A program made the translations under genes and the position numbers. Shown here in pieces: positions 1 to 28,282 of a stretch of 28,282 nucleotides of DNA. Source of the DNA: a virus; the IMG/VR virus record IMGVR_UViG_3300007541_000143, positions 1 to 28,282 of that record. One strand, given 5' to 3'. The notes beneath the pieces were generated by a model. That model was given only the letters and a program-made list of their open reading frames with translations, searched no databases and was not told the origin of the DNA. The first letter of the stretch is position 1; every line of letters starts with the position of its first letter.

Positions 1-867
1 ATCAAACCAAGAGGAGACTGATTTAGCCTTTGTAAGTTCTTCGGTTGATAGTTTGAACATCTGGTCAAGACCAAGGAGAAGCAGGCGTTCGTTTGCTCTG
101 TTCTTAATATAAGCTTTCAACTCCTCTGCGTCGATTGAGGAGATATTTGCCGAGTTGAAGATATGGTCGATGAAAGCAGACTCCTTGTCAACCACTAATT
201 GAAAACCTTCATAGATGGCTTGACGGTCAGCTTCGGAGAGCCCAGTCTCTTCTACAAGGCGTTTGAAGAGTTGGCATCCAGCTTCGGAGTGAGTCTGCTC
301 GTCAATGGCGCTCCATGAGATGATTTGGGCAAGGCCTTTATACCGGCCGTCTTTATTAAAACTAAGGAGTACGGCGAATGAACTGAATAGGCTTACACCT
401 TCTCCGGCACCGGAGAATACTGCGAGAGAGACTTTGTCTGGGTACTTGGAGAAGAATGTATCGATCTTCGAGCAGGCGATGGGATCATTGATGAACTCCT
501 CGTACTCCTTAAGGCCGAGAACATCATTGAGGTAGGAGTATGCTGCGGCATGGATCGTCTCGAAGAATGAAAAGGCTTTAGCCATTGCCTGGATCTCTGG
601 TTTGGGGAAGATGCGGCAGACCTCATCAGCCCAGTAGCATCCAATACCTAACTCAGCACTAACAAATCCTTTAAGAATCCCAGCAATCACAGCCCGTTCA
701 TCTGGCGTGGAGTTGAATGACCAATCTCTAAGATCTGATTCCATGGCAACTTCTTGATGTCGCCAAACAGAAGCAACTGTTCTTTCATAATAATCATAAA
801 ATATAGGAAAGTCCCAGCCACTTTCCTTTTTATAAAGCATTTTGTTGTGTTCTAGGATGCTAGACAT
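1..867 (-). CDS. nrdB: Ribonucleotide reductase class I small (beta) subunit, C-terminus cut by window edge
   Basis: My translation of the minus strand from the ATG at 867 gives 289 open codons to the window edge, so the C-terminus is missing. The protein houses the di-metal centre and tyrosyl radical that drive reduction of ribonucleotides to deoxyribonucleotides, feeding phage DNA synthesis. Visible ligands by alignment with the E. coli family pattern: E72 (in AELGIG), E103 and H106 (ETIH), E156 (GAGEG), E190 and H193 (DEQTH). Y110, four residues after H106, matches the radical tyrosine. The first ligand is Glu where E. coli has Asp. The large subunit gene is not in this window. An extended -10 promoter lies 34 bases upstream, overlapping the stop codon of the preceding gene. 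No clear Shine-Dalgarno site is seen. The thioredoxin at 25,372 is a plausible electron donor. Confidence 0.95.
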   Translation of the reverse strand, partial: MSSILEHNKMLYKKESGWDFPIFYDYYERTVASVWRHQEVAMESDLRDWSFNSTPDERAVIAGILKGFVSAELGIGCYWADEVCRIFPKPEIQAMAKAFSFFETIHAAAYSYLNDVLGLKEYEEFINDPIACSKIDTFFSKYPDKVSLAVFSGAGEGVSLFSSFAVLLSFNKDGRYKGLAQIISWSAIDEQTHSEAGCQLFKRLVEETGLSEADRQAIYEGFQLVVDKESAFIDHIFNSANISSIDAEELKAYIKNRANERLLLLGLDQMFKLSTEELTKAKSVSSWFD

Positions 868-900
868 ACTAATGAGTGAATGGGTGGTGAAAAGAATCTT

Positions 901-909
901 ATTATATCA
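901..909 (-). promoter_or_regulatory. Extended -10 promoter for nrdB
   Basis: The minus strand reads TGATATAAT, an exact extended -10 (TGnTATAAT), ending 33 bases before the nrdB ATG. No good -35 is seen, as is normal for extended -10 promoters. It overlaps the TGA stop codon (909-907) of the upstream gene. The same element occurs upstream of two other genes here (3307-3315 and 25,327-25,335), which supports a shared promoter class read by host-type sigma factor. Confidence 0.65.
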
Positions 910-1434
910 GATTTCCGCTTCAGGGAAACGATAATGCATCTGATCGGAGATGGAAGCGGGGAGGGTCACATTAAGAACCTTGTAGGCAGCCTCAAGGGCC
1001 TCCTTACGGGTTGATTTGTGAGGGCTCTTATAAGTCTCCTTATTGCCGCGGAGTTTGGGAATTACTGAGTAGAAGTATTCCTTGTCGGGGTGGGTCACAA
1101 GATAGTAGTGGTAGCCTCTCTGTCTGCCATCTTCCACAACAACTTCCTTATCTTCGAGGTGGAGCTGACCTACGTCGTACGGATGGGAGCCCTCTGGCTC
1201 TTCTTGGTTGGCCTCTTCCCCGCCATATGAGCAGTGATCGGAAGACCCGCGGGGGGTATCGGCGGCTCCAAACTTGCCTTCTGGATCGACGTATTGGGAA
1301 TGGTAGTCATCTTCACCCGACTGGGGACCCGGCTCAATAAGCTCTACATTCTTATTTGTCTTACCGGTATCTTTGCCAGGCTCAGCATATTCGGCTACTC
1401 CCCATCCCTCGGGAACTCTTAACTCATTATCCAT
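907..1434 (-). CDS. Unknown acidic protein, 175 aa
   Basis: I do not recognise this protein. The N-terminal half (about residues 1-100) is rich in Glu, Asp, Gly, Ser and Pro and looks disordered. The C-terminal part, from about residue 105, is more ordered, with a Tyr-rich YHYYLV segment, then a basic stretch around KSPHKSTRKEALEAAYKVL that suggests one helix. There is no signal peptide or membrane segment. The start ATG at 1434 has a short TAGG motif about 7 bases upstream, better than most starts in this window. It lies between homing endonuclease 1 and nrdB in the same direction, and its stop overlaps the nrdB promoter, so nrdB can be transcribed independently of it. Confidence 0.7.
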   Translation of the reverse strand: MDNELRVPEGWGVAEYAEPGKDTGKTNKNVELIEPGPQSGEDDYHSQYVDPEGKFGAADTPRGSSDHCSYGGEEANQEEPEGSHPYDVGQLHLEDKEVVVEDGRQRGYHYYLVTHPDKEYFYSVIPKLRGNKETYKSPHKSTRKEALEAAYKVLNVTLPASISDQMHYRFPEAEI

Positions 1435-1449
1435 AATAAACCTAGTGGT

Positions 1450-1455
1450 ATTATG
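1450..1455 (-). promoter_or_regulatory. Weak candidate -10 box for the 175-aa gene
   Basis: The minus strand reads CATAAT, five of six matches to TATAAT, about 15 bases upstream of the ATG at 1434. It lacks the TG of the extended -10 seen at three other places and no -35 is recognisable. It sits in the 64-base gap after homing endonuclease 1. Offered as a possible start of transcription only. Confidence 0.25.
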
Positions 1456-1498
1456 TCTTTAAACTATAAAACCCCCAGAGGATTTAGTACCAATAATA

Positions 1499-2263
1499 TT
1501 AGATTAGTTTATATCCTAATACAAATCCTTCTCCAGGGCATTCTTTTGAAAATTTTCTAATCTCTCCATTATTCCACCACTTTTTTCCAAATGCTAAACT
1601 GTTCTCTCCCTTTCCATGTGATAAAGACATTTTTTGTCTAGTTTCTATAGAATGTTTTTTACCAAATAATGGATGTTTTGATCCAGTTCTACCAAAGCAA
1701 GGCGCTAATTTCCCACGTTTACCCCACATATTATTTTTCTCTCCTTTTTTATTTTCTGAAGAAGATGGTAACTGTCCTCTGACAAATTCTGGACCGGGGG
1801 AGAACTGACTTCTTGTTTGAATAAGGCCATTATTCCACCATACTAATTTCTGTTGTATCTTACTCAGCTTTTCTTTATGTTCTTTTTCTTTCATTTTTTG
1901 TTTCATTTTTTTACTTATTAAAATCTTAGTTTCAAGACTATGAGATTTACCCTCCATAGGATTTCTTTTTTCTCCGTAATCAAATTTTTTAGAAGTTTGT
2001 TTTCTTTTATTTGCAAAGTGAGGATTAATATCTACTTGATAAAAATTATGTAAATTTATTTCTGCATCTATAGCCTCTTCTCTTGAAGAGAAAGTTTGAA
2101 TAATAATTTTTTCGGAGGGTTTAAATTTTTTATCGGAAAAACTACCTAAATAAGTGGTGTCTAAATCTGGATGAGTATTAGTGCTTCTGGCTCCTATATA
2201 ACCTCTTCCCCATAACTCATATGAGTAGTACACATAATGATATTTATGTTTATAATTTCGCAT
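1499..2263 (-). CDS. GIY-YIG homing endonuclease 1
   Basis: A free-standing homing endonuclease of 254 aa, expected to cut phage DNA lacking the gene and spread itself by repair. The N-terminal GIY-YIG nuclease domain (about 8-90) shows YVYYSY, GYIGARS (21-27) with catalytic-type R26, the helix EAIDAEINLH with metal-binding-type E68, and NPHFAN (80-85). The C-terminal part holds NUMOD3-like DNA-binding motifs (about 103-118 and 200-215, pattern GKKHSIETRQKMS) and two copies of a WWNNG motif (142-146, 229-233), each followed by an aromatic/Pro/Gly stretch. The same layout is in the second endonuclease (24,500-25,276). The gene is AT-rich and Lys-rich compared with its neighbours, as expected for a mobile gene. 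Its ATG follows a hairpin that buries the SD. Confidence 0.9.
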   Translation of the reverse strand: MRNYKHKYHYVYYSYELWGRGYIGARSTNTHPDLDTTYLGSFSDKKFKPSEKIIIQTFSSREEAIDAEINLHNFYQVDINPHFANKRKQTSKKFDYGEKRNPMEGKSHSLETKILISKKMKQKMKEKEHKEKLSKIQQKLVWWNNGLIQTRSQFSPGPEFVRGQLPSSSENKKGEKNNMWGKRGKLAPCFGRTGSKHPLFGKKHSIETRQKMSLSHGKGENSLAFGKKWWNNGEIRKFSKECPGEGFVLGYKLI

Positions 2264-2286
2264 AAAAAAGCTCCTATATAGGAGCT
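2264..2286 (-). promoter_or_regulatory. Hairpin with T-run that buries the RBS of homing endonuclease 1
   Basis: AGCTCCTATATAGGAGCT (2286-2269, minus strand) is a perfect 18-nt palindrome. It is followed directly by TTTTTT and then the endonuclease ATG at 2263. The 3' arm holds AGGAG, placed 7 bases before the ATG, a good Shine-Dalgarno sequence that would be base-paired when the hairpin forms. The same element has the form of an intrinsic terminator for the upstream 309-aa gene, which stops at 2314. Established for T4 I-TevI and for Aeh1 mobE: hairpins hide the start of homing endonuclease genes on read-through transcripts. Application here is inference. Confidence 0.75.
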
Positions 2287-2313
2287 CTAAACTATACTCT
2301 GATTAAATTAGAC

Positions 2314-3243
2314 TCAAAAATCCAAAGAAAGTCCTTCTTCATCCGCTTCTTGTGCGGAAAGCAACAGAGTTGAACGAATTCGAATACGGCCATTTTCAAG
2401 CTCTTCTTTGCTCCGCAGGGTGAGGGTAGCGGGCTTCTCGCGGTTGATCTCGGGCTTGGTAGCCAGGAGAGGGCGGATGGAGCTATGTGCCCATGCACCG
2501 GAAACCTTGCCTTCCTCAGGAAGGTTGTCAATGAGGATGCGGTAGGTCAGGCCATAGGAGGTCTTACAGGGGTAGTAACCAACAACCGAATAAGGGGTAT
2601 TTACATCCAACTCACGGAAGTCAACTTCTTCATCGGCTTCAATGCGAGGGCCGGAAGAAGCACCCTTAGCGGTCACGGGTTGCAGAAGAGCGACCACATC
2701 TTCGGGTTTTTTCTTGAGCAGGGCGTTAAGAGCTTTGGGCTCGGTGGGGTTTTCCCAATCGGTAAAGCGGACAGCGACGGGAAGGACAGTCTGACCGTCT
2801 TCGGTATCAACAGAGACGAAGAGGCAGGGGTCTTCACCACGACCAGAGAAGTTGAAGGAGCCGAACTCGGCCTCCATCTCACGACCATCGGCAGTCATGA
2901 AACCACCCTTCGCAATACCAACGGGGATGAAGCGAGGACCCCATTGGATGTAGAGTTTACCGGTCTCAGTACCCTCGACGCCATCAGCACCGACCTTGAG
3001 GACCGGGCCGAAGAGACGGAAATATACACCATCACGGGATTTGATGAGGAAGGTGTTCTCATCGAGAGGGAGCTCTTGGCCAGTCAGAAACTGGAAGACG
3101 GTGTCCAGTTCCTTACGCATCACCTTGGGGAGGTTGGCGTTGGGGAGTTGGGTATATTCCGAGGTGTATTCACGGCCAGAGAGCGGGGCAAGTTGGGGTG
3201 CATTGGTGCTCAGGTCAATGGTCGTGATGTTAAAAGTTGCCAT
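2314..3243 (-). CDS. Unknown 309-aa protein with acidic C-terminal tail; possible OB-fold/ssDNA-binding protein
   Basis: I do not recognise the family with certainty. The reading frame has an upstream ATG at 3300, but the -10 element at 3315-3307 would put transcription start at about that position, leaving no leader. I therefore choose the ATG at 3243 (protein begins MATFNITTIDLS), giving a leader of about 57 bases. The protein is soluble, beta-rich in pattern, without signal or membrane segments. It ends in an acidic stretch with terminal Phe (EADEEGLSLDF), which recalls the acidic tails of single-stranded DNA-binding proteins. The C-terminal third (from about residue 205) could be an OB-type barrel. 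It has its own promoter, and codon use is GC-richer than in the flanking genes, consistent with strong expression. A hairpin terminator follows. Alternatives: a structural or other replication protein. Confidence 0.7.
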   Translation of the reverse strand: MATFNITTIDLSTNAPQLAPLSGREYTSEYTQLPNANLPKVMRKELDTVFQFLTGQELPLDENTFLIKSRDGVYFRLFGPVLKVGADGVEGTETGKLYIQWGPRFIPVGIAKGGFMTADGREMEAEFGSFNFSGRGEDPCLFVSVDTEDGQTVLPVAVRFTDWENPTEPKALNALLKKKPEDVVALLQPVTAKGASSGPRIEADEEVDFRELDVNTPYSVVGYYPCKTSYGLTYRILIDNLPEEGKVSGAWAHSSIRPLLATKPEINREKPATLTLRSKEELENGRIRIRSTLLLSAQEADEEGLSLDF

Positions 3244-3306
3244 GTTAGTTAGTTCTCTTAGTGTAATGGTCTCTTGGAGGAAAGATCTCTCTTTGCTCAC
3301 TTGGAT

Positions 3307-3315
3307 ATTATATCA
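3307..3315 (-). promoter_or_regulatory. Extended -10 promoter for the 309-aa gene
   Basis: The minus strand reads TGATATAAT, identical to the element before nrdB. It lies 63 bases upstream of the chosen ATG at 3243 and only 6 bases upstream of the alternative ATG at 3300, so it helps decide the start. An inverted repeat (3320-3338) sits immediately upstream where a -35 or activator box would be. Confidence 0.65.
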
Positions 3316-3319
3316 CGGA

Positions 3320-3338
3320 TCTAGATTTCAGGTCTAGA
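3320..3338 (-). repeat. TCTAGA inverted repeat upstream of the -10 element; possible operator or activator site
   Basis: TCTAGA, a 7-base spacer, then TCTAGA. Because TCTAGA is itself palindromic, the pair is both a direct and an inverted repeat. It begins 4 bases upstream of the extended -10 at 3315-3307 and so covers about positions -18 to -36 of the promoter. This is the region used by activators such as MotA in T4 middle promoters, or by repressors. Chance occurrence cannot be excluded in AT-rich DNA. Confidence 0.35.
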
Positions 3339-3359
3339 GCCTTGATACATTTCTTTAAA

Positions 3360-3668
3360 CTACTTTTTGTCCGACTCGAGATAGGCCAGATAAGTCTGAG
3401 CCTCGAGGCGGAGGGAGTAGAGTTGGGTGGAGAGGGGATTGAGGGAGCAGAGGGCAGGGATGAAAAGTACCAGCCTATCCCCTACCCACCACTGTCTCTC
3501 AAAAGGACATTTGGAAGGGATGGTCGCCACCCATTTCTGAGCCAACTCCGGCGTCCAAACCTTAGGCCTAAGCCATGGGAGGTAGAGTTTAGGAACCTTC
3601 TCCACTAACTTCCCCCACCACTTGGGTGGTCGAGCCTTCCGCCCGGAAGATGATATAGATGTAATCAT
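3360..3668 (-). CDS. Unknown Trp-rich small protein, 102 aa
   Basis: I do not recognise this protein. It starts at the ATG at 3668, which overlaps the stop of the upstream fibre gene as TAATG, so translation is probably coupled; a longer frame from 3689 would overlap the fibre gene without need. Seven of 102 residues are Trp (KWWGK, PWL, VWT, KWV, QWWV), and the N-terminal half is strongly basic with many Pro. A moderately hydrophobic stretch (about 67-78, LVLFIPALCSL) is short for a membrane helix. Position directly after a fibre gene suggests a role with fibres, such as an assembly chaperone or small tail component, but this is inference from location only. Confidence 0.65.
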   Translation of the reverse strand: MITSISSSGRKARPPKWWGKLVEKVPKLYLPWLRPKVWTPELAQKWVATIPSKCPFERQWWVGDRLVLFIPALCSLNPLSTQLYSLRLEAQTYLAYLESDKK

Positions 3669-5755
3669 TAACTTACATTCAAAGTCCAACTTCTGGCATA
3701 TACATTACCAGATATATCTACCTCTCTCAAACGTGAGACAGACCAATTTCTTACAAAAGTATTATCAGTTTCGAGTCCAGCATCAGCAGTAGAGTCATAG
3801 GCTGTAAACCAAACTTTTAAATTACTATTATCTATTTTTTCTTTTTTGACTATTTTTATTGGCCTTGATAGTCCAGATGCAGTTGTATTTGAGTTTATAA
3901 TAATATTTATATTTGAACCATCAGCACTTACAACCGTGGAATCTTTAAAGGTAATCTTATAATGTTTTTTATTGTCAGCATTTAAGGTTTCGTATCCGGT
4001 TGTAGCATTACCTTCATCATCTTCTGATTGTGGAATTATAGTAACATCGGGAGTTGAAAGGGTACTTGAGGCGGCGGTAGTGGTATTAGCATCGTCATCG
4101 AATACGTGGGTTATATCATCAGTAGCCGTGTTAGATGCGGTATCATCTATCGTAAACCATACTGCTAGCTTATTTGAACTTAATTGTTCGGTTTTGGATA
4201 CTGTTAATTCTGTTCTAATACCATCCGCAGTTAAATCTTGATCAGAAGTAACAGAGATATTAGATACATCAGAGGCAACTACAGTACTATCATTGAACTG
4301 TACTTCATAATATTTTCTGGATGTGGTATCTAAACTCGTTTGTGTAGTATCTGTCGGATTTTTTTCTGTAACAGTTATTCTATTATCAAATGTTAATGAA
4401 GTTGTTTTAAAGAAATCGCTATCAAAAATATGTAGTACTTTATAATCCGAGCCTAAAGTGCCTAAACTTTCGCTAGGAGAACTTGCACCCGCTATTCCTC
4501 TGAAGTCTGACAGACATACTGGATCGGTAAATGAAGTTTTTGACGTTTGTAACGACGGAATTCTAAATCTAATCTTACTCGAATGGCTCCTATAATCATC
4601 AATGCAATAACCATCAGCAGTTGTATCATTAGAATCAGTAACCCAAGCTCTTGATTCAACTGTAGACATACATATAGGTCCAGAACTAGATACCGCTTCT
4701 CTTACACTTACTACTTCAACAGTAACATATTGATCATCATAATTACCACCGCCTCCATCTTCATATTGCCATTGGACCTTGTTGCCACCATTTTTTGAAA
4801 TTGCTACTCCGGTTGCGCAATATGGCCAAGGAGAAAATTCTTCAATGCTGGAAGGTACACAAGAACAAGATTCTGTTTTGTTACCATCACTATCAGTACT
4901 TTCAACGCAGACTAATTCATATAACTGCCTCCAAGGAGCAGGACCTGGGACTGAACTATGACTAAATACGTAATTATAATCTCCCCCATCAACATTATAA
5001 GCATAGAAAATATTAGTACCAGAAATACTATTATTAGTATACTGACCTTTAGAATACGGTTCTCCCGAAGTATTAGGATCTAAATCAGAACATGTAGGTA
5101 TATTAAAGCTAAATCCCTGCGTCCAGTCAGCATTGACCTGATGAGTTATCTTAAGAGTAACTAATTTATTAGCATAGTTCTTAAGATTAAGAGTTATTTC
5201 ATTGTCTCCAGTTTTTGTGATTTGTAGACCACCTGTTGCAGATGTTCCAGTCGGTGGAGAACCACATGAGGGTGGAACAGGTTCAGACCAAGGGCCTGGA
5301 GGACAGGAGGTAGGACCGGTTACTGTAACTTCGCCGCCGGTGACTGGATCTGTGCCTCCAACAGCTCCATCAAATCTTACGACTTTAAGAGTATTAAGAG
5401 TTATCTTAGCATTGACATCGACACCAATCCCATCTCCGTCATAAAAAACGATCTTTCTATCACTTTCTTTTTTTAGCTCTAAGGAAGTATCTTTTGCCGT
5501 ATAACTTACAGCATGTTCAACTACTGAGTCTTGGGCACCTGAAAGATTAAACTTGATCGTTTCCGATCCAGATTCTCTAGAATCTGGCCTGGAAAAAAAT
5601 ATCGATCTCCCATCCGCTTCGAAAGAAAGTGTCTTTAGGGCGATACCAGAATCAGACGCATTATCATCCCAAGTAATAGTAATACTGGCTTTAACATAAT
5701 TAACTCCGGCCTCTATTTTAAAGTTTCCACTTCCAGTAAATCTTATGGCACTCAT
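3668..5755 (-). CDS. Tail-fibre or adhesin-like protein with C-terminal tandem repeats, 695 aa
   Basis: A long, Ser/Thr/Asp/Asn-rich, beta-rich protein without signal peptide, typical of phage fibres or surface adhesins; no family assigned. Two related modules of about 75 residues lie near the C-terminus (about 481-553 and 598-671). Both share the pattern YxVQFxDSTVV/YKITFKDSTVV, then NIxV/NINI, then a Lys-rich strand and VWFT. The middle third (about 150-420) has many cysteines, including a CSCVP motif at 297-301, and a Pro/Gly-rich linker at 149-170. The start at 5755 follows the stop of the 1664-aa fibre gene by 3 bases, with GAGGG about 10 bases upstream as a fair SD. It ends in a TAATG overlap with the Trp-rich gene. 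Likely part of the host-recognition cluster. Confidence 0.75.
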   Translation of the reverse strand: MSAIRFTGSGNFKIEAGVNYVKASITITWDDNASDSGIALKTLSFEADGRSIFFSRPDSRESGSETIKFNLSGAQDSVVEHAVSYTAKDTSLELKKESDRKIVFYDGDGIGVDVNAKITLNTLKVVRFDGAVGGTDPVTGGEVTVTGPTSCPPGPWSEPVPPSCGSPPTGTSATGGLQITKTGDNEITLNLKNYANKLVTLKITHQVNADWTQGFSFNIPTCSDLDPNTSGEPYSKGQYTNNSISGTNIFYAYNVDGGDYNYVFSHSSVPGPAPWRQLYELVCVESTDSDGNKTESCSCVPSSIEEFSPWPYCATGVAISKNGGNKVQWQYEDGGGGNYDDQYVTVEVVSVREAVSSSGPICMSTVESRAWVTDSNDTTADGYCIDDYRSHSSKIRFRIPSLQTSKTSFTDPVCLSDFRGIAGASSPSESLGTLGSDYKVLHIFDSDFFKTTSLTFDNRITVTEKNPTDTTQTSLDTTSRKYYEVQFNDSTVVASDVSNISVTSDQDLTADGIRTELTVSKTEQLSSNKLAVWFTIDDTASNTATDDITHVFDDDANTTTAASSTLSTPDVTIIPQSEDDEGNATTGYETLNADNKKHYKITFKDSTVVSADGSNINIIINSNTTASGLSRPIKIVKKEKIDNSNLKVWFTAYDSTADAGLETDNTFVRNWSVSRLREVDISGNVYARSWTLNVS

Positions 5756-5758
5756 AGA

Positions 5759-8700
5759 TCAGTTACCCTCTAACTTTTTAACTCTATCAGATAGCTCCTT
5801 AATCGCTTCGATGAGGACAGGGATAAGTGATTGATAGGATACCTTATACATGTCTGAAGTCTTGTCGTGAGAGACAACTTCTGGGACAATACTCTGTACC
5901 TCTTGAGCGATTAGGCCAAGATGGGGGATACCCGGATCCGCTTTGAGTTCATAAGAAACTCCACGAAGGCCTTCAATCTTCTCGAGCGAGTTATTGATAG
6001 AGATAACATTCTGCTTTAACCTAATATCTGAGAAAGCACAGATATCAGCTGTTGCAGTTACACTATTAAACTCGACATCCGCGGTTTTTGCTACATCCTG
6101 TCCGATTGAAATCGTATACTGATTGAAGTCATCATCAGGGTTGTCTGGATCATCACCCGCATTAGTAACAACTTTAACAGTAACTCCGGTTCCTCCTTCA
6201 ACAAATCCAGATAGTCTGGTGTCGAGTTCTTGGGCAAGTTGGAGAGCAGAAACAACTACTTTATCTGAAACCCCGGTTAATCCTTTGAGGTTTCTAGCCC
6301 CGGCAATCTCTTCAGGTTTGGCTAGTTGAACTAGGCCAGCCTTATTATCAGATGCATATGCCGCGTGAGAAGAATCAATAAATCCAGTAGTGGAGTTAAT
6401 CGAGGTACTCTTGGATAGAAGAATCTCACCAGCGCCTTGGAAAATAATCTTACTCTTATCATTCATCAAGACAGTGTTCTTAATGATGACGTTATTAAGT
6501 ACCTGGTTAGTGATATTTCCAGGTTCATTATCCGCCTTTAGAGGAATGGCGTATTGCTCACCGGAGCGGAGGTCGAAGACTGTAGTACCGATATAGTAAC
6601 TACCTTCTTCATTCATGCCAGTAGCATAAACTCTACCACCATTTTCCTCAACAATGATCTTACCAAGAGCAAAGTCTTGCTCAAGAGGATCACCTTGGAA
6701 GGTTGGGAAGGCAGTATCATAGTTAAGATATCCGGTCCATTCCCAAGTATGACCTGAGGCACGGATTACTGAAGGACGACGGAGACCAATGAGAATACCT
6801 TCATCTGAAGTGGAAAGCGATTCTTTGACTAAGATTCTTTCTGTGCTCGGAGCAATCGCCCGATTCTTATCAAACTCAACCCCGGCTCTAGCTTTTAGTT
6901 TTTCTAGAGCGATTCTAGTAATAGAATCGCCAGGATCTTCAGTTAATTCTGGTTCATCAAGGTCGATAGTTGGGAATACTCCTCCGGCAAATACGTCTCT
7001 CGCAGTACTTCCGGTGGTGATATAAGTTACATACTTATCAATATCCAGAACTAGATTTTCTCTCGGTACACCAGGACGGAATACATCATTGTACGGAATA
7101 ACCTGAGTGATGGTTAATGGATCTTCGATTAGATCGCCTTGGTTTAAGGGGTAACCCTTAGAAGTTACTTGCTTTTCAAGTACATAGTAGGGCTGCGGTC
7201 TTCTAATGCCTAGGTTTCTATTAAATCCAGATAGAATCGTTCTATAAACCCTCTCGTCATTAGTTCTTGAATCGACCCCTCTGATGATTTTAATAGATGA
7301 TCTATCAAAAATAAATGGGATTTCAGCTATCGCTGAATTCGGAGCTGTTCCTGGAGCAATTACATATTTAAACGCAAAATCAAACTTCTTAAGTAAGAAA
7401 CCATCTCCGTCATCGTCGTTAGTTTCTTCTACAACCTGTGAGGTATCAATAGCAAAATACCAAGATGATTCGGTTTCATCCCAGAAGAATACTTTCGATC
7501 TCGAGTCTAATTGAGTAAAACCCGCGGACTTTGAAGTAGGAAGTTTTATTTCTCCGGTATATAGAATCGAGTTTCCTTCTTCATCAAATCCAGATACATA
7601 AATTCTTCTTCTATTTACGTAAGTACTTCCACCAGCATGTACAAAAGTACCATCAGGTTTTTCTTTTGTATAAGAAAACTGACCGAAGGCCGCGTTATCA
7701 GCGCTTGGAGGATTTAGAAAATCAAATGTGTTTACATCACTATTATCAAAGTAGATTCTAATCTCTGAAGGAGCGGAGAATCCAACAGCGTTATTTTCGA
7801 TCCATTTCTTAGTCCGGGCATAGTTGATGATTAATCCAGTATTGATCTCAGTATCAACTATCGTGGCAGATCTATTGGCGAAGCAATTATTTCCTTCTGG
7901 ATCAGTTTCTTCTCCCTTCTTACAAGCATACTTAAGTGGCAGAGGAGGAATAATCTCAAGAAGTCTAGTTCCTCTGTAATCACCTACGCCTGGAATTCCT
8001 TCATCTTGGCTAAAAGATCTATTCTTATATCCGATACCTCTTAATGAGATATCACCGAAATCAGAACATGAGTTTGTGATTGAAAGATCAGCACCCTCAT
8101 CAGCGATAAAGTGATCTGCGTTACCGATGACGAAACAAGATACAATTTGAATGGTAGCGTCATTACTTCCTCTAAAACCCCAATGACGATACTTAAAGCG
8201 ATCGTTAGGACTTACTCTGTAGGTTTTACCACCACCCGTTTGTTTGTTAGTCGGAGGATCGAGGTAATAACCTTCTTCATTGAAGCAGTTGGGATCAGTT
8301 TGTAGCGAAACTTGAGTAAAGTTCGCAGTAACCATTGACTTGAAACCAGAGACCAATGCGCCATCAGCCCACATTCCGCTAAGACCGAAAATTGATCTTA
8401 CAGAACAGTTGAATACATAGGGTGAGGAAGATCTGGTCGAGTTAATATCAGGCAGATCAAAAGCTTTAGAGGAAGAAGAGCCATCTCTATATAACTTTGT
8501 AGGACCTGGATAAGCAGTAGGGGCATCTGGTCTTGAGTCAGAGAAAGGTAGACCTGTCTGGTTCTCTTCCTCGTCAGTTTGTCTAAGATTCTTACTCTTA
8601 GGAATAGGAGCAACGATGGTAGTTTCAGCATTAATTGCTTCTAAGCCTTGACTGCCCCATCCGTCAAATGTATTGAACAGTGAGTTAAGCTTCTTATAAT

Positions 8701-10753
8701 ATGAGACTTCATCCCCGGCTCCTCTGATCTCAGCTTCAGAGGCAAATGTTACCGAAACTACAGTATTGTGAGTACGGGCATATTGAGGGTTATCAGTAAA
8801 TGTAAGTAGGGAGATATAGGTACCACCAGTTACTTTAAAGATAGCAGTTTTCTTTCTTTGTGGCTCGCTGGTGGTTGGGGTTAACTCGGGTACGTACATT
8901 GGCCGAATACGGACTTTACGCAAGTCAACGCCATCAATCGAAATACCTCTAGGTACGATTAGACCACCACTTGAGGGGTTGATGACTGAAAGATTGTCAA
9001 AATAGATCTTATCATTAACAAGAAATGTTCCGTTAACATACTCGAGTGTTATGCTCCAAATAGAAGAGTTAAAATCTTTCTTTTCTATCTTTACAATATT
9101 TCCTACGCCGCCACTTTCGGAATAAAGAATCCTTCCTAGATTGATGGAAGTGGGGGGCTGTGAACTAGTAGAGTCTAAAGAATCAATCTCGATCTTTATT
9201 GCTCTATCCTCTTTTGAGGACTGTAGAACTTCAAATCCTGTATCTACTCTCTGGATATAATTACTCGCAGAAGACAGAGCCGAAACACTACTTGTACCAG
9301 GAGAGTTATCAACATAGTAATCTCCAGGGGCCAACTCGATCATCACACGGTCGTAACGATCATTATACTGACCCGCTCTGCGACTCTCTCTTACGGCTTC
9401 GATGAGCGCTCTTTCAATAGTTCTAAATGGACGCTTATCGTCAAATCCATTATTGGATAGTGAATCATCTCCTACAGCGGGATCTACATAAATAATATTC
9501 TTAACTACCGCGGCCGTAGAAGCAACCCCAGAAGTATCTTTTAAGCATCTAGGAGCATTGTTAATTGGAATTAGTCCACCTTCGCCATTAGCGTAAATGG
9601 CTACTTTTTCATAGTACTCTTTATAGCACTTTCGAGTTGATACTTCGTATCGATATATTCCGTCGGGAGGGTTGGGGAAGGTTACAGGAACTACTTGACC
9701 ATCAGGGCACTCGGTGGCAAGTCTTTGTCCAATAAACTCCTTACCGCCACAACTTAGGAAGGTTCCAAGGACGGGGTTGCAATCACCGCCGGGTGTTTCT
9801 TCAAACTTCCACTCAGAAGTTGCCTCATGATAGAAAAGTTCTAAATGAGAATCTCTAATATTAACAATCCAGTCATCAACTGAACCATTAATCTTTGTGT
9901 CAGTACCTGGACGGATTACAATAGGATATCTATCAAATGTACCAGAGATATCAACTACTGCAATACGATCGGAATCAGTAGGGGAAGAAGGTAGAGAGAT
10001 GATTAACGAACCATTAGAAGTGTCAGCAATAACTCTTTCCCAACTCTTCGCAATATAAGAATCACCCTTGATTTCTGTATTTCTAAGGATCTTTGGATAA
10101 GTATTTAAGTTTCCAATATAAAGAGAAGGACGGAGATCTACATATCCCGCTCCGACATAATCCCCATCTTCATTCGTGGCAAGAGAAGTTCCGTCGGCAT
10201 TAAGGGTTAGTTTAGCAAGAGGGATGTGAGGTTGAGATACTGAAGGAAGGGCGGAACCAATAGAAATCTTTACAGCCTCTCCATCTTCAATATTTTTTCT
10301 AACTCCTTCTTCTGAAATGTATAGGAAGTTTGTAGTTAATCCACTAACCAATTGGACAAACTGTACCCCCCAAGATACAGGGAGACCATCAGAAAGAACG
10401 ATACTTCCTGCCTCTACCCATACGCCATATACGCCGCTGCCCTCTGATGTCTCAACAATTCTGGGCGGGCCCCATATCTTATCTCCGGTAATAGGATCAT
10501 AGGAATTTAAAACAATACCATCATGCGCAAGGCGACCGACTGCAGTTTCATTATCCTCTCTAGGATCGGCAAGTTCCCAATCTTTCAAAGAGTCTCTTTG
10601 ACCAATTTTCCACCCTAAATGCTCAGGTTCAGAGGGCTCGCTGTAAAAGTCTTTGCGAGATGTATCCGCAGAAAAACTGGTGCCTTTCTGAGTCTCGTTG
10701 AGATAATCTTTAGTTACAATCGTTCCATTCTGGAACTGGATTTTATCTAACAT
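5759..10753 (-). CDS. Giant tail fibre with beta-helix region and C-terminal S74 self-cleaving chaperone, 1664 aa
   Basis: The C-terminus (about 1570-1664) matches the peptidase S74 intramolecular chaperone: FSDIRLKQNV with catalytic-type S1575 and K1580, HLGLIAQEVQ, and a final coiled-coil helix ending KKLEGN. In known members this domain trimerises the fibre and then cuts itself off just before the Ser; here the mature fibre would end near residue 1574. From about residue 418 the motif YVDPAVGDDSLSNNG followed by PFRTIERALIEA and IELAPGDYYVDN is typical of DUF1565-like right-handed beta-helix openings. A stretch just before S74 (DNKAGLVQLAKPEEI, then ALQLAQELDTRL) is typical of fibre shafts. 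The gene follows the 183-aa gene by 18 bases and precedes the 695-aa gene by 3, forming one transcription unit. Probably the main receptor-binding fibre. Confidence 0.9.
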   Translation of the reverse strand: MLDKIQFQNGTIVTKDYLNETQKGTSFSADTSRKDFYSEPSEPEHLGWKIGQRDSLKDWELADPREDNETAVGRLAHDGIVLNSYDPITGDKIWGPPRIVETSEGSGVYGVWVEAGSIVLSDGLPVSWGVQFVQLVSGLTTNFLYISEEGVRKNIEDGEAVKISIGSALPSVSQPHIPLAKLTLNADGTSLATNEDGDYVGAGYVDLRPSLYIGNLNTYPKILRNTEIKGDSYIAKSWERVIADTSNGSLIISLPSSPTDSDRIAVVDISGTFDRYPIVIRPGTDTKINGSVDDWIVNIRDSHLELFYHEATSEWKFEETPGGDCNPVLGTFLSCGGKEFIGQRLATECPDGQVVPVTFPNPPDGIYRYEVSTRKCYKEYYEKVAIYANGEGGLIPINNAPRCLKDTSGVASTAAVVKNIIYVDPAVGDDSLSNNGFDDKRPFRTIERALIEAVRESRRAGQYNDRYDRVMIELAPGDYYVDNSPGTSSVSALSSASNYIQRVDTGFEVLQSSKEDRAIKIEIDSLDSTSSQPPTSINLGRILYSESGGVGNIVKIEKKDFNSSIWSITLEYVNGTFLVNDKIYFDNLSVINPSSGGLIVPRGISIDGVDLRKVRIRPMYVPELTPTTSEPQRKKTAIFKVTGGTYISLLTFTDNPQYARTHNTVVSVTFASEAEIRGAGDEVSYYKKLNSLFNTFDGWGSQGLEAINAETTIVAPIPKSKNLRQTDEEENQTGLPFSDSRPDAPTAYPGPTKLYRDGSSSSKAFDLPDINSTRSSSPYVFNCSVRSIFGLSGMWADGALVSGFKSMVTANFTQVSLQTDPNCFNEEGYYLDPPTNKQTGGGKTYRVSPNDRFKYRHWGFRGSNDATIQIVSCFVIGNADHFIADEGADLSITNSCSDFGDISLRGIGYKNRSFSQDEGIPGVGDYRGTRLLEIIPPLPLKYACKKGEETDPEGNNCFANRSATIVDTEINTGLIINYARTKKWIENNAVGFSAPSEIRIYFDNSDVNTFDFLNPPSADNAAFGQFSYTKEKPDGTFVHAGGSTYVNRRRIYVSGFDEEGNSILYTGEIKLPTSKSAGFTQLDSRSKVFFWDETESSWYFAIDTSQVVEETNDDDGDGFLLKKFDFAFKYVIAPGTAPNSAIAEIPFIFDRSSIKIIRGVDSRTNDERVYRTILSGFNRNLGIRRPQPYYVLEKQVTSKGYPLNQGDLIEDPLTITQVIPYNDVFRPGVPRENLVLDIDKYVTYITTGSTARDVFAGGVFPTIDLDEPELTEDPGDSITRIALEKLKARAGVEFDKNRAIAPSTERILVKESLSTSDEGILIGLRRPSVIRASGHTWEWTGYLNYDTAFPTFQGDPLEQDFALGKIIVEENGGRVYATGMNEEGSYYIGTTVFDLRSGEQYAIPLKADNEPGNITNQVLNNVIIKNTVLMNDKSKIIFQGAGEILLSKSTSINSTTGFIDSSHAAYASDNKAGLVQLAKPEEIAGARNLKGLTGVSDKVVVSALQLAQELDTRLSGFVEGGTGVTVKVVTNAGDDPDNPDDDFNQYTISIGQDVAKTADVEFNSVTATADICAFSDIRLKQNVISINNSLEKIEGLRGVSYELKADPGIPHLGLIAQEVQSIVPEVVSHDKTSDMYKVSYQSLIPVLIEAIKELSDRVKKLEGN

Positions 10754-10771
10754 GGTCAGGGTGAAAAAATA

Positions 10772-11323
10772 TTAAGAATTAGAGTTAACCCAGAGTATTC
10801 TTCCCATCCAATACTCACTTGGACCGAAAGAACTTAGTTCTACCAAGATTATTCTTCCCTTGGCTTTATAAAAATCTACAGGATTTGTAGCAGACGGGTC
10901 AGTAATTTCCCCGTCTCCTCCCCAAGTCAGTCCTAGGGGATAAGTTTTCCAGTTATCATCAATCCCCCAGTTAACTGGATAGTCAAAATAAGCGGAAAAA
11001 TCTGAGGTGGGAGTTTGAACAAATCTAAGCAGAATTCTTTGTTCTCTATAATATCCAGGAGGAATATCTAGAGGATTTGTATTAGCTATAGGGAGATTAT
11101 CCGCTGATGTCACGTCTACATCCAAATAGTTAGATGTTAAAAGTGAACCTATCGGCTTGTTTTTAACCGCCCCTCCAAGTTCAACCGGAGTACTAATAGA
11201 GTCACCAGCCCACATTCTTCCATCAGCAACATTAACACAAAGTTCACCTTCTTCAAGGTCGCCAATGAATGGCTCCTCTCCCGGCAAAAGAGTGGTAAGT
11301 TGTTGGAATGTTGCTTCAGCCAT
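10772..11323 (-). CDS. Fibre-associated protein with Mtd_N-like N-terminus, 183 aa
   Basis: The N-terminus (about 1-55) follows the tail-attachment pattern of phage fibres and the major tropism determinant: a Gln/Leu-rich opening, then GDLEEGELCVNVADGRMWAGD and VELGG. In other phages this short module (LxEGELxVxxDxGRxxxGDG) attaches receptor-binding proteins to the baseplate. The rest (about 80-183) is an unrecognised compact domain with many aromatic residues. I chose the ATG at 11,323 (MAEATF) over a TTG two codons earlier. It is the first gene of the fibre unit, 18 bases before the 1664-aa gene, and begins at the divergent spacer shared with the baseplate genes. Possibly a small fibre, collar or adaptor. 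Confidence 0.75.
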   Translation of the reverse strand: MAEATFQQLTTLLPGEEPFIGDLEEGELCVNVADGRMWAGDSISTPVELGGAVKNKPIGSLLTSNYLDVDVTSADNLPIANTNPLDIPPGYYREQRILLRFVQTPTSDFSAYFDYPVNWGIDDNWKTYPLGLTWGGDGEITDPSATNPVDFYKAKGRIILVELSSFGPSEYWMGRILWVNSNS

Positions 11324-11401
11324 CAACAATAGTAATTTGTCTGATAAACTTTAAACCACTTATCTGGGTTTAAATTTAATATAGAGCAATAGAGTTTTCC
11401 C
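11324..11401. promoter_or_regulatory. Divergent AT-rich spacer that should hold promoters for fibre and baseplate operons
   Basis: The only non-coding gap between two long, opposite transcription units. It is AT-rich (for example GTTTAAATTTAATATAG at about 11,368-11,384), but I find neither an exact TGnTATAAT nor an exact TATAAATA on either strand. Promoter activity is inferred from gene layout. Confidence 0.35.
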
Positions 11402-12454
11402 TTGAAGACAGGATTTATCACTGATGATTTTAGCACTCTAGGGGGGTTAGCCTCGGTTGCGTATGGCAGTGTAGATGCCTTTAGAGAGGTTCAAAATCAA
11501 ATTATTAATTTCTCTCCGACTAGGATATTTGATTCCCAACTTCCTTCCGATATCTTTAGTAGTTTTTTAGGGTCGGAGGAGTATTTTTTTCAAGTTATCA
11601 TCAGTTCTCTTATTGAGGAATATGGTGGTGACGAAGATTTTGCCGATTACATCGATGAGGTATTGGGAGCGGATTGGCAAGAAAAAACTAAATCTTATCT
11701 TCTCAAGGATTTATTCAGCGAGATGAATTCATCCACTAAATATGGGAATAAATTAGAGGATTATTTATTTACAACTTTGGGATATTTATTTCCTGGTTAT
11801 CAAAAGATTGAGCAATTAACCTCTAGGGTGATTTCTAATATCCAATCCAATCCCTTCCTCGGAGAAGATATAAAACTCATCGCCTCAATCGCTGGTAATA
11901 ATCCACATATAAAACTAGACACCCCTCCTGCAAATACCACAATCGCTCTGAATCAAAACATAGAGTTAGATAAAGACTTTAGAGGTATTTCATTCGTTAC
12001 CGGGTATCTAACTCCTCAACAATATTACTCCGAGGTTGCGTACCCAGACTTCGATGGGCCGTTCTCGGTCCCAACTTCATTCAAAGACTCCATCTTGGAT
12101 GGGTATGTTGGTTATCCATCCGGTATCTCTATGGAGTCTGTATTCAATCCCACCGGAGCTGAGTCTATTAGGGACATTTCTACTGGCATTGCTTCAGTGC
12201 TTAGTGATTCTGATATTTGGAATGCTGCATCAGTCCTTGGGCAACTTGGGGATATTCCTGGTCTTGATCAAGGAGAACGGCGTATTTATGAAATTAGTCT
12301 CATTGGCCCAAGAGTTAATAATCTCTTAACATTTGACCCAGCAACAATGTCCAATGGTGATTACTTCGATACCAGTTCCCTGCCTAAAATCCTCAATGCA
12401 GATAAGGAAGATGGAGTTCCCATGTCTTCCCGTAACTTCTCCAATACATTCTAA
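11402..12454 (+). CDS. Unknown tail/baseplate operon protein, 350 aa, TTG start
   Basis: I do not recognise this protein. The frame is closed upstream by TAG at 11,390, and the first in-frame Met is around residue 108, so TTG at 11,402 is the most likely start. The protein has no signal peptide. The N-terminal half is helical and acidic (YGGDEDFADYIDEVLGADWQ near 75-95), and the C-terminal half has Asp/Ser/Pro-rich loops. It is the first gene of the plus-strand baseplate unit and its stop overlaps the ATG of the J-like gene (TAATG), so translation is coupled. Position suggests a baseplate or tail component, but no sequence motif confirms it. Confidence 0.75.
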   Translation: MKTGFITDDFSTLGGLASVAYGSVDAFREVQNQIINFSPTRIFDSQLPSDIFSSFLGSEEYFFQVIISSLIEEYGGDEDFADYIDEVLGADWQEKTKSYLLKDLFSEMNSSTKYGNKLEDYLFTTLGYLFPGYQKIEQLTSRVISNIQSNPFLGEDIKLIASIAGNNPHIKLDTPPANTTIALNQNIELDKDFRGISFVTGYLTPQQYYSEVAYPDFDGPFSVPTSFKDSILDGYVGYPSGISMESVFNPTGAESIRDISTGIASVLSDSDIWNAASVLGQLGDIPGLDQGERRIYEISLIGPRVNNLLTFDPATMSNGDYFDTSSLPKILNADKEDGVPMSSRNFSNTF

Positions 12455-13743
12455 TGTCAAACATCTACGGACCTATACTCCCCCTCCAATTAGATAGCCG
12501 TAATACCGCGGCATTAGTTCGTGCTATTCAGACTCGGATGAATCTGGAATCGGGAGGGGAGTTGAATGATTTTACTCCGGCTTCGCCATTGGCTGCAATT
12601 AGTGAAGGCCAGGCATTTGCTCAGGCAGAACTTCTCTATTACCTAAATAATCTCCCCGAGGCATTTAGCCTTCAATGGCTGAGACAACTTGGCATTCAGA
12701 GAAGGATCGGTGCTAAGGCATTAGTAGATGTCACATTTTACAAAGTACCTAGCTACAACCGCGTGGTTATCATCCCCCAAAGGACTAAGGTATTTGCTAA
12801 TAATGGACTCGAGTATGAACTGCTTGAGGAGGTCAGGATATTTGAAACAGAGGATTCTAAGACAGTGATCTGCCGCTCTAGTAAGTGGGGTTCGGTATAT
12901 AACGTCGGAGAAGGAGAAATTAATAAAATCGAGAGAGCATTTGTCGGTCTTGAGTTTTTAAGAAATAACGAAGCGGCGGCGGGTGGAAAGGATCTTGAGT
13001 CTGTAAACTCAATGAAACAGAGAGCATTTGAGGTCTTAAGTAGAAGAAATTTGACTACTGCTTTAGATTTTGAAAACGAAGTCATTACCCTCGCCCCAGA
13101 AACCTCACTGGTCAAGGTATTAACTTACGAAGAAAGATATCAACTCTCCTCGGCATTGTCTGGGAACATTGTTATTTGCATGGGTGATGAAAATGGTAAT
13201 TCTCTTTCGGAAACCACTCTGCAGTATGTTATCGAATCAATAAAAAATAGAGTGACCTTGGGCACAAATGTTTCTATACTTCCTCCAGAGATTGTTCCAA
13301 TAGACCTTGTCCTTGAGGTGTATTATGATCCGGCGGAGATTAGTGGTAATACCAATCTAAGATCAAATGAGGTCCTTCAGACATTACAGGAATACATCAA
13401 CCCATTAAATCTGTCACTGGGATCGGATCTATCCTACCAAGACGTATTAAAAAAGTTATACGAGTTTTCTTTTATAAAAACAGTTAATACTTTTGATATG
13501 AAACTCATGATCAGGGATTCAGGTAATGTAGAGGGTCTTTGTGCGGGGTTTAGTGGTGAAGAATCTGAGGCCTTGGGTAAATGTCTATATAACTACTTGG
13601 ATGTAATTAATGCGGATAATCAGGTGTTCTCCGCTCCTTCGGGGATCGTTTCATATAAATTATTTAATGCTCAAATTACTTTTACATCTATAAATGATTT
13701 TAGCCCGCTAACCTATACATATAACGATCTATATACACTATGA
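12454..13743 (+). CDS. Baseplate wedge protein, gpJ/gp6-like
   Basis: 429 aa with the order of motifs seen in baseplate J family wedge proteins (P2 gpJ, T4 gp6): an N-terminal helical region with AEGQ-like SEGQAFAQAELLYYLNNLPEAF, then LGIQRRIGAKALVDVTF, then VVIIPQRTKVFANNGLEYEL, the GSVYNVGEGEI strand, and GGKDLESVNSMKQRAFEVL followed by LTTALDFENEV. The C-terminal third (SILPPEIVPIDLVLEVYYDP) fits the family's trimerisation region, with INPLNLSLGSDLSYQDVLKKLYEF. The protein forms the ring of wedges around the hub in contractile tails. It overlaps its neighbours on both sides (TAATG at the start, ATGA at the end), indicating coupled translation with the gpI-like gene. Confidence 0.88.
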   Translation: MSNIYGPILPLQLDSRNTAALVRAIQTRMNLESGGELNDFTPASPLAAISEGQAFAQAELLYYLNNLPEAFSLQWLRQLGIQRRIGAKALVDVTFYKVPSYNRVVIIPQRTKVFANNGLEYELLEEVRIFETEDSKTVICRSSKWGSVYNVGEGEINKIERAFVGLEFLRNNEAAAGGKDLESVNSMKQRAFEVLSRRNLTTALDFENEVITLAPETSLVKVLTYEERYQLSSALSGNIVICMGDENGNSLSETTLQYVIESIKNRVTLGTNVSILPPEIVPIDLVLEVYYDPAEISGNTNLRSNEVLQTLQEYINPLNLSLGSDLSYQDVLKKLYEFSFIKTVNTFDMKLMIRDSGNVEGLCAGFSGEESEALGKCLYNYLDVINADNQVFSAPSGIVSYKLFNAQITFTSINDFSPLTYTYNDLYTL

Positions 13744-16007
13744 ACCTTACAACCTGGGATAGTATAAAGTCCAAAAGAAGAAACCCCTCTCTTTCTTCAG
13801 GTCATATTATCCTGGAGTTTGATAGGACTAAGAAGCAAAAAATTTTTGCCCATAAACTAGGTAGGATTACTTTTGAGTCAAAAGATATCAACTCTCCTCG
13901 CAATGAGGTAATTCAGATTCAGAAGGGCAACCTTGATCTCAACGGCTTTATATACAAAAATATCGGGCATACCTACTCAGATTCCGAGGTAGTTTCTGAA
14001 GATCCTTCTCTAGGTGGATTTCCAATTTACGCCCATGGCCATCCGCTTGGTGGGACAGAGCATGGTGGGATGGAAAGTTGTTCCAGAGAAGGACTTACCT
14101 GCAAGGATGGAGAAGGGACGGATGATCTTTGTAACCCTGGAAAGTGTCTGATCGGTAAGTTATCTCATGTAAGAAATAAGAAATGGAAGTATGAGTCGAT
14201 GAATACCTATGACTCCGGCCTACCACTCATCTATTATAAAAATGGTACAGAGGAGATCTCCCTCCACACAGTCTTACGTGGGAAGGCAGTAGGGTTTAAT
14301 AACTCCGAAGCAGTTACACTAAGCATCACATCCCTTGCCTCTAAGTATACAAAGATTTATCTTCCACCAAAGTATTATTTCTCTGAGGATTTTATTGATA
14401 CTGCCATAAGAGTCATTGATGAGAGACTAACATCCGTTAACAATCCCCCAAAGCTAAGTCTTATTGGCCTGGAAAATAGAAAAGATAGATTTATCTCGTC
14501 ATTCATCATCTTTGTATATCCTAAGAAACCTGAAGGAGGCCTTAACAATATCCTATATGAAGACGGAGTGAGGGAGGAGGTTAAGAATCAGGCTTTATCT
14601 CTGTTCTCCACTCTCCCCCAGAAGTGGTTTGAACAGTGCTCCGCCATTATTGAAGATGAGTGGTTATATAGAGAAGCGAGAATACATACTAACTTTAGTT
14701 TTATTTCTACCATCTATGATAGAGTAAAAGATCTTTTCGGAAAGATTATTCAGGTAACTGAAAGTTCCCTCAAGAGAGGGGTACTTGACTACCAAAAGAC
14801 ATCTATCTCGCGCCCGGTATACTCCCGCCTACCTGGTATCTCAGAGGCATATCGTACTGATCCGCTATTCTCTGAGATAGAATCTCCTGCTCAATGGGTG
14901 ACGAGTGGAGCGGATGATTTTCTTTCTAAGAAAAAGGATCAGATTGGATCTTTTTATAGAGACTATCTAGACCCAGAAACCTGCTCACCATTAACTCTGG
15001 ATTGGTTAGCCCAGCATGTAGGACTTACAGGTCCTTTATGGGATACAAGGTGGGATAGAAGAATCAAGATAACTCTTATAAAAAATTCCTTTGGATGGTA
15101 TGATAGGGAATTAAAAACTGACGTCCCTGGGGTTGGTAAAGTTTTAACTCCAAAAGGCGAAGTGTTATCAAAGTTTCCATTTGAGTCTTCTCGAGTATGG
15201 GTAGAAGAATTAGATTCAAACAAGTGGGATTCCGTGGATGATTGGCAGACAGTACTTCAGTGGGGAGGTGATGTTGGTAATACAACAAAAATAAAATATG
15301 ATGAAATAGAGGATATTAGAATCAATTTTATTGATACAGAAAAGAAAAATAAAGCTATTATTTCTAATAAAGTATTTAAATATGTCTCCCATCCCACCGA
15401 AGATGTAGTAAATCTTTCAGAAACAGATACTCCAAAAGTTGATAAGAAAAACTGGAATGGACTTATTGAGTCCAAAGGAAGTTTACTCTCTAGTATGTTT
15501 CTTTCTTCAGTATTTAATTTAAAATCTCATACCCCCCTAGAGTTAGAGATAGTAAACTCTAAAAATAATGTCTTAAGGCCAAGAAGTGGATTAAGAGATG
15601 TGGAAATAAATTCCCCTATTCTCGTGCCATATAAAACAGATCTACTTCAAATTGGTGAAGTTCAAGATTTAAAAATTAGAAATTATCCAAATCAACTAAT
15701 AGCTGATATTAGTAAAGTAACTACGCCTGAAGATTCTAAAAATGTTTTCTTTAGAGTTCCTTTTTACTATAATAGAAACGGAAAATCTTGGAACAGAGTA
15801 AAGTATATTACAGATAATTGGCTACCAGATAATTTAAATAAAAGAGTTCAATACGCGTATTTATCCGCTGATTTATGGATGGTTGGTGACGGATTTTTTG
15901 AACCAAAAATAGTACAAGTGGCCGTAACCGATATAAATTATCTCGCTCTTGAAAATAGTAGTGGCTATCTTGTAACCGAAGAAGGCAATCCGATAGTCTA
16001 TGAATGA
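13740..16007 (+). CDS. Tail protein with gpI-like segment, 755 aa
   Basis: The segment from D411 (DPETCSPLTLDWLAQHVGL, then W..RWDRRIKITLIKNSF, to about 450) matches the P2 gpI tail-protein pattern, which normally follows gpJ, as here. gpI connects wedge and fibres in P2-like tails. The protein is much longer than P2 gpI (about 175 aa), with about 400 extra residues before and 300 after the segment, so it resembles a gp7-scale fusion. A His/Cys cluster at 99-136 (H99, H101, H108, C114, C121, C131, C136) could bind metal or form disulfides. Base composition turns AT-rich from about 15,260 onward, like the next two genes. It starts in an ATGA overlap with the J-like gene and is followed by a 49-base gap holding a late promoter. 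Confidence 0.75.
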   Translation: MNLTTWDSIKSKRRNPSLSSGHIILEFDRTKKQKIFAHKLGRITFESKDINSPRNEVIQIQKGNLDLNGFIYKNIGHTYSDSEVVSEDPSLGGFPIYAHGHPLGGTEHGGMESCSREGLTCKDGEGTDDLCNPGKCLIGKLSHVRNKKWKYESMNTYDSGLPLIYYKNGTEEISLHTVLRGKAVGFNNSEAVTLSITSLASKYTKIYLPPKYYFSEDFIDTAIRVIDERLTSVNNPPKLSLIGLENRKDRFISSFIIFVYPKKPEGGLNNILYEDGVREEVKNQALSLFSTLPQKWFEQCSAIIEDEWLYREARIHTNFSFISTIYDRVKDLFGKIIQVTESSLKRGVLDYQKTSISRPVYSRLPGISEAYRTDPLFSEIESPAQWVTSGADDFLSKKKDQIGSFYRDYLDPETCSPLTLDWLAQHVGLTGPLWDTRWDRRIKITLIKNSFGWYDRELKTDVPGVGKVLTPKGEVLSKFPFESSRVWVEELDSNKWDSVDDWQTVLQWGGDVGNTTKIKYDEIEDIRINFIDTEKKNKAIISNKVFKYVSHPTEDVVNLSETDTPKVDKKNWNGLIESKGSLLSSMFLSSVFNLKSHTPLELEIVNSKNNVLRPRSGLRDVEINSPILVPYKTDLLQIGEVQDLKIRNYPNQLIADISKVTTPEDSKNVFFRVPFYYNRNGKSWNRVKYITDNWLPDNLNKRVQYAYLSADLWMVGDGFFEPKIVQVAVTDINYLALENSSGYLVTEEGNPIVYE

Positions 16008-16019
16008 AATAGATGAAAG

Positions 16020-16027
16020 TATAAATA
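16020..16027 (+). promoter_or_regulatory. T4-type late promoter before the DUF1800 gene
   Basis: Exact TATAAATA, the T4 late promoter consensus, in the 49-base gap between genes, ending 29 bases before the ATG at 16,057. In T4 this element alone is read by the gp55 sigma factor with gp33 and the sliding clamp. A gp55-like sigma gene is in this window at 25,686. Other exact copies here lie inside genes and are probably chance. Confidence 0.65.
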
Positions 16028-16056
16028 AGAAAACATTTTAAAAGTATCTATGTTTT

Positions 16057-18483
16057 ATGGAAAATTCTTATCCAATTAAAATATCTGAATTAAACTCATT
16101 AGAAGTTTTAAAAGATAATGATCTATTACTTGTTGTAGATAAAGGCTCGGTGGGTTTAAACGCAGGGACTACAAAAAACTTTACCGCAGATAAAATAAAA
16201 AATTATGTTTTTTCTAATACTCCAATAAATTTATTATCAGATGTAGATACCTCTACCTCAATCCCCCAACCAGGGCAGGTATTAAATTGGAACGGTAATT
16301 CTTGGATTCCAGGGACTCCCCCAGGTATTACTGATGGTAATAAAGGGCATATACTGGTTACAAATAATGGTAGTACTTGGTTAATAAATGATTCGGTGAT
16401 ATCTCTCTCTGGAGGAAGTTCCAGTTACAACGATCCATTATCTATAAATACGGACGGTATTAAAACAGAAAAAGAAGCTGCTATTTTTTTAAGTAATACT
16501 ACACTCGGTCCCTCTATACACGAAATAAGAAATTTGGTTGAGATCGGAAGCAAAAGAAAGTGGATGCTTGACCAGATATACGGATCGTATGATGGTTCAA
16601 CGTATAGTGAATGGAATGCAACTGGGGATTCACTCGAGTTAAAAACCGGTTGGTTTGGTAAAGTTGCACTCCATTTTAAAATGCCGGATGACTATGAGTT
16701 TTCAACTCTTAATGTCACTTATCCCGGTAATTTTAATACAAGAGCCTCTCTCTTATCAGCATTTATAAGAAATGATCCCCCAGTCGGAGATATCGGATCA
16801 TTAGATCCAAATAGTAATTCTAGGAAAGATTCTAGAAAATCATTACTATGTAAGATTGTATGGATACTTAATAAATTAATTCCAGTTTCAGCCCCTGGAG
16901 GTGGTTTCCCAGGCAACGAGGCGGATACTTATGCAATTGTGAATTGGCACGGGGTTTTAGCAAGACATGCATTTGGTAATTATGCAGACCTTTTAGAAGA
17001 AGTGGCATATAGTTTTAGCATGGCGCTAATGTTAACACATTTAAGAAATCAGAGATCCGATGAAACAGGAAGGCAACCCGATGAGAACTTTGGCCGTGAA
17101 ATTATGCAATTATTTAGTATAGGGCTATATGAATTGAATGATGATGGAACTTATAAATTAGATAATAATGGAGATAAAATAGAGACTTATGACCAATATG
17201 ACATCTTAGAAGCTTCAAAAGTATTCACGGGGCTCACGAGATGGGATAGGCCCGATGCTGAATACTATAATATATCTTATGATGCCACAATGAGAGGTGG
17301 AGGGGTCGGACTCGAAGGAATATCAAGAACTTCTTTCCTTACTGATAATCAGATAGTATATGGAATAGCTAAACCGGCTATCCGTATTAAAAAAGGAAAA
17401 ACTTATCGTATATATTCGACTGGAAATACGGACTTTACCAAATTTGGTTCTAGTGGTAACACGACCGGATTAGAGTTTATTGCTAATAAAGATGGTGATT
17501 ATAGCTCAGGAAGCGGGGAAGTAGAGGAAAAAAGAATTTATCCATTAGGTGTAATACCAAGGCTAAAGCATTTTCTTCCTTGGTACGAAGACGGAGAAAA
17601 AAGATTTCCCAACGTAGGTATAGTAATTCCAGAAGGAACTGACCCTGAAACAAATATACGTTTAATGGTTGAAGGACTGACTAATCATCCAAATTGTGCT
17701 CCGAATATCTGCAAAAATTTAATTAAATTAGCGGTCACATCCAATCCTTCAAAGGGTTATGTTTCTAGAGTTACTTCAGTATTTAGGAACAATGGAAAGG
17801 GAGTTACTGGGGATATGAGCGCCGTATGGATAGCAATATTTACTGATCCAGAGGCTAATTTAGACGTTAATTCATCAGAAACTAAAGGTAGAGTTATTGA
17901 CGGATTTGAAGCTTTTTGTAAATACACAAGAGCATTGGGAGGATCAAGTAGATACACTGGAGATGATGATAGTGCAAAAATTTACATAGATGGAGTTTTA
18001 CAAAATCCCGCTGAAGGATACTTAGCTGATAATGAATCTGCAAGATTAGGATCTTGGCCATATAGCAGCCCTTCGGTATTTAGTTATTATGGACTTGACT
18101 ATAGCATCACTCCAGCTTTAGACTGGGGGATTTTATTACCTGAGATAGGATCTTTACCAGCGAATATATTAATGAATGCTATAAGAGCCCTTGAAGACAT
18201 GATTAATAGCGGGGACCCCATAGATTGGAGGGCAGGGCCATCGGAAACTGGTAGAGTCTATACCCCCTCATTCCAGTCTATTATAGGAAACTTAGAGGAT
18301 CTGGATAATGTTATAAATATACTTAATCTTATTCTATGTAGAGGAACTTTAAGTAACCAAAAAATAGAAATACTAAAAAATATCATGGAGAGTATGCCAA
18401 GTTCATCTCAAGATGACTTAGATAACAGAGTTTGCTTGGCACTCCAATTAATTATCAGATCTCCAGAATTTTGGGTACAATAA
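16057..18483 (+). CDS. DUF1800 protein fused to a tail-fibre-type N-terminus, 808 aa
   Basis: Residues about 136-808 match the DUF1800 pattern: EAAIFLSNTTLGPSIHEI, AFGNYADLLEEV (305-316), PDENFGREIMQLFSIGLYELNDDG (341-364), TYDQYDILEASKVFTG, TNHPNCAPNICKNLIKLAVTSNPSKGYV, VFRNNGKGVTGDMSAVWIAIFTDPEA, SPSVFSYYG, and RVCLALQLIIRSPEFWVQ at the end. The biochemical role of DUF1800 is unknown; in bacteria it is usually paired with DUF1501, as it is here. Residues 1-130 are unlike DUF1800 and resemble phage fibre N-termini (KISELNSLEVLKDNDLLLVVD, then LLSDVDTSTSIPQPGQVLNWNG and WIPG). About 440-490 carries an inserted KGKTYRIYSTGNTDFTKFG module of the kind found in phage structural proteins. No signal peptide is present. 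A late promoter precedes it and DUF1501 follows after 1 base. Probably a virion component. Confidence 0.88.
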   Translation: MENSYPIKISELNSLEVLKDNDLLLVVDKGSVGLNAGTTKNFTADKIKNYVFSNTPINLLSDVDTSTSIPQPGQVLNWNGNSWIPGTPPGITDGNKGHILVTNNGSTWLINDSVISLSGGSSSYNDPLSINTDGIKTEKEAAIFLSNTTLGPSIHEIRNLVEIGSKRKWMLDQIYGSYDGSTYSEWNATGDSLELKTGWFGKVALHFKMPDDYEFSTLNVTYPGNFNTRASLLSAFIRNDPPVGDIGSLDPNSNSRKDSRKSLLCKIVWILNKLIPVSAPGGGFPGNEADTYAIVNWHGVLARHAFGNYADLLEEVAYSFSMALMLTHLRNQRSDETGRQPDENFGREIMQLFSIGLYELNDDGTYKLDNNGDKIETYDQYDILEASKVFTGLTRWDRPDAEYYNISYDATMRGGGVGLEGISRTSFLTDNQIVYGIAKPAIRIKKGKTYRIYSTGNTDFTKFGSSGNTTGLEFIANKDGDYSSGSGEVEEKRIYPLGVIPRLKHFLPWYEDGEKRFPNVGIVIPEGTDPETNIRLMVEGLTNHPNCAPNICKNLIKLAVTSNPSKGYVSRVTSVFRNNGKGVTGDMSAVWIAIFTDPEANLDVNSSETKGRVIDGFEAFCKYTRALGGSSRYTGDDDSAKIYIDGVLQNPAEGYLADNESARLGSWPYSSPSVFSYYGLDYSITPALDWGILLPEIGSLPANILMNAIRALEDMINSGDPIDWRAGPSETGRVYTPSFQSIIGNLEDLDNVINILNLILCRGTLSNQKIEILKNIMESMPSSSQDDLDNRVCLALQLIIRSPEFWVQ

Positions 18484-18484
18484 C

Positions 18485-19978
18485 ATGTCAAATCAACTAC
18501 CAAGTGATTATATCTCAGATAATACCAGAACGTTATTATCTCAAGCCTCTTTAGAGAGCCCAGATGATTACAAATGTCTAGTTTGTATCTTTTTATTAGG
18601 GGCTGCGGACTCACATAACATGGTGGTTCCTTATGGTTCTACCAACCCAAATAGATCTCTTTATGACCTAGCCCGGGCATCTGGAGTAAGAATAGAAAAT
18701 GAAGAACTAGAGAACTCTTTACTCTCTACTACTCCGCCATGGGGGCTCCATCCCCAACTGCCCGGATTTTATAATGAATGGCAAAATGGAAATCTTGCCA
18801 TAATCAGAGATGTGGGGGTTTTAAATAGACCAACCACTAAACAGCAATATGTAGATAATACTAACGGGTTATATAGACCAGATCGTCTTTTCGCCCATAA
18901 TATTCAACAGTTAACTTGGCAAACCGCTCTTCCATTTAGGGAGGCAAAAGTAACTGGATGGTTTGGTAGAACATCAAATCTTATAGATGGCTTTTTCAAT
19001 TCTGATTCTAGAATTGGCTCAGGAGTACTTTCAGTAAGTGGGGCTAATCCTCAGACTTTTGCTTATTCTCCAAAAGTTAGCGTCATGTATCCGGCGCTTA
19101 CCATCTCCTCTGGTAGTAATAGGGGGGCAAATAATCTAATGTATATCGCTGGTAGGGATAATTTTTATCATAAAGATACACCGGAAATGTCACCAGTAGG
19201 ATATCCGATTCTCCCCCCAAATAAAATATATAACGCGTTTTCCAAAATTTTTAGAAATTCAGTTATCTCCCAGAATGATGTAAATACTAATGGTGCCGGA
19301 TGGGATGCTAATGATGGGGGTATTGGGACTCAACTAGAAGCTATATTTACTAACGCATATCAAGAAATTATTAATACGACGGTAATAGTACCCAATCCAG
19401 TGGATCCTAATTCCCCTTATACTAGAAGTCTTCCGAACTCTTATTTTCTTTTTAGAGTAAAAGATATTGCAAAAATTATCTACTCTAGAGGCAACTTAGA
19501 TGGAGTCGGATTTAATCAAAGAAGGCAAATGATCTACTCCGGAGTAGGGGGATGGGATAATCATAATAATCTAAGATATCACCATGATGGTCTTTTGAGA
19601 TCTTTGGATATTTGTATTAAAGCCTTGAGAGATGCAACGATATTAATGGGATTAGGTGATAAGGTTACCATTTTTACGGAGAGTGAATTTGCTAGAACTT
19701 TTAGATCAAATGGTACCTACGGAACGGATCATGCTTGGTCGGGTCATAGTTTTGTATTAGGAGGGGCAGTTAATGGAGGGATGTATGGTCCAGAACCAGA
19801 TTATACTTTAGGGGGGAGTAAGGACATTTCTAATTTAGGTAGATTTATACCAAATTATTCCATAGAGCAATACTATGGAACTTTATTAAAATGGTTTGAT
19901 ATTCCAGAAGGACTTATCCCATTAGTACTTCCTTCTCTACCTCTATTTTCTCCGACGGATATCGGATTCATGAATTAA
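18485..19978 (+). CDS. DUF1501 protein without export signal, 497 aa
   Basis: DUF1501 belongs to the alkaline phosphatase/sulfatase-like fold group, with no established reaction. Motifs in order: FLLGAADSHNMVVPYG (36-51, family form FLRGGADGLN), GLHPQL (87-92), GWFGR (158-162), GGWDNH (355-360), VTIFTESEFARTF (394-406), GTDHAWSGHSFVLGG (413-427) and a C-terminal P.YSIEQYYGTLLKWF. Conserved Asp/His/Glu residues (D42, D358, H360, E399, D415, H416) could form a metal site, so activity may be kept. Many bacterial members have a twin-arginine or other export signal; this one begins MSNQLPSDYISDN and has none, fitting a virion or cytoplasmic protein. It follows DUF1800 by 1 base and precedes the hub gene by 14, with AT-rich composition. 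Confidence 0.9.
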   Translation: MSNQLPSDYISDNTRTLLSQASLESPDDYKCLVCIFLLGAADSHNMVVPYGSTNPNRSLYDLARASGVRIENEELENSLLSTTPPWGLHPQLPGFYNEWQNGNLAIIRDVGVLNRPTTKQQYVDNTNGLYRPDRLFAHNIQQLTWQTALPFREAKVTGWFGRTSNLIDGFFNSDSRIGSGVLSVSGANPQTFAYSPKVSVMYPALTISSGSNRGANNLMYIAGRDNFYHKDTPEMSPVGYPILPPNKIYNAFSKIFRNSVISQNDVNTNGAGWDANDGGIGTQLEAIFTNAYQEIINTTVIVPNPVDPNSPYTRSLPNSYFLFRVKDIAKIIYSRGNLDGVGFNQRRQMIYSGVGGWDNHNNLRYHHDGLLRSLDICIKALRDATILMGLGDKVTIFTESEFARTFRSNGTYGTDHAWSGHSFVLGGAVNGGMYGPEPDYTLGGSKDISNLGRFIPNYSIEQYYGTLLKWFDIPEGLIPLVLPSLPLFSPTDIGFMN

Positions 19979-19992
19979 AAAGTTAATCACCC

Positions 19993-22926
19993 ATGGGATT
20001 TTTTGACGAGCTCCAAAGTTTAAAAGAACTAACTGAACGTAACTCTGAAACTCTCGGGGGGCCGTTTGGGGATCCTTTTAATGAAATAGGAACAATTATT
20101 TCTGTATCTGATCCTAAAAGACTCGGGAGAGTGAAAGCCCTTTATTCTGGAATGACATCGGATTGGATGTATGTCCAGGGTAGTCATAAAGGCCAACTAA
20201 GTTCACAATATATAGGCTCCCCCTGTCTCATTACCAAGGCTGGTGGGAATACTAACGATGCCTTTGTCAGTCAGATTTTTAACAAAGATCCCAGGGGTAC
20301 TGGAGTAGGGACCCCGATCCAACTCACAGTCCTCGGCGAGCAGATGGAAGCGGGGAATGCTGCCTCTGACCCCGGTATGAGATGCAACGAGGATAATGCA
20401 GGGCGGATTTACCTACTCGAGAATGAAATAAACCAAGATGTAGTCATCTGCCTCCGTCGCAATAACACCCAAGAGGGCGGGGATCCTGTCTATGCCTGGA
20501 AGTCCCTTACCCATGGCAAGATGGTGGAGAAGGGGTTTGATCCTGGAGTTGTAGAGTCTCCTACAACTACCAATCTCTCTAAGGCATCTGGAATGCCCAA
20601 ATGTTCCCAGGCGCTTGAGGGAGAGATCCGCGAGTTTACCGAGGATAGAAAGTTCCGGTCGACGATGCTGATGTGCCGGAGGGATGAAAATGGGAACTTT
20701 TCATGGCTGCCTGTATCCGCTCCGCCATTAGTATTCCGTACTACTCTCCCTTCTTGCACTGAGAAGAACCACGGGATGGAGGCCGTTATCGACCCTGGTG
20801 ATAACTCGGAGCTGGCTATTTGCCTCCGTTATCAAGGCCAGATGAAGTGGGTCCATCCCGGTACTCGGAGGCCTGTGCAGTTCTATGGCGGCGAGAAGCC
20901 AATGTCAAGGAAAGATTTTCTTGAATCAAAAAAAGCAATAGCAGCATTGACTCAGTATGCCTCGCCATCTTCCCAAGATTTTGTGGGCAAGGCGGGAAAG
21001 GCGGTTTTAGAAGCAGCCGGGAAGGCAGTGGCTCCTATTGCATCTGATCCTGCTCTTAAGGCAGCAATGATGGCAGCAAACGCACTCCCTGGTAAATTTG
21101 ACGGGGCGGATATGCTCAGTAATCTCGCTAAGATTACCATTGCCAACAACTCCAATCAGTCTATTGATGCCATCACTTCCCAAATTGTCTCAGCCATCAA
21201 CCGTGGTGGAGTCATCGATGATGATTTGGCAGCCATCCTACGCACCGCAGGTGGGGCGGGGGATGTCTTAGCCCGTGGAATCCAAAACAACACTCTAGAC
21301 CAAGCCCTCCAGCTCATTGGCAAAAACTCCCTTAACCAGGCATTTAACGGTCTGCCATCTCAGGTGGCGGGTGTATACTCGGCATATATGGCGGGTGGAG
21401 CACTCGGGGCTATTGACAGTGCCGCTATGCTCGGCCTATCCCAACTCCCTCCAGAGGTGGCGCAATTCGTCTCCCCGGTGTGGGATCTTGGTAAAGATAT
21501 CCTTAATGGCCAGCCCCTTTCCATCAATAATATCATTGGAAGTGCAGTGGGAGCCTTGGACCTATCCCTCCCCGATTCCATCAACCAGATCATTTCTACC
21601 GCTGGTGGGATTGGAGGATTAGATAGTATCCTCTCTGGGGATATTATCAACAAGTTATCTGGAGGAGATTTTGGTGAGATAGCACAAATGGCTGCCAACT
21701 TTGCCAATTTGCCTGGCGTTCCTAATCTTGGTGGGTTACAAGGTGTACCTCAGTTGGCTACATCAGCGCTCCAGCTGGTCGGTTTGGGTGGACAGTTTAC
21801 ATCGTTCCTTGGTCCTGCAGGACTAGGACTGAGTGCCTTCTCGGCACTGACGGGCATTAACCCAGTGGCATCAATTCTTGGTGGAATACCGGGTCTTGGT
21901 GGGTTATTTGGTGGAGGAGGGCTAGATTGTCCTTGTGATCCTAAATGCCGTAAGACGGAACATGGCGTCGACTCCGATGGGAATAGACTCCTAGATCCTT
22001 GTGGGAATGTTTTAAAGAGCGGGCATAGTTCCTACTCACCAAGCGGCGACCCAACAAAAAACAATGATAACCCTATCACTGACTTTCTCCCCACTGAGAT
22101 AGGCTCGGAGTTGTGTGTTAAGAATCCATTTGACTTGACCAAGATCCTCCAAGCAGTGAGCAGATTAAGAGATCTTGCTGATAGAATGGAAGGAGCTAAG
22201 AATGCTGACTTTCCTGAGTTTTTCTCAGAACTTGTTTACTCGTTAGAAGCGGTTGAAAAGGCCCTTAAACAAGCTGATAACAATATCTCTAAAGTTGAGT
22301 CTATTGAACGGAAACTTCTAGACGCTCAATATCGTACCATGAGAAAGTTCTTCTCATCATCATTCTCCTATTTCCCCTTGGCAATGAAGGACATGACAGA
22401 ACATGCCGAGGCGATCTTGGATCTCTATCGTTATGTGAGGAGACTCGATGGGGCAAAGGATGGTCCTAGGATCGGTGTAATACCAACCCCGGCAATCACG
22501 CTTACAAAGAAAAATATTAAGCAAATTCCTAAACTTAGTAGAAAATCTCAAAAAGAAGCCACCACTACCATCAATAAAGCGCTCAAACCCGCTCATAAAG
22601 AATGGAAACAACTCCGCCCTGGTGAAGGTCTACTAGAGATGGCAGACGTTGTCCTCGGTCTCTTCAACCCAGATGTGCCAATCAACTTCGATGGGTGTAA
22701 GACTAAGAATGACAAAGACAAAGTCCTCAAAGACTCATTGGCATCAAAGATCAACTCTCCAGAGCCTCCAGAACCCTCGTCTCTACTAGGAAATTCTTTA
22801 CCCACTAAATACTTCGACCTCCCATCCTCGGACCTATCCCCATCCTCCCAGCAAGAAATCTCATCCATCCTAGACCAAATTAACTATGAACAAGGCAGAA
22901 GTAAAGAAGGAAAGGCAGACTGTTAA
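19993..22926 (+). CDS. Baseplate hub protein, gp5/VgrG OB-fold type, with Cys modules, 977 aa
   Basis: The N-terminus (about 30-100) fits the gp5/VgrG OB domain: IGTIISVSDPKRLGRVKALY, DWMYVQG, GSPCLITKAGGNTNDAFVSQIFN. These proteins sit at the base of the tail tube and carry the spike. Next come three related Cys-pair modules (C131/C153, C204/C228, C255/C277) of pattern C, 20-odd residues, C(L/R)R, then W. A long Ala/Gly/Leu-rich hydrophobic region follows (about 330-640), ending in LGGLFGGGG, then a Cys cluster LDCPCDPKCRK near 645-655 and a helical C-terminal region rich in Lys and Glu. No lysozyme domain is visible, unlike T4 gp5; a separate lysozyme-like gene lies at 27,745. It overlaps terL by 41 bases. 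Confidence 0.78.
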   Translation: MGFFDELQSLKELTERNSETLGGPFGDPFNEIGTIISVSDPKRLGRVKALYSGMTSDWMYVQGSHKGQLSSQYIGSPCLITKAGGNTNDAFVSQIFNKDPRGTGVGTPIQLTVLGEQMEAGNAASDPGMRCNEDNAGRIYLLENEINQDVVICLRRNNTQEGGDPVYAWKSLTHGKMVEKGFDPGVVESPTTTNLSKASGMPKCSQALEGEIREFTEDRKFRSTMLMCRRDENGNFSWLPVSAPPLVFRTTLPSCTEKNHGMEAVIDPGDNSELAICLRYQGQMKWVHPGTRRPVQFYGGEKPMSRKDFLESKKAIAALTQYASPSSQDFVGKAGKAVLEAAGKAVAPIASDPALKAAMMAANALPGKFDGADMLSNLAKITIANNSNQSIDAITSQIVSAINRGGVIDDDLAAILRTAGGAGDVLARGIQNNTLDQALQLIGKNSLNQAFNGLPSQVAGVYSAYMAGGALGAIDSAAMLGLSQLPPEVAQFVSPVWDLGKDILNGQPLSINNIIGSAVGALDLSLPDSINQIISTAGGIGGLDSILSGDIINKLSGGDFGEIAQMAANFANLPGVPNLGGLQGVPQLATSALQLVGLGGQFTSFLGPAGLGLSAFSALTGINPVASILGGIPGLGGLFGGGGLDCPCDPKCRKTEHGVDSDGNRLLDPCGNVLKSGHSSYSPSGDPTKNNDNPITDFLPTEIGSELCVKNPFDLTKILQAVSRLRDLADRMEGAKNADFPEFFSELVYSLEAVEKALKQADNNISKVESIERKLLDAQYRTMRKFFSSSFSYFPLAMKDMTEHAEAILDLYRYVRRLDGAKDGPRIGVIPTPAITLTKKNIKQIPKLSRKSQKEATTTINKALKPAHKEWKQLRPGEGLLEMADVVLGLFNPDVPINFDGCKTKNDKDKVLKDSLASKINSPEPPEPSSLLGNSLPTKYFDLPSSDLSPSSQQEISSILDQINYEQGRSKEGKADC

Positions 22927-24505
22927 AGAAATGGAGGCAAACATCGCCTCTCTTTCCCCGCCTGATAAGCAGGAACTTCTTAGACTGAAGTGCCGGACAG
23001 ACTTTTTAACATATGCTCGGTTTATAACCTCTGAGGTACCCATTGCTGGCAAGTTCCAACCATTTAAAGTCCATGAGGTGATTGGTCATTTCCTTCAGAA
23101 GATTGGGGATGGGGAGAAGGGATATAAGCAAAGCGCAATCTCCCTCCCTCCTCGTACAGGAAAGTCACTACTTATCTCCAAGGTATTCCCATCTTGGCAA
23201 ATGGGCCGGAGCCCAACAGCTCAATTCATCATGAGTTCTTATGCTCTCCAGCTTACAAATGAAAACTCGAGGGCGGTGATTGAATATATCTCCCATGAGA
23301 GCTGGAAATGGCTCTTCCCTGAATGCGAGATAGACAAAGATAAGTGCAACCTAAGTGCCATCCGTAATGGCAATGGTGGACTGATTAAGATTGCATCTGC
23401 CGGTGGTAACGTTACCGGTTTTGGTTTTGGTGTTATTAGTGATGAAGAGTTGCCAGGCGTTGGGATCCTAGACGACCTTTTAGCTGATGGTAACTCATTG
23501 ACTGTTATGGAGAGTACATTTGCCTGGACACAGGCACAGTTCCTAACTCGTGGCCTTCCCAACCATGCAATCATTTCCATGGGTACTAGGTTCCATGTCG
23601 ATGATGTGATTGGCCGGTTGCTCAAGGCTGACCCTGACGGCTGGAAAGAACTTAATGTCCCCGCTCTATGCATCGATGAGGAGAACGATGTGTTGGGGAG
23701 GAAGTTAGGACAGTCTCATTGGCCAGAGTTTTTTCCAGTTGAGAACCTTGAAGCGATTAAAAAATCCATCGGGGATAAGGACTTTAACTCCTTGTATCAA
23801 GGCCGACCTGCTGGTGAGCAGGGCGCTATCTTCAAGGAGCACTGGTTTGAGTACCATGGGAAGAATAAGACTAAATACTCTTATATCTACGCCACAATTG
23901 ATCCGGCTTATAAAGCTGAAAGAACAAATGATTATACTGCAATATGTATCTGGGGATTTGATAAACGGGAAAATAAGCTCCATTTAATCCATTATATTCT
24001 TGAAAGAATGGAATTTCCAGAAATGGAAAAACTTCTTCCGCAATTAATTAAACAATGGAAAATTAGGGCTGTATATATTGAGGGAAGAGCAGCCGGGATG
24101 CCGCTTATTCAAACTCTACGTAGAACGACTAATATTTCAATTAAAGAATTAGTCCCCAATAAGGATAAAGTGCTTAGGGCTAATGCCGTTGCTCCTTTAG
24201 TTGAAACAGGAATCTTATCACTCTATGAAAACCTTCCGAACCTTCAAGAACGACTTTCAGAATTGACTTCGTTTCCGTTTATTAAACATGATGATTGGGT
24301 GGATTCAGTGGTATATGGTTTAACAGTATATAGAGATGAACTAATGGGCGGTGGAACTGTACATGGGGGAAATCGTGGACAATTACCAGTTCTTGTACAT
24401 GACCCCTTTTATAGAGGAGGAAGTAGAAGAACAAGTAGTGAAATTGGAAAAATAGGAGTTAAGAACTCATCTAGTTCTTACCATTCATCAACCAGATACT
24501 TATGA
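22886..24505 (+). CDS. terL: Terminase large subunit (packaging ATPase/nuclease), 539 aa
   Basis: The motor that pumps DNA into the prohead and cuts it. The ATPase domain has Walker A LPPRTGKS (87-94), a Walker B-type GILDDLL (193-199) and a SMGTRFH coupling motif (231-237). The RNase H-like nuclease domain has ATIDPAYK with D339, YIEGRAAG with E399 and HDDWVDSV with D469, D470 and D473. The order and spacing fit the COG5362-type family rather than T4 gp17. I use the ATG at 22,886, overlapping the hub gene by 41 bases; an ATG at 22,931, just after the hub stop, is an alternative. A Ser/Arg-rich tail (about 511-539) ends in a 6-base convergent overlap with homing endonuclease 2. G+C falls at the start of the nuclease domain. 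No small terminase is seen nearby. Confidence 0.92.
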   Translation: MNKAEVKKERQTVKEMEANIASLSPPDKQELLRLKCRTDFLTYARFITSEVPIAGKFQPFKVHEVIGHFLQKIGDGEKGYKQSAISLPPRTGKSLLISKVFPSWQMGRSPTAQFIMSSYALQLTNENSRAVIEYISHESWKWLFPECEIDKDKCNLSAIRNGNGGLIKIASAGGNVTGFGFGVISDEELPGVGILDDLLADGNSLTVMESTFAWTQAQFLTRGLPNHAIISMGTRFHVDDVIGRLLKADPDGWKELNVPALCIDEENDVLGRKLGQSHWPEFFPVENLEAIKKSIGDKDFNSLYQGRPAGEQGAIFKEHWFEYHGKNKTKYSYIYATIDPAYKAERTNDYTAICIWGFDKRENKLHLIHYILERMEFPEMEKLLPQLIKQWKIRAVYIEGRAAGMPLIQTLRRTTNISIKELVPNKDKVLRANAVAPLVETGILSLYENLPNLQERLSELTSFPFIKHDDWVDSVVYGLTVYRDELMGGGTVHGGNRGQLPVLVHDPFYRGGSRRTSSEIGKIGVKNSSSSYHSSTRYL

Positions 24506-25276
24506 TTTTTTAATAGTTCTACCATGTCTATATCCTATTGGGCACTCAAAAGCACGAATATTATCAACTCCATTGGTGAACCATTTGCTCCCATAAGCAG
24601 GATTATTTTTACCCAGCCTCCCTTCACTTATTTTTCTTTTAGTTTCTACAGAATGTTTTCTCCCTGAATTAGCCATTCTTATTTTTTCCTTTGTTTCTTG
24701 AGATTGTTTCCTATTAAATCCGATCTCTCTAAGTTTTTGCTTAGTTTTTTCAGTATGTTTCTTTCCTTTCATCGGAGAACCAGTTTTACTTCTACCCGGT
24801 TTAAATCCATCTGGACAATAAAAACTTCTTACATCGTCAAAACCATTGGTAAACCACTTTTTTCCTCTTGTTATTTCACCCATCTCTGTTCTAGCACTAG
24901 GGTTATTAAGATAATAGTCTCTTATAGCTTTTTTCTTTTTGCTTTTAGTCTCCTCTGAGTCTCTAGCCCCCGCCCTACTAAATCCAGATATTAATTGTTT
25001 TGACTTATTTGCGAAATACGGATTTTTATCAACATTAAATTTTTCATGTAAATAAACTTCATGCTCATATGCTTCCAATCTATTTTGAAAAGTTTTTAAT
25101 ACTTTCTTATATTTGGGTTTAAACGTTTTATCTTTAAAGGAACCCATGTATTTGTAGTCTTTTTCTATGGAAATATTACATCCACGAGAACCTATATAAA
25201 CTCTACTACCGGGAATTATTGGCCACCCTTCCTCCCAAACTATATAAGTATAATTATATTTAGTATTCTTTTCCAT
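24500..25276 (-). CDS. GIY-YIG homing endonuclease 2
   Basis: 258 aa from the ATG at 25,276; the frame also allows a TTG at 25,306, less likely. GIY-YIG nuclease domain: YTYIVW (9-14), SRVYIGSRG (24-32), EAYEHEVYLHEKF with metal-binding-type E71 or E73, and NPYFAN (85-90). The middle holds repeated NUMOD3-like motifs (MKGKKHTEKTKQKL, SQETKEKIRMA, GRKHSVETKRKIS). Two WFTNG motifs (141-145, 232-236) are each followed by F.CP.G(F/Y)..GR. The same WxxNG arrangement occurs in endonuclease 1, so the two are related, though they differ strongly. It is convergent with terL, overlapping its last 6 bases, and is AT-rich and Lys-rich. A likely target is the terL 3' region or the junction to the thioredoxin cassette. 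Confidence 0.9.
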   Translation of the reverse strand: MEKNTKYNYTYIVWEEGWPIIPGSRVYIGSRGCNISIEKDYKYMGSFKDKTFKPKYKKVLKTFQNRLEAYEHEVYLHEKFNVDKNPYFANKSKQLISGFSRAGARDSEETKSKKKKAIRDYYLNNPSARTEMGEITRGKKWFTNGFDDVRSFYCPDGFKPGRSKTGSPMKGKKHTEKTKQKLREIGFNRKQSQETKEKIRMANSGRKHSVETKRKISEGRLGKNNPAYGSKWFTNGVDNIRAFECPIGYRHGRTIKKS

Positions 25277-25326
25277 ATAAACCAAACTATATGAACCTTT
25301 AAACAAAAATGTCTAAAGATATTGTA

Positions 25327-25335
25327 TGGTATAAT
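25327..25335 (+). promoter_or_regulatory. Extended -10 promoter for the thioredoxin-sigma cassette
   Basis: TGGTATAAT, an exact TGnTATAAT element, ending 36 bases before the thioredoxin ATG at 25,372. The core GTATAATAC is nearly symmetrical, so it could also fire leftward toward homing endonuclease 2, as TATTAT on the minus strand. No -35 box is recognisable. Confidence 0.65.
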
Positions 25336-25371
25336 ACACTCTGTTAACTTGCAAGTTTACAAAACTTAACT

Positions 25372-25689
25372 ATGTCAGATCAACAACAATTTAAAAATAG
25401 AGTTGTTTTCTTTCACCAACCTGGATGCGCTGCGTGTAACGCAATGAAGCCAGTCTGGGCGGAAGCAGCAAATGAACTCTCAGAGGAGTATCCTCATTAT
25501 GCCATCGGATTTGGTGAGTGGGATGTGACCACCGATGACTGGGCATTTTGTGACCAGATTGAGTGTGATGGGACACCTAACTTCGCTGTGTTTGGCGAAG
25601 AAGCAAACCTACTCGGATTGAATACAGACGGGATTTTGGCTAAGTCCCAACTCAAAGATTTTATTATCGGAGCCATAGAGAAAGCATGA
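25372..25689 (+). CDS. Thioredoxin-like protein, 105 aa
   Basis: A compact thioredoxin fold, close to the family's usual 105-110 residues. Active site PGCAACNAMKP with C19 and C22 (CAAC; classic thioredoxin is CGPC), and GTPNF with the cis-Pro P69. Two further cysteines (C60, C65) flank the region before the cis-Pro, unusual for thioredoxin. In a phage with its own RNR the natural role is electron donor to ribonucleotide reductase; glutaredoxin-like or regulatory roles remain possible because the CAAC sequence differs from both classics. It has its own extended -10 promoter, and its stop overlaps the start of the sigma factor gene (ATGA), so the two are co-translated. Confidence 0.85.
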   Translation: MSDQQQFKNRVVFFHQPGCAACNAMKPVWAEAANELSEEYPHYAIGFGEWDVTTDDWAFCDQIECDGTPNFAVFGEEANLLGLNTDGILAKSQLKDFIIGAIEKA

Positions 25690-26462
25690 GTATGGAACCC
25701 GAAAAGAAGCAGCGCCGTAGAAGGCAGTCTGAGCGCGATGAGCAAATTATATCACAAATGTGGAAGGCTTCTCAGGTTGCCAGAAAAATTTCATCGTTTA
25801 CAGGGCTGCCATATGAAGAGCTGCGTGATGCAGCCCTTGAGTATATTGTAAAGATCTACGACTCTTGGGATCAGAGTAAAGGTGCCAACTTCTCCACCTG
25901 GGTGAATAGGTGTCTTCAGTTTCATATGCTGAACTATCTGCGAGACAACTCCAGATTAGTTAAGATTCCCCGCTCTTATTCCGATCTCTATCTCAAGATC
26001 CGTAAGTATACCACTACCGACCCAGACATCTCTGATGAGCAGATTGCAGAAAAGATTCAAGTCTCTGTAAAAAAAGTCCGAGCAGTTCGCCAAGCTTTCG
26101 CTATGAGTTTCTCTCCGGTTACCGAATATTGCAACATCATCGAACCCGAATATGAGTCAGAAATGACCATGGGGGATTTTATGCTCTCTCATCGCGACCT
26201 TCTCCATAAGATCACTGATCTCGATCCTGCCGATGAGACTTTTCTCATGGACTATCTGGTTAAGAAGAGATCAGTCTCCACCCTAGTCCGCAAAAACCCA
26301 CATTTAAAAAATGCGGAAGATATCAAGAAATACTCCGAGCAACTTATTGAATTTATTTTATGCGACGCATCATATCCATCCAAGGTAACGAGTACACGAA
26401 AGGAGGCTTCGAAAAGAAATGGACAGAAGTCGTCAACGGAACAGAATGCAACTACTTCGTGA
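25686..26462 (+). CDS. Sigma-70 family factor, gp55-like (phage late transcription)
   Basis: 258 aa. Residues about 43-88 match sigma region 2: YEELRDAALEYIVKIYDSWDQSKGANFSTWVNRCLQFHMLNYL, where the first part binds RNA polymerase and the second part reads and melts the -10. RLVKIPRS and a following helix-turn-helix (DPDISDEQIAEKIQVSVKKVRAV, about 112-134) match region 3. No convincing region 4, the -35 reader, is seen, so recognition should depend on a -10-like element alone, as for T4 gp55, which reads TATAAATA with coactivators. T4 gp55 is 185 aa, so this is longer. The N-terminus is strongly basic (KKQRRRRQ). The start is in an ATGA overlap with thioredoxin, and the last 103 bases overlap the next gene in another frame. 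Confidence 0.83.
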   Translation: MSMEPEKKQRRRRQSERDEQIISQMWKASQVARKISSFTGLPYEELRDAALEYIVKIYDSWDQSKGANFSTWVNRCLQFHMLNYLRDNSRLVKIPRSYSDLYLKIRKYTTTDPDISDEQIAEKIQVSVKKVRAVRQAFAMSFSPVTEYCNIIEPEYESEMTMGDFMLSHRDLLHKITDLDPADETFLMDYLVKKRSVSTLVRKNPHLKNAEDIKKYSEQLIEFILCDASYPSKVTSTRKEASKRNGQKSSTEQNATTS

Positions 26463-27061
26463 AGGACGGAGATAGGGACTTCCTAGATAGTGTTATCGAG
26501 TTGATACCTAAGTGGAAGGTGATTAAAGACCGGGGGGAAGTTAAATATAAAATAAGGAATAAGAAGTTCCAGGGCAAGGCGGTAAGAGGAGTTGTTATGG
26601 TGACTTCTCGATCAAAGAGGGAGATTTGGTTGGGGAAGGGGAAAGTCACTGATGAGTTGTTCCCCAGGGTGAAGCCAATTCCAGAGTACAAACAGAATAA
26701 GAAGGATGCTCTCACCGCCATGAGGCAAATAATTGAACCTCAGATTAAAACGTTTAGGCTAAGTGTCAATCGCCAACTCAAACGGAAGCCATTGCGGTGT
26801 CCAATGAGCGGGGCTTTTATCAACTCTGGAGAATTTCATATCGACCATTCCTACCCTTTCAAGAACTTAGTCGAGGAGTGGTGTAGGGAGGAGAGGGTGG
26901 ATTTGGAAAGGATAGACGTGTATTGCAGAGGGACTAAGTGCTACTTCAAAGATACGTCCCTTGCCGAGAGTTGGTTTGATTACCACGCCATCAATGCGAG
27001 ACTCCAAGCCCTTAGTGCTACCGAAAACCTTAAGAAGGGTGCTAAATACTATGGAGATTAA
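26360..27061 (+). CDS. DUF3223 (DCL)-like protein with HNH-like C-terminal segment, 233 aa
   Basis: The overall layout resembles DUF3223/DCL-type proteins of bacteria and phages: an N-terminal part with DRDFLDSVIELIPKW and YKIRNKKFQGKAV, then ALTAMRQIIEPQIKTFR (117-133), then LRCPMSGAFINSGEFHIDHSYPF (145-167) and WFDYHAINARLQALSATENLKKG (205-227). The Cys, IDH and later His/Asn residues are arranged like an HNH nuclease, so nucleic-acid cleavage is possible, but the family has no established reaction. Cysteines C147, C175, C189 and C194 could bind metal. A stop at 26,348 leaves the ATG at 26,360 as the only start, so 103 bases overlap the sigma gene. It ends back to back with the convergent next gene, with no spacer. 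Confidence 0.65.
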   Translation: MRRIISIQGNEYTKGGFEKKWTEVVNGTECNYFVKDGDRDFLDSVIELIPKWKVIKDRGEVKYKIRNKKFQGKAVRGVVMVTSRSKREIWLGKGKVTDELFPRVKPIPEYKQNKKDALTAMRQIIEPQIKTFRLSVNRQLKRKPLRCPMSGAFINSGEFHIDHSYPFKNLVEEWCREERVDLERIDVYCRGTKCYFKDTSLAESWFDYHAINARLQALSATENLKKGAKYYGD

Positions 27062-27748
27062 TTACTTTTTCTTTTTCTTCTTACTCGATTTCGCCTTGGC
27101 GGGTGGTTTGTTTGACATCTTCTGAGGTGGTTTAAATCCCATGCCCCCAGGTGTAAATTTTAATAATGCTACATCGGAGCTTAGATCTAAGTCGTCAAAT
27201 GTTAACTCAAAGATCTCTTGAGCAGCATTTGTAATCATCTCTTCAATGCCCTGAGTTGTCTTCTCTCCAGACAACCAGGGTTTTCTTCTATCTACATTAG
27301 CGGCATATCCCATCTTATTCGCCACCTCATAGATGCCTTGGGATCTCTTATTGACAAGGTGGCCCGCATATAGTCTCCCGGTAATGATCCTAATCCCCTC
27401 CTCATTATACCGTTTTTTAAGGAATTGGATTACCGCTCCATCTGGATTTTGCTTATCGAGATAGTTTTCTAATTCGTTGACAGCCGACTCGGCTTTATTG
27501 ATTAGAGCCTCTCCGGGTTTCCCTTCAAAACTGACCTCTACTTCAGCTGCCTCAAGGGCTCTGATGTACTGACTAAAGTTATACTCAGCCTCTCTGGCAT
27601 ACTGAGTTGCCACTTTGGCGAGGAGGTCTTTCCTCAGAGCCTCTTGTTGGGACTTGATGATTTGAGCCTTGGCGGTCTCAAGGAGTTCTTTTTTGGCAGA
27701 GTTCAATACCGCTGCCATGATCCCACTAGCGATAACTTTAGGTATCAT
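27062..27748 (-). CDS. Unknown Lys-tailed, helical protein, 228 aa
   Basis: I do not recognise this protein. The N-terminal two thirds is Ala/Glu/Lys-rich and predicted helical (NSAKKELLETAKAQII, then REAEYNFSQYIRALEAAEVEV and ESAVNELENYLDKQ), perhaps coiled coil. A middle section around GIRIITGRLYAGHLVNKRSQGIYEVANKMGYAAN looks globular. It ends in a strongly basic tail: PPAKAKSSKKKKKK, which may bind DNA. It starts in an ATGA overlap with the lysozyme-like gene upstream, so the two are co-translated. A structural protein or a partner of the lysozyme-like protein are both possible. Confidence 0.7.
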   Translation of the reverse strand: MIPKVIASGIMAAVLNSAKKELLETAKAQIIKSQQEALRKDLLAKVATQYAREAEYNFSQYIRALEAAEVEVSFEGKPGEALINKAESAVNELENYLDKQNPDGAVIQFLKKRYNEEGIRIITGRLYAGHLVNKRSQGIYEVANKMGYAANVDRRKPWLSGEKTTQGIEEMITNAAQEIFELTFDDLDLSSDVALLKFTPGGMGFKPPQKMSNKPPAKAKSSKKKKKK

Positions 27749-28282
27749 CGGGCACAGTTAATTTGTTTTACTATAGCCTCAGCCGCGTCCCTTCTATCTT
27801 GACTATCTGCTGCGCTTGGTCTTTCAAATTCTCTTCGAAAAATAATAGCAGCATCTCCGGCAGACTTGGCAGAGTTCATCTGAGATATCATTCCCTTATA
27901 TCCTGCTTCTAACTCAGATTTTAAAAATGCTAATTGCTGGTTAAGAGAACAATTCCTTCCACATTTGTATCTGTTCGCTAGATCATCCGCTCTGCTCCCA
28001 CACCACTGAACCAGTCCATATCCCACGCTTCCAAGGACATTAGACGGAGTATTGCTACACCCGCTCCCCGGCCTAGGACCATTATGGACATCAAAGTTTA
28101 TCCCACTCTCCTTTTGCATATTACCCAGCACTCCGGCGAAAGCATTCGGAGTCTTCATGCCCGCGGAATATAACGCGTTTATAATAGCATCTTTTGTGGC
28201 ATCTCCGGTTCTACAATTTGCAGCAGGGAATGATCCTTCAGGATCTCCTGATTCTTGGCCATCAGAACCAGATCCGTACTTC
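27745..28282 (-). CDS. Tail-lysozyme-like (phage_lysozyme2-type) domain protein, N-terminus cut by window edge
   Basis: An internal ATG at 28,158 is not the true start: the 124 bases between it and the edge contain 41 more in-frame codons without stop, and the domain continues into them (TKDAIINALYSAG then MKTPNAFAGVLGNMQKESGINFD). The pattern is that of the tail lysozyme family: helix, AGVLGNMQKESG with a Glu in the position of the lysozyme catalytic acid, and GYGLVQWCGSRADDL. These enzymes cut peptidoglycan during DNA injection. A Cys pair and others (CSNT, WCGS, KCGRNC, INCAR) are present. The visible upstream part (KYGSGSDGQESGDPEGSFPAANC) looks like a linker, so further domains likely lie beyond the window. 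It is followed by the 228-aa gene in an ATGA overlap. Confidence 0.78.
   Translation of the reverse strand, partial: KYGSGSDGQESGDPEGSFPAANCRTGDATKDAIINALYSAGMKTPNAFAGVLGNMQKESGINFDVHNGPRPGSGCSNTPSNVLGSVGYGLVQWCGSRADDLANRYKCGRNCSLNQQLAFLKSELEAGYKGMISQMNSAKSAGDAAIIFRREFERPSAADSQDRRDAAEAIVKQINCAR

Follow-up and report, generated by a model that had tools for sequence, protein, structure and literature searches.

The window analysed here is the whole 28,282-nt stretch of the IMG/VR virus record IMGVR_UViG_3300007541_000143. It belongs to an S-TIM5-like (Aurunvirus) cyanophage and carries a DUF1800-DUF1501 gene pair within the contractile-tail operon. The DUF1800 ORF (16057-18483, 808 aa) is followed, after a gap of 1 nt, by the DUF1501 ORF (18485-19978, 497 aa). 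The two proteins matched PF08811 (E 5e-39, 135 bits against a cut-off of 26.1) and PF07394 (E 1.5e-20, 74 bits against a cut-off of 27), respectively, in agreement with the first-pass annotation of this DNA, which had described adjacent DUF1800 and DUF1501 genes 1 base apart. The pair, its baseplate neighbours, the 977-aa gene and all protein features located below lie on the plus strand. Upstream, a baseplate J-like protein (baseplate wedge, 12454-13743) was recognized by PF04865 (E 1.7e-14) and phrog_6 (8.5e-31) and matched an S-TIM5 virion structural protein at 43%. The next gene encodes a gpI-like (Tail_P2_I) protein (13740-16007; PF09684, E 2.2e-5; phrog_48), which matched S-TIM5 gp102, a recorded virion structural protein, at 36% and is presumably the fibre-docking baseplate protein. 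Downstream lies a conserved 977-aa protein (19993-22926; 67-89% in close relatives and about 40-50% in more distant ones), whose gene overlaps that of the terminase large subunit (22886-24505; phrog_38, 2e-95). Family matches were obtained for the J-like, gpI-like and terL neighbours named earlier. The label of "hub" for the 977-aa protein was not supported, as Pfam and PHROGs gave no family match (best phrog_6142, E 0.2). Promoter and terminator scans remained at chance level.

The DUF1800 protein appeared to be a chimera in which a phage fibre head and linker precede a bacterial-type core. The N-terminal head (~58 aa, residues 1-58; 16057-16230) was found by a head HMM of slot fibres that had been built without it (E 1.3e-10). 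The same HMM weakly found the N-terminus of the DUF1800 protein of G002, a T4-like cyanophage (E 7e-4), and none of the other window or G002 proteins tested fell below E 3.9. In addition, phrog_677, a gp9-type baseplate wedge/tail fibre connector, matched residues 24-107 (E 1.6e-5). These results suggested that the head may serve as a virion anchor. The linker (residues 59-131; 16231-16449) contains the fibre-type motif LSDVDTST..GQVLNWNGNSWIPG; tblastn matched it to cyanophage gp9 and a Methylophilales phage tail fibre, and it reached 59% over 34 aa with the fibre of locus L143. The core (16450-18480), to which the PF08811 match belongs, was mostly helical in the AF2 model, was 73% identical to the G002 core and kept the ENFGRE-type family motif, with P341, E343, N344, R347 and E348 conserved. 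A fold search revealed no PDB relative, and no convincing homologue emerged when the PDB was searched with profiles; a match to the "tail sheath" 8au1 (E 0.0014) covered only 37 residues and was set aside as short and probably due to chance. An insert of ~90 aa within the core (residues 409-500; 17281-17556) was phage-specific, being present in both phages and mostly missing from 81 bacterial DUF1800 rows. It matched phrog_36252 weakly (E 0.002), found no phage match by tblastn, and its motif occurred in none of the other fetched loci.

The AF2 model of the DUF1501 protein (18485-19978) had a pTM of 0.78. When this model was searched with Foldseek, all 10 PDB matches at E<=1e-3 were sulfatases, and MCR-type transferases ranked lower. 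The TM-scores were low (0.2-0.37), so the fold was assigned at the superfamily level only; at this level, the model supported an alkaline-phosphatase/sulfatase-type fold. The best viral fold match was A0A6J5M742 in BFVD (E 1.2e-17, TM 0.54). D42 (18608-18610), D358-x-H360 (19556-19564) and D415-H416 (19727-19732) were conserved in 40/40 bacterial relatives, which points to D42, D358, H360, D415 and H416 as putative metal ligands. The nucleophile-like position, A137 (18893-18895), is occupied by Ser in 39 of the 40 bacterial relatives and by Ala in both phages; Ala is likewise found in L105, a bacterial relative. The Ser-to-Ala replacement would argue against standard catalysis.

Judged from gene content, the interval that starts after the gpI-like gene and has the 977-aa gene as its downstream edge is a swappable fibre position. 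S-TIM5 carries gp103 in this slot, and other relatives have different fibres there, or none. In its record, gp103 is annotated as a virion structural protein, an annotation shared among the slot genes only by that of S-TIM54, and it carries a lectin-like LamG domain. The gpI-like protein ends in a C-terminal tail of ~35 residues (15900-16004). The tail adjoins the slot gene, and the two could be transferred jointly in the absence of physical contact. All 17 loci with a slot gene had the tail, and none of the 32 loci without one did. Tail and slot gene were concordant in 49/49 loci; the tree shows 11 changes of each, and 8/8 independent pairs agreed (sign test p 0.008). This co-occurrence suggested that the tail is a docking peptide for the slot fibre. 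The window locus showed the slot-fibre pattern in its shared head, slot position and gpI C-terminal tail. The first-pass annotation had named relatives that lack the pair and keep an unchanged tail as evidence against a tail part; this objection failed because relatives with an empty slot were also without the gpI C-terminal tail. Recurrence of the pair between these genes, which it had named as a sign of a tail role, was not seen in other relatives, where the slot, the head and the putative docking tail recurred.

A second occurrence of the pair was found in G002, where DUF1800 and then DUF1501 stand behind a fibre-type head. The gene order is gp25-gp6-gp7-like-658aa-gp8-2714aa-1300aa fibre-like-LamG-DUF1800-DUF1501, and in cyanophages Sf-FR1 and S-WAM2, the stretch of the cluster where the pair is located is taken up by tail fibre genes. 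At the sensitivity of the scans used, the pair was rare, with two phage lineages in IMG/VR. Phage-specific motifs gave no match in a first scan of genomes, and a looser alignment recovered bacterial DUF1800-DUF1501 pairs. Two sets of candidates were rejected: MT837425.1, which alone among "phage" records contains both families, is a contig from an actinobacterium, and the DUF1501 genes of IMG/VR loci L006-L020 are of a different, stand-alone type, with a Tat-like signal in the copies read and no DUF1800 in their records. In bacterial loci, DUF1501 follows DUF1800, the same order as in the window and G002, and bacterial pairs (e.g., from Pigmentiphaga and Polaromonas) showed about 30% identity to the phage proteins. 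Among the bacterial rows, L105 lies nearest to the phage DUF1800 proteins; it has the appearance of an ordinary exported pair of bacteria and is separated by long branches. Sequence comparison established bacterial ancestry for the DUF1800 core. When the N-termini were inspected by eye, neither window protein had a visible export signal, and the bacterial-type Tat signal was not seen on DUF1501. The pN was 0.18 against a saturated pS of 0.73, with a dN/dS of about 0.08; by this measure, both proteins are under strong purifying selection.

On these sequence grounds, the DUF1800-DUF1501 pair very probably serves as an appendage of the tail. The earlier suggestion of a virion tail part gained good support from the head, the swappable slot, the 49/49 gpI co-occurrence and G002. 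We infer the presence of the pair in the virion, a DUF1800-DUF1501 complex, the docking contact and the polymer target. The DUF1800 head (1-58) and linker (59-131) would attach to the gpI-like protein at its C-terminal tail, with the bacterial-type core following them. DUF1501 would partner DUF1800, as with the neighbouring bacterial genes, and be displayed at the tip, where it probably touches the host surface. Its metal site would bind, and possibly hydrolyse, an anionic (sulfated or phosphorylated) host-surface polymer, and the pair would therefore substitute for the lectin-like or other tip of slot fibres. As a whole, it is likely that the pair forms a cassette with which the virion tail recognizes the host; that DUF1501 hydrolyses its target enzymatically is a more doubtful part of this proposal.

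The same tail position would also suit a virion-borne enzyme, in which DUF1501 acts as a sulfatase- or phosphatase-like hydrolase on a depolymerase-type spike and strips groups off cyanobacterial exopolysaccharide or envelope. Its fold neighbours, which are carbohydrate sulfatases and phosphoethanolamine transferases, the retention of D42, D358, H360, D415 and H416, and the purifying selection are consistent with such an activity. However, the almost invariant Ser at the nucleophile-like position has become Ala in both phages, and the literature search turned up no biochemical activity for any DUF1501; we regard an active enzyme as possible, with the balance tilted against it. Of the enzyme idea raised in the first-pass annotation, the alkaline-phosphatase-like fold and the putative metal ligands stood, and the Ala at the nucleophile-like position in both phages counted against it. 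The loss of that Ser favours a purely structural adhesin, that is, a dead-enzyme receptor-binding tip with no catalysis, as does the occupation of the slot elsewhere by fibres, some with lectin-like LamG domains. Nevertheless, all the putative metal ligands are retained, although a dead fold would not have to preserve them, and we give such an adhesin a little less than an even chance.

The bacterial ancestry of the DUF1800 core, a GC content lower than in the downstream 977-aa gene and the absence of the pair from close relatives could also indicate cargo taken from the host (a moron or auxiliary metabolic genes) that is expressed inside infected cells, stays outside the particle and entered the tail operon by chance. 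This explanation is very improbable in view of the in-frame fibre head on DUF1800, the lack of a visible export signal, the gpI tail co-occurrence and the comparable placement of the pair in an unrelated phage. An assembly chimera or misbinned bacterial DNA has nothing beyond the unusual family content in its favour and is already refuted. Another assembly of this virus (L003/L005/L146) keeps an identical gene order at 99.7-100% and is near-identical over both junctions, which means that the insertion did not arise through chimeric assembly; moreover, the core is fused to a phage head, and the pair is present in a second phage.

Returning to the host-recognition cassette, the relative of S-TIM5 studied here appears to have swapped an ordinary tail fibre for a bacterial surface-protein pair joined to the attachment domain of the fibre itself. 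The exchange of tail-fibre tips is itself already known. The literature searched contained no description of a tail-fibre tip made of a DUF1800-DUF1501 pair, or of a two-protein tip from a bacterial surface system. More tentatively, the widespread bacterial pair may be a complex that binds or processes surface polymers and that cyanophages captured once, fused to a fibre anchor and traded between contractile-tail lineages that are unrelated, a scenario that we hold at less than even probability; if true, it would amount to a two-protein receptor-binding machine whose targets are anionic polymers on the cyanobacterial surface. Bacteria commonly encode the pair, and a virion-anchored, export-independent version would offer a clean system for finding the ligand. 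In addition, the slot, the head and the gpI tail would together mark, as a simple rule, the place at which these cyanophages swap host-recognition modules.

Among known systems, the Aurunvirus slot fibres (S-TIM5 gp103 and S-TIM54 UYE97296) share the locus position, the N-terminal head and the gpI tail with the window; they differ in bearing a fibre domain, of the LamG type or another, at the tip instead of DUF1800, and no DUF1501 gene accompanies them. In phage P2, gpI carries the tail fibre gpH. The window is similar in that a gpI-like (Tail_P2_I) gene immediately precedes the gene of the fibre that its product may carry, but the virus lineage is a separate one and docking is proposed only from co-occurrence. 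With enzymatic tail spikes and depolymerases, the pair would share a tail-borne, enzyme-like fold aimed at surface polymers; those spikes are beta-helix lyases or hydrolases, whereas the window protein falls into the alkaline-phosphatase superfamily, with the nucleophile-like Ser replaced. A0A6J5M742, a DUF1501 protein of 489 aa from an uncultured Caudovirales phage, has a similar fold at only 19% identity. Finally, the bacterial DUF1800-DUF1501 pairs share gene order, family motifs and putative metal ligands with the phage pair. They carry a Tat-like signal on DUF1501 and, in some, a lipoprotein-like start on DUF1800, whereas the phage pair shows neither signal and has gained the fibre head and the ~90-aa insert.

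The first-pass annotation had placed a DUF1800 gene (16057-18483) and a DUF1501 gene (18485-19978) next to each other, 1 nt apart, in the tail operon of this 28,282-base IMG/VR record. This was confirmed, as both were ORFs scoring over the Pfam cut-off. The pair was preceded by genes for Baseplate_J and Tail_P2_I (gpI-like) proteins and followed by a conserved 977-aa gene, for which Pfam and PHROG profile searches found no family match, and then terL. The gene order was identical in a second assembly of the virus (identity 99.7-100%). TerL was 67-68% identical to that of cyanophages S-TIM5, S-TIM54, S-TIM61 and S-TIM66, baseplate J 42-43% and the gpI-like protein 36%. These matches indicated kinship of the virus with S-TIM5 (Aurunvirus), a myovirus reported to lack the structural module common to cyanophages and T4-like viruses (PMC4928673); judging from these relatives, the host of the window virus is probably cyanobacterial. 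Sigma factor (25686-26462) and thioredoxin-like (25372-25689) genes 3' of terL were conserved across the group, and S-TIM5 carried a sigma factor and a gene of similar size at the matching place. Two NUMOD3 homing-endonuclease genes were also observed (1499-2263 and 24500-25306), the latter separating terL from the thioredoxin-like gene, a place where the relative L136 lacks it. Only some relatives (L145, L151-L153, L168, L197) had a 280-284-aa ORF between the 977-aa gene and terL, which gave no match to the query set and is possibly another homing endonuclease.

The position of the pair was compared in the 49 group loci with a readable gene 3' of the gpI-like gene; some were copies of one virus, and 43 distinct baseplate J sequences went into the tree. 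This position, here called the slot, was empty in 32 loci, with the 977-aa gene or a homologue coming straight after the gpI-like gene; in the other 17 an extra gene filled it: gp103 in S-TIM5 (a virion structural protein by record annotation, the sole source here), 909-aa and 702-aa genes in L143, the DUF1800-DUF1501 pair in the window and other fibres in the remainder. The slot was empty in L136, the nearest relative by baseplate J (97%), which shares metagenome number 3300022198 with the second copy of the window virus. The gpI-like protein stopped 4-16 residues past its conserved GDxFF motif where the slot was empty and 33-66 residues past it where the slot was filled, with 0 exceptions in the 49 loci. 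Slot gene and gpI-like tail each changed 11 times on the tree, and the independent pairs agreed in 8/8 cases (sign test p 0.008). As the genes are adjacent, the pattern could reflect joint transfer instead of direct contact; either way, tail and slot gene acted as one unit.

The slot fibres shared an N-terminal head, roughly KKISEL...ADxDLLLxVDxSDTSSSxxGTTKK. A head profile made without the sequences of the window, of a T4-like cyanophage contig (G002) and of the relative L173 matched L173 and the DUF1800 proteins of the window (E 1.3e-10) and G002 (E 7e-4), with no further match below E 3.9 among the window and G002 proteins. The linker after the head was similar to cyanophage gp9, Methylophilales phage tail fibres and phrog_677 (baseplate wedge tail fibre connector). 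These head and linker matches make the DUF1800 protein a chimera of a fibre head and a bacterial core; the core sat on a long branch among proteobacterial DUF1800 proteins.

Among the structural genes of G002 (37.6 kb) were gp25, gp6, one for a gp7-like giant, and gp8, the last of which came closest to that of Synechococcus phages Sf-FR1 and S-WAM2. DUF1800 (73% identical to its window counterpart across residues 132-808) and DUF1501 (71% over the start of the gene, inside which the contig ends) came after a 1300-aa fibre-like gene and a LamG gene. Sf-FR1 and S-WAM2 had tail fibre genes in the matching part of the cluster. The DUF1800 N-termini of the window and G002 were only about 31% alike over 51 residues, whereas the cores, including the phage-specific insert 409-500, were common to both, which suggested that the tip was passed between unrelated contractile tails and then attached to local heads. 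For the core and DUF1501, pN was 0.18-0.19 against a pS of 0.73, a ratio that is approximate because dS was saturated; both evolve under purifying selection. Within the sensitivity of the motif-based scans, virion-type pairs were found in only two IMG/VR lineages.

The AlphaFold model of DUF1501 (pLDDT 71.5, pTM 0.78) matched carbohydrate and other sulfatases in Foldseek and, lower down, MCR-type phosphoethanolamine transferases, with TM-scores so low that the fold is assigned at superfamily level only. The closest viral fold match (TM 0.54) was BFVD A0A6J5M742, a DUF1501 protein of an uncultured Caudovirales phage and possibly a third virion-type member. The DUF1800 model consisted largely of helices and had many parts of low confidence; profile and fold searches found no PDB relative. 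Residues D42, D358, H360, D415 and H416 of DUF1501, invariant in 40/40 bacterial relatives, were kept in the window. Residue 137, which, judged from the succession of secondary structure elements, would occupy the place of the sulfatase nucleophile, was Ser in 39/40 of the bacterial proteins; both phages had Ala, as did L105, the bacterial locus closest to the phage DUF1800. Since both phages have Ala here, binding was weighed above catalysis, and hydrolysis by DUF1501 seems rather doubtful.

The head, the slot, the co-occurrence of slot gene and gpI-like tail, the second lineage and the selection, all shown at the sequence level, support a scheme in which the pair is very probably a tail appendage. 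We infer that both proteins are present in the virion as a complex, in which the DUF1800 head would dock on the gpI-like protein as an anchor and DUF1800 would carry DUF1501 at the tip. The putative anion/metal site of DUF1501 would then contact its target, a sulfated or phosphorylated host-surface polymer; that DUF1501 is the point of host contact is reasonably likely.

GenBank entry MT837425.1, labelled 'Bacteriophage sp.', was rejected as phage: it is a chromosomal contig of an actinobacterium, carrying DUF1800 paired with a Tat-signal DUF1501, along with a pyruvate kinase-like gene. The putatively viral IMG/VR contigs L011/L018 (206 kb) and L014/L016 (221 kb), in which no Terminase_6C match was found, each had two stand-alone DUF1501 genes without DUF1800, with a Tat-like signal on the copy read. 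Inspection of the N-termini of the phage DUF1501 and DUF1800 proteins revealed neither a Tat-like signal nor a lipoprotein-like start. In the bacterial loci found, DUF1501 came after DUF1800; the bacterial DUF1501 examples carried a Tat-like signal, and some of the DUF1800 proteins began like a lipoprotein. A bacterial pair of unknown function, its DUF1501 bearing a Tat signal, has been reported adjoining chitin synthase genes (PMC5122149).
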